In this document: piece by piece, positions 1 through 64,000 of the stretch
How positions within the stretch are numbered: position 1 is the first letter of the stretch
Layout: the number at the start of each line of letters is the position of its first letter
Source of the DNA: Myxococcus eversor
GTDB lineage: Bacteria; Myxococcota; Myxococcia; Myxococcales; Myxococcaceae
NCBI RefSeq assembly: GCF_010894455.1
Contig: NZ_JAAIXY010000006.1
Span: 310,001-374,000, forward strand
Length of the DNA stretch: 64,000 nucleotides
Direction of reading: 5' to 3'
Notes under the pieces: generated by a model
The model's database searches: none
What the model was told of the DNA's origin: nothing
What the model saw: the letters and a program-made list of their open reading frames with translations, nothing else
Position numbers and translations under genes: made by a program

Positions 1-202
1 TCTTCCTGGTGGCACAGAAGGATGAGACGGGCGGGGGCCCGCCTCGCTCTTGGGAGACAGGGGCGTTGCCTCGGGGCCCCACAGCACCTTTGGCACGGTT
101 CCTGACAGCGAATTAGAGGGGAGCCGCGCACATCCGTCAAGGCGCCCTCTGGGGGCCCCCGACTCGCCAACCCGTTGAACAATCACGGGAAAAATGCGTG
201 CG
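1..202. other. Window edge, no gene recognised
   Basis: No open frame here looks like a real gene on either strand. It lies downstream of ribF, which is read leftward and stops at 203. A GC-rich imperfect inverted repeat near 30-45 could help end transcription but has no U tract. Any neighbouring gene lies outside the window. Confidence 0.5.
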
Positions 203-1132
203 TCATTCCCCGGCCCGCGCAATCACCGTGCGAGCGGCCTCCACGTCGCGTTTGATCTGCCCCGCCAGCTCCGCCACGGAGCCGAAGCGCTGCTCGGGGC
301 GCAGGCGTTCCAGGAACTGCACGCGCACCTCCCGCCCGTAGATATCCCCCGCGAAGTCCAGCAGGTGCGCCTCGATGGTGACCTCGGTGCCACCGAAAGT
401 CGGTTTGATTCCGATGTTGGCCGCCCCTCCGTGCCAGGTCCCCACGCCCTCGCCGGCGAGGAAGCGCACGCGGATGGCATAGACGCCCGGCGCGGGCCGC
501 AGCTCGTTCTGCGTGTCCACGTTGGCGGTGGGAAAGCCGATGGTCCGCCCCCGCCCCGCGCCCGCCACCACCATGCCATCCAAGTCAAACGGGCGGCCCA
601 ACAGCCGGCACGCGGCGGACACCCGTCCCTCCAGGATGTACTCGCGCACCCTCGAGGACGAGGCCACCACCCCGTCCACCGTGACGGGCGTCACCACGTG
701 GACGCGGGCGCCCCGTCGGGCCGCCGCCTCGCGCAGCGTCTCCACCTGGCCCGCGCGCGCCGCGCCGTACGTGAAGTCGCTGCCCACCACCACGTGCGCC
801 ACGCCGAGCGCGTCGAAGAGCGCGGCCTCGAAGTCCGCGGGCCCCGTGCGCGCGTAGTCGCGCGAGAAGGCCTGCACCACCGTGGCCTCCAGCCCCAGGT
901 CCGCGAGCAGCTCCAGGCGGCGGGGCAGGAGCGTAATCAGCTTGGGCGCCAGGTCCGGCTGGAGCACCTTGCCCGGGTGGGGGTTGAAGGTGAACGCCGC
1001 GGGGGAAGCGTGCTTGCGCGCCTCCGCGAAGAGGGCCTGGTGGCCCACGTGCACCCCGTCGAAGTTGCCCAGGGCGAGCGCCCGGCCGATCAGCGCCCGG
1101 CCCGCCTCCGCCACCGACTGGAAGACCTTCAT
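203..1132 (-). CDS. ribF: Bifunctional riboflavin kinase / FAD synthetase
   Basis: A 309-residue cytosolic enzyme that phosphorylates riboflavin to FMN and adenylates FMN to FAD. The N-terminal nucleotidyltransferase half carries the GNFDGVHVGH signature at residues 22-31. The C-terminal flavokinase half has GRGRTIGFPTANVD, the riboflavin kinase nucleotide loop, followed by the typical G-x-Y-A-I and IGIKPTF segments. Length is normal for the family (about 305-315). The ATG at 1132 was chosen because MKVFQS starts just before the first beta strand; the frame stays open far upstream but that part has no family character. It is divergent from trmB, 66 bp away. Confidence 0.95.
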   Translation of the reverse strand: MKVFQSVAEAGRALIGRALALGNFDGVHVGHQALFAEARKHASPAAFTFNPHPGKVLQPDLAPKLITLLPRRLELLADLGLEATVVQAFSRDYARTGPADFEAALFDALGVAHVVVGSDFTYGAARAGQVETLREAAARRGARVHVVTPVTVDGVVASSSRVREYILEGRVSAACRLLGRPFDLDGMVVAGAGRGRTIGFPTANVDTQNELRPAPGVYAIRVRFLAGEGVGTWHGGAANIGIKPTFGGTEVTIEAHLLDFAGDIYGREVRVQFLERLRPEQRFGSVAELAGQIKRDVEAARTVIARAGE

Positions 1133-1198
1133 GTCCCCCCTATACCAGTGTTTTTCCCTGGCCAGACCCCGCTTGCCCGTGCTTGGAGCGCCCTCCTC

Positions 1199-1819
1199 AT
1201 GCCACGCCCCCGCTTGCTGCCAGACCCCGTCGGCCTCCACCTCATCGCCCAGGAGACTCCTCCGGACTGGGACGCCGAGTTCGGCTTCCCCGGCCCCCTG
1301 GAGCTCGAAATCGGCTCCGGCGCCGGCGGCCACGCGCTGGAGTACTGCCGCCGCAACCCCACCGTCCGCTTCGTCGCCTTCGAGTGGCGCAAGAAGTACG
1401 CGCGCGACACCCAGGAGCGCGCCCAGAAGGCCGGGATGAAGAACCTGCGCGTCGTCGAGTCCGACGCCCGCTTCGCCGTCCCCCGCATCTTCGCGGACGG
1501 CTCGCTCTCCGCCATCCACCTCCAGTTCCCGGACCCCTGGTGGAAGCGCGCTCACGCCAAGCGCGCCGTCGTGCAGCCCGACTTCGCCGCCCTCCTGCTC
1601 GCCAAGCTCGCCCCCGGCGGCCGCTTCGACATGCGCACCGACGTCGAGGACCGCGCCCACAACATGCTTTCCATCCTGGAATCCGTGGGTTTCCACAACC
1701 CCTTGGGTTCCGGCGTTTTCCATCCCTATGACCCGGAGGAGGTGCCTTCGACGCGCGAGCGGCGGTATCTCACCTCGGGGGAGCCTGTGTACCGGGCCCG
1801 GCTCGTCAAACCCGCCTGA
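1199..1819 (+). CDS. trmB: tRNA (guanine-N7-)-methyltransferase
   Basis: A 206-residue SAM-dependent methyltransferase that makes m7G46 in the tRNA variable loop. The SAM-binding glycine motif EIGSGAGG is at residues 37-44, and the TrmB hallmark FPDPWWKRAHAKR at 110-122 carries the catalytic/tRNA-binding residues. The C-terminal STRERRY segment is also typical. The frame runs open upstream to 194, but that stretch is the antisense of ribF; the ATG at 1199 sits about 35 residues before motif I, as in known TrmB proteins. No strong ribosome-binding site is visible. Confidence 0.95.
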   Translation: MPRPRLLPDPVGLHLIAQETPPDWDAEFGFPGPLELEIGSGAGGHALEYCRRNPTVRFVAFEWRKKYARDTQERAQKAGMKNLRVVESDARFAVPRIFADGSLSAIHLQFPDPWWKRAHAKRAVVQPDFAALLLAKLAPGGRFDMRTDVEDRAHNMLSILESVGFHNPLGSGVFHPYDPEEVPSTRERRYLTSGEPVYRARLVKPA

Positions 1820-1927
1820 GCCTCCAGAAGACGGGGACTTACCCTCCCCCTTGGCTTCCTGGAGTCGTCGGGAGACAATCAGAAACATTCTGGCAGAGCG
1901 GGATGATTGCACTGGGGGCGCAACCGC

Positions 1928-2971
1928 ATGGCGGAGGGTGATTGGAAGAGGACGCCGGAGGTAGCCCGGCGGACGGGGTCGGGCGGCGAGCTGAGCGGCC
2001 GGACGGTGCTCATCGTCGACGATGACCCGGCACACGTGGCGCACGTGCGCGAGGGGCTGGCGCCGCGCGGGTACGTCTTCAAGGAAGCCCATGACGGGAC
2101 GCAGGCGCTGTCGGCCATTCGCGAGGCGAGGCCGGACCTCATCCTGATGGACGTGGAGATGCCGGGGCTGGGCGGCGTGGAGGTGTGCCGCATCATCAAG
2201 GCGAACTCCGGGGAGGAGGGCTTCGGCTTCATCCCGGTGATTCTGATGACGGCGCGGCAGGCGGCGGGAAAGGTGGAGGGGCTGGAGCTGGGGGCGGACG
2301 ACTACCTGGTGAAGCCGTTCGACATGCTGGAGCTGTCGGCGCGGGTGAAGTCGATGCTGCGGCTCAAGGCGCTCCAGGACGCGCTGGTGGAGAAGAACCG
2401 GGAGCTGGACAAGGCCAACAAGGAGCTGGCGCGGCGGCGCGAGGAGTTGCTCGCCTTGAGCCGCACGGACGCGCTCACGGGCCTGTTCAACCGGCGCTGC
2501 TTCGAGGAGCGGCTGGGCGACGAGTTCGCGCGCTCGCGGCGCTACCAGTCCCCGCTGTCGCTGGTGATGCTGGACATCGACCACTTCAAGCGCATCAACG
2601 ACACCTTCGGCCACCCCTTCGGGGACCAGGTGCTCAAGGCGGTGGCGCAGACGACGCGCTCGCGGCTGCGCGAAGTGGACGTGCTGGCGCGCTATGGCGG
2701 GGAGGAGTTCATCGCGCTCTTGCCGGAGACGGGGACGGCGGACGCGCTCAGGGTGTGCGAGCGCGTGCGCGAGGCCATCGCGGAGCTGCGGGTGGAGCAC
2801 GTGGGCGTGGACGGGAAGCGGCAGGAGGTGCGCCTGACGGCGTCGCTGGGCGTGGCCACGGTGCCCTCGGCGGACCTGGAGAGCTCGGAGGCGCTGCTGC
2901 GCGCGGCGGACGCGGCGCTCTACGGGGCCAAGGGAGCGGGGCGAAACCGTGTCCAGCAACACGTTCCGTGA
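1928..2971 (+). CDS. REC-GGDEF response-regulator diguanylate cyclase
   Basis: A 347-residue soluble regulator that should make cyclic di-GMP when phosphorylated. The receiver domain spans about 26-145, with the acidic DDD cluster at 31-33, phosphoacceptor Asp75 (LILMDVEMPG) and the conserved Lys in YLVKPF. A coiled linker follows (about 150-180). The GGDEF domain has an intact GGEEF active site at 257-261 and an RxxD product-inhibition site at 248-251, exactly five residues upstream, so feedback inhibition is expected. No histidine kinase gene is adjacent. The ATG at 1928 is preferred over TTG at 1907. The architecture matches myxobacterial cyclases such as DmxB, but I cannot assign it to that orthologue. 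Confidence 0.93.
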   Translation: MAEGDWKRTPEVARRTGSGGELSGRTVLIVDDDPAHVAHVREGLAPRGYVFKEAHDGTQALSAIREARPDLILMDVEMPGLGGVEVCRIIKANSGEEGFGFIPVILMTARQAAGKVEGLELGADDYLVKPFDMLELSARVKSMLRLKALQDALVEKNRELDKANKELARRREELLALSRTDALTGLFNRRCFEERLGDEFARSRRYQSPLSLVMLDIDHFKRINDTFGHPFGDQVLKAVAQTTRSRLREVDVLARYGGEEFIALLPETGTADALRVCERVREAIAELRVEHVGVDGKRQEVRLTASLGVATVPSADLESSEALLRAADAALYGAKGAGRNRVQQHVP

Positions 2972-3026
2972 GGTGGACGCACCCAAGGCTTTCCCCCGGC
3001 GCCGCTTTGACCTAAACCCCACCCCC

Positions 3027-3443
3027 ATGCGCCTGACCGCGACGATGCCCTGGTTGCTGGCCCTGCTCCTGGTGGGCGTGGCCGGCTGCAACCAGCCCCG
3101 CTTCGGCACACCGCAAGATGCGTATACGTCCTTCCACCGGCTGGTGAAGCGCGGCGAGTTCCGCGCGGCCTGGGGCGCCTTGTCCCAGCCCACCCAGACG
3201 GCCCTGACGAAGCGGGCCCAGGCGGTGGCTGACGCCTCCGGGGGCGCGGTGAAACCCGAGCCCCTGGGCCTCTTCTTCGCGAATGTCCCCCCTCCTCCGG
3301 ATGTTACGGAGGTCTCCCTGGTCCGGGAGGCGAACGACGAGGCGACCGTGCTCGTTCGCTCGTCAGGCAGCACCCACGAGGTCCGGATGGTCCGTGAGCC
3401 GTCTGGGTGGAAAGTGGACCTCTCAGCCTCCCTCCAGCCGTGA
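3027..3443 (+). CDS. Small lipoprotein, NTF2/DUF4878-like
   Basis: A 138-residue predicted lipoprotein. A hydrophobic leader ends in the lipobox VAGC with Cys21 as the lipidation site. The mature part starts with a helix of the kind 'TPQDAYTSFHRLVKRGEFRAAW', typical of DUF4878/NTF2-like small periplasmic lipoproteins, and ends with beta strands that contain a VRMVREPSGWKVDL segment. The ATG at 3027 is chosen because it precedes the signal peptide directly; the frame is open 26 codons further upstream without signal character. Function is unknown. It sits between the cyclase and the Hfq-like gene, all on the same strand. Confidence 0.75.
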   Translation: MRLTATMPWLLALLLVGVAGCNQPRFGTPQDAYTSFHRLVKRGEFRAAWGALSQPTQTALTKRAQAVADASGGAVKPEPLGLFFANVPPPPDVTEVSLVREANDEATVLVRSSGSTHEVRMVREPSGWKVDLSASLQP

Positions 3444-3486
3444 AGCCGGGCATGCTCGGGCTCCTCGCATCAGGTAACGTACGACT

Positions 3487-4689
3487 GTGAACGATCGGAA
3501 GACACGGCGGGTGGTTCCCGCGGTCGAAGTCATCCGGCGGCCGGCCTCGACGCCCGGCAGCGCCGCCCAGACTCCGTCCCCCTCGGAATCCGCCCCTCCG
3601 GCGCCCACACCGCGCCCCACGCCCACGCCCCGGCCTGCCGCCGGCATGGCGCCCTCCACCCCGCCCGCCCCCCGGCCCGCGGGAGTGAATCCCGCGCCCC
3701 GTCCCGCCGCCCCCACGGCGACGGCCCCGGCCACCCCCCCGGCGCTCCCGCCCACTCCCCGGCCCGCCGGCGTGGCTCCCGCCCCCTCGCCGCGTCCGGC
3801 GGGGGTGACACCCGGCGCCCGTCCGATGGCACCGCGAGCACCCGGAGGACCCGGCGGACCCGGTGCCCGTCCAGGAGGCTTCGGTGGCCGGCCCGGAGGC
3901 TTCCGCTCCTCCACGCCGCGGCCTCCGCCCACGCCCGAGCAGATCCTCGCGCTGGCGCAGCGCGAGCATGTGCCCGCGCGCATCGCCAAGGGTGAGCTGG
4001 AAGGGAAGATGAAGGCGCGCATCTGGCGCAAGCTGCACGCCGAGGAGGCGAAGCGCTTCGACCAGGTCTACGAGCTGATGGGCCAGACGCCGGACCTGTC
4101 GCTGGGGGATGCCTTCGGCGTGCTCCAGAGCGGCATGACGGTGGCGGAGTTCATGGCGCGCAAGGAGCGCACCCAGCGCAAGGCGGCCATCAAGCAGGCG
4201 CGCGGCGAGGTGGACAACGCCGTGGTAGCGGAGCTGCTCGGCGGCTTCATCTCCGGCAAGGTAGAGGTGTCCGTCGTCCTGGCGGAGCGCTCGCTGCTGG
4301 ACACGCTCGTCGCCGAGGAGCCCATCGCCTTCACGCTGGAGCGCACCGGGCGGCTGGAGAAGCTGCAGGTGGTGCTGCTGGCGCGCCGCGCCGAGTGGGA
4401 GCGACTGCTGCCGAGCCTGGAGCGCGATGCCAAGCTGACGCAGAAGCCGTCCACGGTGGCGCGTCAGCCGGACAAGCGTCCGTACTCGGACCCGCGCGCG
4501 TTCCTGGACCACCTGGGCGACACGGTGAAGCTGGTGCTGCGCAACGGCATCACCCTCCAGCTCCCGCTGATGCACGTGGGCCGGTTCGACCTGCTGCTGG
4601 GTGAGCCGGGCCACGAGGTCTTCGTCCCACTCCACGCCCTGCTCAAGTTCGAGCCGGGTCCCTCGAGCGCTCCCGCCGACGAGGCCTGA
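3487..4689 (+). CDS. Proline-rich protein with C-terminal Hfq/Sm-like domain
   Basis: A 400-residue protein with three parts. Residues 1 to about 150 are low-complexity Pro/Ala/Arg/Gly with repeated PRPAG(V) units and are surely disordered. Residues about 155-320 are helical and charged (an IARIAKGELEGK-type segment, then an RKAAIKQARGEV helix). Residues about 336-388 read like an Hfq core: a DP start, VKLVLRNGITLQL from residue 347, then GRFDLLLG, VFVPLHALLKFEP and an acidic tail. The NGI-LQ, F-x-LL and HA spacing all match the Sm1 and Sm2 motifs of Hfq. GTG start at 3487, 43 bp after the lipoprotein. The RNA-binding role is inference from the fold match. Confidence 0.7.
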   Translation: MNDRKTRRVVPAVEVIRRPASTPGSAAQTPSPSESAPPAPTPRPTPTPRPAAGMAPSTPPAPRPAGVNPAPRPAAPTATAPATPPALPPTPRPAGVAPAPSPRPAGVTPGARPMAPRAPGGPGGPGARPGGFGGRPGGFRSSTPRPPPTPEQILALAQREHVPARIAKGELEGKMKARIWRKLHAEEAKRFDQVYELMGQTPDLSLGDAFGVLQSGMTVAEFMARKERTQRKAAIKQARGEVDNAVVAELLGGFISGKVEVSVVLAERSLLDTLVAEEPIAFTLERTGRLEKLQVVLLARRAEWERLLPSLERDAKLTQKPSTVARQPDKRPYSDPRAFLDHLGDTVKLVLRNGITLQLPLMHVGRFDLLLGEPGHEVFVPLHALLKFEPGPSSAPADEA

Positions 4690-4756
4690 GGGCCCTGAAG
4701 TCGGGGGCGCAGGCCCCTCTCAACTCCGCCAATCCTTCGTTCGCTCGAGGCACCGC

Positions 4757-5179
4757 ATGCGCCCCTTCTTCTCCCGCATCATCAAGCCCTGGCTCGCGCT
4801 GGCCGCGACAGCCGCCATGGTGGGTGCCACGCAGCAGGGGTGCACCAAGGGCGCGCCCGCCGCGGCCGAGACTCCCGCCGCGCCCACCGTCCCCGAGAAG
4901 CGGGAGAACGGCGTGCGAGTGGTGGAGCTGACGGTGACGGAGAAGGGCTACGAGCCCAGCCCCGTGACGCTGAAGAAGGGCGAGCCGGTGAAGCTGGTGG
5001 TGACGCGCACGACGGACCAGACATGCGCCACCGAGGTGGTGATGGACGGCTACGACATCAACACGCCGCTGCCGCTCAACCAGCCGGTGGACATCTCCTT
5101 CACACCCAAGGAGTCCGGAAAACTCGTCTACGGGTGTGCCATGGGGAAGATGATTTCCGGCGTTTTCCTGGTGGACTGA
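4757..5179 (+). CDS. Secreted cupredoxin-like copper protein
   Basis: A 140-residue exported protein with a cupredoxin fold (Cupredoxin_1 / plastocyanin-like type). The N-terminus is a signal sequence followed by Cys29; the preceding residues TQQG do not fit a good lipobox, so lipidation is uncertain. The mature domain has VVELTVTEKGYEPSPVTL, then the likely copper ligands Cys90 (in QTCATEVV), Cys127, Met129 and Met132 (in YGCAMGKM). A similar domain occurs in copper-trafficking proteins and beside copper ATPases, but no copper transporter is in this window. ATG at 4757 follows the Hfq-like gene by 67 bp. Confidence 0.8.
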   Translation: MRPFFSRIIKPWLALAATAAMVGATQQGCTKGAPAAAETPAAPTVPEKRENGVRVVELTVTEKGYEPSPVTLKKGEPVKLVVTRTTDQTCATEVVMDGYDINTPLPLNQPVDISFTPKESGKLVYGCAMGKMISGVFLVD

Positions 5180-5235
5180 AGACGTAGGCCGAAATCTGGG
5201 CAGCGCGCGGGGAAGCGTTAGTCTCCCGGCCCTGC

Positions 5236-8181
5236 ATGGGCGGCGCGGCGGAGCTCTTCACGCGGCATGTGTTTCTCGACCTCGAAACCACGGGGTTGGA
5301 TCCACGTGCCGACGAAATCATCGAGCTGGGGTGTCTCTTCTTCGAGAACGGACGCGAGGTGGACCGCTTCGCGCGGCTCTACTCGGCGTCGCGGCCCCTG
5401 CCTCTCACCATCCGGCGGCTGACGGGCCTGACGGACGCGGACCTCGCGGGCCGGCCCCGTTTCGGGACTGACATCGAGGAGCTGCGAAGTCGGCTCACGG
5501 GCTGGACGGTGGTGGCGCACAACGCACCGTTCGAGAAGGGCTTCCTGCCGGACTTGCTGGGCCCCATCCGCGCGCCGGTGCTCGACTCGTGCGAGTTGAT
5601 GCACTACCTGCACCCGGAGCTGACCAGCCACTCGCTGGAGTCGCTGCTGCGCTGGGCCGGGCTGGGCATCCGCCAGCCGCACCGCGCGCTGTCCGACTGC
5701 GAGGCGGTGCATGCCGTGCTCGTGCAGACGATGGACCGCTTCGTGCGCGAGGGCCGGGGCGAGGATGTCTCGGACCTGCTGGCCACGTTGGACCCCCGGG
5801 CCGCGCGGCGACTGGGCCTTCCGGAGACGGACGGCGGCGCGTTCGACTACGAGGAGTGGCCGCTGCTGGAGCTGCTGTCGCGACTGAGCGAGGCCTGTCG
5901 TGCCGCTCCCGCGTCGCTGGCCCTGGAGACTCAAGGGTTCCTGCGCGGGAAGCCCGAGCGGCGACGCGCGGCGGGTGTCCCGTCCCTCCCCGAGCCGGAG
6001 GCCGAGGCGCCGGTGCATCCGGTGCGGGCCGAGGAAGTGACGGCGGTGCTGGGTGCGGGCGGTGCGCTGGAGCGGATGGAGGAAGGATTCAGGAGTCGGG
6101 CCGCGCAGCTCGAGATGGCGCAGGCGGTGGCGCGCGCGCTGTCGGACGGTGAGCAGGTGGCGGTGGAGGCGGGCACGGGGACGGGCAAGTCGCTCGCGTA
6201 CCTGACACCCGCGGCCCTCTTCGCCGCGCGCAACGGGCGCAAGGTGGGCGTGGCTCCGCACACGAAGACGCTCCAGGACCAGTTGCTGGAGAAGGACCTG
6301 CCCCGGCTCCACAAGGCGATGGGCGGAACCTTCGGCTACGCGCTGCTCAAGGGACAGTCGAACTACCTGTGCCGACGTCGCGCGCTGGAGGCCACTCGCG
6401 TGGAGCCGGGCATGGGGCACTCCGCGCGCGCGCCTCGCGCGTACCTGCGCGCGTACCTGCGCCGCAGCGTGGATGGCGACATGGACCGGCTGAGCCACTG
6501 GTTCCGCGAGCGCTTCCCCGTGCTGATGGGCCTGACGCCCGCGGTGCGCTCCGAGGCCGCGACGACGCTCGGCGAGAAGTGCCCGCACTACCACCGTTGC
6601 TTCTACCACTCGGCGGTGGCCCAGGCGCGTGAGGCGGACGTGCTGGTCATCAACCAGTCGCTCGCCTTCGCGTGGCCCGCGCGCTACCCGAAGCTGGAGC
6701 ACCTGGTCCTCGACGAGGCACACGAGGTGGAGGACGTGGCCACCACGGCCCTCACCGTGGAGCTGTCGGACCTCGCGTTCCAGCGGCTCACCGAGCGACT
6801 GCACGGACGCGATGGACGCCACGGCCTCTTCGCGGAGCTGCGCCGGGCCCTTTCGGCGTCGCGTCGCGAGGAGTCGCGCGCGTTGATGGGCCAGGTGGAG
6901 GACGCGCTGCGCCGGCTGATGGATGAGGCGCGGGATTTGGGCGCCCGGGTGACGGAGCTGTGTGAGCCCTCGGCCACCACCGCGGGCGAGGACCCCGACG
7001 AGGGCGCGTATGCCCCGGAGCTGCGCGTGACGGAGGCGGTGCGCGCGCTGCCCACGTGGGAGCCGGTGCGCGACGGATTGGAGCTGGTGCGCGGCGCGCT
7101 GCAGGCGCTGCACACGCTGCTCGCGGTGCGAGTGCTGGAAGCGCTGCCGGAGCTCGCCACGAGGATGCCCCCGCTGGAGCGCGAGCTGTCCGGAGCCACC
7201 ACGGAGCTGGGCGAGCTGGCGACGCTGGCGCAGGAGCTCTCGGGCGAAGCAGCGGCGGGGCGGTGCTACTCCGCGACGGCCGAGCCTCGGCGGCAGCGCT
7301 GGAGCGTGGGTGCGCAGCCGGTGGATGTGTCCTTCCATGTGTCGCGCGACTTCGCGGCGAACAAGCGCGCGCTGGTGCTGACGTCGGCCACGCTGGGGCC
7401 CACGAGCCAGGGCTCGGGGACGCCCTTCGTGTTGAAGCGACTGGGGTTGGATGGACGCGGCGACCGGCCCGCGCCACGGCTGCTGCGCGCACCCTCCCCC
7501 TTCCAGCTCCATGAGCAGGCGTTGGTGGTGCTCGTCACCGATGCGCCGCGCGCGCACGAGGAGGCCTTCATCGACTGGGCCGCGACGCGGATTTCGGGCC
7601 TCGCGCAGACGATGGGTGGACGGCTGCTGGGCCTGTTCGCTTCCACGCGGCGCATGGAGCGCGTGGGCGCGGAGGCGCGGACTCGATTGGAGCCGCTGGG
7701 CATCGAAGTACTGCGGCAGTCGCGTGGGCACAGTCGCTCGCTGGCGGCCCGGCAGGAGCGCGACACGGGCACGGTGCTGCTGGGCACCAAGAGCTTCTGG
7801 CAGGGCGTGGATATCCCCGGCCGAGGCGTGGGCTGCGTCTTCATCGACAAGCTTCCGCTGGAGCCCGCGCTGCGCCCGCTGGTGGCCGCGCGCGAAGAGC
7901 CGCTGTCCCGCTCTGGTGGCGAGTACCAGGGCTTCCTCCAGTACCGACTGCCGCGCGCGTTGCTGCTCCTGCGTCAGGGCGTGGGTCGACTCATCCGCTC
8001 CACCACGGACCGAGGCGTCGTCATCGTCGCGGACCCGGGCCACCCGAGCTACCGCGCGCACCTCATGGAAGCGCTCGACGGCTATCGCGTGGAGGCGCTG
8101 CCGTGGGCCCAGGCGCGCCTGCGCATCCATGCGGTGCTCAAGCAGACAGGGCTCACCGTGGACGTGGCCTCACCACCGTGA
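5236..8181 (+). CDS. dinG: DnaQ-like exonuclease fused to DinG-family helicase
   Basis: A 981-residue fusion. Residues 1-170 are a DEDDh 3'-5' exonuclease: FLDLETTGL with Asp15 and Glu17, AHNAPFEKGF, and HRALSDCEA. The rest is an XPD/DinG superfamily 2 helicase: Walker A AGTGTGKS near residue 312, DEAH box near 491, GTKSFWQGVDIPG and the motif VI QGVGRLIRS near the C-terminus. Fe-S ligands are Cys379, Cys449 and Cys455, but the position matching the fourth cysteine (in the C-LGxxC pattern) is Thr444. Such fusions unwind R-loops and D-loops or process repair intermediates. Start ATG at 5236 lies directly before the first exonuclease strand. Confidence 0.92.
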   Translation: MGGAAELFTRHVFLDLETTGLDPRADEIIELGCLFFENGREVDRFARLYSASRPLPLTIRRLTGLTDADLAGRPRFGTDIEELRSRLTGWTVVAHNAPFEKGFLPDLLGPIRAPVLDSCELMHYLHPELTSHSLESLLRWAGLGIRQPHRALSDCEAVHAVLVQTMDRFVREGRGEDVSDLLATLDPRAARRLGLPETDGGAFDYEEWPLLELLSRLSEACRAAPASLALETQGFLRGKPERRRAAGVPSLPEPEAEAPVHPVRAEEVTAVLGAGGALERMEEGFRSRAAQLEMAQAVARALSDGEQVAVEAGTGTGKSLAYLTPAALFAARNGRKVGVAPHTKTLQDQLLEKDLPRLHKAMGGTFGYALLKGQSNYLCRRRALEATRVEPGMGHSARAPRAYLRAYLRRSVDGDMDRLSHWFRERFPVLMGLTPAVRSEAATTLGEKCPHYHRCFYHSAVAQAREADVLVINQSLAFAWPARYPKLEHLVLDEAHEVEDVATTALTVELSDLAFQRLTERLHGRDGRHGLFAELRRALSASRREESRALMGQVEDALRRLMDEARDLGARVTELCEPSATTAGEDPDEGAYAPELRVTEAVRALPTWEPVRDGLELVRGALQALHTLLAVRVLEALPELATRMPPLERELSGATTELGELATLAQELSGEAAAGRCYSATAEPRRQRWSVGAQPVDVSFHVSRDFAANKRALVLTSATLGPTSQGSGTPFVLKRLGLDGRGDRPAPRLLRAPSPFQLHEQALVVLVTDAPRAHEEAFIDWAATRISGLAQTMGGRLLGLFASTRRMERVGAEARTRLEPLGIEVLRQSRGHSRSLAARQERDTGTVLLGTKSFWQGVDIPGRGVGCVFIDKLPLEPALRPLVAAREEPLSRSGGEYQGFLQYRLPRALLLLRQGVGRLIRSTTDRGVVIVADPGHPSYRAHLMEALDGYRVEALPWAQARLRIHAVLKQTGLTVDVASPP

Positions 8182-8189
8182 GGCTTCAC

Positions 8190-8209
8190 AAGTCCGCTCC
8201 CGTGGACTT
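8190..8209 (+). terminator. Small stem-loop after dinG
   Basis: A perfect 6-bp stem (AAGTCC / GGACTT) with an 8-nt loop begins nine bases after the dinG stop codon. There is only a short pyrimidine tail, so it may be a weak terminator or an mRNA 3'-end structure. Confidence 0.3.
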
Positions 8210-8348
8210 CTTCATGGAGTCCTGGGACACGGTTCACGCGCATTGCTCGATTCCTGCTTCGCGACACGCGCGGAAGTGCATGGCGCACGCCTTGCGCATC
8301 CACCTCGGGCATTGACGCGCGAGGCTGCCGACCCCACGCTTTCGGCGC

Positions 8349-9191
8349 ATGGGACGGCACGCGGACAGAGTTCGTGGTGACGCCTTCCCTCGGGCTCCCA
8401 CCCAGGAGGAGTGGGACGCGATGGGGCCCGAGGAGAGGGCGCAGGTGGTGGAGACACTGCCGGCGGAGGTGACGTACCGGGAGATGTCTCCGCCCGAGGG
8501 GGACTTGCATCAGGACGCGAAGCACCGCGTGTTGGATGTGCTCAGGCATCACTTCCGAAATCGGCGGCGCACGGCGTACGTCGGCTCGGAGCTGCCCGTG
8601 TATTACCCCGGGGAGCGCCGCTTCGCGCCGGACCTGCTGGTGGTGTTCGACGTCGAGCCACACTCTCGCGAGAAGTGGCTGGTGAGCCATGAGGGCAAGG
8701 GCCTGGACTGGGTGATGGAGGTCCACTCGGGCGGCAACCGGAAGAAGGACGCCGTGGTCAACGTGGAGCGGAACGCGCGGCTCGGCATCCGCGAGTACTT
8801 CATCTACGACGCGGGCCGGGAGCGGCTGGAGGGGTTCCGGCTGAAATCCGCCAAGGCCAGGACTTACGTTCCCCTCAAGCCGAAGCAGGGACGGTTCACC
8901 TCGAAGGTGCTGGGGCTCGAGTTCGAGGTCCGTGGCGACAAGATGTTCGTGTGGACCGGCGAGACGCTGTTGCTCGAGTCCACGGAGATGATTGACCAGC
9001 TCAAGGCCCGGATGGAGAAGGCCCGCCTGCGCAGGCAAGCGGAGGCCCGTCGACGTCGTCAGGCAGAGGCCCGGCTGCGGAGCAAGCTGGAACTGGCCCT
9101 CAAGGAAGCAGACCAGCTTCGCAAGGACGCCGAACAACAAATGGCGAAGATGAAAGCCGAGCTCCGCAAGCTGCGTCCCCGGAAGCACTGA
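8349..9191 (+). CDS. Uma2-family PD-(D/E)XK nuclease-like protein with coiled-coil tail
   Basis: A 280-residue protein of the Uma2/DUF820 family, restriction-enzyme-like folds of unknown biological role that occur in many copies in cyanobacteria and myxobacteria. The core shows FAPDLLVVFDV (the catalytic PD), then VMEVHSGGNRKKD (the E-x-x-S element) and a GIREYFIYD strand. Residues from about 215 form a long charged coiled coil with repeated RRQAEAR heptads, an addition common in myxobacterial members. The gene stands alone, converging on the HAMP gene 21 bp away. Confidence 0.85.
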   Translation: MGRHADRVRGDAFPRAPTQEEWDAMGPEERAQVVETLPAEVTYREMSPPEGDLHQDAKHRVLDVLRHHFRNRRRTAYVGSELPVYYPGERRFAPDLLVVFDVEPHSREKWLVSHEGKGLDWVMEVHSGGNRKKDAVVNVERNARLGIREYFIYDAGRERLEGFRLKSAKARTYVPLKPKQGRFTSKVLGLEFEVRGDKMFVWTGETLLLESTEMIDQLKARMEKARLRRQAEARRRRQAEARLRSKLELALKEADQLRKDAEQQMAKMKAELRKLRPRKH

Positions 9192-9212
9192 CCGGGGACG
9201 GCGTCGCGAGAC

Positions 9213-9953
9213 TCAGGCCTCCAGGCGCGCGCGGAAGCGGGACTCCAGCGCGCGCAGTTCGTCGAGCGACTCTCCCGGCACGCCGGAGCGCTCCGCCGTC
9301 TCCAGCGCCTTCGCCAGCACCCGAGCATCCTCTTCGCTCTGGTCCCGCAGCTTCTGCATCATGCTCCTCGTCGCGTCGAACAAGTCCCGCAGCTCGTCGC
9401 CGTCACGCAGGCCGTATTGCGGCGGGCGCAGCTTGCCGTCGAGCACATCGCCCACCATGCGCCGGATGCGAAGCAGCGGCCCGGCCAACCGATGCGTCAC
9501 GACGATGGTGGCCAGCGCCACCACGGCGATGAACCCCACCAGGAAGGCGCCCAGCACCCACCACGTCGCGCGCTGACGCCACTCCAGCTCCGCCCTCTGG
9601 GCGACGATGGCGGCCCGCTCCGCCTCGTAGGCCGCGTCGATGCCCTGCGCCTTCTCCCGGAAGGTGGCCTCGAAGGTCGGGTCGTCCATCCGCGCCAGCA
9701 GCTCGTTGGACAGGGTGGCGCCGGACAGCTCGCGGCTGACCTCGGCGGCCTTGGAGCGGGCCTCCACCGCCGTGGCCGTCTCCCGCATCAGGGCCCAGGC
9801 GGAGCGCACCAGGAACACGCCCAGCAGGGCCGACAACACCACCGTCACTCCGACCATGTACGCGGTCAGCTTGAGCTGGAAGCTCGTATCCAGGAGGAAG
9901 TTACGCCAGCGCCGCTTCGGGGCCGCCGCATGCGCCGTCGTGCTCGTCGTCAT
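9213..9953 (-). CDS. HAMP-domain inner-membrane protein
   Basis: A 246-residue membrane sensor-like protein. One transmembrane helix lies near residues 28-50 and a second near 127-150, enclosing a helical periplasmic segment rich in Glu and Ala. A HAMP linker follows (HRLAGPLLRIRRMVGDVLDG, then a GDELRDL turn), then about 50 residues of coiled coil. There is no kinase, cyclase or methyl-accepting output domain, so it must signal through a partner or act as a scaffold. Its ATG overlaps the stop of the upstream HEAT-repeat gene by 4 bp (ATGA), so the two are probably co-translated. Confidence 0.82.
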   Translation of the reverse strand: MTTSTTAHAAAPKRRWRNFLLDTSFQLKLTAYMVGVTVVLSALLGVFLVRSAWALMRETATAVEARSKAAEVSRELSGATLSNELLARMDDPTFEATFREKAQGIDAAYEAERAAIVAQRAELEWRQRATWWVLGAFLVGFIAVVALATIVVTHRLAGPLLRIRRMVGDVLDGKLRPPQYGLRDGDELRDLFDATRSMMQKLRDQSEEDARVLAKALETAERSGVPGESLDELRALESRFRARLEA

Positions 9954-10699
9954 GTCTCGTTGCTCCACTCGAAGGTTTCCGCTGCTTCCTCCACCGCGCG
10001 CGGCACCAGCGCCTTGAGGAGGTCCGCGGGCTGCGCGCCCCCGGCCTTCACATCCACCTGCCCAAGCAAGGACAAGTCCGGGTAGCTCAGGCAGACGATG
10101 GCCACCCGCAACCCGCCCCCCTCCATCGCATGGACCTCCGGGGTGATGCGATAGCCATGAACGCCCAGCTTCTTCAGCGCGCCCTTCGCCGCCGCCTTGG
10201 ACTCCTTGGCCGGCGCCAGGAGCGCCCCCCGGCGAATCAGCCGCGAGCGCAGCCGCGCCTCGGTGGCCTTCACCAGCTCCGCCGGCAGCGAGCGCGTCAG
10301 GTCCTTCATCCCCTCCAGCGAGACGTAGAAGCGCGGAGGTCGCGCCTGGTACTCCTTCAGCGCGCTCACCGCCTCGCGCACGGCCGCCTGCACCGCCGCG
10401 TCCGCCTCCGTCTTGTGGGCCTCCAGGCAAGGGAGCGCCGAGGACTCCTGCAGCTTCGCCAGGGACTTGGCGACCGCCGCGCGCACCAGCTCGCTCGGGT
10501 CCTTCAGGGCGCCGCACAGCGGTGTCACGGCCTCCGGATCCTCGGTGGCCCCCAGCACCAGGGCCGCCTGGGAGCGGGAGCGCGGATCCTTGCCCTGCGT
10601 GAGCTGGCGCCCGAGGAACGCAAGCCGGGTGTCCCCCTGAGCAAGGGCCACGTGGGGCGCGACAAGCAACATGAGGAGGGGGAGGGCAGGCAGCCGCAT
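9950..10699 (-). CDS. Exported HEAT-repeat protein
   Basis: A 249-residue secreted or periplasmic protein. Residues 1-20 form a signal peptide ending in ALA-Q. Residues 30-120 hold HEAT-like repeats (RSQAALVLGATEDPEAVTPL, then an LVRAAVAKSLAKL unit). The C-terminal half is alpha/beta with no family I can name. It precedes and overlaps the HAMP gene, suggesting that the exported HEAT protein and the membrane HAMP protein work together. The ATG at 10699 is chosen because the signal peptide begins there; the frame is open upstream without coding character. Confidence 0.78.
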   Translation of the reverse strand: MRLPALPLLMLLVAPHVALAQGDTRLAFLGRQLTQGKDPRSRSQAALVLGATEDPEAVTPLCGALKDPSELVRAAVAKSLAKLQESSALPCLEAHKTEADAAVQAAVREAVSALKEYQARPPRFYVSLEGMKDLTRSLPAELVKATEARLRSRLIRRGALLAPAKESKAAAKGALKKLGVHGYRITPEVHAMEGGGLRVAIVCLSYPDLSLLGQVDVKAGGAQPADLLKALVPRAVEEAAETFEWSNET

Positions 10700-10857
10700 G
10701 GCAGGGACGACGGAGAGTGTAGCGCCGTCTGCCCGCTGACGAACAGTTGCAGGATGCCTGGTCCACGCGCACCCACCTCCCCTGCTTGCGTAGGCGGGGT
10801 GGATCCGACATGGGGCCATCCTGGGGTAACGTGCGCACGTCCAGGAGGGCATGCCCG

Positions 10858-11661
10858 GTGTCATTCGCTTCCCGGTTGGAAGGTCTGCTGCAGCAAGTGG
10901 GGTTGAGCGGCGTGGTGGAAGAGGTGCGTTCGCGCCTGGGCTATGCGCGCCCGCAGGCCCCTTCCCACAACGGTGCCACCCATCCCGCACCCCGTCAGGT
11001 GGAGCGGCGGGACGCGCCGTCTCCCGCTCCCGTGGCCGTCGCGCCTCCCAGCGCGCCAGAGCCCACGCGCGTGGAGCGTACACCGCGCCCTCGCCCCATC
11101 GCCGAGGCGGAGAGCTTCCCCGCCGCCGAAGCCGTCGCCGCCGACCCACCCACTCCACGGGCCTCGAAGGCGGCGAAGAAGACCCGGGGCGTGAAGACCG
11201 CGAAGCCCGCCACCAAGGCCGCCAGCGCCAGGTCGGGCAAGAGTCCGGCGGCCCGGAGCAAGGCCCGAGCGAAGAAGAAGGGCGAGGCCGCCCCCGCGCC
11301 CCAGGCCGCGTCCTCCGCGGACACGGGCCAGGCCGTGAACCAGTTGATGGAAGCGCTCAAGGCCCACCCTCGCTACGAGGAGCTGCGCTCCGCGGGCAAG
11401 CTGAAGGATCAGCTGGTGCGCTCACTGATTCCGCTCTACCTGGCCCGCGCGGTGGCGCTGGACATGGAAGTGACGTCCGGAACGACGTCCCGCTTCTGGG
11501 GCGAGCTGGGCGTCACCTACGCCGCACCCAACGCCGCGAAGGCCCTGCGCCTGCACGCTGGCTACGCGCAGGACACCAAGAAGGGAAAGGCCATCACGCC
11601 CAAGGGCGTGCAGTACGTCGAGGAGGCCCTGAAGCGCCTGCGCGAGGAAGCCGCCTCCTGA
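10858..11661 (+). CDS. Histone H1-like basic protein with conserved C-terminal domain
   Basis: A 267-residue protein. After a short N-terminal helix (RLEGLLQQVGLSGVVEEVRS), residues about 50-160 are Pro/Ala/Lys-rich, with KAAKK, KTAKPATKAA and SKARAKKK stretches that resemble the tail of eukaryotic histone H1 and the basic regions of myxobacterial regulators such as CarD. The last 95 residues are a compact helical domain of unknown family. The GTG at 10858 is chosen because an AGGAGG ribosome-binding site lies nine bases upstream; ATG codons at 10810 and 10851 are upstream of or too close to it, or out of frame. DNA or polyanion binding is likely but not proved. Confidence 0.72.
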   Translation: MSFASRLEGLLQQVGLSGVVEEVRSRLGYARPQAPSHNGATHPAPRQVERRDAPSPAPVAVAPPSAPEPTRVERTPRPRPIAEAESFPAAEAVAADPPTPRASKAAKKTRGVKTAKPATKAASARSGKSPAARSKARAKKKGEAAPAPQAASSADTGQAVNQLMEALKAHPRYEELRSAGKLKDQLVRSLIPLYLARAVALDMEVTSGTTSRFWGELGVTYAAPNAAKALRLHAGYAQDTKKGKAITPKGVQYVEEALKRLREEAAS

Positions 11662-11675
11662 AACACCCTCCGTGA

Positions 11676-11704
11676 GCCACCGAGGCGACTGTCCGCTCGG
11701 TGGC
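11676..11704 (+). terminator. Stem-loop after H1-like gene
   Basis: A perfect 9-bp stem, GCCACCGAG paired with CTCGGTGGC, encloses an 11-nt loop and starts 14 bases after the stop codon. No U tract follows. The position argues for transcription termination or 3'-end protection. The rest of 11705-11950 shows nothing I can support. Confidence 0.4.
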
Positions 11705-11950
11705 ACTCCAGGGCCGTCATGGGCCAGCAGGGGTTCGCTGGCGGACGCTCTTCCGGACCGTGTGGCCGAGTGGCTGGCCCGGGCCAGGAGGCCCCCTAGA
11801 TTGGCGCGGAGCAATGGCCACGACGCGCCCTTCACCCTGGACGGCTTGCCTCCATCTCCCCGCCTCCCTCACGGGAATGGCGAGCGAGGGCGTGGACCGC
11901 CGCAAGGTCGGAGGGCCTTCGGGCCGCTGGAGGGTGGCGCGGGGTGGGGC

Positions 11951-12391
11951 ATGGGTCCAGACGCGCTGACCTTCTACCGGGCCGCGAGGCGGCTGAAGCG
12001 CCTGGGCGTGCCCATGCTTCCGGGCATGGTGGCCGCCGTGGGTGACCGGCTCCTGCACTGCCACGTCGACATCGACGCGAGGCTGCACTCCTCCGTGGGC
12101 CTGGGCTACGGCGGCGTGGGCGTGGTGGTGGCGCCGGGCGTGGAGGTGGGCGAAGGCAGCTTCCTGTCCCAGAACGTCAGCGTGGAGCCCCGGTTCGGCG
12201 AGTCGGGAGTCCCCCGCATCGGCCGAAACGTCTATGTGGGCGTGGGCGCGCAGATCATCGGTCCGGTGACGGTGGGAGACGGCGCGGTGATTGGCGCGGG
12301 CGCCCTGGTCATCTCGGATGTGCCCCCCATGGCCGTGGTGGCGGGAGCCCCGGCCCGGGTGGTGAAGCAGAAGGCCGCGAACGAACACTGA
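11951..12391 (+). CDS. Serine acetyltransferase-like hexapeptide protein
   Basis: A 146-residue left-handed beta-helix acyltransferase of the CysE/LacA/NodL superfamily. After a short helix (LTFYRAARRL) come hexapeptide-type turns: IDARLHSSVGLGYGG, VVVAPGVEVGEG, IGRNVYVGVGAQIIG, VTVGDGAVIGAGALV, and the family ending VAGAPARVV. It lacks the long N-terminal helical domain of canonical CysE, so it more likely resembles the short serine acetyltransferase-like enzymes found in polysaccharide pathways. The donor is expected to be acetyl-CoA; the acceptor is unknown. ATG at 11951; upstream in-frame sequence is non-coding in character. Confidence 0.78.
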   Translation: MGPDALTFYRAARRLKRLGVPMLPGMVAAVGDRLLHCHVDIDARLHSSVGLGYGGVGVVVAPGVEVGEGSFLSQNVSVEPRFGESGVPRIGRNVYVGVGAQIIGPVTVGDGAVIGAGALVISDVPPMAVVAGAPARVVKQKAANEH

Positions 12392-12557
12392 GGGGCGGAC
12401 CCCACGCAAGGCGCGGGTGGCGTGTTCGCCGCCCCCCACCCCTCCTGCCGTCCAGGCGGACGCGGGCTGTCGGAGTCCCACCTCCCGGGCCGTCCGCCCC
12501 CTCATGCAACCTCCAAGAACTCCTGCGCGGCCTCCTCTTGTGGCATATACCCACACC

Positions 12558-15254
12558 ATGCCTTCCGCCCTGACCGCCTCCGAGATTCGAGAGGCGTTCC
12601 TCAAGTTCTTCGAGGAGCGTGGACACCGCCGCGTCCCCTCCTCCTCACTGGTGCCGGCGAACGACCCGACCCTGCTGTTCACCAACGCGGGCATGGTCCA
12701 GTTCAAGGATGTCTTCACCGGCCGCGAGCGGCGCGACTACCAGCGTGCCACCACGTCGCAGAAGTGCGTGCGCGCCGGTGGCAAGCACAACGACCTCGAC
12801 AACGTGGGCTACACGGCCCGGCACCACACGTTCTTCGAGATGCTCGGCAACTTCTCCTTCGGCGACTACTTCAAGGCGGACGCGATTGCGTACGGCTGGG
12901 AGTTCGTGACGAAGACGCTCGGACTCGACAAGGCGCGGCTGTCCATCACCGTGTTCAACGGCGAGGACGGCATCCCCTGGGATGAAGAGGCGTTCGAGCT
13001 GTGGGCGAAGCAGGGCGTGTCTCGCGACCGCATCTTCAAGCTCGGCAAGAAGGACAACTTCTGGTCCATGGGCGAGACGGGCCCGTGCGGTCCCTGCTCC
13101 GAAATCCACTATCACCAGGGTGACGACATCCCCTGTGTCGAGGAAGCGGCGGGCAAGAAGTGTCAGGGCGTCGCGTGCGACTGCGACCGGTGGCTCGAAA
13201 TCTGGAACCTCGTGTTCATGCAGTTCGAGCGCAAGGAGAAGGACGCGCCGCTGATTCCGCTGCCCAAGCCGTCCATCGACACGGGCGCGGGCCTGGAGCG
13301 CATCGCCTCCGTCGTGCAGGGCAAGCGCTCCAACTACGACACGGACCTGTTCCAGAACATCATCGCGAAGGTCGTCGAGGTCTCCGGCAAGCCGTACTCG
13401 CAGGAGACGGGCGCCTCCCACCGCGTCATCGCGGACCACGGTCGCGCGGCGGCGTTCCTCATCGCGGACGGTGTGCAGCCCTCCAACGAGGGCCGGGGCT
13501 ACGTCCTGCGCCGCATCATGCGCCGAGCGATTCGCCACGGCACGCTGCTGGGGCTGGACCAGCTCTTCTTCTTCAAGGTCGTCGACCGCGTCATCGAGGT
13601 GATGGGTGACGCGTACCCCGAGCTGCGCGAGAGCCGGCCCTTCCTGCTCAAGGTCTCCGAGCACGAGGAGGAGAGCTTCCGGCGCACGCTCAGCCGCGGC
13701 ATGAAGATGATTGACGAGAGCGTCACCCGGATGAAGAAGGCGGGCGAGACGCTGATGTCCGGCGCGGACGTCTTCCTGCTCCACGGCACCTACGGCTTCC
13801 CGTGGGATTTGACGCAGATCATCTTGCGTGAGCACGGGCTGGACGCGGACATCCCCGGCTTCGACGCGGAGCTGGTGAAGGAAGCCGAGCGCGGCAAGGG
13901 CGGCGAGCTCAACAAGGACAAGGCCGTCGGCGACGTCTACCTGAAGCTCGTGGAGAAGCTCGGGACCACCGAGTTCCTCGGCTACGAGGGTGAAGGCCAC
14001 GAGGGCGAGGGCAGCATCCGCGCGATGATTCGCGACGGCGTGGAGGTGGTGCAGGCCTCGCAGGGTGACAAGGTGGAACTGGTGCTGGACCGGACGCCCT
14101 TCTACGGCGAGTCCGGCGGTCAGCTCGGCGACAGCGGCAACATCGTCGGCCACGGCGGCAAGGCGGTGGCACAGGTGAAGGACGCTCAGCGTCCGGTGCC
14201 GGGCCTCATCGTCCACTCCGTGGAAGTCACCGAGGGGACGTTCAAGGTCGGCGACATGGTGCAGACCGCGGTGGACGTGGAGCGCCGCAAGGCCATCCGC
14301 GCGAACCACTCCGCGACGCACCTGCTGCACAAGGCGCTCAAGCTGGTGCTGGGCGAGCACGTGAAGCAGGCGGGCTCCGTCGTGGCGCCGGACTTCCTGC
14401 GCTTCGACTTCTCGCACTTCGGGCCCGTCACGTCCGAGCAGGCGGAGAAGGTCGAGGACCTGGTCAACGGCTGGATTCGCGACAACGCCGCGGCCGAGAC
14501 GCGCGTCATGGCGCTCGAGGACGCGAAGAAGTCCGGCGCGGTGGCCATGTTCGGCGAGAAGTACGGCGAGACGGTTCGCGTCGTCACCGTGCATCCGGAG
14601 TCCACCGAGCTGTGCGGCGGCACGCACGTGCGGCGCAGCGGCGACATCGGTCTGTTCAAGCTCTCCAGCGAGAGCGGCGTGGCGTCCGGCGTGCGCCGCA
14701 TCATCGCGCTCACGGGCGTGGGCGCGCTCCAGCACGTGCGAGAGCAGGAGCACGAGCTGCGCAAGGCCGCCGAGCTCTTGAAGACGTCTCCCAAGGACGT
14801 GGTCAAGCGCGTGGAGGCGGCGCAGAAGCGCGTGAAGGAGCTGGAGCGCAAGGTCGAGGAAGTGGCCGTGAAGGCGAACACGGCGGGCAGCAAGGACCTG
14901 CTGGAGCAGGCGCGCGACGTCAACGGGATGAAGGTGCTCGCCACTCGGGTGGACCCGGCGGACGACAAGGTGTTCCGCGGCATGGCGGACCAGCTCCGCG
15001 ACCGCATGCGCTCTGGCGTCATCGCCATCGGCGGCGAGAAGGACGGCCGCGCCATCATCCTCGTCGCGTTGACGAAGGACGTGGTGGCCAAGGGCCTCAG
15101 CGCGGGTGACCTGGTGCGCGAGATGGCCAAGGAAGTCGGCGGCAAGGGCGGCGGCAAGGCCGACATGGCGCAGGCCGGCGGTCCCGACGCGTCGAAGCTG
15201 CCCATCGCGCTGGAGAAGCTGTACGAGCTGGTGAAGGGAGCGGGCAACGCGTGA
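12558..15254 (+). CDS. alaS: Alanyl-tRNA synthetase
   Basis: An 898-residue class II synthetase that charges tRNA-Ala. The N-terminal catalytic core begins EIREAFLKFFEERGH and continues with the motif 2 region (RHHTFFEMLGNFSFGDYFK). The editing domain retains the zinc/hydrolytic ligands in HSATHLLHK and CGGTHV, so mischarged Ser/Gly can be cleared. The C-terminal coiled coil and DHHA1-type domain (IALVA..., GGGKADMAQAGG) are complete. The ATG at 12558 has no clear ribosome-binding site and sits just after a TATACC-like hexamer, so the message may have a very short leader. It overlaps the downstream lipoprotein gene by 4 bp. Confidence 0.97.
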   Translation: MPSALTASEIREAFLKFFEERGHRRVPSSSLVPANDPTLLFTNAGMVQFKDVFTGRERRDYQRATTSQKCVRAGGKHNDLDNVGYTARHHTFFEMLGNFSFGDYFKADAIAYGWEFVTKTLGLDKARLSITVFNGEDGIPWDEEAFELWAKQGVSRDRIFKLGKKDNFWSMGETGPCGPCSEIHYHQGDDIPCVEEAAGKKCQGVACDCDRWLEIWNLVFMQFERKEKDAPLIPLPKPSIDTGAGLERIASVVQGKRSNYDTDLFQNIIAKVVEVSGKPYSQETGASHRVIADHGRAAAFLIADGVQPSNEGRGYVLRRIMRRAIRHGTLLGLDQLFFFKVVDRVIEVMGDAYPELRESRPFLLKVSEHEEESFRRTLSRGMKMIDESVTRMKKAGETLMSGADVFLLHGTYGFPWDLTQIILREHGLDADIPGFDAELVKEAERGKGGELNKDKAVGDVYLKLVEKLGTTEFLGYEGEGHEGEGSIRAMIRDGVEVVQASQGDKVELVLDRTPFYGESGGQLGDSGNIVGHGGKAVAQVKDAQRPVPGLIVHSVEVTEGTFKVGDMVQTAVDVERRKAIRANHSATHLLHKALKLVLGEHVKQAGSVVAPDFLRFDFSHFGPVTSEQAEKVEDLVNGWIRDNAAAETRVMALEDAKKSGAVAMFGEKYGETVRVVTVHPESTELCGGTHVRRSGDIGLFKLSSESGVASGVRRIIALTGVGALQHVREQEHELRKAAELLKTSPKDVVKRVEAAQKRVKELERKVEEVAVKANTAGSKDLLEQARDVNGMKVLATRVDPADDKVFRGMADQLRDRMRSGVIAIGGEKDGRAIILVALTKDVVAKGLSAGDLVREMAKEVGGKGGGKADMAQAGGPDASKLPIALEKLYELVKGAGNA

Positions 15255-15916
15255 GCGCTCGCTCTCCCCTCGCCCTGGCGCCGGTGGCGTGCCTCCTGGC
15301 TGCGGCCCTCTTCATCGGGGGCTGCACGAAGGATGAGCCCTCGTCCGAGTCCCTGGGCACGGCGGATGAGCGCACGCTCCAGAAGCTGCGGCAGGAAGTG
15401 GACCGGGTGAACCAGGGAGGCCGCCCGGCCCAGGGCCCCGAGGCCACCCGGGGCGCGCCGAACTCGCAGCTCGCGGGACTCGCCGCGGGACTGGAAGATG
15501 CCGCGCCCCGGCAGTTGGGCGTGCCCGAGGGCAACAACACGGTGCACGTGGACACGGTGGCGGTGAAGCTGACCGGGCTGGAGTCCTCCCACTCCGCGAA
15601 GGGCTCTGGGAAGCTGAGCGTGACGACGGAGGAGCTGTTCCTCCGGGTGCAGCTCGTCACCCAGAACGTGGGCCCGCAGCCCGTGACGCTGGACCTGGAG
15701 TCGGCCACGGTGGTGGACGCGAAGGGCGCGTCGTTCGTGCTGGCGAGGGACGCGCAGGTGCTCGCGGGTACTCGTCCCCTGCGCCGGACGTGGGCCCCTG
15801 AAGAGCGCGCCGACGTCGTCCTCCTGTTCGAGCTCCCCCCGCCGGCCCTGCGGGAAGGTGCCCTGCACCTGGTCATGCAAGGGACGGGGGGAGAGGTGCG
15901 GATCCCCCTGCGATGA
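15251..15916 (+). CDS. Lipoprotein coupled to alaS
   Basis: A 221-residue predicted lipoprotein. The leader is hydrophobic and ends at Cys25 in LFIGGC. After a disordered stretch, the mature part (about 85-220) forms a beta-rich domain similar in pattern to DUF4352-type Ig-like lipoproteins: NTVHVDTVAVKLTGLE, LRVQLVTQNVGPQPVTLDLE, then FVLARDAQVL and a C-terminal strand. The GTG start overlaps the alaS stop (GTGA), and its own stop overlaps the next start (ATGA), so it is the middle gene of a translationally coupled trio. Function is unknown. Confidence 0.8.
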   Translation: MSARSPLALAPVACLLAAALFIGGCTKDEPSSESLGTADERTLQKLRQEVDRVNQGGRPAQGPEATRGAPNSQLAGLAAGLEDAAPRQLGVPEGNNTVHVDTVAVKLTGLESSHSAKGSGKLSVTTEELFLRVQLVTQNVGPQPVTLDLESATVVDAKGASFVLARDAQVLAGTRPLRRTWAPEERADVVLLFELPPPALREGALHLVMQGTGGEVRIPLR

Positions 15917-18900
15917 GCGGGCTTGTGTCCAAGCTGCTTCCGCTGCGCATCCGCCTCCCGTACAGCACGGAGGAGGAGTTCGTCGACAAGTACGGCTCGA
16001 ACGTGGCGCGCGGAGGTGTATTCGTCGCCACGCGCGCGTTGAAGCCCGAGGGCACCGGGCTGGCGTTCGAGTTCGTCCTCGCGGATGGCAGCCGGTTGCT
16101 GCGCGGCGAGGGCGTGGTGGTGAAGGCACAGGTGGACTCGGGCGCCGGGCGCACCGGGATGACGGTGCGCTTCGTGAAGCTGGACGCCGCGAGCAAGGCG
16201 CTCGTCGACCGCGTCGTCGCACGTCGTGCCGCACCCGAGCCGCAGCAGACGGTCCCCGGATTGGTTCGCAAGACGCAGGCGCCCAGGCCGGTTGCGCCCA
16301 GCGCGCCCGAGCCGCCCGTGCAGGTGCCCGCGGTATCCCAGGACGCCCTCATAGCGGCCAGGAGTGCACCGGAGGCGCAACCCCTCGCGCCGGAGAGCGA
16401 CGACCTGGCGCAAGGTGGACTCTTTCCACCTGAGCCCGACGAGGCCACGGAGGCATCTCAAGGCGGCCGCTTCGCTCCCACGAGCGATGACGGTGAGACG
16501 CCCAGCACGGCACTGGGCCAGCACGGCGCCTCAAGTGAGCAGCACGTCGGGGACACCGGCGCGGGTCTGTCAGTCGACGCGGAACCGACGGCGCCACGGC
16601 AAGTCGATGGTGAGCCGTCAGATGCGGCGGCGCTCAACGCGAGTACGCCGGTCGCGGATGAGCCTTCGGGCTTCGGGAATACGCCAGAGGCCGCGTCGCC
16701 CGCTTGGACGGGGAGTGCCGCGCCCACTGAGGGCAGCGCTCTCGCAGCTGACGACGAGCGCGAACTCGACTTCGACATCACCGCGAGCTTGTTCGACTCC
16801 GATGAGGAGTCATCAGCGAGCGCGGTGAGCGCACCCGTGGTTGGCGCGGACACGAATCCCGACGCTTTCGGCCAGGAGCACGACACAGCCACGGGGAACG
16901 CGGCCTCGACCTTCGAGCCCTCGTCGATTGACGGGAATGAAGCGGTCTCGAGTTTCGAAGGGGAGGCCTCTGCGAGTGTCTCCGCTGACGCTCCTTCGGA
17001 CCTCTCTGGCACGGACACGTCGGACCCTGTCGAGGACACGTCGTCCGAGGTTCCCTGGTTCGGGACTCCAGAGGTCCCAGCGTGGGAGGCCAGTCCCACC
17101 GAAGTGGCCGCCCCCACCGTCCACGACGCGTCCACCGAACAGGCATCAGCTCGCGAGGACGAGCCTGCGCCCTTCAGCCCACTGGCCATCGGCGACGAAC
17201 ACACCGAGACGGAGAACCGCTCGGCGGCACCGGTTAACGCGGAGGTGCCCTCTTCTGGCGTCGAGTCGACTCCCTCGACGGGGGCGCAGGCTGGCTCGTC
17301 GCACATCGAGGCCACGAGCGACACAGACCCGTGGGGCATCGCGATCCGCTCCGGCGGCACCGTGGCAGGCGCCACGAAAGAGACCTCGACCTGGTCACTC
17401 GCTGAGCGTGACGAGTCCTCCTTCGCCACTGACGCGGACTCGTCCACGGACCCGCTGGCGCGTATCGAGTCGACGTCCGCCGCCTCCCGGGTCGACACGG
17501 GCCACATCGCGGCCAACGTCGATACCGACGTGGAGTCCCTGGCTGCGGCGCTGTCTCGCATCGAGAACGAGCCCTTCGCGACGGTCCGAGACACATCGGC
17601 ACGCATAGAGCCACTCGCCAACACCGAGGCCCGTCCGTCCACGGAAGCCCCAGCTCACGCAGAGCCATCGGCCGCACCGACCGCGCAGTCCTCCACGGCG
17701 ACAGCCGCGCAAGAGATGCCCGGGACGCTCGCCGACACGGGTGCCACAGCGGCAGGAACGGCTACGCCAACCCTGGGGCTGACAACCGCGCAGGACGCAA
17801 CGGAAAACGCGTCGTCCGAGGTACGCACCGACACGTCCGCAGCGCCCCAGGGCTCACTGACGGCATCCTCCGACGAGCCCTCCGCGACGGGCTCGACCGA
17901 GACGCGAGACAACTCCAGCGCCTCCACCTCCGCAACGGCAGCAGGTGTACCGACGACGTCTACCGCGCCCAGCCCAGTTGGAACGCGTACCGACGCCATC
18001 GTGTCCACCTCCGCACCGGCGACAAGTGCAGTAGCGACGTCCTCCGCGCCCGGCTCGCCCGAGACGCGCACCGACACGCGAGAGTCCGCCGCCGCACCGA
18101 CGACAGGCGCAGCGGTGACGTCCTCCGCCCCCGGCTCGGCCGAGACGCGCACCGACACCCGAGAGTCCGCCTCCACAACGGCAACAGGTGTACCGACAAC
18201 GTCCGCCGCCCAGGCCTCCACGGAGCTCGCCACACTCGGCTCAACCGAGTCCCGCGCCAACTCCAGCGAGTCCACCTCCACTCCGCCAGCAACCACGGCC
18301 GACCAAGCCCCCGTGTTTCCGGCCTTTCAAGCCGGTAACACGGGTCCCGCCGGCTCCGTCTCCCAATCACCAGGGGCCACCACACCCTCCCCTGCTCCCA
18401 CGGAGCCGACTTCCACCACGGCCCCGCGCCCCATCACCGAGGCGCGCGCCGAGCCCACCGAGCCACCTGCCCTCCAGGACGCCGACACCGCGCGCAACCG
18501 CCGCCGTGCGCTCCTCGAAGTCCCTGTCTCCACGCCCTCCACCTCACCTTCCATTCCGGAGGTGGTGCTCGGCATCGACCTGGGCACCTCGCACGCACGC
18601 GTCGCCGTCTTCCACGAAGGCGTCGCTCGACTCGTTCCACTCCCGGGCACTGACGGCAACGAACTGCCAGCGCTCGTCGCGGTGGACGGCAACGACGAGC
18701 TGCTCGTCGGCCCCGCCGCCCAGGTCGAGGCCATGCGCGCCCCCCGCCGTGCCGCACACGGCCTCATGCGCCTGCTCGGCCTGCGCGCGCGCTCGCCCCG
18801 ACTCCGCGCCCTGGCCCCGCAGCTCCCCTTCCCCGTCGCCGCCGACCCGAGCGGTGATGCCTGCGTGGAACTGGGTGGACGACTCGTCGCCCCCACCCTC

Positions 18901-20127
18901 TTCACCGCCCTGCTCCTGCGCGAGCTGAAGCACGCCGCCACCACCTTCGTCGGCCGCAAGGCCACCCGCGCCGTCATCTGCGCCCCCACCCACTTCACGG
19001 ACCGCCAGCGCGCGGCCCTCCGTGACGCGGCCACCCTCGCGGGGCTCGACGCCCAGCGCATCCTCACCGCCCCCGCCGCCGCGGCCCTCGCCCACGGACA
19101 CGGACGCGGCATGGCTCGCAAGCGCGTGCTCGTCGTGGACCTGGGCGGCGGTGGGCTCGGCGTGTGCGTGGTGCAGGTCACCGGCGATGACCTGGAGGTC
19201 ATCACCACCGGCGGCGACCCGATGGTGGGCGGCCTGGACTTCGACTCTCGCATCGCGGAAGCGCTCGCCAGTGACCTCGCCGCCCAAGGCATCCCCCGCC
19301 CCGAGCACCCGCTCGACTGGGGCCACCTGCGCACCGCAGCCGAGACCGCGAAGGTGGCCCTCTCCGAGCGCGAACAGGTGGAGGTGCCGCTGTCCACGGG
19401 CACCGTGCCTCCACTCACCCGAGAGCGCATGGAGGCCCTCACCGCGGACCTCGCCCAGCGCGTCACCTCCGTCGTGCGCGAGGTGCTCGACTCCAACGCC
19501 CTCTCGCCCCAGGGCCTCGACGCCGTGCTGCTCGTGGGCGGGCAGGGACGCACGCCCCTGGTCCGCCGCCGGCTCGAGGAGAGCCTGGGCGTGCCCGTGC
19601 GCGACGACGTCGACGCGCGAGGCGCCGTGGCCCTGGGTGCCGCGCTGCTCGGCCACGGCATCCTCCTGTCCGAAGGCGGCAAGCCCGGCGCCTCTGTCTC
19701 CGAAGTCCTCTCCGCCCCCATTGGCGTCGCCGAGCGAGGCGGCACCCTGCGCCGGGTGCTCGAGCGCACGACACGGCTGCCCGCCGGCAAGACGCTCGTC
19801 ATCCCCGTGACACCAGGCCCCTTGGAGCTCGCCCTCTTCCAGGGCCCCTCGCCGCTCGCCGCGGAGAACGAGTACCTGGGCCGGCTCTCGCTCAACGTGG
19901 AGCGCGCGGGCGAGGTGGAGCTGCACTTCGCGCTCACCGCCGACGCGGCACTCTCGTTGGAAGCCACGCTGCCCGGAGTTCGCCGCCAGCCTGTCTCCCT
20001 CTCCCTCGAGGACCTGGACGACGCGGCACGCGAGGCGCTCGTCGCCCGCTCGCCGTTGATTGGCGAGCCCGAGGCGCGCCCCGGTGGACTGCTGAAGGGC
20101 TTGAAGAAGCTCTTCGGTCGCCGCTGA
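15913..20127 (+). CDS. PilZ-like domain, 760-residue disordered linker, Hsp70 domain
   Basis: A 1404-residue protein. Residues 1-95 are a PilZ-like domain of the Myxococcus TIGR02266 type (EEFVDKYGSNVARGGVFVAT); the RxxxR half of the c-di-GMP motif is not seen, so binding is doubtful. Residues about 110-880 are low-complexity Ser/Thr/Ala/Glu. Residues 883-1404 are an Hsp70/DnaK-like ATPase: GIDLGTS at 887-893, DLGGGGLGV as the phosphate-2 loop (the usual Thr is Gly), and VLLVGGQGRTPLV as the adenosine motif. About 140 residues follow the nucleotide-binding domain, enough for a beta substrate domain but no lid. No signal peptide or membrane helix. Last gene of the alaS trio. Confidence 0.88.
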   Translation: MSGLVSKLLPLRIRLPYSTEEEFVDKYGSNVARGGVFVATRALKPEGTGLAFEFVLADGSRLLRGEGVVVKAQVDSGAGRTGMTVRFVKLDAASKALVDRVVARRAAPEPQQTVPGLVRKTQAPRPVAPSAPEPPVQVPAVSQDALIAARSAPEAQPLAPESDDLAQGGLFPPEPDEATEASQGGRFAPTSDDGETPSTALGQHGASSEQHVGDTGAGLSVDAEPTAPRQVDGEPSDAAALNASTPVADEPSGFGNTPEAASPAWTGSAAPTEGSALAADDERELDFDITASLFDSDEESSASAVSAPVVGADTNPDAFGQEHDTATGNAASTFEPSSIDGNEAVSSFEGEASASVSADAPSDLSGTDTSDPVEDTSSEVPWFGTPEVPAWEASPTEVAAPTVHDASTEQASAREDEPAPFSPLAIGDEHTETENRSAAPVNAEVPSSGVESTPSTGAQAGSSHIEATSDTDPWGIAIRSGGTVAGATKETSTWSLAERDESSFATDADSSTDPLARIESTSAASRVDTGHIAANVDTDVESLAAALSRIENEPFATVRDTSARIEPLANTEARPSTEAPAHAEPSAAPTAQSSTATAAQEMPGTLADTGATAAGTATPTLGLTTAQDATENASSEVRTDTSAAPQGSLTASSDEPSATGSTETRDNSSASTSATAAGVPTTSTAPSPVGTRTDAIVSTSAPATSAVATSSAPGSPETRTDTRESAAAPTTGAAVTSSAPGSAETRTDTRESASTTATGVPTTSAAQASTELATLGSTESRANSSESTSTPPATTADQAPVFPAFQAGNTGPAGSVSQSPGATTPSPAPTEPTSTTAPRPITEARAEPTEPPALQDADTARNRRRALLEVPVSTPSTSPSIPEVVLGIDLGTSHARVAVFHEGVARLVPLPGTDGNELPALVAVDGNDELLVGPAAQVEAMRAPRRAAHGLMRLLGLRARSPRLRALAPQLPFPVAADPSGDACVELGGRLVAPTLFTALLLRELKHAATTFVGRKATRAVICAPTHFTDRQRAALRDAATLAGLDAQRILTAPAAAALAHGHGRGMARKRVLVVDLGGGGLGVCVVQVTGDDLEVITTGGDPMVGGLDFDSRIAEALASDLAAQGIPRPEHPLDWGHLRTAAETAKVALSEREQVEVPLSTGTVPPLTRERMEALTADLAQRVTSVVREVLDSNALSPQGLDAVLLVGGQGRTPLVRRRLEESLGVPVRDDVDARGAVALGAALLGHGILLSEGGKPGASVSEVLSAPIGVAERGGTLRRVLERTTRLPAGKTLVIPVTPGPLELALFQGPSPLAAENEYLGRLSLNVERAGEVELHFALTADAALSLEATLPGVRRQPVSLSLEDLDDAAREALVARSPLIGEPEARPGGLLKGLKKLFGRR
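17899..18222 (+). repeat. Four imperfect 81-bp tandem repeats within the linker
   Basis: Four in-frame copies of a 27-residue unit start at 17899, 17980, 18061 and 18142. Copies 3 and 4 both begin ETRTDTRESA; copies 1 and 2 are more diverged (ETRDNSSAST and GTRTDAIVST). All keep a TTS-AP or TSSAP segment at the same offset. They encode part of the disordered linker between PilZ and Hsp70, roughly residues 663-769. Confidence 0.8.
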
Positions 20128-20161
20128 GCGCCTCTCCGTCAGGCCCCTCGCGGACCTTTCG

Positions 20162-20183
20162 GACCACCGCCCCCCCAGTGGTC
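20162..20183 (+). terminator. Possible stem-loop after PilZ-Hsp70 gene
   Basis: A 6-bp perfect stem (GACCAC / GTGGTC) with a C-rich 10-nt loop lies 34 bases after the stop and is followed by a pyrimidine run. Weak but in the right place to end the alaS operon. Confidence 0.3.
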
Positions 20184-20248
20184 TCTCTCTGTAACCGACT
20201 CAACGGATGCCCACCTTTGCGCTGACCAAGACTTCGAGGAGGTATGCG

Positions 20249-20875
20249 ATGCGTCGATGGATCGTGGGAGGTGTTGCCGTGGTGGCCTGCGGACTGGCGA
20301 CTCCAGCCGTGGCGGCCGTGGGGGCGCAGAACGTGGCCAAGAAGCTGGGCATGCGACAGAACCCGACGGCGGGTCTGGACGTGCGATTGGGCCTCGGCAG
20401 TTTCACGGGCTCGCTGGGCGAGGACGTCGGCGTGGGACCGCTGCTGGGCATCACCGCCGACGTCAATCCCTGGAAGTACGTGGGTATCGAAGCCGGATGG
20501 GAGCTCCAGCGGCTCCCCATCTCCACGAGCCGCGTCGATGACGAGGGCGAGGGTCTGTGGCGCAACAACCTGGGCTTCACGGTCAAGGCCGGGCCGACCC
20601 TCAACGAGCGCTGGCGCCCCTACGCGGGCGTCGGCTTCGGCGTGAGCTATATCAACCCCACCAGCGGCGCCGATGACGTCTACCGCAACGACTGGATCAC
20701 CGAGACGCCCTTCTCTCTCGGCGTGGACTACCGCCTCGGCGAGGTCCTGTTCGCCGGAGCACGGGCCACCTATCGCCTCGTCGGCGGCGAGGACATCGTG
20801 AATCGCCCGGGCACCGACGAAGAGGCACGCGGCGGCCTCTTCAACGCCAACCTCACGCTGGGCGGCCGCTTCTAG
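20249..20875 (+). CDS. Outer-membrane beta-barrel protein
   Basis: A 208-residue protein with a clear signal peptide (residues 1-22, cleavage after AVA). The mature part consists of alternating amphipathic strands typical of small OmpA/OmpW-like barrels: LDVRLGLGSFTGSLG, VGIEAGWELQRL, LGFTVKAGPTL, RPYAGVGFGVSYI, LGVDYRLGEVLFAGARATYRL, and it ends with the terminal phenylalanine (LTLGGRF) recognised by the BAM machinery. The ATG at 20249 follows a GAGGAGG ribosome-binding site by six bases. Ligand or transport role unknown. It converges on gshA with a 10-bp gap. Confidence 0.85.
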   Translation: MRRWIVGGVAVVACGLATPAVAAVGAQNVAKKLGMRQNPTAGLDVRLGLGSFTGSLGEDVGVGPLLGITADVNPWKYVGIEAGWELQRLPISTSRVDDEGEGLWRNNLGFTVKAGPTLNERWRPYAGVGFGVSYINPTSGADDVYRNDWITETPFSLGVDYRLGEVLFAGARATYRLVGGEDIVNRPGTDEEARGGLFNANLTLGGRF

Positions 20876-20885
20876 CCGCCCCGCT

Positions 20886-22229
20886 TCACACGCTCGCCAA
20901 TGAGAGCACCGTCTCGGGGCGTGGGTCCTTCTCCCACGCCTCGAGCAGCACCGCCGCGGGGGAGCGCTTGGACGCGGCCACCTCCGCCAGCGGCTCCAGC
21001 AGCGGAGCATCCGCCGCGTCCAGGCGCAGCAGGCCCCGACGGGCAATGCCCACCATCTCCTCCGCCAGCCGGTACAGCTCGCGCGAGCCCAGCTTTCCAG
21101 CCAGCCCCTCGCGGCGCGCGGTGTCGTGGAAGGCCAGGTGCTCGGTGTACGTGAGCTTGGGCAGCAGCTTCTCCGCCTCGTCCAACGCCGTGGCGTCATA
21201 GAGGATGCCGCGCCACAGCGCGCCCAGCGCCCCCGTCATCGCCGCGTTCCCGCAGTCCGCGCCACGCACCTCGACGACCTTCTTGAGGCGAACCTCGGGG
21301 AAGAGCGTGGAGAGGTGGTCCGTCCAGTCCGCCAGGTCCGGAGGCTGTCCCTCGAAGCCCTGCTCCAGCAACTGTCGGAAGGTGAGCTTCGGGTGCAGGT
21401 ACTGGCCCTCGCGACGCAGGAAGAGCAGCGGCGCGCTCATCGCCCACTCGACATAGGCCCGGTACGAGAAGGAGCCGTCGAAGAACGCGGGCAGGTAGCC
21501 GCAGCGCGTCGGGTCCACTTCGTCCCAGACGCGGTTGCGGAAGGACAGGTAGCCGGAGGGCTTGCCGTCCACCAGGGGACTGTTGGCGTACAGCGCGTTC
21601 ATCACCGGCGACAGCCGCGCCACCACCACCGTCTTCCGGACACAGTCCGCCTCGTCCGTCCAGTCGAGCGACACCTGTCCGGTGGCCGTCATCAACATCA
21701 TGTTCAGCGCCAGATTGCCCCGCTCCGGCAGGGTGCGCCGCATCACCAGATATCGCGACTTGGGCATCCACGGCATCGTCCCCGTCGTGCCCGTGGGGCG
21801 GTACCCCAGCGTCACCAGCCGCAGCCCCAGCTCCCCCGCCGCCGCCTTCACCTGCTTCAGGTGGGCCAGGTTCTCCGCGTGAGCCTCTCGCGCCGTATGG
21901 AAGGGGCTGCCGGACAGCTCGAACTGTCCACCGGGCTCCAGGGAGATGGTGGCCTCGCCGCGCTCCCGCTGGAGGGCGATGACCGGCGACTCGGGCGTCT
22001 CCCGGAAGGGGACATAGCCGTCGGGGGCCAGCCGGTTGAGCAGGGCCCCGACTCCGGACGGCCCGTCATACGGAACGGGAGCGTCGGAACCCACGGGGAA
22101 GAGCAGCTTTTCGTGCTCCAAACCGAGGCGAAGGTGGCCCTGGGGCTTCTCGGCGGACCGAAAACCCGACACCAGCATGTCGACGGAGGTGATCGGCTCG
22201 GAGTTGGCGCGCTTGAGGTCGAGGGACAT
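20886..22229 (-). CDS. gshA: Glutamate-cysteine ligase, plant/proteobacterial type
   Basis: A 447-residue ATP-dependent ligase joining glutamate and cysteine, the first step of glutathione synthesis. The signatures of the plant-like GCS2/GSH1 group are present: LRLGLEHEKLLF near residue 33, EATISLEPGGQFELSGSP near 92, GYRPTGTTGTMPWMPKSRY near 145, and the VEVRGADCGN segment near 320. Length is typical of this group (about 445-460). No glutathione synthetase (gshB) lies in the window. Its ATG is only about eight bases from an AT-rich TATATA element, suggesting a very short leader. Confidence 0.92.
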   Translation of the reverse strand: MSLDLKRANSEPITSVDMLVSGFRSAEKPQGHLRLGLEHEKLLFPVGSDAPVPYDGPSGVGALLNRLAPDGYVPFRETPESPVIALQRERGEATISLEPGGQFELSGSPFHTAREAHAENLAHLKQVKAAAGELGLRLVTLGYRPTGTTGTMPWMPKSRYLVMRRTLPERGNLALNMMLMTATGQVSLDWTDEADCVRKTVVVARLSPVMNALYANSPLVDGKPSGYLSFRNRVWDEVDPTRCGYLPAFFDGSFSYRAYVEWAMSAPLLFLRREGQYLHPKLTFRQLLEQGFEGQPPDLADWTDHLSTLFPEVRLKKVVEVRGADCGNAAMTGALGALWRGILYDATALDEAEKLLPKLTYTEHLAFHDTARREGLAGKLGSRELYRLAEEMVGIARRGLLRLDAADAPLLEPLAEVAASKRSPAAVLLEAWEKDPRPETVLSLASV

Positions 22230-22239
22230 GAGCGCGCCC

Positions 22240-22247
22240 TATATAAC
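22240..22247. promoter_or_regulatory. AT-rich -10-like element between divergent genes
   Basis: The run TATATAAC is the only AT-rich stretch in the 61-bp gap between gshA and the EI24 gene. Read leftward it supplies TATATA just before the gshA ATG; read rightward it supplies TATAAC for the EI24 gene. No convincing -35 box is seen in either direction. Confidence 0.35.
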
Positions 22248-22290
22248 GTGTAACTCCAGAGCCGCTTTCGATTTGCACACCGGCCCCGCC

Positions 22291-23106
22291 ATGCCCCCCC
22301 CATCCCCCGTCCCTTCCATCTCCCCGCAGCCCCGCCTGACCGACTTCTTCCAGGGGCTGGGCCTGCTCGGCCGGGCCTTCGGCCTCATCTTCCGCTCCCG
22401 GCGCCTTTTCGTCCTGTCCGCCGCGTGCGCCGCCGTCACCGCGGTGGCCCTGGTGGGTCTGGCGTGGCTTTTGTGGCACTACGCCCCGGGGGCCCTGGGC
22501 TCTTTCTGGACCCAGCCGGAGTCCTGGTACGGCCGGGGGGCCTGGTACACGGTGCTCGTCCTGTCGGGCCTGGTGCTCTGGGTGGTGGGGGCCAACGTCG
22601 TGCCTCCGCTCCTGCTCGCCCCCCTCCAGGACCCCCTGTCCGAGGCCACCGAGGCCCTCTGTGGGGGAGGCGACGGTCCGCCCTTCACCCTGGCCAGCTT
22701 CGTGCGGGGCATCGCCACCGGGCTCGCGCACACGCTGGCGCGGCTGTTCTTCCTGCTCGCCGGGCTGACGCTCCTGCTGCCGCTCCACCTCATCCCCGGG
22801 GTGGGGAGTGTCTTGTGGACGGTGCTCGGCGGCCTGTGGACCATGACCTGGATGGCGGGCGAGTACCTGGCCGCCCCCATGACACGTCACCTCTACCCTT
22901 TCGCCGAGGTGAGGCGCATGCTGAGGCAGCGCCGGGCCCTGGGCCTGGGCCTGGGAGCGGGCGTCTACCTGCTCCTCTGGGTCCCCGTGGTGAATACCTT
23001 CTTCCTGCCCGTGGCCATCGTCGCCGGGACGCTCCTGTACCGAGGGCTGCGCGAGGCGAACGTCCTGCCGCCTCCGCCCACGAGCAGCCAGGGGGCGTTG
23101 CCCTGA
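22291..23106 (+). CDS. EI24/CysZ-family integral membrane protein
   Basis: A 271-residue inner-membrane protein of the EI24 superfamily (which includes CysZ sulfate permeases). Hydrophobic helices lie near residues 45-65, 85-108, 140-175 and 220-250. The family segment VVPPLLLAPLQDPLSEATE follows the second helix and GEYLAAPMTRHLYPFAEVRRML the fourth, both diagnostic for EI24 proteins. The true CysZ role (sulfate uptake) is not certain because many EI24 members have other functions and no sulfur-assimilation gene other than gshA is near. The ATG at 22291 precedes a Pro-rich cytosolic start. Confidence 0.82.
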   Translation: MPPPSPVPSISPQPRLTDFFQGLGLLGRAFGLIFRSRRLFVLSAACAAVTAVALVGLAWLLWHYAPGALGSFWTQPESWYGRGAWYTVLVLSGLVLWVVGANVVPPLLLAPLQDPLSEATEALCGGGDGPPFTLASFVRGIATGLAHTLARLFFLLAGLTLLLPLHLIPGVGSVLWTVLGGLWTMTWMAGEYLAAPMTRHLYPFAEVRRMLRQRRALGLGLGAGVYLLLWVPVVNTFFLPVAIVAGTLLYRGLREANVLPPPPTSSQGALP

Positions 23107-23119
23107 AATAAACGCCTCC

Positions 23120-23132
23120 ACCGACTGTCGGT
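23120..23132. promoter_or_regulatory. Short perfect palindrome
   Basis: ACCGAC-T-GTCGGT is a perfect 6-bp dyad with a one-base centre. It lies 14 bases past the EI24 stop and 66 bases upstream of a candidate promoter for the S41 protease gene. Too tight for an RNA hairpin, so an operator for a dimeric regulator is possible. Confidence 0.25.
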
Positions 23133-23197
23133 CTCTCCAAGACGGGAACGCAGTGCCCGCCAGGGACGTTCTGCCTCTTCAGCGGAGAGTCGATGCC

Positions 23198-23226
23198 TTG
23201 AAGCACCAGAAAGCCGTGATTAGGCT
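23198..23226 (+). promoter_or_regulatory. Candidate sigma-70 promoter for S41 protease gene
   Basis: TTGAAG (23198-23203) and TAGGCT (23221-23226) are separated by exactly 17 bp, a housekeeping-type pair. Transcription would start near 23233, giving a leader of about 90 bases before the ATG at 23325. Confidence 0.35.
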
Positions 23227-23324
23227 TGCCCGGCCGCTTCAATGCCCAGCTACCGTTTCAAACGTTCGGATTTTCTAGGCATTTCACGCCACACCCCGGG
23301 GCGCGGCGACGCGCTCCAGCTTGG

Positions 23325-26300
23325 ATGAATCACATGCCGCGTTTTCTCCGCCGCATCGCCGCTGTTGCCGTGCTCCTCGGCGCCTGGGCCCTCGTGGGCA
23401 ACCACCGGGCGCCGATTCCATTGATGATGGGAGCGGCCGAGGCCGGGCAGGGACAAGGCACCTGGGATGGCAGCCTGCCCTCCGCCAAGGGCGAGAAGGC
23501 ACCTCACGACCTCAACAGCCTTCGCGTGCTGACCAAGGTCATCCTCTACGTGAAGGAAAACTACGTCGACCCCAAGCGCATCAAGCCGAAGGAGATGATG
23601 ATCTCCTCGCTCGAGTACGTGGAGAAGAGCGTTCCGGACGTGCTGGTGGACGGCAACCCGGAGACGGGCAAGCTGTCGGTCAACGTCAACGGCAAGACGC
23701 GCGAGTTCGACATCGGCCACGTCGACTCGCTGTGGAAGATGTCCTTCGCCCTCAAGGACGTGTTCGACTTCCTGTCGAAGAACATGCGTCCCATCGAGGA
23801 CACGCGCGACATCGAGTACGCGGCCGTCAACGGCATGTTGTCCACCCTGGACCCGCACTCGGTGCTGCTGCGCCCGGAGCTGTACCGGGAGATGAAGCTG
23901 TCCACCAAGGGCGAGTTCGGCGGCCTGGGCTTCGTCATCCAGATGCGCGAGGGCAACCTCACCGTCGTCAAGGTGCTGCCCAAGACGCCCGCGCACCGCT
24001 CCGGCATCCAGAAGGATGACCGCATCAAGAAGATTGGCGAGGAGTCCACCGTCAACATGGACCTCAACGAGGCCGTGTCCAAGCTGCGCGGCCCGGTGGA
24101 CAGCCGCATCACGATTACCGTGGAGCGCGACGGCTGGGACAAGCCGCGCGTGATGACGCTGGCCCGCGCGATGATCTCCATCGAGAGCGTCCAGCACAAG
24201 ATGCTCTCCGGCAACGTGGGCTACATCCGCCTGAAGAACTTCCAGGGCAACACCACCCGCGATTTGGAGTCGGCGCTCGGTGACCTGCGCAAGCAGGCGG
24301 ACGCCAAGGGCGGCTTCAAGGGCCTGGTGCTGGACCTGCGCGGCAACCCGGGCGGCCTCCTGGAACAGGCCATCCAGGTGTCCGACACGTTCCTGTCCAC
24401 GGGCACCATCGTCGCGACGGTGGGCCTGTCGGACAAGCTGCGCGAGGAGAAGCGCGCGCGTCCCACCGAGGGCGAGGACACGTATCCCATCGCGGTGCTC
24501 GTCAACGCGGGCAGCGCCTCCGCGTCGGAAATCGTGGCGGGCGCGCTGAAGAACCTCAACCGCGCGGTCATCATCGGCCGGCAGACGTTCGGCAAGGGCA
24601 GCGTGCAGGTGCTGTACGACTTCCCGGATGACAGCGCGCTGAAGCTGACCATCGCCAAGTACCTGACGCCGGGCGACAAATCCATCCAGGAGGTGGGCAT
24701 CGTCCCGGACATCCAGCTCGTCCCCACCCGCGTCACCGACGAGCGCGTGGACGTGTTCGCGTCGCGCCGCTCCATGGGCGAGGCGGACCTGGATCAGCAC
24801 TTCGGCAACCCGGACTCGGCCACCGTCGCGAAGAAGCGCGAGGACGTGTTGGACCGCGAGAAGCCGCGCGAGAGCCTCAAGTACCTGAAGGTGGACCCCA
24901 AGCAGCAGGAGAAGCTGGCCACCGCCGCGAAGGAGGAGCCGAAGAAGGATCCGAAGGCCGTCGTCGCGGACAAGGCCGCCGACAAGAAGCCGCATGGGGA
25001 GAACGACCCGCTGCTCGACGTGGCGGGCCAGGGCGAGGACCTGGACGACCAGCTGGACGCGGAGTCCCAGGAGGAGATCAAGGAGGACTTCGAGGTGCAG
25101 TTCGCGCGGGACTACGTGCTGAAGGCCCCGGCGGCCACCCGTGAGCAGCAGCTCCAGCAGGGCAAGGGCTTCATCGAGCAGAAGCGCCGCGAGGAGGAGA
25201 CCCGCATCAACGCCGCCATCGCCGCGCTGGGTGTGGACTGGAGCGCCGGTCCCACGCCGAAGAACGTGCAGCTGACGGGCACGCTGACGCCGACGCCGGA
25301 CACGAAGATTCACGCCGGCGACCTGCTGGAGATGGTGGTGACGGCGGAGAACAAGGGCACCGAGCCGCTCAAGCGCGTGCGCGCCTGGACGGAGAGCGAC
25401 AACGCCTTCCTGGACCGCCGCGAGTTCCTCTTCGGCGCGCTGAACCCGGGCGAGAAGAAGTCCTGGAAGGTGAAGGTGCGCCTGCCCAAGGACCTCACCA
25501 GCCGCCGCGACGACGTGACGGTGCGCTTCTTCGATGACCAGGGCGCGCTGCCGGAGACGCGCGTGTCGGAGCTGAACTTCGCGGAGCTGCCGCGGCCGTC
25601 CTTCGCCTTCAACTGGCAGGTGGTGGATGACTGCGCCAGCTGCAACGGCGACGGCACGGTTCAGCGCGGCGAGACGGTGGCGGTGCTGCTCGACGTGACG
25701 AACGTGGGCCCCGGCGTCGCGATGGACTCGTTCACGCAGATCAAGAATGGCGGGGACGCGAACATCTTCATCGAGAAGGGTCGCTTCAAGCTGGGCGAGC
25801 TGAAGGCCGGCGAGACGAAGACGGCGCGGTTCCAGGTGGAGGTGAAGAAGGGCTACAAGGGCGACACCTTCCCGCTGAAGCTGGCCATCATCGACGAGCC
25901 GCTGGAGGAGTTCGTCATGGAGAAGATGGAGCTGCCCGTGAAGGACGCGGCCGTGGCCACGCTGGAGGCGAAGAAGGGCGCGGTGCGCGTCACGGAGAAG
26001 ACCGAGGTCTTCGGCTCGCCCGTGGAGGGTGCCCGCACGGTGGCGAAGCTGAACGCCACCGCGGTGCTGCCGGTGGAGGCCGCGAACAAGGGCTTCTACC
26101 GCGTGGAGCTGGAGAAGGGCCGCTTCGGCTTCGTGCGTGCCCAGGATGCCAAGGAGGTGAAGGCGGGCAAGCCCACCGCGCCGAAGCTGGCCTGGACGAC
26201 GACGCGCCGTCCGCCGGACATCAAGCTGGACGCGGACCCGTCCGCGGGCGGCCTGGTCGCCAACGGGGAGAAGTTCACCCTGTCCGGCGTCGTGACGGAC

Positions 26301-26567
26301 CCCAACGGCCTCTTGGACGTGTACGTTCTGGTCAACGACCAGAAGGTCTACTTCAAGGGCGTGGACCCGAAGGGTGGCGAGCCGAACACCCTGAAGTTCT
26401 CCACCGAGTTCAACCTCAAGGAAGGCAACAACAACGTGCTGGTGGTGGCTCGCGAGAGCACCGACTTCGCCAGCCGCCGCACCCTGGTCATCCGCCGCCG
26501 TCCGGCGGAGGTGGCCCAGAAGGTCACCGGCCAGAGCCCCGGTGGGGTGAAGCCGCAGCCGCAGTAG
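23325..26567 (+). CDS. Carboxy-terminal-processing protease (S41) with long C-terminal extension
   Basis: A 1080-residue exported protease. After a signal/anchor helix (residues 5-25) comes an N-terminal helical segment, then a PDZ domain (about 195-290, GGLGFVIQ...KTPAHRSGIQKDDRIKKI) and the S41 catalytic core. The Ser/Lys dyad is Ser399 in NAGSASASEI and Lys424 in GRQTFGKGSVQ, 25 residues apart as in CtpA. GKGSVQVLYDFPDDSALKLTIAKY completes the core. Residues about 540-1080, as long again as the protease, contain CARDB-like beta domains, a DDCASCNGDGTVQRGE motif and an SH3b-like piece. ATG at 23325 or 23334 could serve; no strong ribosome-binding site. Ends before a terminator. Confidence 0.9.
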   Translation: MNHMPRFLRRIAAVAVLLGAWALVGNHRAPIPLMMGAAEAGQGQGTWDGSLPSAKGEKAPHDLNSLRVLTKVILYVKENYVDPKRIKPKEMMISSLEYVEKSVPDVLVDGNPETGKLSVNVNGKTREFDIGHVDSLWKMSFALKDVFDFLSKNMRPIEDTRDIEYAAVNGMLSTLDPHSVLLRPELYREMKLSTKGEFGGLGFVIQMREGNLTVVKVLPKTPAHRSGIQKDDRIKKIGEESTVNMDLNEAVSKLRGPVDSRITITVERDGWDKPRVMTLARAMISIESVQHKMLSGNVGYIRLKNFQGNTTRDLESALGDLRKQADAKGGFKGLVLDLRGNPGGLLEQAIQVSDTFLSTGTIVATVGLSDKLREEKRARPTEGEDTYPIAVLVNAGSASASEIVAGALKNLNRAVIIGRQTFGKGSVQVLYDFPDDSALKLTIAKYLTPGDKSIQEVGIVPDIQLVPTRVTDERVDVFASRRSMGEADLDQHFGNPDSATVAKKREDVLDREKPRESLKYLKVDPKQQEKLATAAKEEPKKDPKAVVADKAADKKPHGENDPLLDVAGQGEDLDDQLDAESQEEIKEDFEVQFARDYVLKAPAATREQQLQQGKGFIEQKRREEETRINAAIAALGVDWSAGPTPKNVQLTGTLTPTPDTKIHAGDLLEMVVTAENKGTEPLKRVRAWTESDNAFLDRREFLFGALNPGEKKSWKVKVRLPKDLTSRRDDVTVRFFDDQGALPETRVSELNFAELPRPSFAFNWQVVDDCASCNGDGTVQRGETVAVLLDVTNVGPGVAMDSFTQIKNGGDANIFIEKGRFKLGELKAGETKTARFQVEVKKGYKGDTFPLKLAIIDEPLEEFVMEKMELPVKDAAVATLEAKKGAVRVTEKTEVFGSPVEGARTVAKLNATAVLPVEAANKGFYRVELEKGRFGFVRAQDAKEVKAGKPTAPKLAWTTTRRPPDIKLDADPSAGGLVANGEKFTLSGVVTDPNGLLDVYVLVNDQKVYFKGVDPKGGEPNTLKFSTEFNLKEGNNNVLVVARESTDFASRRTLVIRRRPAEVAQKVTGQSPGGVKPQPQ

Positions 26568-26595
26568 GCGTCTGACGACACGCGGCGCCGCCTTC

Positions 26596-26649
26596 CGGGC
26601 GGCCCCTCCGGTGGGTCCTCTTCAAGAGACTCGTCGGAAGGGCCGCCCG
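26596..26649 (+). terminator. Factor-independent terminator after S41 protease gene
   Basis: GGGCGGCCC (26597-26605) pairs with GGGCCGCCC (26640-26648), extended by one C-G pair, and a GTTTTGTT run follows. The 34-nt loop can itself fold partly. It lies 28 bases past the stop codon. Confidence 0.5.
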
Positions 26650-26737
26650 TTTTGTTGACGCTCCTCGCGGGCTGGCGTTAGCGTCCGCCGCTGTGGGGCG
26701 CCCCCGGCCGGCGGGTTCCCGGGAGGCGGTGACTCGA

Positions 26738-27649
26738 ATGCGGACGTTCAGTCGGTGGCTCGCCCTGGCGGCGTGTGTCTCGGGAGCGACCGCATACGCG
26801 GACGACAACGACCTGCGCATCTCGGACTTTGGTGATCCGAATGCGGCGGATGGCTCCAACGCCGCCGCCAACGCGAACTTCCGCGCCTTCGCCCGCGTCA
26901 TGGGCGCCGCGATCACCTCGGCGAACCTGATGCCGCCGGAGACGACGGGGCACTCGGCCTGGGCCATCAACGCGGAGCTGTCCGTGGTGTCGCTGCCGGA
27001 CAGCGTGCGCATCCCCACGGAGAACGTGGACCAGCCCTCCACGGTGCTCATCCCCTCCTTCCACGTGCGCAAGGGCCTGCCCTTCTCGCTGGAGCTGGGC
27101 GGGCGCGTGGGCTGGGTGGAGAAGAGCAGCCAGGTGGTGGCCACCGGCGAGGTGAAGTGGGCCGTCAACGAGGGCTTCACGTGGCTCCCGGACGTGAGCG
27201 TGCGCGGGCACGCGACGAAGCTGTTCGGCGCCCGGGACCTGAGCCTGACGGTGATGGGCCTGGACATCGGCGTGGGCAAGCAGTTCCCGCTGGGCGGCAT
27301 GGTGACGCTGACGCCCTACGGTGGCCTGGACCTGGGCTTCGTCGGAGCCACCACCAGCCGCCTCGATTTCGACCCGACGCGCGACTACGAGGACTCGCTC
27401 GGCAACGACTCGCGCGAGGCGCTGGACGGCACGGCCAACTACGCGAAGGTGTCCTTCGGCGACAACGTGAATCAGCGCATCTACGGCGGCGTGCGCTTCA
27501 TCGGCGGCGTGCTCCAGTTGGGCGCGGAGCTGTCGCTCACCCGCACCGGCAGCGTCGAGACGCCTCGCGCGGACAATCCGAACGCGCTCGAGGACCGGGG
27601 CCTGCCCGCGGTGTTCGCCTTCAGCACCACGCTGGGCCTGGACTTCTAG
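26738..27649 (+). CDS. Predicted outer-membrane beta-barrel protein
   Basis: A 303-residue exported protein. Residues 1-20 form a signal peptide (cleavage after AYA). The mature chain begins with an Asp/Asn-rich segment and continues with alternating strands (AWAINAELSVVSLPD, LELGGRVGWVEKSS, VVATGEVKWAVNEG, LTVMGLDIGVGKQF, LTPYGGLDLGFVGA, QRIYGGVRFIGGVLQLGAELSLTR) and a C-terminal Phe (TLGLDF). This is the pattern of a porin-like barrel of unknown substrate. The ATG at 26738 follows a GGGAGG ribosome-binding site by eleven bases. It converges on the GDPD gene with a 10-bp gap. Confidence 0.8.
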   Translation: MRTFSRWLALAACVSGATAYADDNDLRISDFGDPNAADGSNAAANANFRAFARVMGAAITSANLMPPETTGHSAWAINAELSVVSLPDSVRIPTENVDQPSTVLIPSFHVRKGLPFSLELGGRVGWVEKSSQVVATGEVKWAVNEGFTWLPDVSVRGHATKLFGARDLSLTVMGLDIGVGKQFPLGGMVTLTPYGGLDLGFVGATTSRLDFDPTRDYEDSLGNDSREALDGTANYAKVSFGDNVNQRIYGGVRFIGGVLQLGAELSLTRTGSVETPRADNPNALEDRGLPAVFAFSTTLGLDF

Positions 27650-27659
27650 GCGCGGGCGG

Positions 27660-28385
27660 TCAGGCCGCGGCGCGCAGGGCCTCTCGCAGCGCGCCGGGCC
27701 GGTTGGTGATGAGGTAGCTGACGCCCATCTGCTCCAGCGCGCGGGCCTTCGTGGCGTCGTCCACCGTCCAGGTGGCCACCCGCAGCCCCGCGGCGCGCCA
27801 GGTGGCGACCCGCTCCGGAGTGCAGTCCTCGTAGTAGGGGTGCACCGAGTGGGACGAGACGAGCGGGCTCACCGCGTACGCGTGCACGCCCCAGCGCCGG
27901 TCCGGGTCGATGAGGTAGCCCCGCCGCAGCTCGGGCGCGACGGCGAGCAGGCGGAAGAGGCACAGCGGGTTGAAGCTGGAGATGACCACGCGCTCGGCCA
28001 GCCCCAGGCGACGCACCAGCTCCGCCACCTTCCGGGAGAGGCCGTCGTCGTCGAACCGGTCGCACTTCAGCTCGATGTTGACGACGAACTGCGACGGCAG
28101 CGCCTCCAGCACCTCCTCCAGCAAGGGGATGCGCGCCGGAGCGAAGCCCAGCGCCGTCCCCACGTCCGCGCGGCGCAGCTTCCACCAGGGCGTGTGGCGC
28201 ACCTCCCAGGGAAGGCGCGCCAGGCGCTCCAGCCGCTCGTCGTGGCAGACGACTACCTCGCCCGAGCCGCACACCATGGCATCCAGCTCCACGCCGTCGG
28301 CCCCCTGCCGGGCGGCCTCCGTGAAGGCTTCCAGGGTGTTCTCGGGGGCGTCGGCGGAGGCGCCTCGGTGGGCAAGCAGGAGCAT
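27660..28385 (-). CDS. Glycerophosphodiester phosphodiesterase
   Basis: A 241-residue TIM-barrel enzyme that hydrolyses glycerophosphodiesters to glycerol-3-phosphate and an alcohol. The GDPD motifs are intact: AHRGASADAPENT at residues 5-17 (catalytic His6), VELD near 34 (metal Glu/Asp) and CHDERLER near 48 (second His). Later strands include NIELKC, the Glu-containing metal ligand, and VATWTVDD. No signal peptide, so it acts in the cytosol, in lipid turnover or phosphate salvage. Single-gene unit. Confidence 0.93.
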   Translation of the reverse strand: MLLLAHRGASADAPENTLEAFTEAARQGADGVELDAMVCGSGEVVVCHDERLERLARLPWEVRHTPWWKLRRADVGTALGFAPARIPLLEEVLEALPSQFVVNIELKCDRFDDDGLSRKVAELVRRLGLAERVVISSFNPLCLFRLLAVAPELRRGYLIDPDRRWGVHAYAVSPLVSSHSVHPYYEDCTPERVATWRAAGLRVATWTVDDATKARALEQMGVSYLITNRPGALREALRAAA

Positions 28386-28497
28386 GGGCTCAGTGTGCGC
28401 TGGATGAGCCTTCCCGCGCAGCAGAAGTGCGGACGGGCGTCAGCGGGTGGACGCGCGGCTTGCCTCCCCTACCCCTTTGCTGCACTCTGAGTTCATC

Positions 28498-28725
28498 ATG
28501 TTGGGCCTTCACCTCGGCGAAATCATCCTCCTCGGCTTCATCCTGCTGGTGGTCTTCTCGGCCGCCCGGATGGGCCAGCTCGGCAACGCGGTGGGCAAGT
28601 TCGTCTACTCGTTCCGCAAGGCCTCCAAGGGCGAGGACCTGGTCGACGCGAAGTCGCTGCCGTCCTCGCGCCGGGGCTCCACGGACGCCGAGTTCAGCGA
28701 GCCGGATTCAACGCGTCGCCGCTAG
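28498..28725 (+). CDS. tatA: TatA/E-like twin-arginine translocase subunit
   Basis: A 75-residue protein with one N-terminal membrane helix (residues 4-22, LHLGEIILLGFILLVVF), a short hinge, an amphipathic helix (MGQLGNAVGKFVYSFRKA) and a charged tail, the TatA/TatE layout. The usual Phe-Gly hinge reads Phe-Ser here. TatA oligomers form the pore for folded Tat substrates. No tatB or tatC is next to it, so it would be an isolated copy. ATG at 28498; no clear ribosome-binding site. Confidence 0.82.
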   Translation: MLGLHLGEIILLGFILLVVFSAARMGQLGNAVGKFVYSFRKASKGEDLVDAKSLPSSRRGSTDAEFSEPDSTRRR

Positions 28726-28753
28726 TCCGCCCGCCTCCTCTTTTCGCCGCCAT

Positions 28754-29563
28754 TCAGTCGTGCAGGTGACGGGTTCCGCTCGCGGGCTCGGACGCTTCCT
28801 CCGGCGCGGGCTGAAGCGAGGCCGCCCCTTCCGCCAGCAGTCGCGCGGCCTGCTCCCTCAGGGACAGGTGCAGCCCGGCGCTCGCGTGGAGCTCGCGCAA
28901 GTCACTGGTGTTGAGCAGCGGAACGATTTTCGCGCCGATTTCGGGGGGCAGGTACGGGTTGAAGACGAGCGCGCGGCGCACCGTGTGGCGCACGGACCAG
29001 CGGGGAGAGCGCCAGATTTCCAGCAGCGGCTCCGGGCGGGCCGGACGGCGGGCGGCGATGCGCACCACCAGGTCCTCGGTGAGGCGCGGGTTGATGAGGA
29101 CGTTGCGCAGCACGGACGGGTTGCTGACGGTGGCCAGGCGGGACAGCGTGTCCGGGTCTCTCGTGAGCCGGGCCTGCTGCTTGAGGTGCCCCAGTGACTG
29201 GGAGAAGGCGTTGGCGTCCGCGCGCGCGGCGGCGTCCGGGTTCATCTCCCGCTTCGCGGGGCCTTGCGCGAACAGGTCCGCCACCGTGTCGAGCGCCTGC
29301 ACATGCGCGAGCCTGCGCAGCTCGGTGACGTGGGGGATGTGCTCCGCCTCCTGCGCCAGCGCGGCCAGGAAGTCGGACAGCACACAGGTGGCGGGCTCCC
29401 AGCCCTGACGCGAGAGGGAGATGAGGTGCCCCACCAGCTCGTTCGCGTCGAACGGGTCGCCGCGAGACAGCTCCCTCGCGGCGGCCTTGCGGCGCACCTC
29501 GGCGCCTCCACCCAGGGCGTGGAGGAACCTGGCGACGTTGCGTGCGTCGTCCAACGAGGGCAT
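28754..29563 (-). CDS. Helical-repeat protein downstream of zinc-ribbon gene
   Basis: A 269-residue soluble protein of unknown function. Residues 130-230 are built of HEAT/leucine-rich-variant-like helical repeats: [53 protein letters not shown] and [14 protein letters not shown]. The recurring N-P-x-L-x-x-E motif is common in DUF2330/DUF2336-like myxobacterial proteins. The start lies five bases after the stop of the large zinc-ribbon gene, so the two form an operon. No signal peptide or membrane helix. Confidence 0.72.
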
Positions 29564-29568
29564 GGCGC

Positions 29569-32268
29569 TTACTCCGTGGGCGCGGCCTGGGCGGGTGCCT
29601 GGGAAGGCACGGCCTCCGTGGGGGCGGGGACGGCCTCGGCGGCGGGCGCTGGGACGGCCTCCACCGAGACTTCGAGCCGGAAGCTCCCGAGGGCCGCCGG
29701 ATACTCATGGAACACGAGGAGGAAGGGCGCGCGGGCCCCGGGCGCGACGGAGGCTGCTCCCGCGTCCAGGCGCTTGCGCAGGGCTTGAGCCGCCTCCGCG
29801 TTGCCCACGGCGTGAAGCTCCTCGGGAGTGGCCACCAGGCCCGCGAGCCCCTCGACGGAGCGCACGCGCTGGTCACCGTCGAAGAGCGCGCCGCGCACGC
29901 GGACATGGGTCGCCGCGCCGGTCCGGTTCTCCACGTCGCCCCGGATGAAGAAGAGCGGGCGTCCAGACTGCGTCTCGTACAGGCCGTTGGAGACGTCGAG
30001 CGCCACCAGCGGCTTGGGCTCGGGGACGAAGAGGGCGCGCAGGCTTTCGGGCGACAGCACCGACAGGTCCAGTCGCCCTTCGCTCAGATAGACGCTGCCC
30101 ACCGCGCCCAGTCCCACCACGAGCGCGGCGGCCACCACGAGGTTGACGAGCAGCGCCGTCACCTTGCGCGCGCGGCTCGGCGGGCGGCCCTGGGGGATTC
30201 CGACGTCCTCCGGCCGGGCCGTGGGCTTGGCCACGGAGACCACGGGCGCGGTGGACATCTGCGGATCCAACTCGAGGACCTCGCGCTGCCCCACCCCTGC
30301 CCCGCCAATGCGGCCGAGGGTGACGCCACCGAAGTCCAGGCCCTCGTCCGGAGGAGGAACGTCGTCCAGGAGCGAGCCCGCCGAGTGCGCCTGGGAGTCA
30401 TCGAGCCCGAGCGAATCATGGGACGAGGAGCCGAACAGCTCGGCGCGCCCGGTGTCGGAGGGCTGTACGCCCGCGTGCTCACCGAAGTCGCCATCCGAGG
30501 CGTGGCCGAACAGGTCCTGGGCATCGGGAGGTGAAGCGGGGCCCAGGCCGGCGGACGGCTGTGGCGGACGACCGGGCTTCGTCGCGTCGTCGAGGTCGAG
30601 TGACGCGAATGGATCCGCGCCACTCGGCGCCGCCTGAAGCGGAGGACGACCGGGCACCGTCGCATCGCCGAGGTCGAGTGACGCGAACGGGTCCGCGCCA
30701 CTGGGGGCCGCCTGCGGCGGAGGACGGCCGGGCTTCGTCGCGTCGTCGAGGTCGAGAGATGCGAACGGGTCCGCGTCGCTCGGCGCGGCCTGAAGCGGAG
30801 GACGGCCGGGGACCGTCGCGTCTTCGGGCGCGGAGTACGGCGCCGCGCCGCCAGCCGGACGTGCCGACGGGGCGGCCCCCTGGTGAGGAGGACGCCCAGG
30901 CAAGGTCCCGCCCTCGGTCCCCAGGAAGGCGGCTCCCGACTGGGCGGCACGCGCGGGCGATGCGGTGAGTGGAGCTCCCGCCGAAACCCCACGGGGCGCG
31001 GATGGAGCACCCGTCGCACCCGCCAAGACTCCGGAAGGCACGGCCGCACCCGCCGGAGCGGCACGAGGCGCGGATGCGGCCCCAGGTACTCCCGGCCGGG
31101 GCGCGGAGCCGAGCGGCGCTCGCACGTCGGAAGCAGGCACACCCGCGGCGGCCGCACGCTGCGCGGGAGCTTGCGCCACAGCGGCACGAGCACCCGGCGG
31201 AGCCCCGGTCGCGGCGGGCGGAGCACTCGGAAGGGCCCCACGCGCGGGGGGCGCCGACGAAGAGAACGGAGGCTGTCCCGTCATCGTCGCGTCGTCGATG
31301 TCGATGGACGCGAACGGATCCTCCTCCGCACTGGGTGGAGCCGGCGGAGCCTGGACCGGCGGGCTCCCTGTCACCGTCGCGTCGTCGATGTCGATGGACG
31401 CGAACGGATCCTCCTCCACGCTGGGAGGAGCAGGAGGCGGAGCCACCCGCGCGGCGGGAGCCACGGGTCGACGGTCGGCGATGCTCGGCCCCGTCACGGG
31501 CGCGGGCAGTGAGTCGAATGGATCCTCCGCCCCTCCCGGCATCGGAGCGGACATGAAGTCCGCGAACGGGTCGTCCTCGCCAGGCCCCAGTGAGCCTGGT
31601 GCTGCCCCTCCACCCTGGCGCAGCGCGGCGGGCGGAGGCGGCGGCATGGGCCGACGCGTCATCGCACCCGGTGACGCACCGCGAGGCGAAGCGACTCCCG
31701 GGCCCGAACCACCTGGCAGGGGCACCGCGCCCGAGAACATCGCCGCGCCTTCGTCGACGGGAGGCGGCACCGCGCCACCGTACAGCCCGGTCGATGTGTC
31801 CACTGGTGGACGAACGGCCTCGGGCGGTGCGGGCAAGGGAACAGCGCCCCCATTGCGCGCCGTGCCGGCGCCGGGCGACTCCGGGGCCTGGAGCGGCGGC
31901 CGAGGCATCGGACCGATGCGGGTGGGCTCGCGGAAGACTCCGTCGTCGAGCTCCCCATCCATGCTGTTCCAGGAGGGATTTCCAGACGACGCGGGCTCCG
32001 TGCGCGTGGCGGCGACGCCCTGGGCGAAGAAGCCGGGCCGTGTGACTTCCACGCCTTTCGGGTCTGGAGCGGCTCCGAACTCAGCGAACGGGTCGGCCTG
32101 CCCGGCCGAGGAGGGAGGCGAGGACGCACCGGCATCCTCCCCGCCATGTTCGCGGGTGACGCGGAACGTGTTCTGACATTTGGTGCAGCGGACCTTGACC
32201 CCCTTTTCGGTCACCTTCTCGTCGGGGATCTTGAACCGTGTCTGGCACCGCGCGCACTTGACGATCAT
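29569..32268 (-). CDS. Zinc-ribbon protein with repeated DPF motifs and C-terminal DUF3426-like domain
   Basis: An 899-residue membrane protein. Residues 1-35 are an MJ0042/zf-ribbon finger with Cys5, Cys8, Cys28 and Cys31, followed by about 650 residues of Pro/Ala/Gly-rich disordered sequence holding eight Asp-Pro-Phe motifs. One membrane helix (about 700-725, [18 protein letters not shown]) precedes a beta-rich outside domain of DUF3426 type ([20 protein letters not shown]) and an Ala/Pro tail. The overall plan (cytosolic zinc finger, long tail, one helix) resembles myxobacterial GltJ/AgmX-like proteins, but I do not see a GYF or TonB domain. First gene of a two-gene operon. Confidence 0.82.
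30581..30814 (-). repeat. Three 78-bp tandem repeats
   Basis: Copies start at 30581, 30659 and 30737 with an exact 78-bp period; a fourth partial copy begins at 30815. Each encodes a 26-residue unit of the form [19 protein letters not shown]. They form part of the DPF region of the zinc-ribbon protein. Confidence 0.85.
31281..31425 (-). repeat. Two-copy 90-bp repeat
   Basis: Two nearly identical segments offset by 90 bp (31286 and 31376) encode [14 protein letters not shown] twice. They are a sister version of the 78-bp array with Ile in place of Leu, suggesting duplication from a common ancestor unit. Confidence 0.75.
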
Positions 32269-32431
32269 TCAGGCCTGGGGGCGGGGACGAGTATAGGGCC
32301 ACCGGGCGGGTACCGCGAGTCGGGTTCTCGCTGCTTGCTCGCCTCCAACCCCTCTGGTACGAGGTTCGCCCCTGCGAGACTCAGACATGGAAGCTGGCTT
32401 TGAGTCGAGCCCAAAAGGGGCGGAGAGACCG

Positions 32432-33088
32432 ATGAGCGAGGCCGAGCAAGCAGGCGCTCCGAGCAAGGAGCCGAAGATCATCAAGCGGTACACGAACCGA
32501 AAACTCTACGACACCGTGGAGAGCCGGTACGTGACGCTGGATGAGATCGCCGCGATGATCAAGGAGGGCACCGAGGTGCGGATTGTAGACAACCGCACGA
32601 AAGAAGATCTGACTTCGGTCACCCTCGCGCAGATCATCTTCGAAGAGGAGAAGAAGAAGAACCAGATGCCGCTGTCGGTGCTGCGGGAGATCATCCGCCA
32701 CCCCGGCGAATCCATCTCCGGCTTCATCCAGAAAGAGGTCACTCCCCGCGTCGCCTCCATCCGAGAGGAAGCGGAATCCCGACTCGACAAGCTCCTGCGT
32801 CGCGAGGAAGCCGCCAAGGCGGGCCTCCCCGAGACGGCCGTCGAGGAGACCCCGCAGGCCGCCGCCGATGCCGCGGGAGGCCTGTCTCCCGCCGACCTGC
32901 TGAAGGCCAGCCAGCGCGCCTTCGAGGACTGGCAGCGGAAGATCGACGAGCGCGTCAAGCACGTCGTCGAGAACCTGACCGGCAACCTCCCCGCCCTGGG
33001 CCGCGACATGCAGTCGCTCACCCAGCGGTTGGAAGAGCTGGAGAAGAAGCTCGAGCAGTTCGAGCAGCAGAAGAAGCAGGAGCCCTAG
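32432..33088 (+). CDS. phaR: Polyhydroxyalkanoate synthesis regulator PhaR-like protein
   Basis: A 218-residue protein with the PHB/PHA accumulation regulator DNA-binding domain at its N-terminus (IIKRYTNRKLYDTVESRYVT, then LDEIAAMIKEGTEVRIVDN and LTSVTLAQIIFEEE). In other bacteria this domain binds both DNA and polyhydroxyalkanoate granules and represses phasin genes. The C-terminal half is a helical region ending in a long coiled coil (LTQRLEELEKKLEQFEQQKK). ATG at 32432 follows a GGGGCGGAGAG purine run; ATG at 32387 is an alternative. Its stop codon TAG shares the palindrome CTAG with the stop of the convergent ParA gene. Confidence 0.88.
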   Translation: MSEAEQAGAPSKEPKIIKRYTNRKLYDTVESRYVTLDEIAAMIKEGTEVRIVDNRTKEDLTSVTLAQIIFEEEKKKNQMPLSVLREIIRHPGESISGFIQKEVTPRVASIREEAESRLDKLLRREEAAKAGLPETAVEETPQAAADAAGGLSPADLLKASQRAFEDWQRKIDERVKHVVENLTGNLPALGRDMQSLTQRLEELEKKLEQFEQQKKQEP

Positions 33089-33888
33089 CCGGCTCGCGGT
33101 GCCCGCTTCCGCTTCCGGGGAGCGGGCCCGCCGTGGATTTCGGCCGCGATGGCCGCCAGCATCCGCGCCCCCCGACTCCTGGGCGCGTACTCGAAGATGG
33201 TCTTCCCGTGGCTCTGCGCCTCGTCCACCTTGACGTCGTAGCCCAGGGGCGTGGTGGCCAGTGAGTCCGGGAAGTACGCCCGGAGCCGGTCCAGAATCGC
33301 CGTGGCCAGCGCCGTCTTCCGGTACAGCGTGGGCACCACCTTGGTGACGCCCAGCCCGGGACGTCCCTCCGCCTCCCCCACCTGCCGCACCGTGTCCGCC
33401 ACCTCCGCGCAGCCATCCAGCGCCAGGTACGTCAGCGCCACGGGCACCACCACCTCCGTGGCGGCGACGAGGATGTTGCGCGTGGTGAGCCCCATGGACG
33501 GCGGCGAGTCGAACACGACGGCGTCGTAGCCCGCCTCCCGGGCCGCCTCCAGCCTGTCCGCCAGCCGGTGGGCCCGTCGCGCGTCCCCCGCCACGGCGAG
33601 GGGGAAGTCCGCCATCTCCTTGTACGAGGGCAGCACGTCCAGGCCGGACACGGCCGAGGGATACACCACGTCCCGGAGGCGCACGGCGTCGTCGGTCAGC
33701 AGGTGGAAGACGTTGCGAGGCAGCGTGCGCACGTCCAGGCCCAGGGCCTTGCCGGCGTGGCCCTGGGTGTCCAGGTCCACCAGCAACACCCGCAAGTCCC
33801 GCTCCCGCGCGAGCCACGCGGCGGTGTTCACCGCCAGCGTCGTCTTGCAGGTGCCGCCCTTCTCGTTGATGAAGGCGATGCGCCGCAT
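33085..33888 (-). CDS. ParA-family ATPase
   Basis: A 267-residue P-loop ATPase of the ParA/MinD group. The deviant Walker A is KGGTCKTT at residues 10-17, with signature Lys10 and catalytic Lys15. DLDTQGHAGKALG follows as the A' motif and VVFDSPPSMG as Walker B. The C-terminus is a basic tail, RKRKRAPRAG, which could bind DNA non-specifically. ParA proteins pattern cargo on the nucleoid. No ParB or parS is visible; instead the gene upstream on the same strand, 33 bases away, encodes a phasin-like coiled-coil protein. Cargo identity is inference. Confidence 0.9.
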   Translation of the reverse strand: MRRIAFINEKGGTCKTTLAVNTAAWLARERDLRVLLVDLDTQGHAGKALGLDVRTLPRNVFHLLTDDAVRLRDVVYPSAVSGLDVLPSYKEMADFPLAVAGDARRAHRLADRLEAAREAGYDAVVFDSPPSMGLTTRNILVAATEVVVPVALTYLALDGCAEVADTVRQVGEAEGRPGLGVTKVVPTLYRKTALATAILDRLRAYFPDSLATTPLGYDVKVDEAQSHGKTIFEYAPRSRGARMLAAIAAEIHGGPAPRKRKRAPRAG

Positions 33889-33921
33889 GGGCCTTGGACT
33901 CCCCGGCTCGCTTCCGGGTGC

Positions 33922-34233
33922 TTACTTCTTCGACGACGGCGCCTTCTGCGCCAACAGGGTGTCCACCTTGCTCTCCACCGACGCGAGCAGCCGCTCCAGG
34001 TCGTCCACCTTCGAGCGAAGCTGCTCCAGGTCCGCGGTGGACGGCAGGTTCATGGCCGACAGCGCCGAGCGCAGCGCGCTGTCCAGCGTGCCCTTCGCGG
34101 CCAGCGAGCTCGACACCAGCGTCTGCACCGTCGACACGAACTTCTCGTTCGACAGGAGCTGCTGCGCCAGCTTGCCGACGCGCTCCTCGCCCGTCTCCAC
34201 GAGCTTCTTCATCACCGGGTTGTTCTTGAGCAT
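33922..34233 (-). CDS. Phasin-like small coiled-coil protein
   Basis: A 103-residue helical protein. The N-terminal part (VMKKLVETGEERVGKLAQQL, then STVQTLVSSSLAAKGTLDSAL) is amphipathic, and the C-terminal part (TADLEQLRSKVDDLERLLAS) is a coiled coil with the 'DLEQL..KVDDLE..L' pattern of PhaF/PhaI-type phasins, proteins that coat polyhydroxyalkanoate granules. The ATG at 34233 was chosen because helix 1 begins there. It lies upstream of the ParA gene in the same transcript and opposite PhaR. The phasin identity rests on pattern only; a generic coiled-coil partner of ParA is the alternative. Confidence 0.62.
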   Translation of the reverse strand: MLKNNPVMKKLVETGEERVGKLAQQLLSNEKFVSTVQTLVSSSLAAKGTLDSALRSALSAMNLPSTADLEQLRSKVDDLERLLASVESKVDTLLAQKAPSSKK

Positions 34234-34356
34234 GGGAACCAGGAGCTTCACCCGTGCGGGAGCCCCCCGCCATCGGGACGTCAGGAAAAAGACGCCGCAC
34301 TCTGCGAGGGGGCAACGCGACGTGTCAAGTTGGGCACCTCCTCCTGGCCAAACGCG

Positions 34357-34385
34357 TTGACTCCGGGAGACACGGTTCCTACGGT
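34357..34385 (+). promoter_or_regulatory. Candidate sigma-70 promoter for the ArsA pair
   Basis: TTGACT (34357-34362) and TACGGT (34380-34385) are 17 bp apart. A start near 34392 would leave only about seven bases before the ATG at 34399, which has no ribosome-binding site, so the message looks leaderless. Confidence 0.45.
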
Positions 34386-34398
34386 TCGCCGCTCTCTT

Positions 34399-35313
34399 AT
34401 GGCAGGGCTCCTGGACAAGCGGTTGTGGGTCGTCTCCGGCAAGGGCGGCGTGGGCAAGAGCACGGTTGCCGCGGCGCTCGCCCTTCGCTCGGCGCGCGCG
34501 GGGCGTAGGACGCTGGTGTGCGAGGTGAACACGCAGGAGCGCATCAGCCGCTTCCTGGAGCACCCCGCCGCGGGCCCCGAAGTGAAGCTGCTGGAGGAGA
34601 ACCTCTGGGCGGTGGACGTGCGCCCGCAGGAGGCCATGCGCGAGTACGGCCTCATGGTGCTGCGCTTCGAGGCCCTCTACAAAACCGTCTTCGAGAACCG
34701 GCTGGTGCGCTACTTCCTGCGCTTCATCCCGTCCCTCCAGGAGCTCGTCCTGCTGGGGAAGATCATGTACCACCTGCAGGAGAAGCTGCCGGACGGACGG
34801 TGGCGCTTCGACACCATCGTCCTGGACGCGCCGGCCACGGGCCACGCCATCTCCTTCCTCAGCGTGCCGCAGGTGCTCGTGCAGACGGTGCCCCAGGGGC
34901 CCATGTCGCGCGAGGCGCAGAAGATGAGGGACTTGCTGGTGGACCCGGCGGTGACGGCGGCGGTGCTGGTGGCGCTCCCGGAGGAGATGCCGGTGAACGA
35001 GGCGCTGGAGCTGCACGCCGCGCTGAAGGACAAGGTGCACATCCGCACGCACGCGGCGGTGCTCAACCAGGCCATTCCGGAGCGCTTCACGGAGGCGGAC
35101 CTGGAGGCGCTGGCGGGCCACCCGGAGCTGCACCGCGTGGCGCAGGCGAACCACGACCGCGCCTCGCTGACGGTGCTCGCGGGCACCAAGCTGGAGCGCA
35201 ACCTCCACGCGCCGGTGTTCAACGTCCCCCGGCTGTACCTCCCGACCTTCGGGCGGGACGCGATTGAACAGGTCATGGGCCACCTCGAAGCACTGGTGAT
35301 GGGGGACAAGTGA
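34399..35313 (+). CDS. ArsA/Get3-like ATPase, first subunit
   Basis: A 304-residue P-loop ATPase of the ArsA (anion-transporting) family. The deviant Walker A is SGKGGVGKST (Lys15 and Lys20), then VCEVNTQERIS as the switch region and VLDAPATGHA as Walker B. It has a single ATPase module, unlike the double ArsA of enterobacteria, and no cysteine triad for arsenite is seen. Its stop overlaps the start of a second ArsA-like gene (GTGA), so the two probably form a heterodimer, as the mycobacterial Rv3679-Rv3680 pair does. Confidence 0.9.
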   Translation: MAGLLDKRLWVVSGKGGVGKSTVAAALALRSARAGRRTLVCEVNTQERISRFLEHPAAGPEVKLLEENLWAVDVRPQEAMREYGLMVLRFEALYKTVFENRLVRYFLRFIPSLQELVLLGKIMYHLQEKLPDGRWRFDTIVLDAPATGHAISFLSVPQVLVQTVPQGPMSREAQKMRDLLVDPAVTAAVLVALPEEMPVNEALELHAALKDKVHIRTHAAVLNQAIPERFTEADLEALAGHPELHRVAQANHDRASLTVLAGTKLERNLHAPVFNVPRLYLPTFGRDAIEQVMGHLEALVMGDK

Positions 35314-36422
35314 GCACGACGGCTCTGGGTCCCGCGCTCGCCAAGAAGCGCGTCCTCATCTGCGTCGGCTCCGGCGGTGTCGGAAAGACGACGGTGGCGG
35401 CCACCCTGGGCCTGCGCGCGGCGGTGGATGGCCGCGACAGCCTGGTGTGCACCATCGACCCGGCGAAGCGCCTGGCCAACTCGCTGGGCCTGTCCGCGCT
35501 GGGCAACGCGGAGACGCAGGTGCCGGCCTCCGCGCTGGAGCCGCTGGGCGTGACGGCCCGCGCGTCGCTCCACGCGATGATGCTGGACATGAAGCAGACG
35601 TGGGATGACCTCATCACCCGCGTCGCTCCGCCCGACCAGCGCGAGCGCATCCTCGCCAACCGCTTCTACCAATCGCTCTCCACCGCCCTGGCCGGCAGCC
35701 AGGAGTACATCGCCATGGAGAAGGTGTGGGAGCTGCGCCGCAAGGGCGAGTACGAACTCGTCGTGCTGGACACGCCGCCCACCGCGCACGCGCTGGACTT
35801 CCTCGACGCGCCCAACCGCGTCCTGGACTTCCTGGACAATGAGGCGGCGAAGTGGCTGCTGGCCCCCGCGCTGAAGGCGGGCAAGCTGGGCATGTCGCTG
35901 TTCAACCGCAGCGGCTACGTGCTGCGCGCGCTGTCCAAGTTCACCGGCACGGAGATGCTCCAGGAGCTGTCCAGCTTCATGCTCTCGCTGTCCGGCATGA
36001 ACGAGGGCTTCCGCGAGCGGGCGCGCGGCGTGAGGGCGCTGCTGGAGGATGCGTCCACGGGCTTCGTGCTGGTGACGAGCCCGCACCCCGAGCGCATGGA
36101 TGAAGCCATCCACTTCAGCACCCTGTTGAAGCAGCACCGCATGGAGGTGGTGGCGCTGGTGGTGAACCGCGTCCACCCGCTGCCCACCGAGGCCATGTGG
36201 CAGGACGCGGCCACGCTGACGCCCACCCGCCGCGCCAAGGTGGAGGAGACGCTGCGCGAGTTGCAGGTGCTCGCCGAGCAGGATGGACGTGGCATCGCCC
36301 AGCTCCAGGCCGCCTGCCCGGGCATCCCCCTGATTCAGGTGCCGCGCTTCGGGCTGGACGTGCACGACATCACCAGCCTCTGGCAGACGGGCCGCTTCCT
36401 GCTCGGCGACGACACCTTCTGA
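35310..36422 (+). CDS. ArsA/Get3-like ATPase, second subunit
   Basis: A 370-residue ArsA-family ATPase. The P-loop reads GSGGVGKTT at residues 20-28; the catalytic Lys26 is present, but the signature lysine that in ParA/MinD/Get3 reaches into the partner site is Ser21. TIDPAKRLANSLGL is the A' motif and VVLDTPPTAHALDFLDAPN is Walker B with the Get3-like PTAH switch. The region 165-250 holds helices (GMSLFNRSGYVLRALSKFTG) that may form a client groove. GTG start overlaps the previous stop. Role may be anion or tail-anchored-protein handling. Confidence 0.9.
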   Translation: MSTTALGPALAKKRVLICVGSGGVGKTTVAATLGLRAAVDGRDSLVCTIDPAKRLANSLGLSALGNAETQVPASALEPLGVTARASLHAMMLDMKQTWDDLITRVAPPDQRERILANRFYQSLSTALAGSQEYIAMEKVWELRRKGEYELVVLDTPPTAHALDFLDAPNRVLDFLDNEAAKWLLAPALKAGKLGMSLFNRSGYVLRALSKFTGTEMLQELSSFMLSLSGMNEGFRERARGVRALLEDASTGFVLVTSPHPERMDEAIHFSTLLKQHRMEVVALVVNRVHPLPTEAMWQDAATLTPTRRAKVEETLRELQVLAEQDGRGIAQLQAACPGIPLIQVPRFGLDVHDITSLWQTGRFLLGDDTF

Positions 36423-36561
36423 CGCGAGGTCCGCCCGACGAGCGACCAGCCGAGGCGGCGCGGAGCGGGGGGACGCATTAAACTGGGCGCGCCCACCCGC
36501 GCGGTGGGAACTCCGAGGGACTGGGCGTTGTCCTGAGGCGGCAGGGCAGGAGGCGCATTCC

Positions 36562-37725
36562 GTGACGGGAAGCGAGCGAACGTACATGTCGGTCAGCCGG
36601 TGGTGGTGGGTGGTCGCCCTGGGACTGGGCGTCACCGGATGTCGGACGACGGGCGCCGCCGCGCGTCCGGAGTCCTCCGAGACGGGCCCCGTGAAGCAGG
36701 AGCTCCAGTTCGACGCCGTGACGGTGACGGCGGACCTGGAGCTGGACAAGCTCAACGACGAGGAGCTGTTCGCCGGAGGGACGTCGGCGTTCGCGGCCAA
36801 CGACTTCAAGCAGGCGGCGCGCTACTTCGGCCGGCTGGTGGACTTCCACCCCAACAGCCAGCACCGCCGCGCTTCCCTCTACAATGCGGGCCTCGCCCAC
36901 CAGCGCCTCAAGGAGTGGGAGGAGGCGGGGCACCGCTTCTCCGAGCTGGCGGACCCGGCCAGGGGCCAGGGCGACGCGCTGGACGCGTCCTTCCGCGTGG
37001 CGGAGACGCAGTACCACCTGGAGCGCTACGACGAGGCCATCGCGGTGCTGACCACCGTGGCCGAGCGCGAGGACCTTCCCGCCAACCGCCGCATCGAGGC
37101 GCGGGTGCAGCAGGGCGTCTGCGAGCTGGAGGCGGGCCGCACCGACGCCGCGGAGGCGACGCTGCGCAAGGCCATCTCCTCCTACGAGGCCCTGGCCGAC
37201 AAGGACGAGGTGGACGACTACTTCCCCGCGCAGGCGCACTTCTTCATGGGGGAGCTGTACCGGCTGCACTACGAGAACGTGAAGCTGGACCCGGCCAAGG
37301 GCGCCGACAAGCTCGCCGAGGACCTCAACTACAAGGCGGAGCTGCTCCTGTCCGCGCAGGGCCACTACCTGCGCTCCATCCGCGTGGGCAACGGCTACTG
37401 GGCCACCGCCGCGGGCGCGCAGATTGGCGCGATGTACGAGGACCTCTACGCGCAGATGGTCAGCTCCCCGGCTCCCTCGGAGCTCAACGCCGAGGAGGCC
37501 GTCGTCTACCGCCAGGAGCTGCGGAAGAAGATTCGGGTGCTGCTCACCAAGTCCATCAACATCTACGAGCGCACGCTGGAGACGGCCGAGCGCATCGGCT
37601 CGCAGAGCGCCTTCGTGGACCGCACGCGTGAGAGCCTCGCCAAGGTGAAGGCACTGCTGCTGGCGGACGCGGAGGGAGAGCCCGCTCCCGCCCCGCCCGC
37701 CTCCGAGCAGGAGCCCCATACGTAG
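36562..37725 (+). CDS. TPR-repeat lipoprotein
   Basis: A 387-residue predicted lipoprotein. The leader (RWWWVVALGLGVTGC) ends in a lipobox-like VTGC. The mature part is a series of tetratricopeptide helices: ELFAGGTSAFAANDFKQAAR, RRASLYNAGLAHQRLKEWEE, SFRVAETQYHLERYDEAIAV and RRIEARVQQGVCELEAGRTD, then longer helices and an Ala/Pro tail. GTG at 36562 is chosen because an AGGAGG site sits seven bases upstream; ATG at 36586 would give a shorter leader. A protein-protein scaffold at the outer membrane is likely. Confidence 0.78.
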   Translation: MTGSERTYMSVSRWWWVVALGLGVTGCRTTGAAARPESSETGPVKQELQFDAVTVTADLELDKLNDEELFAGGTSAFAANDFKQAARYFGRLVDFHPNSQHRRASLYNAGLAHQRLKEWEEAGHRFSELADPARGQGDALDASFRVAETQYHLERYDEAIAVLTTVAEREDLPANRRIEARVQQGVCELEAGRTDAAEATLRKAISSYEALADKDEVDDYFPAQAHFFMGELYRLHYENVKLDPAKGADKLAEDLNYKAELLLSAQGHYLRSIRVGNGYWATAAGAQIGAMYEDLYAQMVSSPAPSELNAEEAVVYRQELRKKIRVLLTKSINIYERTLETAERIGSQSAFVDRTRESLAKVKALLLADAEGEPAPAPPASEQEPHT

Positions 37726-37736
37726 AGCGGAGGAGC

Positions 37737-37758
37737 CCCCTGGCTGGGCAGCCAGGGG
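37737..37758 (+). terminator. Perfect 10-bp dyad between TPR and M48 genes
   Basis: CCCCTGGCTG and CAGCCAGGGG flank a two-base centre; as RNA it gives a 9-bp stem with a tetraloop. It starts 12 bases after the TPR lipoprotein stop and ends 28 bases before the M48 start. No U tract follows, so it could be a terminator or an operator for the M48 gene. Confidence 0.4.
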
Positions 37759-37785
37759 CCGCGCGGCGTAGCCTGGGGCCCTCGC

Positions 37786-38979
37786 ATGGAGCCCCTCTTC
37801 ACGCCCGAGCAACTGGCGGAGATTCACGCCTACCACCTGCCCTATTACGTCCGGGCCGCGGTGGACCCCTTCGCGCGGCTGGCCCTGCTGGCGCTGCTGC
37901 TGGGCGTGCTCGTCCGGCCCTTCTTCCGCATGGCCACGGCGTTCGCCGCGGGCCTGGAGCGCCGGCTCGGCTTCCTGCGCACCGCGCCCGTCAGCCGCGC
38001 CTTCTTCAGCGCCATGGACCGGCTGTGGGGTGAGCCGGGCTGGGGCGCGGCCGTCATCTTCGCGTTGATGACGGACCTGTTCGTGAAGCTCGTCTACGCG
38101 CCCGTGGACATCTGGTTCGCGTACACGCTGGAACACCAGCACGGCATGTCCAACTACACCCCGGCCGCCTTCGCCCGGGACATGCTCAAGGGTCACCTGC
38201 TGGGCGCGCTCGCCATCGCCGCGCTCGTCATCGGCCTGTACGGACTGGCCCGTCGCACGCGGCGCTGGTGGTGGATTCTGGGCGTGCCCGTCGCCCTCCT
38301 CCTGCTCGTCTCCTCCGCGTTGGACCCCTACCGGGGCCGCCTCTACTTCGAGCAGCAGCCCCTCCCCTCGGGCCCTTTGCGCACGCGGATGACGGAGCTG
38401 ATGACCCAGGCGGACATCGCCTTCTCCGACGTACTGGTGGAGAAGACCTCCATCGCCTCGCGCCGGCTCCAGGCGTACTTCGCGGGCCAGGGCCCCACGC
38501 GCACCATCGTCCTCAACGACATCATCCTGCAGGAGCTCACCGAGGACGAGGTGCTCGCCGCAGTGGCCCACGAGGCCGGCCATGTGCACGAGCCGAAGTG
38601 GCCCGGCCGCATCGCCTCCTCGCTGGCGCTGGTGGCGCTCCTCTTCGCCATCGACCGGATGCTGCGCGTGGCGTCCGCGCGCGGCTGGTTCGGCACCACG
38701 CGCTTCGCGGACATCCGCACCCTCCCCCTGCTCTCCCTCCTGCTTTCCGCCGTCCTGCTCGTCGGCGGCCCCATCGCCGGGGCCTTCTCCCGCGAGCGAG
38801 AGCGCGAGGCGGACCGCTATGCCCTGCGCCTCACCCATGACGTCGACGCGTTCCGCCGCATGCTGGTGAAGGCCGCCCGCGTCAACAAGATGGACCCCCA
38901 GCCCCCCCGCTGGGTCGTCCTCAAGGGCCAGAGCCATCCCCCCATTGGCGAGCGGCTGGCCGACCTGCCTCACCCCTGA
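37786..38979 (+). CDS. M48-family integral membrane metalloprotease (Ste24-like)
   Basis: A 397-residue multi-pass zinc protease. Hydrophobic helices lie near residues 27-50, 85-105, 125-150 and 160-175, and two more near 275-295 and 310-330. The zinc site is HEAGH at 262-266 (His262, Glu263, His266) and the third ligand lies in EREREADRYAL near residue 340, both inside the IVLNDIILQELTEDEVLAAVA-HEAGH frame typical of Ste24/HtpX proteases. Ste24 relatives clip prenylated or damaged membrane proteins; the bacterial substrate is unknown. ATG at 37786 without clear ribosome-binding site. Confidence 0.88.
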   Translation: MEPLFTPEQLAEIHAYHLPYYVRAAVDPFARLALLALLLGVLVRPFFRMATAFAAGLERRLGFLRTAPVSRAFFSAMDRLWGEPGWGAAVIFALMTDLFVKLVYAPVDIWFAYTLEHQHGMSNYTPAAFARDMLKGHLLGALAIAALVIGLYGLARRTRRWWWILGVPVALLLLVSSALDPYRGRLYFEQQPLPSGPLRTRMTELMTQADIAFSDVLVEKTSIASRRLQAYFAGQGPTRTIVLNDIILQELTEDEVLAAVAHEAGHVHEPKWPGRIASSLALVALLFAIDRMLRVASARGWFGTTRFADIRTLPLLSLLLSAVLLVGGPIAGAFSREREREADRYALRLTHDVDAFRRMLVKAARVNKMDPQPPRWVVLKGQSHPPIGERLADLPHP

Positions 38980-39116
38980 CACGACACGAAAAAGCGGCCG
39001 GCAGGTGGGCTCCCCCTTTTCCCGTTCCCTCTCCACCCGAGCCCACCCGCCGACAGCCGCCACCGGGCCACTCCCCCGAGCGCCGGCGGCACTTCCCCCC
39101 ACTCCCTTCCGCCCCA

Positions 39117-39641
39117 CTACGGCTGCTGGGCGTCCTGCTTCAGCTTCTCCACCGCCGCCAGGGTGATGGACTTCACCAGCGCCCTCGCCCGCCGCCCCGC
39201 CGCCGTTTCACCGTGCGGGTCCACCTCCACCGCGTTGGACAAGTCCGTGAAGCCCTGCCGCTCCCCCTTGCGCAGGTACAGCTCCCCCCGATTCGCCAGC
39301 GCCACCGGATGACCGGCATCCCTCGCCAGCGCCGCGCTGTACTCCGCGATGGCTTCCTCCAGCCTCCCGAGCTTCTGGTACACGGTGCCCAGCGCCGCGT
39401 GAGCCCCCGCGTCCCTCGGGTTCCCCACCACCAGTCCCTCGAAGAGGATGCGCGCCTCCTCCAGCCGCCCCGCCGCCGCCAGGTCACATCCCACCTGCGC
39501 AATCGCCTTCGCCTCTTCGAAGGTCATCCCCTCCACCTCCGCCCACGTCGCCTCCCCCCTCGCGAAGGACCGCATCCGCTGCACCGCTCCGCTCTCCATC
39601 CGCATCGCCACTGCCGCCTCGTGTTTGATGACGCGTCCCAT
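39117..39641 (-). CDS. TPR protein, type III secretion chaperone-like
   Basis: A 174-residue protein with three tetratricopeptide repeats (EEAKAIAQVGCDLAAAGRLEEA, AGAHAALGTVYQKLGRLEEAIA, VALANRGELYLRKGE). Its size, lack of signal peptide and its place seven bases after a NolX/HrpF-like gene match class II type III secretion chaperones of the LcrH/SycD type, which hold translocator proteins in the cytosol. The TPR assignment is plain; the chaperone role is inferred from context. Confidence 0.72.
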   Translation of the reverse strand: MGRVIKHEAAVAMRMESGAVQRMRSFARGEATWAEVEGMTFEEAKAIAQVGCDLAAAGRLEEARILFEGLVVGNPRDAGAHAALGTVYQKLGRLEEAIAEYSAALARDAGHPVALANRGELYLRKGERQGFTDLSNAVEVDPHGETAAGRRARALVKSITLAAVEKLKQDAQQP

Positions 39642-39648
39642 GGGCCCC

Positions 39649-41136
39649 TCAGGCGCCGCGCAGGTTGGAGATGGCCGTCTTCGCCATCTCGTTGAACTTC
39701 GCCGACATGTTGCTCATCAGGTCGAACATGGATTTGCGCTTCTCCAAGAGCCGCTGAAGCCGCAGCTCCAGCTCGCGCATGTTCCCGTCCAGCGTCGCGG
39801 CCTTCTTCTTGTCGGCGTCCGACGTGCCCAGCGCCGCGCGGTCCTCCCCAGCGCTCGCCATGCTGTCCATGACCTGCAGAATCTCCGCGTCCGTCTCCGT
39901 GGAGATGGCGCCGAGGATGGCCTGCACCTTGTCCTCGATGCTCATGTTCGGGTTGTCGACGATGGAGCGCGCGCTCGACACCTTCGTCGGCGACGTGCCC
40001 GGCTTTCCGCCCCCCGACAACTCCAGCTCCGCCTTCACGTCCAGCCACCCGATGATGCCGTCGCGGCCGTCGATGCCCGCCGCCATCTCCAGCCGGTCGA
40101 AGTACTCCGGGTGGTCCTTGAAGAACTGCGCGGCCTTCTTCAGCGTCGAGGACGCCGCGGGATTCGCCAGCAGCGCCGCCATGTCCTCGCGCGTGACGCG
40201 GTCATCCTTCGTTCCCGCCGCCGTGTCGAACGTGCCCCAGTTGTCGCGCAGCACCGCCACCGCATCCAGGTACTCGCGAAAGTCCGGGTCCTTCGACGTG
40301 GGCGGCTTGCCACCGCCACCCACGGGGCCCTGCCCGCCCCCCGTCCCCGTCCCCGGCGTCGGCCCCGTGCCCGGCGTGGGCGGACGCGGACCCGGTGAAG
40401 GAGTGCCCGGTGAAGGAGTGCCCGGCGACGGACCTCCCGTGGAGGGAGGACGCGTGCCCGGCGTCCCCGTCGAGGGCGGACACGTCTCCGCCTCGGGCTT
40501 CGGAGTCCGCGGACGCTCCGGCCGGCCGTAGCGAGCGAACTCCTCGCCCACGCGCTTCAGCTCGGAGCGCACTCCCGACAACTTGATGCGGTCGTCGTTG
40601 TACAGCTTCCCCACCACCGGCATGAACCGCGCGAGCAGCCCGCTCGAGTCCACCCGCTCGAACAGCGCGGCGTTCTCCGTCAGGAAGCGGGCCGCGCTCC
40701 GCAACTGCGGGGACAGGCTCATGTCATTGGCCGCGCGCCGCAGCTCCTCCTTCGACAGCGAGCCCGACTTCTTCCCATCCGCGAGGTCCAGCTGGTCGAA
40801 GTTCGCCTCGAGCACCTTCAGCGCGGCCTCGTAGTCCAGCATCTTCGGGTCCAACGCGCTGGTGCCGGTGGGAAGGATGGGCGCATAGCCCTCCGTCTTC
40901 GCCGCGCCACTCGCTGCCGCGTACTCCGTCTTCGCCGCCGGATTCTTCTTCAGGTCCTCCGCCACCCCCACCGCGCCGCTCGCCGCCAGCAACACGTTGC
41001 CCGTCGCCACACCCTCCACCGTCTTGATGGAGTGAGAGATGAGGGGCGTCATCCCCCGCGTGTCACCCGCGCCCTCCACCGCCGTGCCCTCGGGGCTGGC
41101 CAGCAGGTTCGTCGCGCCCTTCAGAAAGTCCACCAT
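39649..41136 (-). CDS. NolX/HrpF-like type III translocator-related protein
   Basis: A 495-residue protein with two copies of the NolX/HrpF repeat. Copy 1 (about 80-165): ALKVLEANFDQLD, KKSGSLSKEELRRAAND, LRSAARFLTENAALFERVD. Copy 2 (about 285-375): AVAVLRDNWGTFDTAAG, DDRVTREDMAALLANP, LKKAAQFFKDHPEYFDRLE, IDGRDGIIGWLDV. Each has an EF-hand-like acidic loop. Between them lies a Pro/Gly/Thr linker with SPGTPSPGTPSPG repeats. The C-terminus is a long amphipathic helix (SMFDLMSNMSAKFNEMAKTA) like those of secreted translocators. No signal peptide. GGAGGG ribosome-binding site before ATG 41136. No other type III genes are in the window. Confidence 0.72.
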   Translation of the reverse strand: MVDFLKGATNLLASPEGTAVEGAGDTRGMTPLISHSIKTVEGVATGNVLLAASGAVGVAEDLKKNPAAKTEYAAASGAAKTEGYAPILPTGTSALDPKMLDYEAALKVLEANFDQLDLADGKKSGSLSKEELRRAANDMSLSPQLRSAARFLTENAALFERVDSSGLLARFMPVVGKLYNDDRIKLSGVRSELKRVGEEFARYGRPERPRTPKPEAETCPPSTGTPGTRPPSTGGPSPGTPSPGTPSPGPRPPTPGTGPTPGTGTGGGQGPVGGGGKPPTSKDPDFREYLDAVAVLRDNWGTFDTAAGTKDDRVTREDMAALLANPAASSTLKKAAQFFKDHPEYFDRLEMAAGIDGRDGIIGWLDVKAELELSGGGKPGTSPTKVSSARSIVDNPNMSIEDKVQAILGAISTETDAEILQVMDSMASAGEDRAALGTSDADKKKAATLDGNMRELELRLQRLLEKRKSMFDLMSNMSAKFNEMAKTAISNLRGA

Positions 41137-41328
41137 GAGCCCTCCCGCGCGGCGTGTTGGAAGCAGTGCCGCGCGATGGGCAGAGGGGGTTGCAGCGGGG
41201 ATGCCGCCCGGCGGCTCGGATGGCGTCGCAGCGAATTCCGTCGGTTAGCCTGACTGACAGGCGAGGCGCGTCCCCGACGTCGGACGGAGCGGTCCGCGAC
41301 GAAGGATGCGGTTAAGGTCCGGCGGCAC

Positions 41329-41799
41329 ATGCGCACCTTCGGTTTGGACTACGGAACCAAGACCATCGGCGTGGCCGTCTCGGATGGCCTGGGCCTCACC
41401 GCCCAGGGCGTCACCACCATCCGACGGACCTCGCTCAAGGCGGACCTCGCCGTGCTCGGCGCCCTGGCGCGCGAGCACGAGGTGGACCGCATGGTCATCG
41501 GACTGCCGCTCAACATGGACGGCTCCGAGGGCCCGCGCGCGGAGGCCTCGCGCAAGTTCGCGGACGCGGTGACGCAGGCGCTCGGCGTCCAGGTGGAGCT
41601 GTTGGACGAGCGGCTGTCCACCGTGGCCGCCACCCGCACGCTCCTGGAAGCGGACGTCAGCCGCGCCCGCCGCAAGGAGGTCATCGACCAGGTGGCCGCG
41701 CAGTTCATCCTCCAGGGGTGGCTGGACGCCCGCCGGCCCCCTGACACGGCGATGCACGCGGATGACTACGACGACTACGACTCGGAGCCGTCGGAGTGA
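41329..41799 (+). CDS. ruvX: Putative pre-16S rRNA nuclease / Holliday junction resolvase-like YqgF
   Basis: A 156-residue RNase H-fold nuclease of the YqgF/RuvX family, needed for maturation of the 16S rRNA 5' end in Escherichia coli. The active-site Asp7 is in FGLDYGTKTIGVAVSD, the MVIGLPLNMDGSEG loop follows and LLDERLSTVAA supplies the second acidic residue. The C-terminal extension DDYDDYDSEPSE is acidic. Its stop overlaps the start of mltG (GTGA). Confidence 0.92.
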   Translation: MRTFGLDYGTKTIGVAVSDGLGLTAQGVTTIRRTSLKADLAVLGALAREHEVDRMVIGLPLNMDGSEGPRAEASRKFADAVTQALGVQVELLDERLSTVAATRTLLEADVSRARRKEVIDQVAAQFILQGWLDARRPPDTAMHADDYDDYDSEPSE

Positions 41800-42857
41800 A
41801 GAAGGCCCTCGTCGCCGTGCTCGTGCTCGCCGTCCTCGCGGCGGCGGGCGTGGGAGGCTGGTACTTCCAGCAGTCGCGCCACCTCTCGGAGTTCGCCGCG
41901 ACGCCCACCGCGTTGCCCGCGCCCGTGACGGTGGACATTCCTCCCGGCACGGGGCCTCGCGCGCTCGCGCGGCTGCTGGCGGACCGGGGCGTGGTGACGG
42001 ACGCGGAGCTGTTCTATCGCTACCTGCGCCGCGAAGACCTCGGCCCTCGGCTGAAGGCCGGTGAGTACGAGTTCGAAGGCCCCCTCACGCCGGCCCAGGC
42101 CGCGGAGAAGGTCGCCTCGGGTCAGGTGAAGCTTCACCGCTTCACCGTGCCGGAGGGACTGCGCGCCGAGGAAATCCTTCCGTTGCTCGGGGCCTCCGGA
42201 CTGGGGCTCGACCTCCGGAAGCTGGAGGCCTTCACCACCGACGCGGCCTTCCTGCGCGAAGCGGGCGTGCCCGCGAAGTCCATCGAGGGCTTCCTCTTCC
42301 CGGACACATACACCTTCGCCAAGGGCGTCCGCGAGGAGGCCGTGCTCGGGAAGATGGTGGCGCGAGCCCTGGAGGAGTACCGGAAGGCGGACGCGGCGCG
42401 AAAGCCCGGCGTGAAGCTGGGCCTGCTGCAGACCTTCACGCTCGCCTCCATCGTGGAGAAGGAGACGGGCGCGCCCGAGGAGCGGCCTCGCATCGCCTGC
42501 GTCTTCCACAACCGGCTGCGCAAGGGCATGCGCCTGGAGACGGACCCGACGGTGCTCTACGCCATGCGCCTGTTGCGCGGCGTCTTCACGAAGAACCTCA
42601 CCCGCGAGGACCTGCGGACGCTCCACCCGTACAACACCTACAAAGTCGCGGGCCTGCCGCCAGGACCCATCGCCAGCCCGGGCGCCGCGGCGCTCCAGGC
42701 CGCGCTCGCGCCACAGGACTGCGAGGACCTCTTCTTCGTGTCGCGCAACGACGGCACCCACGTCTTCTGCCCCACCTATGACTGCCACCAGGCGCTCGTG
42801 AAGCAATGGCAGGTCGAGTACTTCCAGAAGCAGCAGGCGACGCCCCGGAAGCCCTGA
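41796..42857 (+). CDS. mltG: Endolytic murein transglycosylase
   Basis: A 353-residue inner-membrane protein (YceG family) that cuts nascent peptidoglycan strands and ends their elongation. One N-terminal membrane helix (residues 3-22), then a LysM-like region (VDIPPGTGPRALARLLADRG) and the catalytic YceG domain with the active Glu in LASIVEKETGAPEER, followed by VFHNRLRKGMRLETDPTV and YNTYKVAGLPPGPIASPG. All key motifs are present. GTG start overlaps ruvX. It converges on the GT39 gene with a 13-bp gap. Confidence 0.95.
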   Translation: MKKALVAVLVLAVLAAAGVGGWYFQQSRHLSEFAATPTALPAPVTVDIPPGTGPRALARLLADRGVVTDAELFYRYLRREDLGPRLKAGEYEFEGPLTPAQAAEKVASGQVKLHRFTVPEGLRAEEILPLLGASGLGLDLRKLEAFTTDAAFLREAGVPAKSIEGFLFPDTYTFAKGVREEAVLGKMVARALEEYRKADAARKPGVKLGLLQTFTLASIVEKETGAPEERPRIACVFHNRLRKGMRLETDPTVLYAMRLLRGVFTKNLTREDLRTLHPYNTYKVAGLPPGPIASPGAAALQAALAPQDCEDLFFVSRNDGTHVFCPTYDCHQALVKQWQVEYFQKQQATPRKP

Positions 42858-42870
42858 GGCCTTCGCGCCA

Positions 42871-44454
42871 CTACGGGCGGCGACGGTACACGTGCAGCGG
42901 CGCGGTGAAGCCGTCGACCTCGTCGTAGGCGACGCCGTCCAGCGTCAGCGTGCGCCCCTCCAGCTTCACACCGGGGTCCTTCACCAGCGAGCCCTGGTCG
43001 AAGCGCACCAGCGTCTCCGGCCGAGCCTCCGCCAGCAGCTTGCGGAACGTGTCCCAGCGCACGCGGGCGATTCTCTCCTCCGGCAGCCCGGAGAAGAAAG
43101 CCACCTGCAGGTCCATGTAGCTGGGGTCGTCGTCGAGGGCCAGCGAGCCACCCTTCTCGGCCACCTGCTCCTTCACGTGGTCCGCCACCTGCATCACCGG
43201 CACCGGGTTGGTCGACGTGGGGCTCACCGGCCGCAAGGAGTTCTGCAGCCGTCCCTCCGCGCGGAACGTGTACAGGCCCATGGCCACCGGCAGCACCACC
43301 GCCAGCACCGCCGTCACGCCCAGCACCCCCTTGCGCAGCCCCTCGCCCCTGCTGCCCACCAGCGCCGCGAAGCCGAAGGCCACGAACACCGGCAGCACCG
43401 CCAGCTGCGTCACCGTGAAGCGCCCCAGCGGGACGAAGTTCAAGAGCACCACCGCGCGGAACGTGAAGTACGCGGTGGGCACCACCGCCGTCGCCACCAG
43501 CCAGCGCGTGTCCGGGCGCGCCTTCCACGCCTTCACCATGCCCACCATGCCCAGCAGCGCCACCCCCGGCGTCAGGGTGAGCAGCGCCACCCCGGGCCAG
43601 AAGAAGAGCTGTTGCAGGCGCCATCCGATGGCGGCTCCCGAGCCCGCTGACGACGTCACCCAATCCCGATGGAACGCCTCCACCGCCTTCACGGGGAAGA
43701 ACGGGTCGCCGTGCATCAGCTCGTTGCCCTGCATCCACAGCAAGGGGAACGGCAGGCACGCCAGCCCGAAGCCCACCGCGCGCGTCACCGACGCCACCTT
43801 GTCCTCGCTGCTGAAGAGCAGCGCCACGCACATCAACGGGATGTACATCCACGCGTCGTAGCGCAGCGCGCACGCGAGATTGAGCATCAGCGCGGCCTGG
43901 AACAGCGGCGCGAAGCGGTTCTCCTCCACGGCCTCCGCGTACAGCGCGAAGGCGGCCAGCATGAAGAACAGCGACACCGCCTCGCTGCCCGCCGTGGTGG
44001 AGAACTGCAGATGCATGCCCCACGCGGCGAAGGCCAGCCCGCCCGCCACGCCCGCGCGCCAGCCGAACAGCCGCCGCGTCAGCGCGAACAGCGGCACCAC
44101 CGACAGCACGCCGAACAGCAGGCTCACCACGCGCCCCGCCACCTCCCGGTCGAACACCGACAGGGCCACGCCCACCAGGTACAGGTGCAGCGGACCGAAC
44201 TGGTACGCGCCATCACCGTACGCGGTGATGAGGTGCGGCTCGCGCAGCCAGCGCTCCGCCAGCTCCGTGCGCACCACCGCGTCGCCGTAGAGGTTCTCGT
44301 TGACGAAGAACACCACCAGCCGCGGCAACAGGGCCACCACCAGCAGGACCCCCAACAACCAGCGCGTGCTCGGCTCGTGCGCGGGAGTGGGGACCGCCGC
44401 CAGGCTCGGCACGGGGGACGAAGGGTGGGAGACGGGGGTAGGTGCGGTCGCCAT
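42871..44454 (-). CDS. GT39/PMT-type membrane glycosyltransferase
   Basis: A 527-residue multi-pass protein of the dolichyl/polyprenyl-phosphate glycosyltransferase group (GT39/GT83). The first periplasmic loop holds VNENLYGDAVVRTELAERWL with the catalytic-type Asp, then GDGAYQFGPLHLYLVG. About ten hydrophobic helices follow, and a soluble C-terminal domain of about 110 residues. Such enzymes move a sugar from a lipid carrier to a protein or lipid A. ATG at 44454 is chosen because a Pro-rich cytosolic start precedes helix 1 directly. Confidence 0.82.
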   Translation of the reverse strand: MATAPTPVSHPSSPVPSLAAVPTPAHEPSTRWLLGVLLVVALLPRLVVFFVNENLYGDAVVRTELAERWLREPHLITAYGDGAYQFGPLHLYLVGVALSVFDREVAGRVVSLLFGVLSVVPLFALTRRLFGWRAGVAGGLAFAAWGMHLQFSTTAGSEAVSLFFMLAAFALYAEAVEENRFAPLFQAALMLNLACALRYDAWMYIPLMCVALLFSSEDKVASVTRAVGFGLACLPFPLLWMQGNELMHGDPFFPVKAVEAFHRDWVTSSAGSGAAIGWRLQQLFFWPGVALLTLTPGVALLGMVGMVKAWKARPDTRWLVATAVVPTAYFTFRAVVLLNFVPLGRFTVTQLAVLPVFVAFGFAALVGSRGEGLRKGVLGVTAVLAVVLPVAMGLYTFRAEGRLQNSLRPVSPTSTNPVPVMQVADHVKEQVAEKGGSLALDDDPSYMDLQVAFFSGLPEERIARVRWDTFRKLLAEARPETLVRFDQGSLVKDPGVKLEGRTLTLDGVAYDEVDGFTAPLHVYRRRP

Positions 44455-44824
44455 GACGCGCGGGAGGATACGCAGGCACGGCCCAAAGCCAAGCTGGCGA
44501 CCCTGGCTTCTCCCACTCCAGGCCCCTCCCCCTCGGCGCGGCCCGCCCCGGAACGCGCGAGGCCTCACCGTGCGTGTGCCTCCACCGGGGCCGCCCAGCG
44601 TGCGGAAACGGGCGAATGTATCACCCTCCAGGCCCGGGTCGCCCGCCTGGTCGCCGCTATTTCCTCGCACGGGTGCAAACCCTGGCGCCGACATGTGGAG
44701 CGAACGGAGACGCCGCCCCACAACCAGCGGACAATTGGCGCTCGGCAGGCGCCCGGAAACCCCCTCAGGCGTTCAATACCCTTCGCGTTCGGGGGGGGCA
44801 TCTACCCCCTCGCGGGAGCGGCCC

Positions 44825-44830
44825 TATAAT
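44825..44830 (+). promoter_or_regulatory. Perfect -10 box upstream of prkA
   Basis: TATAAT stands out in this GC-rich sequence. No good -35 hexamer lies 16-18 bases upstream. Transcription from it would give a leader of about 230 bases ahead of prkA. Confidence 0.4.
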
Positions 44831-45014
44831 CACCTCTGCCTCTTCACCCCGTGAAGGGGGCGCGCCTGGTCGGCGTCCAGCCCCTGACACGAGCGTAACG
44901 CGCGGTCCCATTCCGCGGCGGGGTCCCGAATTGGCTGCAGGGCTGTCGTGCCTGGGACCTCGGCGGGATGGTTGTGGAATGGCAATCCAGCCCTCCAGGT
45001 TCACCATTCTGGCC

Positions 45015-45064
45015 CCCTCGGGTGTGAACATTTCGCACCCCTGGCCGGCCCCCGAGGGAGAGAC
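45015..45064 (+). promoter_or_regulatory. Stem-loop that can hide the prkA ribosome-binding site
   Basis: CCCTCGGG (45015-45022) is perfectly complementary to CCCGAGGG (45051-45058), and the second arm contains the start of the GAGGGAGAG ribosome-binding site before ATG 45065. A competing hairpin, GGGTGTG with CGCACCC (45020-45040), uses the same GGG bases. Confidence 0.45.
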
Positions 45065-47128
<2,064 letters not shown>

Positions 47129-47154
47129 CCACCTCAGGAGAAGGGCGAGCCGTC

Positions 47155-48264
47155 GTGACCTTGAAGATCCACCAGGACCACTCCCGCTTCAAGCAGATCG
47201 TCCGCGGGAAGATCAAAGCCAACCTGCGCAAGTACGTGCAGAAAGGCGAGATGATTGGGAAGAAGGGCAAGGATGCCATCAGCATCCCCATTCCCTTCAT
47301 CGACATCCCTCGCTTCAAGTACGGCCACAAGGAGCAGGGCGGCGTCGGACAGGGCGAGGGTGAGGTGGGTCAGCAGCTCGGCCCCGGGGCCGTGGAGCCC
47401 GGGGAGGGACACCAGGCCGGCCAGGGCGAGGGAGACCACGCCCTGGAGGTGGACGTCACGTTGGAGGAGCTGGCGCAAATCCTGGGCGAGGAGCTCCAGC
47501 TCCCCAACATCGAGCGGCGTCAGAACGAGCGGCTCGTCACCCAGAAGATTCGCTACACCGGCATCAACACCACCGGTCCGGAGTCGCTCCGGCACTTCAA
47601 GCGCACCTTCAAGCAGGCCCTGCGGCGGCAGATCGCCGCGGGCACCTACGACGCCGCGCGCCCGGTCATCATCCCCACGCGAGAAGACCGCCGCTACCGC
47701 AGCTACAAGCTCCAGAACCTGCCGGAGACCAACGCGGTCATCATCTACATGATGGACGTGTCCGGCTCCATGGGTGACGAGCAGAAGGAGATCGTGCGCA
47801 TCGAGAGCTTCTGGCTCGATACGTGGCTGCGGCACCAATACAAGGGCCTGGAGGCGCGCTACATCATCCACGACGCGGTGGCGCGCGAAGTGGACCGCGA
47901 CACCTTCTTCCATACCCGCGAGTCCGGCGGGACGATGATCTCCAGCGCCTACAAGCTCTGCCGCGACATCATCCTGTCGGACTACCCGAAGAGCGCGTGG
48001 AACATCTACCCGTTCCACTTCAGCGACGGTGACAACTGGAGCGCGGACGACACGCGCCAGTGCATCGAGATGCTGCGCAACGACGTGCTGCCCAACGTCA
48101 ACCAGTTCGCCTACGGACAGGTGGAGTCCCCCTACGGCAGCGGTCAGTTCATCAAGGATTTGCGCGAAGCGGTGGGAGACACGCCCAACGTCGCGCTCAG
48201 CGAAATCGCGGACAAGGACGCCATCTACGCGTCCATCAAGGACTTCCTCGGCAAGGGCCGCTGA
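47155..48264 (+). CDS. yeaH: DUF444 / YeaH protein with MIDAS motif
   Basis: A 369-residue protein of the DUF444 family. The N-terminal part has [17 protein letters not shown] and a Gly/Glu-rich hinge ([20 protein letters not shown]), the rest a von Willebrand A-like domain with the metal site DVSGSMGDE (Asp201, Ser203, Ser205), then an [12 protein letters not shown] strand carrying the MIDAS Thr and [11 protein letters not shown]. It is the usual partner of PrkA/YeaG. GTG start at 47155, 26 bases after prkA, with an AGGAG site. Confidence 0.94.
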
Positions 48265-48304
48265 CGTCTGGCCTCCCCCACGTGCCCCTCGGAGCGACTT
48301 CCCG

Positions 48305-49798
48305 ATGCCCAAGAGCCTCACACCCCGCCTCGCCGCGCTGAGGGATGAAATCCACGGCTACGCGAAGGAGTTCGGCCTCGACTTCTTCGACACCGTCTTC
48401 GAGATGGTGTCCTACGACGAGATGAACATGGTGGCCGCCTACGGCGGCTTCCCCACGCGCTACCCCCACTGGCGCTGGGGCATGGAATACGAGCAGCTCG
48501 CCAAGGGCTACGAGTACGGGCTCAGCAAAATCTACGAGCTCGTCATCAACAATGACCCTTGCTACGCGTACCTGATGGAGAGCAATCCGGAGGTGGACCA
48601 GAAGCTGGTCATGGCCCACGTCTACGGACACTGCGACTTCTTCAAGAACAACTTCTCCTTCCGCCACACCAACCGGCGGATGATTGACGAGATGGCCAAC
48701 CACGCCACGCGGGTGCGCCGCTGGGTGGACAAGATTGGCGTGGAGAAGGTCGAGGACTTCATCGACCGCACGCTCAGTCTGGAGAACCTCATCGACCAGC
48801 ACTCGCCCCACATCCGGCGCAACCCGGACCCCAAGCGCGCGGCGGACGAGCTCAAGGCCAATGAGGGCGTGGAGGGCTTCAAGGTCGGCCGCGAGTACAT
48901 GCGCGGCTACATCAACCCGTCCGAGTTCCTCGACTCCCAGCGCAAGAAGGTGGAGGACGAGAAGCAGCGGGCCAAGAAGTTCCCCGAGCGCCCCCAGCGC
49001 GACGTGCTGCTCTTCCTCCTGGAAGAGGCGCCGCTGGAGCCGTGGGAGTCGGACATCCTCGCGATTCTGCGCGAGGAGGCGCACTACTTCGCGCCCCAGG
49101 GCCAGACGAAAATCATGAACGAGGGCTGGGCCAGCTACTGGCACTCCACCATCATGACCCGCCGCGCCCTGCGCGATGACGAAATCATCGACTACGCGGA
49201 CCACCACTCCGGCACCATGGGCACCCGTCCCGGCGCCATCAATCCCTACAAGCTGGGCATCGAGCTGTGGCGGGATATCGAGGAGCGGTGGAACAAGGGC
49301 CGCTTCGGCAAGGAGTGGGACGAGTGTGACGACTTGCGCGCCCGCCGCTCCTGGGACAAGAAGTCGGGCGCCGGCCGCGAGAAGATTTTCGAGGTCCGCA
49401 AGCACTACAACGACATCACCTTCATCGACACGTTCCTGACGCCCGAGTTCGCGATGGAGCAGAAGCTCTTCGTGTATGGCTTCAATGACAAACGCAACTC
49501 GTGGGAGATTCTGGACCGCGAGTTCCGCAAGGTGAAGAGCAAGCTGCTCCAGGGGCTCACCAACTTCGGCCAGCCCATCATCGAGGTCGTGGACGCCAAC
49601 CACGAGAACCGCGGGGAGCTGCTGCTCGCGCACAAGCACGACGGCCAGGACCTCAAGGGCGACTACGCGCGCGAGACGCTCAAGAACCTCCAGTCCCTCT
49701 GGCGCAGGCCCGTCAACATCATCACCCGCTATGACAACAAGGGCGTGATGCTCCGCTTCGACGGGACGACGCAGACGGAGAAGAAGGTCGAGCTGTAG
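48305..49798 (+). CDS. spoVR: SpoVR-family protein (YcgB)
   Basis: A 497-residue cytosolic protein of the SpoVR family (Bacillus SpoVR, Escherichia coli YcgB), needed for spore cortex formation in Bacillus and part of the conserved YeaG-YeaH-YcgB unit. Characteristic stretches are [54 protein letters not shown] and [15 protein letters not shown], rich in conserved His/Glu/Asp that suggest a metal site. ATG at 48305, 40 bases after yeaH, without overlap. A strong bidirectional hairpin closes the operon. Confidence 0.96.
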
Positions 49799-49808
49799 CT
49801 TTCCGCCT

Positions 49809-49838
49809 CCCCTCGGGCGCATCGCTCGCGCCCGGGGG
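49809..49838. terminator. Bidirectional terminator between spoVR and kinase gene
   Basis: An 11-bp stem (one G-U pair) formed by 49809-49820 and 49828-49838 with a seven-base loop. It lies 10 bases past the spoVR stop and 13 bases past the stop of the convergent kinase gene, so it can serve both. Confidence 0.6.
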
Positions 49839-49851
49839 AACCGAGAGGACC

Positions 49852-50907
49852 TCAGACGGGATTGAGCGCCGCCCAGGGGCGCGGCTCCGGCGCTGACGCG
49901 GACCTCGCGGGAGGGAACGCCGCGTCGGAGCCCGCCGAGGTCAGCCGCTCCAGCACGACACACAACGCATCGGCCCGGCCGAAGCGCCCGACGGGGTCTT
50001 CCATGAGGCAGCGCTCGATGGCCTCCGCGAAGTCGGGGGCGATTCCAGGCACCCGCTCCGACAGCGCAAGGCCCATGGCCGCGGGAGCCTGCCGCGAGGC
50101 TCGAGGCACCGTCCCCGTGCACAGCTCGTACAGCAGCAGCCCCAGCGCGTAGAGGTCGCTCTGCGGCGTGGCGGGCGCGCCCAGGCGCGTCTCCGGGGCC
50201 ATGTAGCGCGGCGTGCCGACGACACCGGGCACCGCCCAGGGGGTGCAGTGGTCCGTCCCCACGAAGGCCGCGAGGCCGAAGTCGAGCAGCTTGATGGTGC
50301 CGTCCGTCTCCAGGATGGCGTTGCTCGGCTTGAGGTCGCGGTGGAGCACACCGCGCTGGTGCGCGGCCCTCAACCCCCGCGCGAGCCCCACCGCGATGTC
50401 GAGCACGTACCGCCACGGCAGCGGCGGCTTCAGCTCCGCCAGGCTCTTGCCATCCACGTACTCGTAGACGAGGTACGGCCGCCCGGCGACCTCCCCCGCT
50501 CGGAACACCGTGACGACATTGGGGTGCTTGATGCGGGCAATGGCGCGCGCCTCGATGGCGAAGCTCTCCAGGGTGCTCCTGTCCGGCTGGAGCGCGATGC
50601 TCAGCTTCAACGCCACCAGCCTGTCCAACGAGGTGTCGTGCGCGAGGTAGACAGCCCCCATGCCACCTCGCCCCAACAGCCGCATCAGGCGGAACTCGTC
50701 CAGCTCCGTCGGCGGCTTCCACGTCGCCCCCAGGGGAGGGCCTCGCTCCGGAGCAGGCACCGGCTCCGCCGAAGCCGGGTCCACGGCAAAGGCCTCGCTG
50801 CGAACGACGGCCACCAGCAACTCACGGCAGGCAGGGCATCCGGCGGCATGGTGATGCACCTGGGCCCGTGCCCCTGTCTCCAGCCGCCCTTCCATCAGGC
50901 CCACCAC
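49852..50907 (-). CDS. Hanks-type Ser/Thr protein kinase with N-terminal zinc finger
   Basis: A 351-residue soluble kinase as read from GTG 50907. Residues 1-35 hold an anti-sigma-like HHHAAGCPAC zinc finger, then a complete kinase domain: GRGGMGAVYLAHD, VALKL (catalytic Lys), HRDLKPSN, DFG in LLDFGLA and APETRLG. No membrane helix follows. The conserved family start (CL..D..V..LMEGRL) runs into the frame upstream of GTG 50907, which has no ATG/GTG/TTG there; adding one G to the five-G run at 50947-50951 would connect it to the ATG at 50956. So the 5' end may be frameshifted, or the start is non-standard. Divergent from the sigma factor gene. Confidence 0.88.
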   Translation of the reverse strand: MVGLMEGRLETGARAQVHHHAAGCPACRELLVAVVRSEAFAVDPASAEPVPAPERGPPLGATWKPPTELDEFRLMRLLGRGGMGAVYLAHDTSLDRLVALKLSIALQPDRSTLESFAIEARAIARIKHPNVVTVFRAGEVAGRPYLVYEYVDGKSLAELKPPLPWRYVLDIAVGLARGLRAAHQRGVLHRDLKPSNAILETDGTIKLLDFGLAAFVGTDHCTPWAVPGVVGTPRYMAPETRLGAPATPQSDLYALGLLLYELCTGTVPRASRQAPAAMGLALSERVPGIAPDFAEAIERCLMEDPVGRFGRADALCVVLERLTSAGSDAAFPPARSASAPEPRPWAALNPV

Positions 50908-51081
50908 GTCGTCTTCGCACAGGCAGTTGGCTGAAAGGATTTGGCACCCCCTGACATACCCCGAGTGAAGACTCGCACGAAATGGCTGCCCTTCGGAAAA
51001 CCTTGGGGCTCCCCCATTTCATGCCCAAAGACGACCTTCACCCAGCTTAACCTGCATAGCCAGCAAAGTCAGTCCGCGCCG

Positions 51082-51087
51082 TATAGT
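51082..51087 (+). promoter_or_regulatory. -10-like box for the sigma factor gene
   Basis: TATAGT overlaps the GTG at 51086, so that codon is unlikely to be translated if this is the -10. It supports the TTG at 51110 as the start. No -35 is evident. Confidence 0.35.
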
Positions 51088-51109
51088 GGTGCGCGGGAAG
51101 GAGGGGGAC

Positions 51110-52009
51110 TTGGCATTCGCAGCGTTATTCCTCGCGCGTGTGGGTTGTCAGGGCAAGGGAGCCCTCTCCCCCGACCACCTCGAGCACCTGTTGCTCCGCT
51201 GTTGGAGGGCGGGGTGTGAACAATGGCCAGATGTCCCGCTGAGTGCCGACAGCTTCGTCCGTCACCTGGCCACGCACTTTCCACGACAGGCGCCTGGAGA
51301 GAAGCTGGAGCAACTGCTCTCCCAGTTCGTCCCAGCGGACCTCTTCCTCGCCTGCGCCTGCGCCGAGAGCCTTCCCACCGCGCTCGCCGCCTTCGAGCGG
51401 CACCACATGGCGGGCCTGTCCTCGGCGCTCGCGCACATGCGGCTGTCCGCGGCGGTGGTCGACGAAATCCGCCAGCGAGTCCGGGAGCGGCTGCTGGTAC
51501 GCACCGACGGGGCACCGAAGATCGCCGACTACTCCGGCCGGGGCACCCTCTCCAACTGGGTGCGGGTCATCTGCCTGCGCACGGCGCTGAGCCTGCTGCG
51601 AAAGCCTCACGACGAGGGCCCGCTGAGCGATGCCCTGATGGAACTGCTCCCCGCCCAGGACTCGGACCCTGAAATCGAGGCCATCCGGCGGCGCTATCAC
51701 GACGAGTTCCGCCAGGCCCTGGAAGACGCCTTCGCCACCCTGCCTGGCGAGCACCGCTACCTGCTCCGGCTCCACTTCGTGGACCACCTCTCCACGACAA
51801 AGATTGGCGCGCTCTTCGGCGTCAACCAATCCACCGTCTCACGCTGGCTCCAGAGCGCGCAGCAGACCGTGAATGAAGAGACGCGACGCCTGCTCAAGGA
51901 ACGCCTGGACCTCTCCTCCCAGGAGTTCACCAGCGTGTTGCGAACCGTGGAGAGCCGGATCAACCTCAGCCTCAGTCGCATCCTCAATGAAACTATTCAC
52001 TCCAAGTGA
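51110..52009 (+). CDS. Sigma-70 family factor, Myxococcus type
   Basis: A 299-residue sigma factor. The region 2 segment is IADYSGRGTLSNWVRVICLR (DNA melting and -10 reading) and region 4 is a helix-turn-helix, TKIGALFGVNQSTVSRWLQS, preceded by FATLPGEHRYLLRLHF. The last part (SSQEFTSVLRTVESRINLSLSRIL) is typical of a myxobacterial sigma family (TIGR03001-like). The TTG at 51110 is preferred because an AAGGAGG site lies five bases upstream and the earlier GTG overlaps a -10-like box; GTG 51086 remains an alternative. It diverges from a kinase gene and precedes the secreted-protein island. Confidence 0.85.
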   Translation: MAFAALFLARVGCQGKGALSPDHLEHLLLRCWRAGCEQWPDVPLSADSFVRHLATHFPRQAPGEKLEQLLSQFVPADLFLACACAESLPTALAAFERHHMAGLSSALAHMRLSAAVVDEIRQRVRERLLVRTDGAPKIADYSGRGTLSNWVRVICLRTALSLLRKPHDEGPLSDALMELLPAQDSDPEIEAIRRRYHDEFRQALEDAFATLPGEHRYLLRLHFVDHLSTTKIGALFGVNQSTVSRWLQSAQQTVNEETRRLLKERLDLSSQEFTSVLRTVESRINLSLSRILNETIHSK

Positions 52010-52012
52010 ATA
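51994..52012. promoter_or_regulatory. AT-rich perfect dyad at sigma factor 3' end
   Basis: TATTCACT and AGTGAATA flank a three-base centre and overlap the last codons and stop of the sigma gene. The surrounding 50 bases are unusually AT-rich. It may be an operator for the downstream protease genes or a weak terminator. Confidence 0.4.
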
Positions 52013-52217
52013 TTGAGAATTTCTGCATAGGTTGATTCCAGCGGGCGTCATTCATTGGCGAGCGCTGCCTTGGCAGGGCGTCCCCAGGTCCCCACCGCTC
52101 AACCCCTCCAGCCTGACGGTCCCGGCGGAGCCTCGGCATCGCCGGCTCACTCCACGCGCGTCCTGACGGTGCTCACGGCTCCGCGGGACTCCCATACCCG
52201 CCACCCGCGGAGCCCTC

Positions 52218-53609
52218 ATGCGGCCTCAGCAGACGAACCCCCACCGACTTCATCGACTCAAGCCCCAGGCGCTGTCCCTGCTGGCGCTGCTCACCCTCGG
52301 CTGGAGCAGCGGCTGCGAGGAGCAGCGGTCCGCCCCGGCGCACGTCGAAGGCGTCGCGACTTCACGCCAGCTCGCGCGCCTGGGCAAGGCGCCCGCCCAC
52401 CTCCGCATCCCCGACGAGTATGTCGTCGTCTTCTCCGAGGGCGTCACCGGACTGGCCATCGAAGCGGTGACGAGCCGCATCGCTCGCGCGGGTGGCGACA
52501 ACGCGCTGCTGCACGCATACACCGTCATCCCCGGGTTCGCCGCGCGACTGGATGAAGCGCAGCTCGACAGGCTGCGCCGGGAGCCCGGCGTGGCGTATAT
52601 CGAGGAGAATCAGCAGGTCTCGCTCAGCGCCGTCTATCCGAGCCCCGCGGATGGCGTCGACCGCTCGGACCAGCGCAAGGGCCACGACGGCCACTTCAAT
52701 GACTACGGCAACACGGGCGCGGGCGTCCATGCGTACGTGCTCGACACAGGCCTCAACCTGGAGCACTCCGAGTTCACGGGTCGCATCGGCACCTACGAGA
52801 CCTTCATCCTGGATGGTCGGGGCATCGCTGATTGCCATGGCCATGGCACGCATGTGGCCAGCACGCTCGCGGGCACCACCTATGGAATGGCCCGGGAGGC
52901 CACCCTCCACCCCGTGCGGGTGCTGCGCTGCAATGGACTGGGCAGCTGGGCGGGAATCATCGCCGGCCTGGATTTCGTCCAGACCGACTGTCGTGCGCAG
53001 TCCGCGCGCTGTGTCGCCAACATGAGCCTCACCGGTTCGCTCTACCCACCCGTCAACGCCGCGGTGGCCAACCTGGTGAACGGAGGCATCCCCGTCGTGG
53101 TCGCCGCGGGCAATGATGACCTGAACGCCTGCACCCAGTCCCCCGCCAGCGAGCCCGCGGCCATCACCGTCGCGGCCATCGACGACAACGACGTCCGCGC
53201 CGGGTTCTCCAACTGGGGGTCTTGCGTGGACCTCTTCGCCCCGGGAGTGAGCATCCTGGGCGCATGGATTGGCGGCGCCGTGGAGACCCAGGTCGATGAT
53301 GGCACCTCCATGGCCAGCCCTCACGTGGCCGGCACCGTGGCCCAGTATTTGAGCACCCGCCCCACCGCCACGCCCGCGCAGATTGATACCAACCTCAAGG
53401 CCGCCGCGACGCTGGGCTGCGTGAGCGACCTCAAAGGCTCTCCGAACGTGCTGCTCTTCAGTGACCTGAGCCAGGGCAACTATCACTGCATCGAGGAGAC
53501 CGCGAGCTGCAAGGGATTGTGTGGACAGGCCGCGGATGGCTGCTTCTGCGACCCCAGCTGTCTGGAGTTCAACGACTGCTGCCCCGACTTCGAGGAAGTG
53601 TGTCAGTGA
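52218..53609 (+). CDS. Secreted S8 subtilase with C-terminal somatomedin-B-like domain
   Basis: A 463-residue exported serine protease. After a signal peptide (Cys33 could be lipidated but the SSGC context is poor) comes an I9 propeptide (EYVVVFSEGVTG to VAYIEENQQVS, residues 66-138), then the proteinase-K-like catalytic domain: Asp in VLDTGLNLEHSEF, His in CHGHGTHVAS, oxyanion Asn in AAGNDD and Ser in DDGTSMASPHVAG. The last 40 residues have eight cysteines in the order C-C-C-C-C-CC-C (SCKGLCGQAADGCFCDPSC onward), the pattern of the animal somatomedin-B domain. ATG 52218; 29 bases before the Hint lipoprotein gene. Confidence 0.88.
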   Translation: MRPQQTNPHRLHRLKPQALSLLALLTLGWSSGCEEQRSAPAHVEGVATSRQLARLGKAPAHLRIPDEYVVVFSEGVTGLAIEAVTSRIARAGGDNALLHAYTVIPGFAARLDEAQLDRLRREPGVAYIEENQQVSLSAVYPSPADGVDRSDQRKGHDGHFNDYGNTGAGVHAYVLDTGLNLEHSEFTGRIGTYETFILDGRGIADCHGHGTHVASTLAGTTYGMAREATLHPVRVLRCNGLGSWAGIIAGLDFVQTDCRAQSARCVANMSLTGSLYPPVNAAVANLVNGGIPVVVAAGNDDLNACTQSPASEPAAITVAAIDDNDVRAGFSNWGSCVDLFAPGVSILGAWIGGAVETQVDDGTSMASPHVAGTVAQYLSTRPTATPAQIDTNLKAAATLGCVSDLKGSPNVLLFSDLSQGNYHCIEETASCKGLCGQAADGCFCDPSCLEFNDCCPDFEEVCQ

Positions 53610-53638
53610 AAGCCGTCCCAAGCGGAGGAGGAAACACC

Positions 53639-55492
53639 ATGTTTCGAATGCGTCGTTTTCTGGTGATGGGTAGCACCGCGTGCCTGGCGCTGTTGTCGGG
53701 ATGCACGTCCACCCCCCGAGAAGAGCAGATCGCGAACTTCGGTCGCACCGCTCGGGGACTCGGCGACGCGACGCGGCTGACCCAGAAGGAGTGGGCCACC
53801 TATCAGGATGACCAGCGATACCTGCACGGCATCGCCAGGCCCGACGTCCGCATCCGCCTGAACCTGGCGGACCCCGCGCAGTACCGCTTCGCGCTGGCGC
53901 GCCTCAAGCTCGCGGGCAAGACGCCCCAGAACTCGCCGTACCTGTTCGAGGCCCTGGAGCAGCGACACCGGGAGCATGTCGCGCAAGGCCACGCACCGGG
54001 GCTGCTCCCGCCCGAGGGGCGCGACCTGGCACCGTCCGCCGAAATCAAGGAGGTTCATGCCTTCGACCAGGCCAACGCGGGTGAGGGCACCAAGGAAGCC
54101 AACGACGGCTCCGTCACCGCCACCTCCACCATCCCCGGGGGCTCCTACTACACCTATACGGACGCCAACTTCACGGACGTGACAGGGTATCCGCTGAGCG
54201 CGCTCGCCTGGGTCGAGGAGTTCGACGGGGGTGAGCACCTGACGGCCTCCGCGGAGGCCAACCTGGCGCTCACGCGGCTGGGGCGCTACCGCGTCTCCAC
54301 CTACAAGGTCGAGGACTCCGAGGACGGGTTCAAGGACTCGTATCTCTTCTCCGAGTTCGGCACGCCCCCTGGGACCACCTCCATCCGGCCCGGGGTGTCG
54401 CCCGCCACCATCTACGCCCCCGTGGACACGGTCCTCAATGACAACCTCATCTCCGTGTGCCTCAACCGCACCTGGACCCAGGACTGCGACTACGACCTGA
54501 CGGGCACGCCCCAGGCCATCAAGATGCCCTTGAAGGGGGAAATCGTCCTCACGACGCCCGAGCACGTCTTCGACCAGGCGAAGATCAACCAGTTCAAGAC
54601 CGACCTGGCCGCCGGCATGGCGACCTACGACGTGGGGCACCTCAGGCTCATCCTCACCAACGCCGGAGGCGGCTGCGATGTGACGGATGGGAACCTCATC
54701 GAGGCGAAGATGGGGCAGTTCTGGAACCGGACCGCCCTGAGCGCGGACAAGAAGACCTTCTCCTGGGACCTGACGGGCGCCTACGCCGCCTTCTTCGATG
54801 ACGGCTGCCGTCAGGTGCAGGACGACGTGAAGCTGACGCTGAAGATCGTCATCCCCATCACGGATGCGAACAACTTGACGTACCAGACCTCCGTCACGTT
54901 GACCAATGAGGACCTCCCCAGGCTGGCGAAGAGCTTCAAGCCCATCACCGTCACGAACAGTTGCCTGGCCGCGGGAACCGAAATCGAACTGGCCGCCGGC
55001 AAGACGGCGCCGGTGGAGGCCCTGAAGGCTGGAGACCGGGTGCTCAACCCGCATCAGCCGTCGCTCACCGTCATGGACACGGCCATCGGCACGGAGACCG
55101 TTCCCATGGTGCGCATCCGCAGCGAGGCCGGCCGCAGCCTGCTGATGACGGAGATGCACCCCATCCAGGTCATGGCGCGCGGCATGGTCCAGGCCAGGGC
55201 CCTGAAGAAGGGCGACGTGGTCCTGACCAAGGCGGGCCCCAGCAAGCTCGTGGAGGTCAGCCGCGAGCCGTACGCCGGCAAGGTGTACAACGTGAAGGTC
55301 GGCTCGGACACGGAGAAGCTGGCGCTCGGCGCGGACCAGACCGTCGTGTATGCCAATGGCTTCGTCGTGGGCGACGGCCAGATTCAGCGGAAGTACGAGT
55401 CCATCGCGATGACCCGCAAGAACCCCAACGTCCTGGCCACGTTGCCGGGCAAGTGGCACCGCGACTACCAACTGGCCGCCAGGCGCAAGTAG
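53639..55492 (+). CDS. Lipoprotein with C-terminal Hint (hedgehog/intein-like) self-cleaving domain
   Basis: A 617-residue lipoprotein (lipobox LLSGC). Residues about 30-440 are a novel module with a Gly/Thr/Tyr-rich beta domain. Residues 442-590 form a Hint domain: Cys442 after Asn-Ser (SCLAAGTEIELAAGK), a block-B TEMHP at 504-508 with His507, DVVLTKAGPSKLVEV, and VVYANGFVVGD near the end. No C-extein Asn/Cys splice junction is visible, so it should cleave itself before Cys442 rather than splice. GGAGGAGG ribosome-binding site. It follows the subtilase gene by 29 bases. Confidence 0.85.
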   Translation: MFRMRRFLVMGSTACLALLSGCTSTPREEQIANFGRTARGLGDATRLTQKEWATYQDDQRYLHGIARPDVRIRLNLADPAQYRFALARLKLAGKTPQNSPYLFEALEQRHREHVAQGHAPGLLPPEGRDLAPSAEIKEVHAFDQANAGEGTKEANDGSVTATSTIPGGSYYTYTDANFTDVTGYPLSALAWVEEFDGGEHLTASAEANLALTRLGRYRVSTYKVEDSEDGFKDSYLFSEFGTPPGTTSIRPGVSPATIYAPVDTVLNDNLISVCLNRTWTQDCDYDLTGTPQAIKMPLKGEIVLTTPEHVFDQAKINQFKTDLAAGMATYDVGHLRLILTNAGGGCDVTDGNLIEAKMGQFWNRTALSADKKTFSWDLTGAYAAFFDDGCRQVQDDVKLTLKIVIPITDANNLTYQTSVTLTNEDLPRLAKSFKPITVTNSCLAAGTEIELAAGKTAPVEALKAGDRVLNPHQPSLTVMDTAIGTETVPMVRIRSEAGRSLLMTEMHPIQVMARGMVQARALKKGDVVLTKAGPSKLVEVSREPYAGKVYNVKVGSDTEKLALGADQTVVYANGFVVGDGQIQRKYESIAMTRKNPNVLATLPGKWHRDYQLAARRK

Positions 55493-55560
55493 AGGCCCCC
55501 CCACGGGGCGCTCCACGGCTGAGCGCCTCGCTCCAGGCTGAAGACACATCCCCAGATGGC

Positions 55561-55592
55561 CGGCCACCTGGTGTGAGACCACCGGGTGGCCG
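55561..55592 (+). terminator. Strong 13-bp stem-loop after Hint gene
   Basis: Bases 55561-55573 and 55580-55592 pair over 13 positions with one G-U pair and a six-base loop. It lies 68 bases after the Hint stop and 69 bases before the next start. No U tract follows. It may end the subtilase-Hint transcript or protect its 3' end. Confidence 0.5.
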
Positions 55593-55661
55593 TGCCCGTT
55601 GTCGCCCACTGAATGACGCAGTCGACCGGCCCTACCCGCTCAACGCACCGGAGTGAACCTG

Positions 55662-58600
55662 ATGCAGACGCGCACCGTTCTCCTGCTCCCGCTCGTCGTC
55701 GCGATGTCCGTGGCGTGTGGTGACGCCAGCCTCCCCGAGCCCCAACCGCCACCGCGGCACGCCAAGGCCTTGCGCGCGGAGCCCGACCTGGAGCGCCAGC
55801 GCATCGCGAGCCGGTATCTGGTGCGGCCCTCAACAGGAGCCACGCTCGCCACCTTCACCGAAATGGCCACGGCGCTCGACCTTCCCGCGGGCTCCCTGGT
55901 CAGCGGGCAGCTGACCACCCCCGCCGCCGAGGCCGCGGTGGTCCTGCCCAACTTCGGGGATATCCTGCCCCGGAAGGGCAACTCCCTGGTCGTCCTGAGC
56001 ACCGGCTACGTCAACGACCGCGTCCGGGTGCCCGAGCCAGGCACTGACTTCGCGCCGCCAGGAACCGCTGGCGACGTCGTCACCCTCCGCCTCACGTTCA
56101 ACGTCCGGCCGGGCATGACCCGCCTGTCCTTCGACTACCGCTTCCTGAGCGCCGAATCCCCTGACTTCATCGGCAGCCTGTACAACGACCAGTTCACCGC
56201 GCAGGTGACGGAAGGGCAAGGACTCCCACGGCTGATTGAACAGACGTCGGTGAACAGCGCCCACTTCTTCGATGCCTCCAAGACGCGCGCGGGCAACACC
56301 CAGTTCGACTCGCTGCTCGCGGACGACCCGTCCGGCGTCGACTACTTCCCGGTCACCTATCCGCACGGCACCCAGGTCTACCCCGACGCGGGCATCACCG
56401 ACTTCAAGACCGTCAACGTCGCCATCTCGGGTGGAGGTCAGGTCACGCTCGTGTTCGAGATTCGCGACCTCGAGGATGGAATCCTCGACTCCACGGTGGT
56501 CATCGACAACATCGCCTTCTCGAGCCTGGAGGTGATTGATCCCAACCCCATCCTCATTGATACACACCATGAGACGGTGGAGACCAACCTGCCCCGGCTC
56601 GCCGCACTCGGCACCGCGGCGAGCTCGGTCGCCGCCGACGGCGCGACCATCGTCCTGCTGCGCGCCAGACTCCCCGGCCCCGGCTCCATGGTCTTCAAGC
56701 TGGGCGACACCCAGATTCCCGCGAACGGGGGGCTCGGCGCGGTGGGCAGCACCGCCGCTCCCACCAACATCGTCACCGTGCCTGTCCAGCAAATCTCCAC
56801 GGGACAATACTACGCCTTTGCCTTGTACACGGCGCCGGAGGACTTCAACCGCCCCGGGCTGCCTGCTCCCGGTGACACCAAGAGCTCCCAGCGGACGGTG
56901 GGCCTCGCCACGACGTACACCCCGGTCAGCGGCGCCAGCTTCGCGGACACGCACGAGCTCATCGTGGTCCGGCCACCCGTGGTCGCCATTCATGACATCT
57001 GGTCGAACTGTGAGTTCTGGGAGTGGAACGCGGGAATCTCCCGTGAGGACTACCTCGACGTGACCTGTGCGGACTATTCGGCGACCAACTCGGAAAGCAT
57101 CGACTCACCCGCGAACAGGAATGTCTTCGCGAATACGGTGAGAGAGGCCCTGCTGGAGATGCGCCTGAAGGGCACCGCGGTGACCCGTGTGGACACACTC
57201 GCCCATGGCATGGGCGGAGTGATGGTTCGCCGGTACGCCAGGTGGACCAACTACAAGAACGCACTGAACTTCGGAAAGGGAGATCTCAACCGCATCATCT
57301 ACCTGAACACCCCCCATGGGGGCTCGCGCATGGCGAATGCCATGGTTGACCTCCGCAACAACATGAAGCTCGTCTTCCCCAACGAGTGGCAGACGGTCGT
57401 CAATGATCTGGAAAAGAACTTCCAGATCTCCATCGGCGCCGCCGACGCGGGCGCCGATGCGGGACCGCTCGCCATCGATGACCTGCAGCTCAACAACCCC
57501 ATCCTTGTCGCTGACGCGGGACCGACCGTGATTCCCTCTCACGTCCTGGTGACTCGCAATGCCATGAACCTCGAGAGGCCCCAGGCACGGGGGCTCGTCT
57601 TCGACAAGCTCAAGGTGTTGTACGACAAGATGGAGAAGTACCATCCGCTGACGGACGACCTCCTGCCTCCGGCGTACTGGAATCTCATCATGCGCGCCAA
57701 CATCGAGAGACTCCCCGCCAGCAATGTCCAGCCCAGCAGGCTGTTCTGCAACCAGGACTTTGACCTGTTCGCCTCCGAGATGGACCAACGGGGGGGAGCC
57801 TCCGATGCGGGGACGACGACCTTCCAGATGAGCGCCACCGCCCTGGACCTGGAGCATTTCAAGGCGCCCAGCAACGCCGCGGTCACCACGCGAATCATCC
57901 AGTTGCTCAACAGTCCCATCAATGGCGGTTCCTTCGACCCTTCACTCCCCGCCCCCAGCGCCCCCCCCCTGTGCACGGGCGGAGGAGGCGGCAGCGTCGC
58001 ATTGCTTTCCGACGAGGGCCCCGACCCCGAGTGGTTCGAGCCCTCCCAGGCCCAGACAAGGCCCGATGAGCCGCCAGCACCGCGTGGTCCGAGCGTGCTC
58101 GCGGGTGGCATCCGCATTGTTTCGCCTGCCCCAGGAACCCCAGTGAGCCCAGGCGGCACGGTGAACGTGGTTCTGGAGGGCACGGGCGGCTTCGTCCCCA
58201 TGGTGGCCTATGTCATGGGTGCGGGAAAGGCGGTCATCATCGAACAGGCCCCCTTCACCACCTCATTCCAGATTCCGGCCCATGCCATCGGCTCGCTGTC
58301 GTTGGCTGTCACCGCCATCAGCGCGCAAAGACAGATGGTGAGCGCGGAAGCCGTCGTCCTTCCCATCGTCTCATCGGCGCAACTGACCTCCATGTCCGTC
58401 ACCAATGGAGACGGCGTCATTCATGGGCCCGGGTCGACCCGCCACCTGGGAGTCACCGGCCTCTACAGTGACGGCGTCCAACGGAACATCACCGCCCAGG
58501 CGCTGGGAACCTTGTACTCGTCTTCGAATGACGGCATCGCCACGGTGACCACCGCGGGCGTCGTCACCGGCAGGGCCCCAGGCATCGCCACCATCGTGGT

Positions 58601-59420
58601 CCGCAACGCGGATGTGACCACGAGCATCTCCGTGACGGTCCTGGAGGCGCCTGTCGCGAACTGTCTCCAGGTCCGCCTCAATGACTACAACCTCTTCGTG
58701 CTCGAGGACTACAAACAGGGCATCGATGTCGGAGGACGAATCGCGGCCGGCGGCAGCATCTTCCTGAAGGACTTCCGGGTGGGCTGGAAGCTGCCGGACA
58801 CCGACACCGACAACATCCTGGTGGCGGGCATCAACCTGAACCTGAACAATGGCACCGTCTGGGGTGATGCCAGGTACGGAGGCCAGCTCATCCCTCAAGG
58901 AACCCTCAGCATCCAGCGCGGCTCCGCGAGTCGTGGCACGCCCGTCGACTTCGCCGCCAGAGGCGCCGCCCTGCGCACGCTCTCCACCCGCCTGGCCGCC
59001 CTTCCCGTTCAGGGCACCACCACCGTGGAGAGCTGGGGCGGAATCCTGCTGCGTGGCACCCACCCCAAGGTGAATGTCTTCTGGGTCGAGGCAGAGAGCT
59101 TCACGAACGCGACGCTGCTTTCCGTCGAAGCGCCCGTGAACTCGCTCGCCATCATCAACGTCCGGGGGACCTCCGCCCGCTTCAGCAACTTTGGCCATGT
59201 CTTCAGCGGCGGCATCGACGAGAGCGGAATCCTCTTCAACTTTCCGCAGGCCACCTCACTCACCGCATTTGACTATGGTTTCTACGGAACAGTCCTTGCA
59301 CCAAATGCACACGTCAGCTTCAATGCCGGAAGCTGGGTCGGCGGCATGTACGCTCGCTCACTGGCAGGCAATGCCGTAGGCCATATCAACCGGCTGCGGG
59401 ACACGGATATCTGCCAGTGA
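55662..59420 (+). CDS. Surface lipoprotein adhesin with pseudo-lipase and choice-of-anchor A domains
   Basis: A 1252-residue lipoprotein (lipobox SVAC). Residues 60-290 are a choice-of-anchor L-like beta domain. Residues 430-700 are a lipase-like alpha/beta-hydrolase (VVAIHDIWSNCEFWEW, VDTLAHGMGGVMVRRYAR, YLNTPHGGSRMA), but the nucleophile elbow reads AHGMGG, so Ser is Gly516, and HG of the oxyanion loop is HD. Near 905-985 is a Big_2 Ig-like domain. The C-terminal 240 residues (VRLNDYNLFVLEDY, VGGRIAAGGSI, VLAPNAHVSFNAGSWVGGMY) are a choice-of-anchor A adhesin domain. ATG 55662 has a GGAG site eight bases upstream; GTG 55653 is possible. Confidence 0.8.
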   Translation: MQTRTVLLLPLVVAMSVACGDASLPEPQPPPRHAKALRAEPDLERQRIASRYLVRPSTGATLATFTEMATALDLPAGSLVSGQLTTPAAEAAVVLPNFGDILPRKGNSLVVLSTGYVNDRVRVPEPGTDFAPPGTAGDVVTLRLTFNVRPGMTRLSFDYRFLSAESPDFIGSLYNDQFTAQVTEGQGLPRLIEQTSVNSAHFFDASKTRAGNTQFDSLLADDPSGVDYFPVTYPHGTQVYPDAGITDFKTVNVAISGGGQVTLVFEIRDLEDGILDSTVVIDNIAFSSLEVIDPNPILIDTHHETVETNLPRLAALGTAASSVAADGATIVLLRARLPGPGSMVFKLGDTQIPANGGLGAVGSTAAPTNIVTVPVQQISTGQYYAFALYTAPEDFNRPGLPAPGDTKSSQRTVGLATTYTPVSGASFADTHELIVVRPPVVAIHDIWSNCEFWEWNAGISREDYLDVTCADYSATNSESIDSPANRNVFANTVREALLEMRLKGTAVTRVDTLAHGMGGVMVRRYARWTNYKNALNFGKGDLNRIIYLNTPHGGSRMANAMVDLRNNMKLVFPNEWQTVVNDLEKNFQISIGAADAGADAGPLAIDDLQLNNPILVADAGPTVIPSHVLVTRNAMNLERPQARGLVFDKLKVLYDKMEKYHPLTDDLLPPAYWNLIMRANIERLPASNVQPSRLFCNQDFDLFASEMDQRGGASDAGTTTFQMSATALDLEHFKAPSNAAVTTRIIQLLNSPINGGSFDPSLPAPSAPPLCTGGGGGSVALLSDEGPDPEWFEPSQAQTRPDEPPAPRGPSVLAGGIRIVSPAPGTPVSPGGTVNVVLEGTGGFVPMVAYVMGAGKAVIIEQAPFTTSFQIPAHAIGSLSLAVTAISAQRQMVSAEAVVLPIVSSAQLTSMSVTNGDGVIHGPGSTRHLGVTGLYSDGVQRNITAQALGTLYSSSNDGIATVTTAGVVTGRAPGIATIVVRNADVTTSISVTVLEAPVANCLQVRLNDYNLFVLEDYKQGIDVGGRIAAGGSIFLKDFRVGWKLPDTDTDNILVAGINLNLNNGTVWGDARYGGQLIPQGTLSIQRGSASRGTPVDFAARGAALRTLSTRLAALPVQGTTTVESWGGILLRGTHPKVNVFWVEAESFTNATLLSVEAPVNSLAIINVRGTSARFSNFGHVFSGGIDESGILFNFPQATSLTAFDYGFYGTVLAPNAHVSFNAGSWVGGMYARSLAGNAVGHINRLRDTDICQ

Positions 59421-59468
59421 CAGTTGGAGTCCCCTCGTGGGACCGGTGCAAACCCGTGGGGGGGTCAA

Positions 59469-62400
59469 GTGCCCAAGAGTCCTAGAAGCCGTGCGTCCGC
59501 CATCGTGTTGACCCTGGCCTTCCTCGGCGGGTGCGCGGTGGAGCCACCCACGGGCAGCACTCCCGACCTGGATGCACAGGTCGGAAAGTCCTCACACGCT
59601 CCGCATGCCGTGACAGTCGTGTCGCGGGATGCGGAGCGCGGAGTTCCCACCATGCTCTGGGCGGAGCGGAGTGACACGGCGGGCCTGGGACACCGTCATG
59701 ACACGCCCGAAGCCGCGGCCCGCGCCTACCTTGAGCAACAGGCGCAAGTGTATGGACTTTCCCCCGCGGACCTGGAAGCCGCGTATGTCCATCAGGTCCA
59801 TGATGTGGGCCGGGGTGGAATCATCGTCTTCTTCCGGCAGCGCGTCGCGGGACTGGAGGTGGCTCGCACGGAGCTGAAGGTGCTCATGACGAGAGACCTG
59901 GAGCTGGTGGCGCTCACCGGGAACCTGCATCACGGCGTGGACCAGGTGCTGAAGGACGCGCGTTTCAGGCATCCCCCCTCCGAGGCGGTGTTGAAGGCCC
60001 TGGGAGACTCCCATGGGCTGTCGCTCGCGGGAGAGGTCAGACAAGTGGGGCTGACGCGTCCCGGGCAGCCCCTCTTCGAGGTGGCGTCCGGCGGCGCCCT
60101 CCAGCACACCGGCATCGCCCTGGTGACGCCCGCCCGCGTCACGCCGCTCTACCACCCCGTGGCCGGCCAGCTGGTTCCCGCCTACGCGGTGGATATCCTC
60201 TCCAGGCGCGCCGGGGACGCGCGCCTCCATGGCGACGCCTACGTGATTCACGCGGACACCGGCGAGGTGCTCCTGCGCGAGGACCGGACCGCGAGTGACG
60301 CCTATACCTATCGGGTCTGGGCCGACGCGGAGGGGACTCCGCTGGATGGCCCCCAGGTCGACTTCACGCCGCATCCCACGGGCATTCCCGACGGTGTCGA
60401 GCCCGGCTTCACGTCGCCTCGCCAGGTCACCGTGGAGGGACGCCCCTCCCCTGGCTCCGGCGAAGTCGCCCCGTGGCTACCGCCAGGAGCGACCTTCACC
60501 TCCGGCAACAACGTGCGCGCCTATGCCGACCACTTCGACCCGGACGGCTACACCGACGGCCGGGACACACGCGCCCTGGTGACACCGGGCACCCGGGACT
60601 TCCCGCATGTGTATGACACCAACGCAGGTCCGCTGAGCAGCTCGACGCAGGCCGCCGCCTCGGTGGCGCAGCTTTTCTACACCACCAACTGGCTCCACGA
60701 TTATTTCCACGACTCGGGCTTCGACGAGGCCGCGGGCAATGCCCAGGACGTCAATCAAGGGCCGTTGGGGGAGGCCGGAGATGCGCTCCTGGCGGAGACC
60801 CAGAACCAGGAGCGGGAGGTGGCACGTCCGCGCAACCGGGCGGTCGCCTATGTCCCTCGGGACGGGCTCTCTCCCCGGCTGGAGTTCTCGGTCTGGGCAA
60901 CCTCGGAGACCCGCTCGTTCAACACCTCGGGGGGGCCCTACGAGACAGGCAAGGCGGAGTTCGGCGCACAGGACTTCAACCTGCTCGAGCTCCCGCTGGT
61001 GCTCGCCGTGGACAGTGGAAATCCGACGGCCGACGCCTGCGAGCCGCTCCAGAACGACGTCGTCGGCGCCATCGTCCTGGCCGACCGGGGCACCTGCCTC
61101 TACGAACTGAAGGCGGTGAACGCCCAGAATGCCCAGGCCGCGGGGCTCATCATCATCAATCACACGCCCGGCGAGCCCCCGCCGGAGATGTTCGACGTGG
61201 ACGCGACGCTCACCGCCACCATCCCCGTCCTCTCCGTCACCTACGAAACCGGCCTGGCGCTCAAGGAGCTGCTCACCCGGGGCACGCTCTCGGGCACCAT
61301 GTCTCGCGCCACGCTTCCCGAGCGGGATGCCTCGCTCGACAACACCATCGTGGCGCACGAGTGGGGGCATGTGATGTCCCGCCGCCTCATCGACTGCACC
61401 ACGCCCCAATGCCGGGCCATGGGCGAGGGCTGGAGCGACTTCCTGGCCCTGCACCTGATGGTTCGGGAAGGGGACGATGCCGATGGCACCTATGCCATTG
61501 GCGGCTATGCCGCGCAGTTCCTCGGTGACAGCACCTACTACGGCGTCCGCCGGTCCCCCTACTCGCGAGACCTCACGAAGAACGGGTTCCGGTTCCGCCA
61601 CCTCGCCAATGGCGTGGCGCTGCCCGACCAACCCTACCTGCGTGACAATGGCCTGGAGAACTCGCAGATGCACAACGCGGGGGAGGTCTGGGCCTCCCTG
61701 CTCTTCGACGCGTATCAAGCCCTGCTCGAGGAGACGCGAGGAAGCGCGCCTCGCATCGCCTCCTTCGACGAGGCCCGGCGGCGCATGGCCGACTACGTCG
61801 TCACCAGCATGAAGACGGCGCCCATGGACGTCACCTTCACGCAGCAGCGAGACGCGCTGCTCATGGCCGCCATTTCGAATGATGACCCCCGGGACATGCA
61901 GGTGCTGGCCCACGCTTTCGCGCGTCGCGGGGCGGGCACCTGCGCCGTGTCACCTCCCTACGACTCCGAGGAGTTCACCGAGGTCGTCGAGGACGGCCGG
62001 GCCCACTCGAACCTGCGGCTGGAGTCCGTGGAGGTGAAGGACGGCGCGCGCTCGTGCGACCAGGATGGGCTGCTCGACGCCTCGGAGCAGGGCATCGTCG
62101 AGGTCGTCCTCTGGAACCACGGTCCGGTCGCGTCGACGGATGGGACCCTGCGCATCTCCAGCGCTGACGCCACGCTGTCGTTCCCCGAGGGGACCACGTT
62201 CCCCATCGGTCGGGTGGAGCCATTCAAATCCACCTCGGTGGCCATCCCCATCGCGCTCGCTTCGACGCGGGTGGGCTCCCGCGTCGGGAACTACACGCTC
62301 GTCCTGGAGAGCGCCGAGGCTTGCGAGCCGCGCGTCGAGCAGCCGCGCTCCGTGCTGACCCACTACGACCTGGCGCCTTCCCACCTGGACAAGGTCGAGG

Positions 62401-63467
62401 GCCTTCGCACGCCGTGGCGCACCGAAGTGCTGGGAGGTCGGCCCACGCAGGCGTGGCGCGTCGTGGACTCGCCCATCCACAACGGCGAGAAGGTCTGGTT
62501 CGCGGCGGACCACTACGACTTCGCGGACACGGTGCTGGAGTCACCCACGCTGGTCATCCCATCGGGGACACCGTTCTCCCTGAGCTTCGAGCACCGCCAT
62601 TGGTTCGACTTCAGGAGGGACGCGAGGACCGGCGCCTTCGAATACTGGAACGGTGGAGTCATCGAGTTCCTCCAGGCCCCCGGCAAGACGTGGACGGATG
62701 TCTCGAGCCTCATCGACGTCGGCTACAGGGGACCGCTTGAATCCGGGACGGGCAACCCGCTGGGAGGCAGCCCCGCCTACGCCGGGCAGAACAAGGACTG
62801 GCCCGGGAGCGAAAAGGTCACCCTGGACTTCGGCACGAAGCTGAGCGGAAACGTGAAGTTCCGCTTCCGCCTGGGGTCCGCCGTGGTCTTCGAGGCGCAT
62901 GGGTGGGAGATCGACAACATCACCGTGCAGGGCACCGAGAGTCCGCCCTTCTTCGCGCGAGTCGAGGAGACCACGGGCCCATGCCTACCGCGCGCCTTCG
63001 CTGGAGAAGACCAGAGCGTCCTCGGCGGCGCCCCGGTGGAGCTCGACGGCTCTCTGAGCTCCGACGTGGGCCTCGCGCCCCTCGCCTTCTCCTGGCGACA
63101 ACTGTCCGGCCCCCCAGTGGCCCTTCAAGGCGCGAACACCAAGAGGCCGGGCTTCACGGCCCCCACCGTGGCACAAGTGATGGAGTTGGAGTTCGAGCTG
63201 ACCGTCAGCGTCGCGGATGTCACCGCCACCGACCTGGTGAGAATCACGGCGCGCCCCAAGGCCACGGAGGAACCCGACGCAGGCACTCCCGACGCGGGCC
63301 CCCTCCCCGACGCGGGTGAACCGGACGCGGGGACCGACAAGTCTTTCGGACGTCCGGGGATGCACTCCGGCTGCACCAGCTTCGGAGGCGGAGGCGCGGG
63401 CCTCGCGTGGCCCCTGGGACTGCTCGGCGCGCTGCTGCTCACGGCCCGGCGCCGACGCCGGAATTGA
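59469..63467 (+). CDS. M36 (fungalysin) metalloprotease with PA, PKD and MYXO-CTERM domains
   Basis: A 1332-residue surface protease. A lipobox (LAFLGGC) ends the leader, then a fungalysin propeptide (EAAARAYLEQQAQVYGLSPA). The M36 catalytic domain holds the zinc site HEWGH (630-634) and the third ligand in GEGWSD (Glu653). A protease-associated domain (EPLQNDVVGAIVLADRGTCL) is inserted before it. Then come an Ig-like tail, a jelly-roll domain, a PKD/REJ-like domain (AGEDQSVLGGAPVELDGSLS), a DAG-rich linker and a MYXO-CTERM signal (Cys1302, hydrophobic stretch, Arg cluster). GTG 59469 is chosen over TTG 59424. Confidence 0.88.
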   Translation: MPKSPRSRASAIVLTLAFLGGCAVEPPTGSTPDLDAQVGKSSHAPHAVTVVSRDAERGVPTMLWAERSDTAGLGHRHDTPEAAARAYLEQQAQVYGLSPADLEAAYVHQVHDVGRGGIIVFFRQRVAGLEVARTELKVLMTRDLELVALTGNLHHGVDQVLKDARFRHPPSEAVLKALGDSHGLSLAGEVRQVGLTRPGQPLFEVASGGALQHTGIALVTPARVTPLYHPVAGQLVPAYAVDILSRRAGDARLHGDAYVIHADTGEVLLREDRTASDAYTYRVWADAEGTPLDGPQVDFTPHPTGIPDGVEPGFTSPRQVTVEGRPSPGSGEVAPWLPPGATFTSGNNVRAYADHFDPDGYTDGRDTRALVTPGTRDFPHVYDTNAGPLSSSTQAAASVAQLFYTTNWLHDYFHDSGFDEAAGNAQDVNQGPLGEAGDALLAETQNQEREVARPRNRAVAYVPRDGLSPRLEFSVWATSETRSFNTSGGPYETGKAEFGAQDFNLLELPLVLAVDSGNPTADACEPLQNDVVGAIVLADRGTCLYELKAVNAQNAQAAGLIIINHTPGEPPPEMFDVDATLTATIPVLSVTYETGLALKELLTRGTLSGTMSRATLPERDASLDNTIVAHEWGHVMSRRLIDCTTPQCRAMGEGWSDFLALHLMVREGDDADGTYAIGGYAAQFLGDSTYYGVRRSPYSRDLTKNGFRFRHLANGVALPDQPYLRDNGLENSQMHNAGEVWASLLFDAYQALLEETRGSAPRIASFDEARRRMADYVVTSMKTAPMDVTFTQQRDALLMAAISNDDPRDMQVLAHAFARRGAGTCAVSPPYDSEEFTEVVEDGRAHSNLRLESVEVKDGARSCDQDGLLDASEQGIVEVVLWNHGPVASTDGTLRISSADATLSFPEGTTFPIGRVEPFKSTSVAIPIALASTRVGSRVGNYTLVLESAEACEPRVEQPRSVLTHYDLAPSHLDKVEGLRTPWRTEVLGGRPTQAWRVVDSPIHNGEKVWFAADHYDFADTVLESPTLVIPSGTPFSLSFEHRHWFDFRRDARTGAFEYWNGGVIEFLQAPGKTWTDVSSLIDVGYRGPLESGTGNPLGGSPAYAGQNKDWPGSEKVTLDFGTKLSGNVKFRFRLGSAVVFEAHGWEIDNITVQGTESPPFFARVEETTGPCLPRAFAGEDQSVLGGAPVELDGSLSSDVGLAPLAFSWRQLSGPPVALQGANTKRPGFTAPTVAQVMELEFELTVSVADVTATDLVRITARPKATEEPDAGTPDAGPLPDAGEPDAGTDKSFGRPGMHSGCTSFGGGGAGLAWPLGLLGALLLTARRRRRN

Positions 63468-63563
63468 CGACGGGGTGGAGCAGCCGGGCAGGCAGGCTCG
63501 GGAAAAACCAGAGCCGCCAGTTGGGCAGGGGCACGGGTGTCCACTACACTCGCTCCCCGCCCC

Positions 63564-64000
63564 ATGCGACTTGCCCCCCTCTTCGCCCTGGCCGCCGTGC
63601 TGACCGTGTCCTCCGCTTCCGAGGCCGCCGTCCGGTACGACATCAAGAACCGCCGCATCGAACCGCGCCAGACGTTGGCGGGCGCGCTGCATGAGGCCCA
63701 GTTACCCGACGCCCAGGTGACCGCGGTCATCTCCGCGCTGGAAGGCGTGTTCGACTTCCGCAAGTCCCGCGTGGGCGACCAGTTCCGCATCGTCCTGCGC
63801 GACGGCGAGCTGGACTTCTTCGACTACCGCCAGAGCCTGGTCGACGAGTGGCAGGTGCGCCGCGACGGCGAGAAGTACGTGGGCAGCAAGCGCTCCATTG
63901 AGGTGGAGAAGCAGGTGTCCGTCGTCTCGCTCGAAATCCAGACGTCGCTCTACGAGGCGGCGGTGGACGCGGGCGAGGACCCGGCCATCGGCATGGTGCT
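63564..64000 (+). CDS. Exported M23-type peptidase, N-terminal part (cut by window end)
   Basis: The first 145 residues of a secreted protein: a signal peptide (residues 1-22, cleavage after SEA), then IEPRQTLAGALHEAQLPDAQ and FDFRKSRVGDQFRIVLRDGE. This is the OapA/LysM-like N-terminal domain that precedes the M23 endopeptidase domain in MepM/Csd3-type cell-wall hydrolases. The catalytic part lies outside the window, so the class is provisional. ATG 63564. Confidence 0.72.
   Translation, partial: MRLAPLFALAAVLTVSSASEAAVRYDIKNRRIEPRQTLAGALHEAQLPDAQVTAVISALEGVFDFRKSRVGDQFRIVLRDGELDFFDYRQSLVDEWQVRRDGEKYVGSKRSIEVEKQVSVVSLEIQTSLYEAAVDAGEDPAIGMV

Follow-up and report, generated by a model that had tools for sequence, protein, structure and literature searches.

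A diverged Hfq-like Sm domain re-housed in a larger protein of bacteria thought to lack Hfq

Locus, protein layout and distribution

The window analysed is a stretch of 64,000 nucleotides from Myxococcus eversor. A real gene with a GTG start is located on its + strand at positions 3487–4689 and encodes a protein of 400 residues, as described in an earlier note made from the sequence alone. Nucleotide differences between relatives are concentrated at third codon positions, as expected of a translated, conserved protein. The closest relatives are found in Myxococcus, with the protein from M. qinghaiensis being 98% identical over the core, which agrees with the myxobacterial origin given in the earlier note. 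The upstream neighbour, 43 bp before the gene, is a conserved small lipoprotein-like gene (3027–3443, + strand) without a Pfam match. The earlier note described a proline-rich tail and an Sm domain, both of which are recovered here, but its description left out a conserved region of about 180 residues, an N-terminal PxVEVIRRP motif and the conserved gene order.

Near the N-terminus, PAVEVIRRP (residues 11–19, 3517–3543, + strand) follows the basic stretch NDRKTRR. The pattern [VI]EV[IV]RRP is conserved throughout the protein family, down to its remotest representatives and those from genomes of 2.3–2.7 Mb, and in the M. eversor genome the exact N-terminal motif occurs only in this gene. PxVEVIRRP is near-invariant although the arm behind it varies freely, and the distance from VEVIRRP to the core ranges from 43 to 174 residues among relatives. 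The motif looks like a putative docking motif.

The arm itself (residues 20–144, 3544–3918, + strand) varies in length and sequence. It consists of 32% Pro, 19% Ala, 14% Gly and 9% Arg, and residues 21–144 have a pI of 12. Judging from this composition, the arm is presumably disordered, in line with the earlier note. An RGG-like Gly/Arg/Phe repeat, GARPGGFGGRPGGFR, can be read from the sequence at residues 126–140 (3862–3906, + strand), and similar repeats are present in other Myxococcus.

Conservation is highest in the approximately 180 residues between the arm and the Sm domain. Their first portion (residues 150–240, 3934–4206, + strand) contains the motif VPARIAKGELEGKMKCRIWRKLHAEEAKRFDQ, is strongly conserved in alignments and was predicted by AlphaFold to be helical, with pLDDT values of about 75–80 over most of it; in the model, helices cover the first ~110 residues of the core. 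This helical region has a pI of 10, and pI values of 10–12 mark the N-terminal half as very basic. Neither a Pfam family nor a convincing sequence match among solved structures was found for the helical region. The middle region that follows (residues 241–328, 4207–4470, + strand) is conserved as well. For this segment two AlphaFold runs differ, one giving two strands at low confidence (pLDDT about 40) and the other all helix, and hhalign yielded a marginal match of 19 residues to the Hfq N-terminus (score 18.0 vs 16.4 in shuffles). A second, degenerate Sm repeat had been suspected here from the hydrophobic pattern. Since the hhalign match lies just above shuffles and the two predictions disagree, it is not claimed.

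For the distribution of the gene, 195 Myxococcota genomes were searched, 96 from the GTDB family of the window (Myxococcaceae) and 99 from other families. A single full copy is present in each of 93 of the 96 Myxococcaceae genomes, and the gene is retained in genomes of 2.1–2.7 Mb. It was not found in the 99 genomes of other families and is thus confined to Myxococcaceae among the genomes searched. The three Myxococcaceae genomes without it have completeness values of 79%, 85% and 98%; in the 98% genome the contig ends just past the lipoprotein gene. The order ribF (− strand), trmB, GGDEF response regulator, lipoprotein-like gene, target gene, cupredoxin and DinG-like helicase is common to Myxococcus, Corallococcus and Hyalangium; the Archangium loci agree over the extent that they cover. 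Two of the small genomes, of 2.3 and 2.7 Mb, have kept ribF, trmB, the lipoprotein gene and the target gene together, without the GGDEF gene. Where a locus extends far enough, the lipoprotein-like gene almost always lies upstream of the target. The trmB locus of other families contained the target in no case, even with relaxed filters. Since the gene is found only in Myxococcaceae and the trmB locus elsewhere lacks it, its origin, or its divergence past the point of recognition, is placed at the base of the family. Homologs of the lipoprotein occur near trmB in some other myxobacterial families without the target. Plasmid and phage records yielded no relatives.

The strongest of the weak matches to the profile of the C-terminal domain in other myxobacterial families were discarded after reading the sequences. 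Three of them, in one genus, are the same unrelated ORF with a YrdC-type look, and among the others an ABC-transporter ATPase, a flagellar rod protein and an apparently non-coding ORF were recognised.

The C-terminal domain and its relation to Hfq

The Sm domain comprises residues 333–390 (4483–4656, + strand) and has the signature SDPRPFL..G..V.L.LRNGI.L..PL..VG[RP]FD.LLG...E.FVPLHA. The order of Hfq motifs given in the earlier note is present as D335-P336, V347-x-L349-x-L-R-N353-G354-I355-x-L357-Q358 and F367-x-x-L370-L371, but the last element reads V380-x-x-H383-A384 rather than V-x-x-x-HA. Likewise, the LQ element exists in the M. eversor protein but its Gln is not conserved among family members (E, Q, S or T).

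A profile of the C-terminal domain was compared with 177,635 PDB sequences by hmmsearch. All 28 matches at E≤10 are Hfq or Hfq-like, the best being M. jannaschii Hfq (E=2.7e-5), and B. subtilis Hfq was matched at E=0.003. A profile of the whole core, built from 31 relatives, gave the same picture: Hfq or Hfq-like chains made up 16 of 16 matches at E≤10, the best with E=8e-5, and all 16 matches fall on the C-terminal domain. Profile-profile alignment to Hfq with hhalign resulted in E-values of about 2e-6 to 9e-6, which refer to a one-template comparison. Against a six-sequence Hfq alignment without an archaeal member, the score was 24.9, compared with 17.4 for the best of 200 column shuffles and 2.4 for the reversed profile. 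Reciprocally, with an HMM of seven Hfqs all 2,900 shuffled sequences scored below each of the 29 family members; when the M. jannaschii sequence was left out, this held for 17 of the 29. The single target sequence matched nothing relevant in Pfam or NCBIfam, and none of the 29 members matched the Pfam Hfq model (PF17209), even at E=10. Weak NCBIfam matches to TIGR03794 and TIGR01874, each in one or two relatives, were treated as chance. By these profile comparisons the link to Hfq is real but distant, and strongest to an archaeal Hfq-like protein. It is highly probable that the Hfqs are the true nearest relatives of the Sm domain.

For the structure prediction, the 256-residue core was submitted to AlphaFold2 together with 24 relatives. 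The whole model is of moderate confidence (pLDDT 62, pTM 0.36). Its C-terminal domain, with pLDDT values of about 63–83, consists of a short helix (H193-196, model numbering) and five strands (E202-207, 212-220, 224-229, 232-237 and 241-246). Thus, the N-terminal helix and the five-stranded, strongly bent small barrel of the Sm/LSm superfamily are both present in the model at moderate pLDDT. In a Foldseek search of the PDB, each of the 50 best matches is an Hfq, with E-values from 7e-4 to 4e-3 and a probability of 1.0. VIA-align ranked Gemin6 first (Z 8.3), followed by M. jannaschii Hfq (8.0), C. crescentus Hfq (7.8) and further Hfq and LSm proteins; two designed SH3-like barrels reached Z of about 7.3. 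Because Z values near 8 are common for models without clear matches, the assignment of the fold relies on the agreement of sequence and structure. On this joint basis we are very confident of an Sm fold for the C-terminal domain. The Sm/Hfq-type barrel postulated in the earlier note was accordingly borne out, and no different fold, which the note had named as grounds for rejection, emerged from AlphaFold, Foldseek or VIA-align. Since the VIA-align scores of Gemin6 and Hfq are tied, the fold alone says Sm and the sequence says Hfq.

On alignment with E. coli Hfq, the positions D9-P10, L26, N28, G29, F/Y42, H57 and A58 prove to be conserved in the family; P10 and N28 each show a single exception. 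In Hfq, F42 is the stacking residue and H57 the histidine of the pore. The former corresponds to F/Y367 in every member and the latter to the invariant H383 (codon 4633–4635, + strand). Of the proximal-pore set, therefore, F/Y42 and H57 are conserved and Q8 and K56 are not, the alignment at Q8 being uncertain by one or two residues. An invariant Arg stands in place of V27, Gly in place of D40, Asp in place of V43 and Pro-Leu in place of Y55-K56. Thus, the Lys-His pair of the YKHAI motif is lacking: Pro occupies the Tyr position and Leu the Lys position, each in 28 of 29 members, and His and Ala are invariant. The distal face also deviates, with V, T, Q or F at the position of Y25 and mostly T at that of K31. 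The rim arginines are missing from the helix-to-strand region, which reads HLGDT. With a pI of 6.4, the Sm domain taken alone is slightly acidic. Since most of the canonical RNA surface is lost, we do not claim membership in the Hfq family proper.

Among known proteins, MJ1435 from Methanocaldococcus jannaschii (PDB 2qtx, 4x9c, 5dy9) is the best sequence match and a tied-best fold match (Z 8.0). Both proteins possess LRNG and an HA motif and lack the bacterial Sm1 Asp. MJ1435, however, is a 71-residue chain with KHA, whereas the target has PLHA and about 330 additional N-terminal residues. Bacterial Hfqs (B. subtilis 3ahu, L. monocytogenes 4nl2, E. coli 1hk9, C. crescentus 6gwk) share with the target the Sm domain with an N-terminal helix, and the N28-G29, F/Y42 and H57-A58 positions are kept. 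In contrast to them, the family of the target does not conserve K56, Q8, D40, Y25 and the rim arginines, carries its tail at the N-terminus instead of the C-terminus, adds a conserved helical region and stays below detection by the Pfam Hfq model. Gemin6 of the human SMN complex (PDB 1y96) has the Sm fold and superimposes with Z 8.3 over 68 residues, but it is eukaryotic, only 9% identical and without a detectable sequence-profile link. Gemin6 is an Sm protein that serves protein assembly. The C-terminal domain is thus a distant, Hfq-like version of the Sm domain, placed within a larger protein in organisms reported to be without Hfq; its fold is well supported and its function putative. It would also illustrate the extent to which the Sm/Hfq fold may diverge and, housed in a larger protein, escape standard family models.

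Possible functions of the protein

Myxobacteria including M. xanthus are reported to lack an hfq homolog, and another protein may act as chaperone of Pxr, the sRNA that controls multicellular development of M. xanthus (PMC5684412, PMC5568312). That myxobacteria have no recognised Hfq, as also stated in the earlier note, agrees with our search: it returned no Hfq from 146 Myxococcota genomes, and its controls were positive in five well-known genomes. In the M. eversor genome, no match to ProQ/FinO (PF04352) or CsrA (PF02599) was found anywhere, including the target. The target gene is therefore one concrete candidate for a chaperone of Pxr. A literature search, with most subscription journals outside its scope, found no description of the gene. 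A pxr-like site is present in the M. eversor genome. In a search for the 20-base pxr site with up to two mismatches, a pattern that may miss diverged pxr, it was found in 54 Myxococcaceae genomes from six genera only. A specific coupling of the target to pxr was rejected, since the protein is more widely spread than the pxr site matched by this pattern.

Supported at this point are the Sm fold, the Hfqs as nearest sequence relatives, the near-universality of the protein in Myxococcaceae and the synteny. The reading that we prefer, with a confidence that is about evenly balanced, is a Myxococcaceae-specific protein whose C-terminal Hfq-like Sm domain forms a predicted ring and which serves as a scaffold or chaperone in RNA metabolism. 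The Sm domains would assemble into the ring, from which the basic helical regions and the Pro/Arg/Gly-rich arms would radiate outward. Single-stranded, perhaps U-rich, RNA could be held in the pore via Phe367 and His383, and structured or longer RNA by the basic helices and arms, which would take the larger share of RNA holding. The N-terminal VEVIRRP may dock to or recruit a partner. Of the elements of this model, ring formation is probable, and RNA binding in vivo seems slightly less so, though still fairly likely.

A role as sRNA chaperone is a more tentative proposal, which we regard as rather doubtful. Equally tentative is its broader form, in which the protein would serve Myxococcaceae as their general sRNA chaperone. 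Under this reading Hfq was lost and an Hfq-like ring was later re-invented or re-acquired, inverted in architecture by its N-terminal arms and additional basic helical domain, and would support sRNAs of the Pxr type, which gate the development of fruiting bodies. Since several of the residues with which canonical Hfq binds RNA are absent family-wide, the diverged RNA chaperone suggested in the earlier note is plausible as a putative function only.

Alternatively, the Sm domain could act like that of Gemin6/7 as an oligomerisation or protein-docking module without RNA, in a scaffold linked, for example, to the lipoprotein or c-di-GMP genes. The loss of most canonical Hfq RNA contacts and the slightly acidic domain are compatible with such a module, as are the tied-best fold match to Gemin6 and the neighbouring lipoprotein-like and GGDEF response regulator genes. 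However, the sequence profiles select Hfq only, the pore residues F/Y42 and H57 are conserved, the remainder of the protein is strongly basic, and the small-genome loci have lost the GGDEF neighbour but retained the target. We consider a docking module possible, with a minor share of the probability. It is unlikely that the protein binds ribosomal RNA or the nascent ribosome as an assembly or hibernation factor, with the basic helical region as its business end and the Sm domain in a minor role. This region is indeed the most conserved and is basic, and the gene persists in genomes down to 2.1 Mb, but the region has neither a Pfam match nor a convincing match among solved structures, and absence from the other myxobacterial families searched would be unusual for a ribosome factor. 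Finally, a convergent SH3-like or Sm-like barrel with chance motif similarity to Hfq is very improbable: small barrels are common, as the two designed SH3-like barrels illustrate, and the E-values are modest and partly dependent on the M. jannaschii sequence, but every PDB sequence match (28 of 28) is Hfq or Hfq-like, shuffles never reached the hhalign score, and the NG turn and the HA motif align with small gaps only. 

Diverged copies and a database record

In a few genomes of the family, diverged and often fragmentary second copies were observed that cover the middle and Sm regions at about 35% identity (L077:3372-4631, L078:3090-4355, L079:3942-4217, L080:3579-4112 and L081:3187-3996). They have no N-terminal arm and little of the helical region, and one ORF comprises only 92 residues. 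The usual high-GC bias at third codon positions is missing in these copies, which suggests decay or foreign origin. A Myxococcus-type locus with full synteny and a target protein of 86% identity is also contained in BNCN01000001.1 (L010), a record titled 'Comamonas sp. KCTC 72670', whose organism name is probably wrong.

What the first reader, a model, noticed from the sequence alone, without database searches (positions are those of the whole stretch)
39117..41136. Orphan type III translocator-like protein with its TPR chaperone
The 495-residue protein has two NolX/HrpF repeats with EF-hand-like loops and a C-terminal amphipathic helix, and the next gene, 7 bases on, is a three-repeat TPR protein of LcrH size. 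Myxobacteria carry a needle-less type III-like apparatus used in prey killing; this pair could be cargo encoded away from that locus.
Basis: partly seen in the sequence, partly recalled or inferred. Interest (0 to 1): 0.72.

Follow-up and report, generated by a model that had tools for sequence, protein, structure and literature searches.

The report
Needle-tailed type III substrate and chaperone
A predatory soil bacterium carries, far from its secretion machines, a gene pair that looks like an exported needle- or translocator-type part and its chaperone, and the same needle-like tail turns up inside machines that the literature describes as having no needle.

Summary
On the minus strand of a Myxococcus genome lie a 495-aa protein (P1, 39649-41136) with two NolX/HrpF-like repeats and, 7 bp on, a 174-aa TPR protein (P2, 39117-39641) whose best NCBIfam match is the LcrH/SycD chaperone.

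(1) P1's C-terminal helix is homologous to needle-like genes of the cell's own type III loci. A tail profile built without them matches four places in 11.4 Mb: P1, and three genes inside the two type III loci. A profile of such genes matches PrgI/MxiH needles.

(2) The pair is not recently stray: it sits divergent to ruvX across several families, behind a conserved sigma-54-like site in its closer relatives.

(3) It tracks the short type III locus, 215 kb away, better than the predation locus T3SS*. Ten sampled genomes carry the tail without T3SS*; all have the short system.

Published work says these systems lack needle and translocon. Best reading: P1 is an exported needle-tailed, HrpF-like tip or translocator part and P2 its chaperone.

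The parts
39649..41136 (-). P1, 495-aa needle-tailed NolX/HrpF-like protein, predicted type III substrate
   Evidence: ORF; NolX/HrpK1 matches in homologues; single NolX match in the genome
40519..40854 (-). P1 NolX-like repeat 1 (about aa 95-206), with the EF-hand-like loop at aa 115-137
   Evidence: Pfam NolX aa 120-165 and EF-hand_5 aa 115-134; self-alignment with repeat 2
40294..40518 (-). P1 Pro/Thr/Gly-rich linker between the repeats (about aa 207-281), variable in length among homologues
   Evidence: alignment A1
40006..40293 (-). P1 NolX-like repeat 2 (about aa 282-377)
   Evidence: self-alignment 26% over 93 aa; HrpK1 model matches the corresponding region of homologues
39652..39975 (-). 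P1 conserved C-terminal tail (aa 388-495); needle-like core about aa 458-493
   Evidence: alignment A3; tail profile finds needle-like genes in the type III loci; hhalign 97.4%, E 9e-12, to the short-locus head gene family
39117..39641 (-). P2, 174-aa TPR protein, predicted LcrH/SycD-type chaperone of P1
   Evidence: NCBIfam LcrH_SycD E 5e-15, below cut-off; TPR gene next to 65 of 70 tail-protein copies read
41192..41205 (-). sigma-54-like -24/-12 element GGCA-N6-CTGC (GG-N10-GC), 69 nt upstream of the P1 ATG
   Evidence: present upstream of 20 of 28 P1 homologues, 17 of 17 close ones; only occurrence in the 64-kb window
41329..41799 (+). ruvX, divergent neighbour, positional marker of the locus
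   Evidence: PF03652 RuvX 2.4e-45; divergent arrangement conserved across families

Best explanation
P1 and P2 form a two-gene operon for an exported type III part and its chaperone. Inferred mechanism: sigma-54 RNA polymerase transcribes the operon. P2, a TPR protein of LcrH/SycD type, clasps P1's C-terminal needle-like helix in the cytoplasm, keeps P1 from assembling too early and brings it to the SctV export gate. P1 is exported by a myxobacterial type III apparatus, most likely the short second system (215 kb away on the same contig), possibly also T3SS*. Outside the inner membrane the tail docks on, or co-assembles with, the needle-like subunit that heads that operon, and the two NolX/HrpF-type repeats are displayed as a tip or translocator-like element. 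Shown by computation: operon structure, family-wide NolX/HrpK1 similarity, tail homology to the needle-like genes of both type III loci, TPR adjacency, conserved position and promoter-like site. Inferred: secretion, P1-P2 binding, assembly, which apparatus exports it, and what it does outside.
For: Tail profile A6, built with no needle candidate in it, has exactly four matches at E<=10 in the 11.4-Mb genome: P1 (1.8e-22), the head gene of the short locus on C91 (2.1e-6), the first needle-like gene of T3SS* on C31 (4.4e-6) and the 71-aa gene inside T3SS* (0.042). In a leave-out test among 892 ORFs the candidates score 6e-10 to 3e-5 and the next ORF 2.3. hhalign of P1-type tails against the short-locus head family: 97.4%, E 9e-12; against eleven other alignments of genes of these loci: 0.5% or less. 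A profile of the needle candidates finds needle structures (7y6c_F, PrgI, MxiH) as top PDB hits (E 1e-4 to 0.02), and PF09392 in 7 of 11 members. In two other myxobacteria a P1-family tail protein plus a P2-like TPR gene sit inside the T3SS*-type operon directly before SctV (L110, L111), and in this genome T3SS* itself opens with a needle-like gene followed by a TPR gene. TPR adjacency 65/70 overall, 15/20 among distant loci. Literature: a TPR chaperone engulfs the needle C-terminus (PscG-PscF, PMC3084799); HrpF has repeats of about 110 aa and no predicted TM helix (PMC5483457), and P1 likewise has no TM segment.
Against: P1 alone is below the NolX cut-off and P2 far below the LcrH equivalog cut-off. 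P1-type tails do not match needle structures significantly on their own (7y6c_F E 0.058) and match influenza HA2 coil spuriously at 6e-4, so helix composition can mislead; the link to known needles runs through the myxobacterial needle candidates. The short-locus head family on its own gives no needle structure in the PDB and only weak PF09392/HrpA matches. P1 lacks the PxLxxP motif known from LcrH cargoes. The T3SS-embedded TPR does not fall inside the P2 clade. Some genomes with both systems show no P1 tail. No secretion, binding or expression data.
Confidence: 0.68

Rival explanations
1. P1 is a type III effector delivered into or onto prey rather than a structural tip or translocator; the needle-like tail is only its chaperone-binding and export signal.
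For: An operon with its own chaperone away from the apparatus is usual for effectors (general knowledge); the N-terminal part varies strongly between lineages while the tail stays; no TM segment.
Against: Single copy and present in all 27 sampled genomes of the genus, unlike typical variable effectors; NolX/HrpK1 similarity points to translocators; tail homology is to apparatus-type subunits.
Confidence: 0.18
2. P1 is made for T3SS*, the predation system, and works with the Kil pilus at prey contact, as the first reader proposed (overlaps with the best explanation except for the machine served).
For: T3SS*-type operons of two other genomes hold a related tail protein plus TPR; T3SS* here has four LcrH-type TPR genes and two needle-like genes; T3SS* is needed for prey lysis (PMC12075869).
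Against: Ten of the sampled genomes with the tail have no T3SS*-type SctV but all ten have the short-type one; genomes with only T3SS* (G143-G145, also G072, 79% complete) show no tail. The ruvX-linked pair exists in lineages without T3SS*.
Confidence: 0.25
3. P1 and P2 have nothing to do with secretion: a cytoplasmic TPR protein and a helical partner that resemble type III parts by chance.
For: Single-protein scores are weak; the match to HA2 shows that chance helix matches occur; P2 also resembles generic TPR proteins.
Against: Genome-wide specificity of the tail profile for the type III loci, exact C-terminal registration and negative controls, P1-family pairs embedded in T3SS operons, and association of the tail with SctV across 195 genomes (111 of 115 tail genomes have SctV/FlhA against 51 of 80 others; phylogeny not corrected, and flagellar FlhA is counted too).
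Confidence: 0.07

Closest known systems
HrpF / PopF / NolX putative translocators of plant-associated bacteria (PF05819, PF16937)
   Same: Repeats of about 110 aa (two in P1, as in X. euvesicatoria HrpF), no predicted TM helix, type III context.
   Different: P1 aligns to the repeat part only; it has a needle-like tail and an adjacent LcrH-type gene, and lives in a bacterial predator.
SctF needle subunits (PrgI, MxiH, PscF; PF09392) and HrpA pilins
   Same: C-terminal helix ending in I-x-N-[LMI]-R at the very C-terminus; TPR-type chaperone gene nearby.
   Different: P1 is 495 aa with large N-terminal domains, against about 80 aa; the P1 tail reaches known needles only through the myxobacterial needle-like genes.
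LcrH/SycD/PcrH class II chaperones (TIGR02552)
   Same: Three-repeat TPR, size, alignment over residues 29-155, gene beside its likely cargo.
   Different: Scores 55 bits against a 104.8-bit cut-off; own clade; cargo motif PxLxxP absent from P1.
SctE-SctF-SctG (PscE-PscF-PscG) needle chaperone complexes
   Same: A TPR protein that holds a needle-type C-terminal helix (inferred for P2).
   Different: No SctE-like partner was looked for or seen; P2 resembles LcrH more than SctG by model score.
Myxococcus T3SS* (MXAN_2434-2464) and the short Myxo NF-T3SS of Abby and Rocha
   Same: Same genome; homologous tails inside both loci and TPR genes inside T3SS*.
   Different: The pair is encoded elsewhere (beside ruvX); published descriptions report no needle and no translocon.

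Membership tests
NolX/HrpF translocator family | match to PF05819 above the curated cut-off | tested here: inconclusive
   P1 14.2 bits against 26.1, but homologues L016, L018 and L106 pass with 27.2, 27.3 and 47.7 bits
NolX/HrpF translocator family | imperfect repeats of about 110 aa without TM helix | tested here: met
   two repeats align; no TM by hydropathy; feature described in PMC5483457
NolX/HrpF translocator family | type III-dependent secretion and pore formation | not testable with these tools
   needs an experiment
LcrH/SycD chaperones | TIGR02552 above the curated cut-off | tested here: not met
   55.4 bits against 104.8; a T3SS* gene of this genome passes with 108.6
LcrH/SycD chaperones | TPR repeats, about 160-175 aa, beside the cargo gene | tested here: met
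LcrH/SycD chaperones | cargo with PxLxxP chaperone-binding motif | tested here: not met
   no PxLxxP in P1 or its homologues
SctF needle subunits | match of P1 itself to PF09392 | tested here: not met
   no PF09392 match for P1; distant tail protein L105 matches at 6.5e-4, below cut-off
SctF needle subunits | tail homologous to needle-like genes at the needle position of type III operons | tested here: met
   head gene before SctI in 16 of 16 short loci whose head was covered
SctF needle subunits | polymerises into a filament | not testable with these tools
   needs an experiment
sigma-54-dependent operon | GG-N10-GC -24/-12 element upstream | tested here: met
   20 of 28 homologues, only hit in the window; transcription not tested

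The most novel reading that the evidence does not exclude
The 'needleless' myxobacterial type III systems are not needleless: both loci encode SctF/HrpA-like filament subunits, and the ruvX-linked P1-P2 pair supplies a needle-tailed, HrpF-like tip or translocator subunit with its chaperone, so these predators build a type III filament that meets other bacteria.
Probability: 0.48. Interest if true: 0.9.

Novelty: new variant of a known kind. Interest (0 to 1): 0.76.

Why it matters
How the Myxococcus T3SS* could deliver anything without a needle or translocon is an open question stated in print (PMC10433427, PMC12075869), and the supposed loss of SctF in the myxobacterial systems is a step in the model of how injectisomes arose from flagella (PMC3459982). 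A named candidate set (three needle-like genes, P1, and TPR partners) makes both directly testable by gene deletion and secretome analysis in laboratory Myxococcus xanthus. It would also give a new architecture: a filament-type tail fused to translocator-type repeats.

Tried and rejected
Direct match of P1-type tails to solved needles: not significant (0.058), outranked by spurious influenza HA2 matches. The short-locus head family alone against the PDB: no needle hit. Canonical chaperone motif PxLxxP: absent. A recent move of the pair out of T3SS*: rejected because the ruvX linkage is shared with lineages that lack T3SS*. Orthology of the T3SS-embedded TPR with P2: not supported by the tree, though its best BLAST match is P2. 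A promoter element shared with the two type III operons of this genome: not found; sigma-54-like sites appear only in three Anaeromyxobacter-like short operons. The library holds no paper naming NolX with M. xanthus, and for SctF in M. xanthus only Abby and Rocha; most subscription papers are not held, so absence there is not shown.

Full report
What is there. The window lies in a Myxococcus-type genome of 11.4 Mb (G000:C91:310001-374000); the closest relatives of the pair are in M. qinghaiensis and other Myxococcus. On the minus strand are P1 (495 aa, 39649-41136) and, after 7 bp, P2 (174 aa, 39117-39641). P1 has an N-terminal region without a convincing TM helix, two repeats that align to each other around a Pro/Thr/Gly-rich linker of variable length, and a tail of 108 residues that is the best conserved part. 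P2 is a TPR protein.

Is it NolX/HrpF-like? P1 alone gives NolX at E 0.025, below the cut-off. Scanning the family settles it: NolX in 14 of 15 close homologues (best 3.2e-7) and the HrpK1/HrpF translocator model in 7 (2.1e-5). L016 and L018 pass the NolX cut-off, and L106, which lies at the same ruvX position, scores 47.7 bits with three stretches. In the whole genome the NolX model matches one place, P1. HrpF proteins have repeats of about 110 aa, two in X. euvesicatoria, and no predicted TM helix (PMC5483457), which is the layout of P1.

Is P2 an LcrH-type chaperone? LcrH_SycD is its best NCBIfam family (E 5e-15) but with half of the cut-off score, so I do not file it as an equivalog. Genome-wide, the LcrH model ranks three T3SS* genes first and P2 fourth.

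The tail. The C-terminal helix recurs in Myxococcota: 115 of 195 genomes of the phylum carry it at E<=1e-3, the weakest of these being doubtful. In distant members it ends in a pattern like SN......HEM...AI.N[ILM]R at, or one or two residues from, the C-terminus. A profile of such tails (A6) built without any needle candidate was run over the six frames of the whole genome: it has four matches at E<=10, namely P1 and three genes, and all three lie inside the two type III loci (C91:142 kb; C31:169 kb; C31:186 kb). In a set of 892 ORFs a similar leave-out profile scores the candidates at 6e-10 to 3e-5 and the next ORF at 2.3. Profile-profile comparison of the tails with the short-locus head family gives 97.4%, E 9e-12, and 0.5% or less with eleven other alignments of genes from the same loci.

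Are these genes needles? The 71-aa T3SS* gene matches PF09392 at 7e-4, below cut-off; the PF09392 model's four matches in the genome are all in the T3SS* or short locus; a profile of the needle candidates finds a needle peptide in a needle-chaperone complex (7y6c_F), PrgI and MxiH as top PDB hits; the short-locus gene matches the HrpA pilin model weakly (0.002, below cut-off); and in 16 of 16 short loci whose head was covered the gene stands directly before SctI, as in L102. Caution: P1-type tails alone do not reach solved needles significantly, and they match the influenza HA2 coil spuriously.

Context. 65 of 70 tail-protein copies read have a TPR gene next (many copies are close relatives, some the same genome twice); among 20 distant loci it is 15. 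In G016 and G018 a P1-family tail protein and a P2-like TPR gene sit inside the T3SS*-type operon directly before SctV (L110, L111). In the window's own genome T3SS* opens with a needle-like gene of 187 aa followed by a TPR gene of 144 aa, then the sigma factor, SctI and SctJ. The two-gene unit 'needle-tailed protein, TPR protein' is thus found as a type III unit.

Position and control. Upstream of P1 is a sigma-54-like element, GGCA-N6-CTGC, 69 nt before the ATG; it is the only such match in 64 kb and is kept in 17 of 17 close and 3 of 11 distant homologues.

Which machine? The genome has two type III loci, the long one (C31, matching the T3SS* of predation) and the short one (C91, 215 kb from the window). 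Abby and Rocha describe a long and a short locus, find the short one in all Cystobacterineae, and state that both lack SctF and the translocon (PMC3459982). That C31 and C91 are these long and short loci is my reading of gene content. In a panel of 50 genomes, ten that carry the tail (G060, G111, G140, G141, G031, G032, G033, G036, G040, G042) lack a T3SS*-type SctV and all have a short-type one, while four with only the T3SS* type (G072 and G143-G145) show no tail. The short loci read contain no LcrH-type TPR gene. So P1-P2 most simply complement the short system; T3SS* remains possible, and the embedded pairs in G016/G018 show that such units also serve T3SS*-type machines. Counter-evidence: several genomes with both systems have no detectable tail, perhaps from divergence or broken assemblies.

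How it would work. By analogy with PscG, which engulfs the C-terminus of the needle subunit PscF (PMC3084799), P2 would hold P1's tail in the cytoplasm and present it to SctV. Exported P1 would dock by its tail on the filament made by the needle-like subunit and display NolX/HrpF repeats as a tip or translocator. Only the sequence relations are shown; binding, export, filament formation and function are inference.

Novelty. Each part is of a known kind; the combination (translocator-type repeats on a needle-type tail, with an LcrH-type partner, in a system described as needleless) is a new variant. The most far-reaching reading is that the myxobacterial systems have needle-family subunits after all, which contradicts PMC3459982, PMC10433427 and PMC12075869 as far as they state absence. 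The original T3SS* paper was not read here.

Noticed in passing
L150:8412-9500 (G000:C31:168411-169499): The T3SS* locus of the window's own genome opens with a 187-aa needle-like gene and a 144-aa LcrH-like TPR gene, upstream of the FliA-type sigma factor, SctI and SctJ.
   Followed up: partly
L003:19407-20000 and L004:1-1127 (G000:C31:189406-191126): A 379-aa DUF1521 protein with the sequence GDPHVD (as in self-cleaving NopE1-type type III substrates, from my own knowledge) followed by an LcrH-like gene, directly after SctV: a second likely substrate-chaperone pair of T3SS*.
   Followed up: no
L112:8572-13819: Five near-identical 76-88-aa needle-like genes within about 5 kb of one T3SS* locus, on the strand opposite to SctV.
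   Followed up: no
L003:13533-13814 (G000:C31:183532-183813): A 93-aa duplicate of the SctU/FlhB C-terminal domain directly after SctU, conserved in other T3SS* loci.
   Followed up: no
L141, L142, L143 upstream of the needle-like head gene: Anaeromyxobacter-like short type III operons have near-consensus sigma-54 sites (GGCACG-N4-GTTGC) 25-74 nt before the head gene; not found in the Myxococcus short operon.
   Followed up: no
L091, L092, L093, L128: One family (f17) has several tail-protein paralogues per genome, with a shared middle region around 'GGRI..DG..DG.L....F.PG' and no LcrH-like gene directly next to L091-L093.
   Followed up: no

Follow-up and report, generated by a model that had tools for sequence, protein, structure and literature searches.

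According to our analysis, the open reading frame at positions 53639 to 55492 (plus strand) of the window, the 64,000-nucleotide stretch of the Myxococcus eversor genome (11.4 Mb) analysed here, encodes a 617-amino-acid lipoprotein followed by a stop codon, which is likely, judging from its sequence, to cut itself by means of its C-terminal Hint domain. This domain is truly related to the self-cutting domains found in hedgehog proteins and inteins, as both the sequence comparisons and the predicted model indicate. The course of events that we favour, with a probability of roughly 0.55, is that the protein would be exported, lipidated and folded, after which an N-S acyl shift at Ser441-Cys442 would allow the anchored N-terminal part (N-part) to be released by hydrolysis or by a thiol. 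The features on which this reading draws are listed in Table 1.

Table 1. Coordinates in the window of the features of the Hint lipoprotein and of its two flanking genes
Feature	Coordinates	Strand	Basis
S8 subtilase, secreted, with I9 propeptide and C-terminal somatomedin-B domain	52218..53609	+	Pfam; adjoins the Hint gene in close orthologues L013-L028 and L062-L066
Signal peptide and lipobox LALLSGC	53639..53704	+	Predicted lipidated Cys encoded by codon 22 (53702-53704); lipobox of the LSGC or LSAC/LASC type in close orthologues, not in distant ones
N-terminal helical region, residues 41-120, conserved LNLADPAQYRF..RL..AGKTP.NSP.LF	53759..53998	+	AlphaFold2 helices 49-65, 79-91 and 100-115, pLDDT mostly >90; conserved across the family
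First beta-sandwich (Ig-like) domain, residues 139-241	54053..54361	+	AlphaFold2 strands 139-241; weak Ig/adhesin-type fold matches, Z <6
Second beta-sandwich domain, residues 255-441, ending TNS441	54401..54961	+	Invariant C274, R277, D282, C283 and D284; RbmA-like tandem Ig-type matches (Foldseek), Z ~5
Cys442, proposed nucleophile for the N-S acyl shift; scissile bond Ser441-Cys442	54962..54964	+	Cys in 55/55 relatives and six distant homologues
Hint domain, horseshoe fold, residues 442-579	54962..55375	+	Pfam Vint; PDB 2lwy; VIA-align to inteins, bacterial intein-like (BIL) domains and hedgehog
TEMHP 504-508, block B Thr504 and His507	55148..55162	+	T and H in 55/55 relatives
Gly578-Asp579, position of the intein penultimate His and terminal Asn	55370..55375	+	Structure alignment; G and D in 55/55 relatives
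Conserved C-terminal tail, residues 580-617, VGDxx(M/I)Q then LPxxWxxD(Y/F)	55376..55489	+	Residue conservation; predicted helices
1255-aa secreted protein with lipase-like segment and C-terminal pAdhesive_15	55653..59420	+	Pfam; adjoins the Hint gene in close orthologues with a long enough flank

The identity of the C-terminal domain was established by sequence and by fold. The protein exceeds the gathering threshold of the Pfam family Vint (PF14623), its match over residues 442 to 579 reaching an E value of 1.1e-7 and 32.2 bits against a cut-off of 27 bits, and the same family matches 40 of 46 family members at an E value of 0.01, some of them below the threshold. Among solved structures, the best sequence match was 2lwy, a bacterial intein-like domain of Clostridium thermocellum (E value of 1.2e-5 with the single sequence and 6e-12 with the family profile). 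In the AlphaFold2 model, built with 46 relatives in the alignment, the mean pLDDT was 82 and rose to about 90 over the Hint domain; residues 442 to 579 of this model superpose on inteins, BIL domains and hedgehog Hint domains with Z scores of about 15 to 19 in the best rows and rmsd values of about 1.5 to 2.3 Å (Foldseek, VIA-align). The two hallmarks of the Hint superfamily, the horseshoe fold and an N-terminal Cys or Ser combined with the T..H of block B, are thus both found, and the horseshoe on which the original prediction depended is borne out by the predicted model. The relationship to the eukaryotic VWA-Vint proteins includes the best Pfam match, motifs A and B and one relative whose N-part is fused to a VWA domain, but the match spans only positions 1 to 68 of the 166 in the profile, and the present protein is secreted rather than cytosolic. 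Neither a VWA nor a Vwaint domain was found upstream of its Hint domain, nor any Pfam domain in its N-part, and a search of NCBIfam returned no match.

Residues 440 to 442 read Asn-Ser-Cys. To assess conservation, we aligned 55 relatives chosen by BLAST coverage alone, so that Cys442 was not demanded. Twelve positions are identical in all of them, namely C442, T447, G465, T504, H507, P508, N551, G574, V577, G578, D579 and Q583; Cys442 after Asn-Ser, and Thr504 and His507 as the block B residues within TEMHP, were found just as the original prediction had placed them. Six homologues, found in Pseudoalteromonas, Tistrella, Azospirillum, Embleya, Hespellia and Flammeovirga, likewise have this Cys, and the distant relatives retain, besides this Cys, the T/S..H of block B (TSHNH in Flammeovirga) and the VGD...Q end. 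When the regions of the orthologues were compared, dN was smallest in the Hint domain (median of 0.15 versus 0.22 to 0.42 elsewhere, by a simple NG86 estimate on GC-rich genes). Since the reaction at Cys442 is a prediction from sequence and fold, the domain might instead be unreactive and serve a purely structural or chaperone-like role; we hold this to be distinctly improbable, as C442, T504, H507 and P508 stay constant in paralogues as far apart as about 22 to 25% overall identity, and a structural role would not be expected to fix the nucleophile.

In the self-cleavage that we propose, export would be followed by lipidation at Cys22 and by folding of the helical and tandem beta-sandwich N-part, adhesin-like in character, together with the C-terminal Hint domain. 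Cys442, aided by Thr504 and His507, would then attack the carbonyl of Ser441 to form a thioester by the N-S acyl shift, the first step that hedgehog and BIL domains share (PMC9163320, PMC7664689, PMC7765530). The thioester would most likely be resolved by water or by a small thiol, giving a membrane-anchored N-part of 420 residues (22 to 441) and a free fragment of about 19 kDa made of the Hint domain and the tail. No splicing would be expected afterwards, with Asp579 and Gly578 in place of the terminal Asn and the penultimate His and no Cys, Ser or Thr kept at the +1 position. Of the original prediction, a Hint horseshoe on an exported lipoprotein with an intact active site for the acyl shift is supported by the sequence, by the fold, by the invariant C442, T504 and H507 and by the existence of N-parts ending at the junction, while cleavage itself is what we infer from the sequence.

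The N-part, when modelled alone (pLDDT of 87.6), begins with helices, after which come two beta-sandwich domains, and contains, in addition to the invariant residues of the second sandwich, an invariant H140. A fold search with the N-part alone gave no more than weak matches to Ig-type domains (those of RbmA and of MSCRAMM adhesins, and the beta-sandwich domains of transglutaminases, all with Z <6), and no family was assigned; from the model we infer that the N-part is adhesin-like and would work as a surface adhesin. The second N-part domain is also found by itself, in stand-alone proteins, and fused to a VWA domain. Two Hint-less paralogous N-parts end at the Cys442 junction, reading ...IITNS-TGA (L042) and ...ILTNI-TGA (L043), and in L044 (minus strand, about 2072 to 3853) the N-part domain runs from ...LTNS into a VWA domain, the change occurring precisely at the Hint junction. 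The stand-alone and VWA-fused forms therefore mark the N-part as a natural module that ends at the predicted cleavage point, and the Hint-less N-parts that stop at the junction fit N-terminal self-cleavage. In our searches, full-length N-parts in the Myxococcaceae nearly always bore a Hint domain. The VWA-fusion gene of L044 converges with a Hint-bearing gene.

At the other end of the domain, residue 579 falls, in the structural alignment, on the last residue of several inteins (residue 440 of Mtu RecA, 125 of gp41-1, 198 of GyrA and 137 of Npu DnaE). A class 1 intein would have Asn, Gln or Asp at this place, His before it and Cys, Ser or Thr after it, and an A-type BIL would close with His-Asn; here the Asp is present, Gly occupies the position before it in 55/55 relatives, and residue 580, the +1 position, is G, S, N, A, K, L, D or M. 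With Asp579 and Gly578 thus standing in for the terminal Asn and the penultimate His, and with a variable residue at +1, ordinary splicing is unlikely, and classic splicing was disfavoured as a candidate. The original prediction that the domain ends without a splice junction was right in substance and needed refining, since Asp579 lies where inteins have their terminal Asn, and the domain is followed by a conserved tail of 38 residues. The comparison with the A-type BILs has the same two sides: 2lwy is the nearest solved structure by sequence and shows 28% identity in the structural alignment, but those domains end in His-Asn and the present family in Gly-Asp.

The tail is predicted to form helices at residues 580 to 592 and 604 to 616, and is well conserved among the relatives, with Q583 in 55/55, W606 in 50/55 and D609 in 52/55; its Gln, and usually also an acidic-aromatic end, are present in other phyla too. 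One paralogue group (L004, L051 and L047 on the minus strand) stops soon after MQREL, without most of the tail. We considered whether Asp579 might support a C-terminal chemistry of its own, by which the domain would also cleave before residue 580 or splice the N-part to the tail, as do some inteins with a terminal Asp or Gln and A-type BILs that have no +1 nucleophile. Such chemistry appears quite unlikely: Asp579 overlies the terminal Asn of inteins in the structural alignment, is invariant like Gln583, and belongs to the residues (Asn, Gln or Asp) that end all class 1 inteins (PMC7664689), but the penultimate His is Gly in all relatives, residue 580 varies as described, the Hint-less N-parts have no tail, and the truncated paralogue group has almost none. 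A Hint domain of the polymorphic-toxin type, releasing a C-terminal effector, is extremely improbable despite a sub-threshold Pfam match to PT-HINT, given that what follows the domain is just the 38-residue tail, conserved rather than variable, and that the C-terminal His-Asn is missing; toxin release was rejected, there being no C-terminal effector after the Hint domain.

Conservation of the tail suggests that selection may favour something more specific than plain hydrolysis, and it is here that a hedgehog-like ligation has to be weighed. By this account, the thioester would be passed to a specific nucleophile, such as a triterpenol, an amine, or an amino group carried by the cell surface or by a neighbouring protein, with the tail acting like the sterol or adduct recognition region of hedgehog. 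The tail, which is conserved across phyla, does sit at the place of the hedgehog sterol recognition region (SRR), the Hint alignment reaching hedgehog residue 402-403, but the likeness seen here is one of position. The present protein resembles hedgehog further in its C-terminal Hint domain with an extra C-terminal segment, its secreted N-part and its lack of a splice junction; it differs in the length of the tail, in that no SCYA-type motif was seen and, on a manual alignment that pairs D480 with hedgehog Asp303, apparently in the variability of this residue, with Asp kept in 41 of the 55 relatives, Thr found in 12 and Ser in 2. Ligation is further disfavoured by the paralogue group that has lost most of the tail, by the redundancy of adding another lipid to a protein that would already bear one, and by the neighbourhoods, in which no dedicated partner gene common to the paralogue families was seen. 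Taken with the evidence on sterols given below, we regard this account as unlikely.

As for the sterol itself, the genome of the host encodes an oxidosqualene cyclase (880 bits against a cut-off of 851), located close to a squalene epoxidase at G000:C29:268707-272871; these genes speak for ligation, and the genome sequence suggests that this myxobacterium synthesizes sterols. The cyclase is, however, absent from 13 of the 22 orthologue genomes, so that a sterol does not qualify as a general nucleophile; this candidate was rejected by co-occurrence, the cyclase being present in 20 and absent from 24 of the 44 genomes with Hint relatives. The association between the cyclase and the Hint family over 145 genomes is weak and uncorrected for kinship (Fisher p of 0.058). 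Ligation of the N-part to a sterol, an amine or a neighbouring protein, as had originally been envisaged, gained no positive evidence from these comparisons; ligation to a sterol is possible in this host, and the distribution indicates that the family does not need it. The broader proposal, that a phylum-spanning bacterial Hint family with an invariant Gly-Asp-x3-Gln and a conserved tail would hand surface N-parts to a specific nucleophile as a bacterial counterpart of hedgehog ligation beyond sterols, strikes us as very doubtful. Self-cleavage with release by water or a thiol is accordingly the reading that we retain.

As for the predicted lipid anchor of this protein, the lipobox LALLSGC in its reading frame supplies Cys22, and LLSGC22 agrees with the pattern expected of bacterial lipoproteins. 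The lipobox is kept in close orthologues and lost in distant ones: the Archangium orthologues have apparently ordinary signal peptides, and the relatives in Azospirillum, Tistrella and Embleya have no obvious signal peptide. On this sequence evidence, the anchor is not a trait of the whole Hint family, and because several distant relatives lack both an obvious signal peptide and the Cys pair, neither the lipid anchor nor a disulfide defines it. Relatives were found in 44 of the 145 genomes of the order, often in several copies each, with Myxococcus, Corallococcus and Archangium among the named close ones, and relatives of the same layout lie on replicons of Pseudoalteromonas, Tistrella, Azospirillum and Embleya, as well as in Flammeovirga and in one Hespellia MAG. 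Tandem pairs or triplets of Hint paralogues occur in Archangium-like and related genomes (L045, L046, L047 and L048), and a relative without an obvious signal peptide on p3 of Azospirillum brasilense (L097) stands beside a LodA/GoxA-type oxidase and a tryptophan-halogenase-like gene.

In close orthologues, the gene order is preserved over the whole length of the available flanks, and comprises a kinase (minus strand), a sigma-like factor, the S8 subtilase with somatomedin-B, the Hint lipoprotein, the 1255-amino-acid pAdhesive_15 protein and an M36 metallopeptidase. The somatomedin-B module carried by the subtilase is best known from animals. The lipase-like segment of the 1255-amino-acid protein reads AHGMGG, with Gly in place of the nucleophilic Ser of lipases, and (A/G)HGMGG is also found in the L062 to L064 relatives; from its sequence, this neighbour may combine an inactive lipase domain with an adhesive domain of the ice-binding-like type. 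A scan for promoters and terminators gave results at chance level. The same genome contains a second, shorter Hint family (G000:C47:479325-479630, L008, and G000:C47:484691-484984), with a signal peptide, a GCYTAKEK start, an SEHPM motif and the end QNEWAD.

Proteins with a C-terminal Hint domain are as a kind already known, since Bürglin (2008) reported such bacterial proteins, including MXAN_6253 of Myxococcus xanthus and STIAU_1829 of Stigmatella, with two conserved upstream Cys residues (PMC2362128). The shorter Hint family described above may be the M. xanthus one of that report. The present family and the subgroup of Bürglin and of Dassa and Pietrokovski, compared by description only, are alike in the C-terminal Hint-like domain, in belonging to secreted bacterial proteins, in their occurrence in myxobacteria and in the two upstream Cys, here C274 and C283. 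Likewise by description only, as far as the work of Dori-Bachash et al. (2009) is cited in PMC9185962, C-type BILs with a PPS-1 domain in predatory bacteria also join a Hint domain to a conserved N-terminal domain, but the present family extends to Azospirillum, Tistrella, Embleya and Flammeovirga. Our literature search found no paper devoted to MXAN_6253, plu1731 or STIAU_1829. What appears to be undescribed in the literature examined, where the published groups were compared by description only, is the invariant Gly-Asp-x3-Gln at the end of the domain together with the conserved tail, the occurrence of natural N-parts that finish at the junction, and the distribution across several phyla.

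If the Hint domain does cleave, the protein would be a simple self-processing surface lipoprotein in predatory bacteria. With an Asp where inteins have their terminal Asn, a Gln that is invariant at the fourth residue after it and a conserved tail at the position of the hedgehog SRR, the family would offer a good system for studying the roles of Hint domains outside hedgehog proteins and inteins, and if the N-part were ligated to something, this would constitute a new bacterial C-terminal modification of wide interest.
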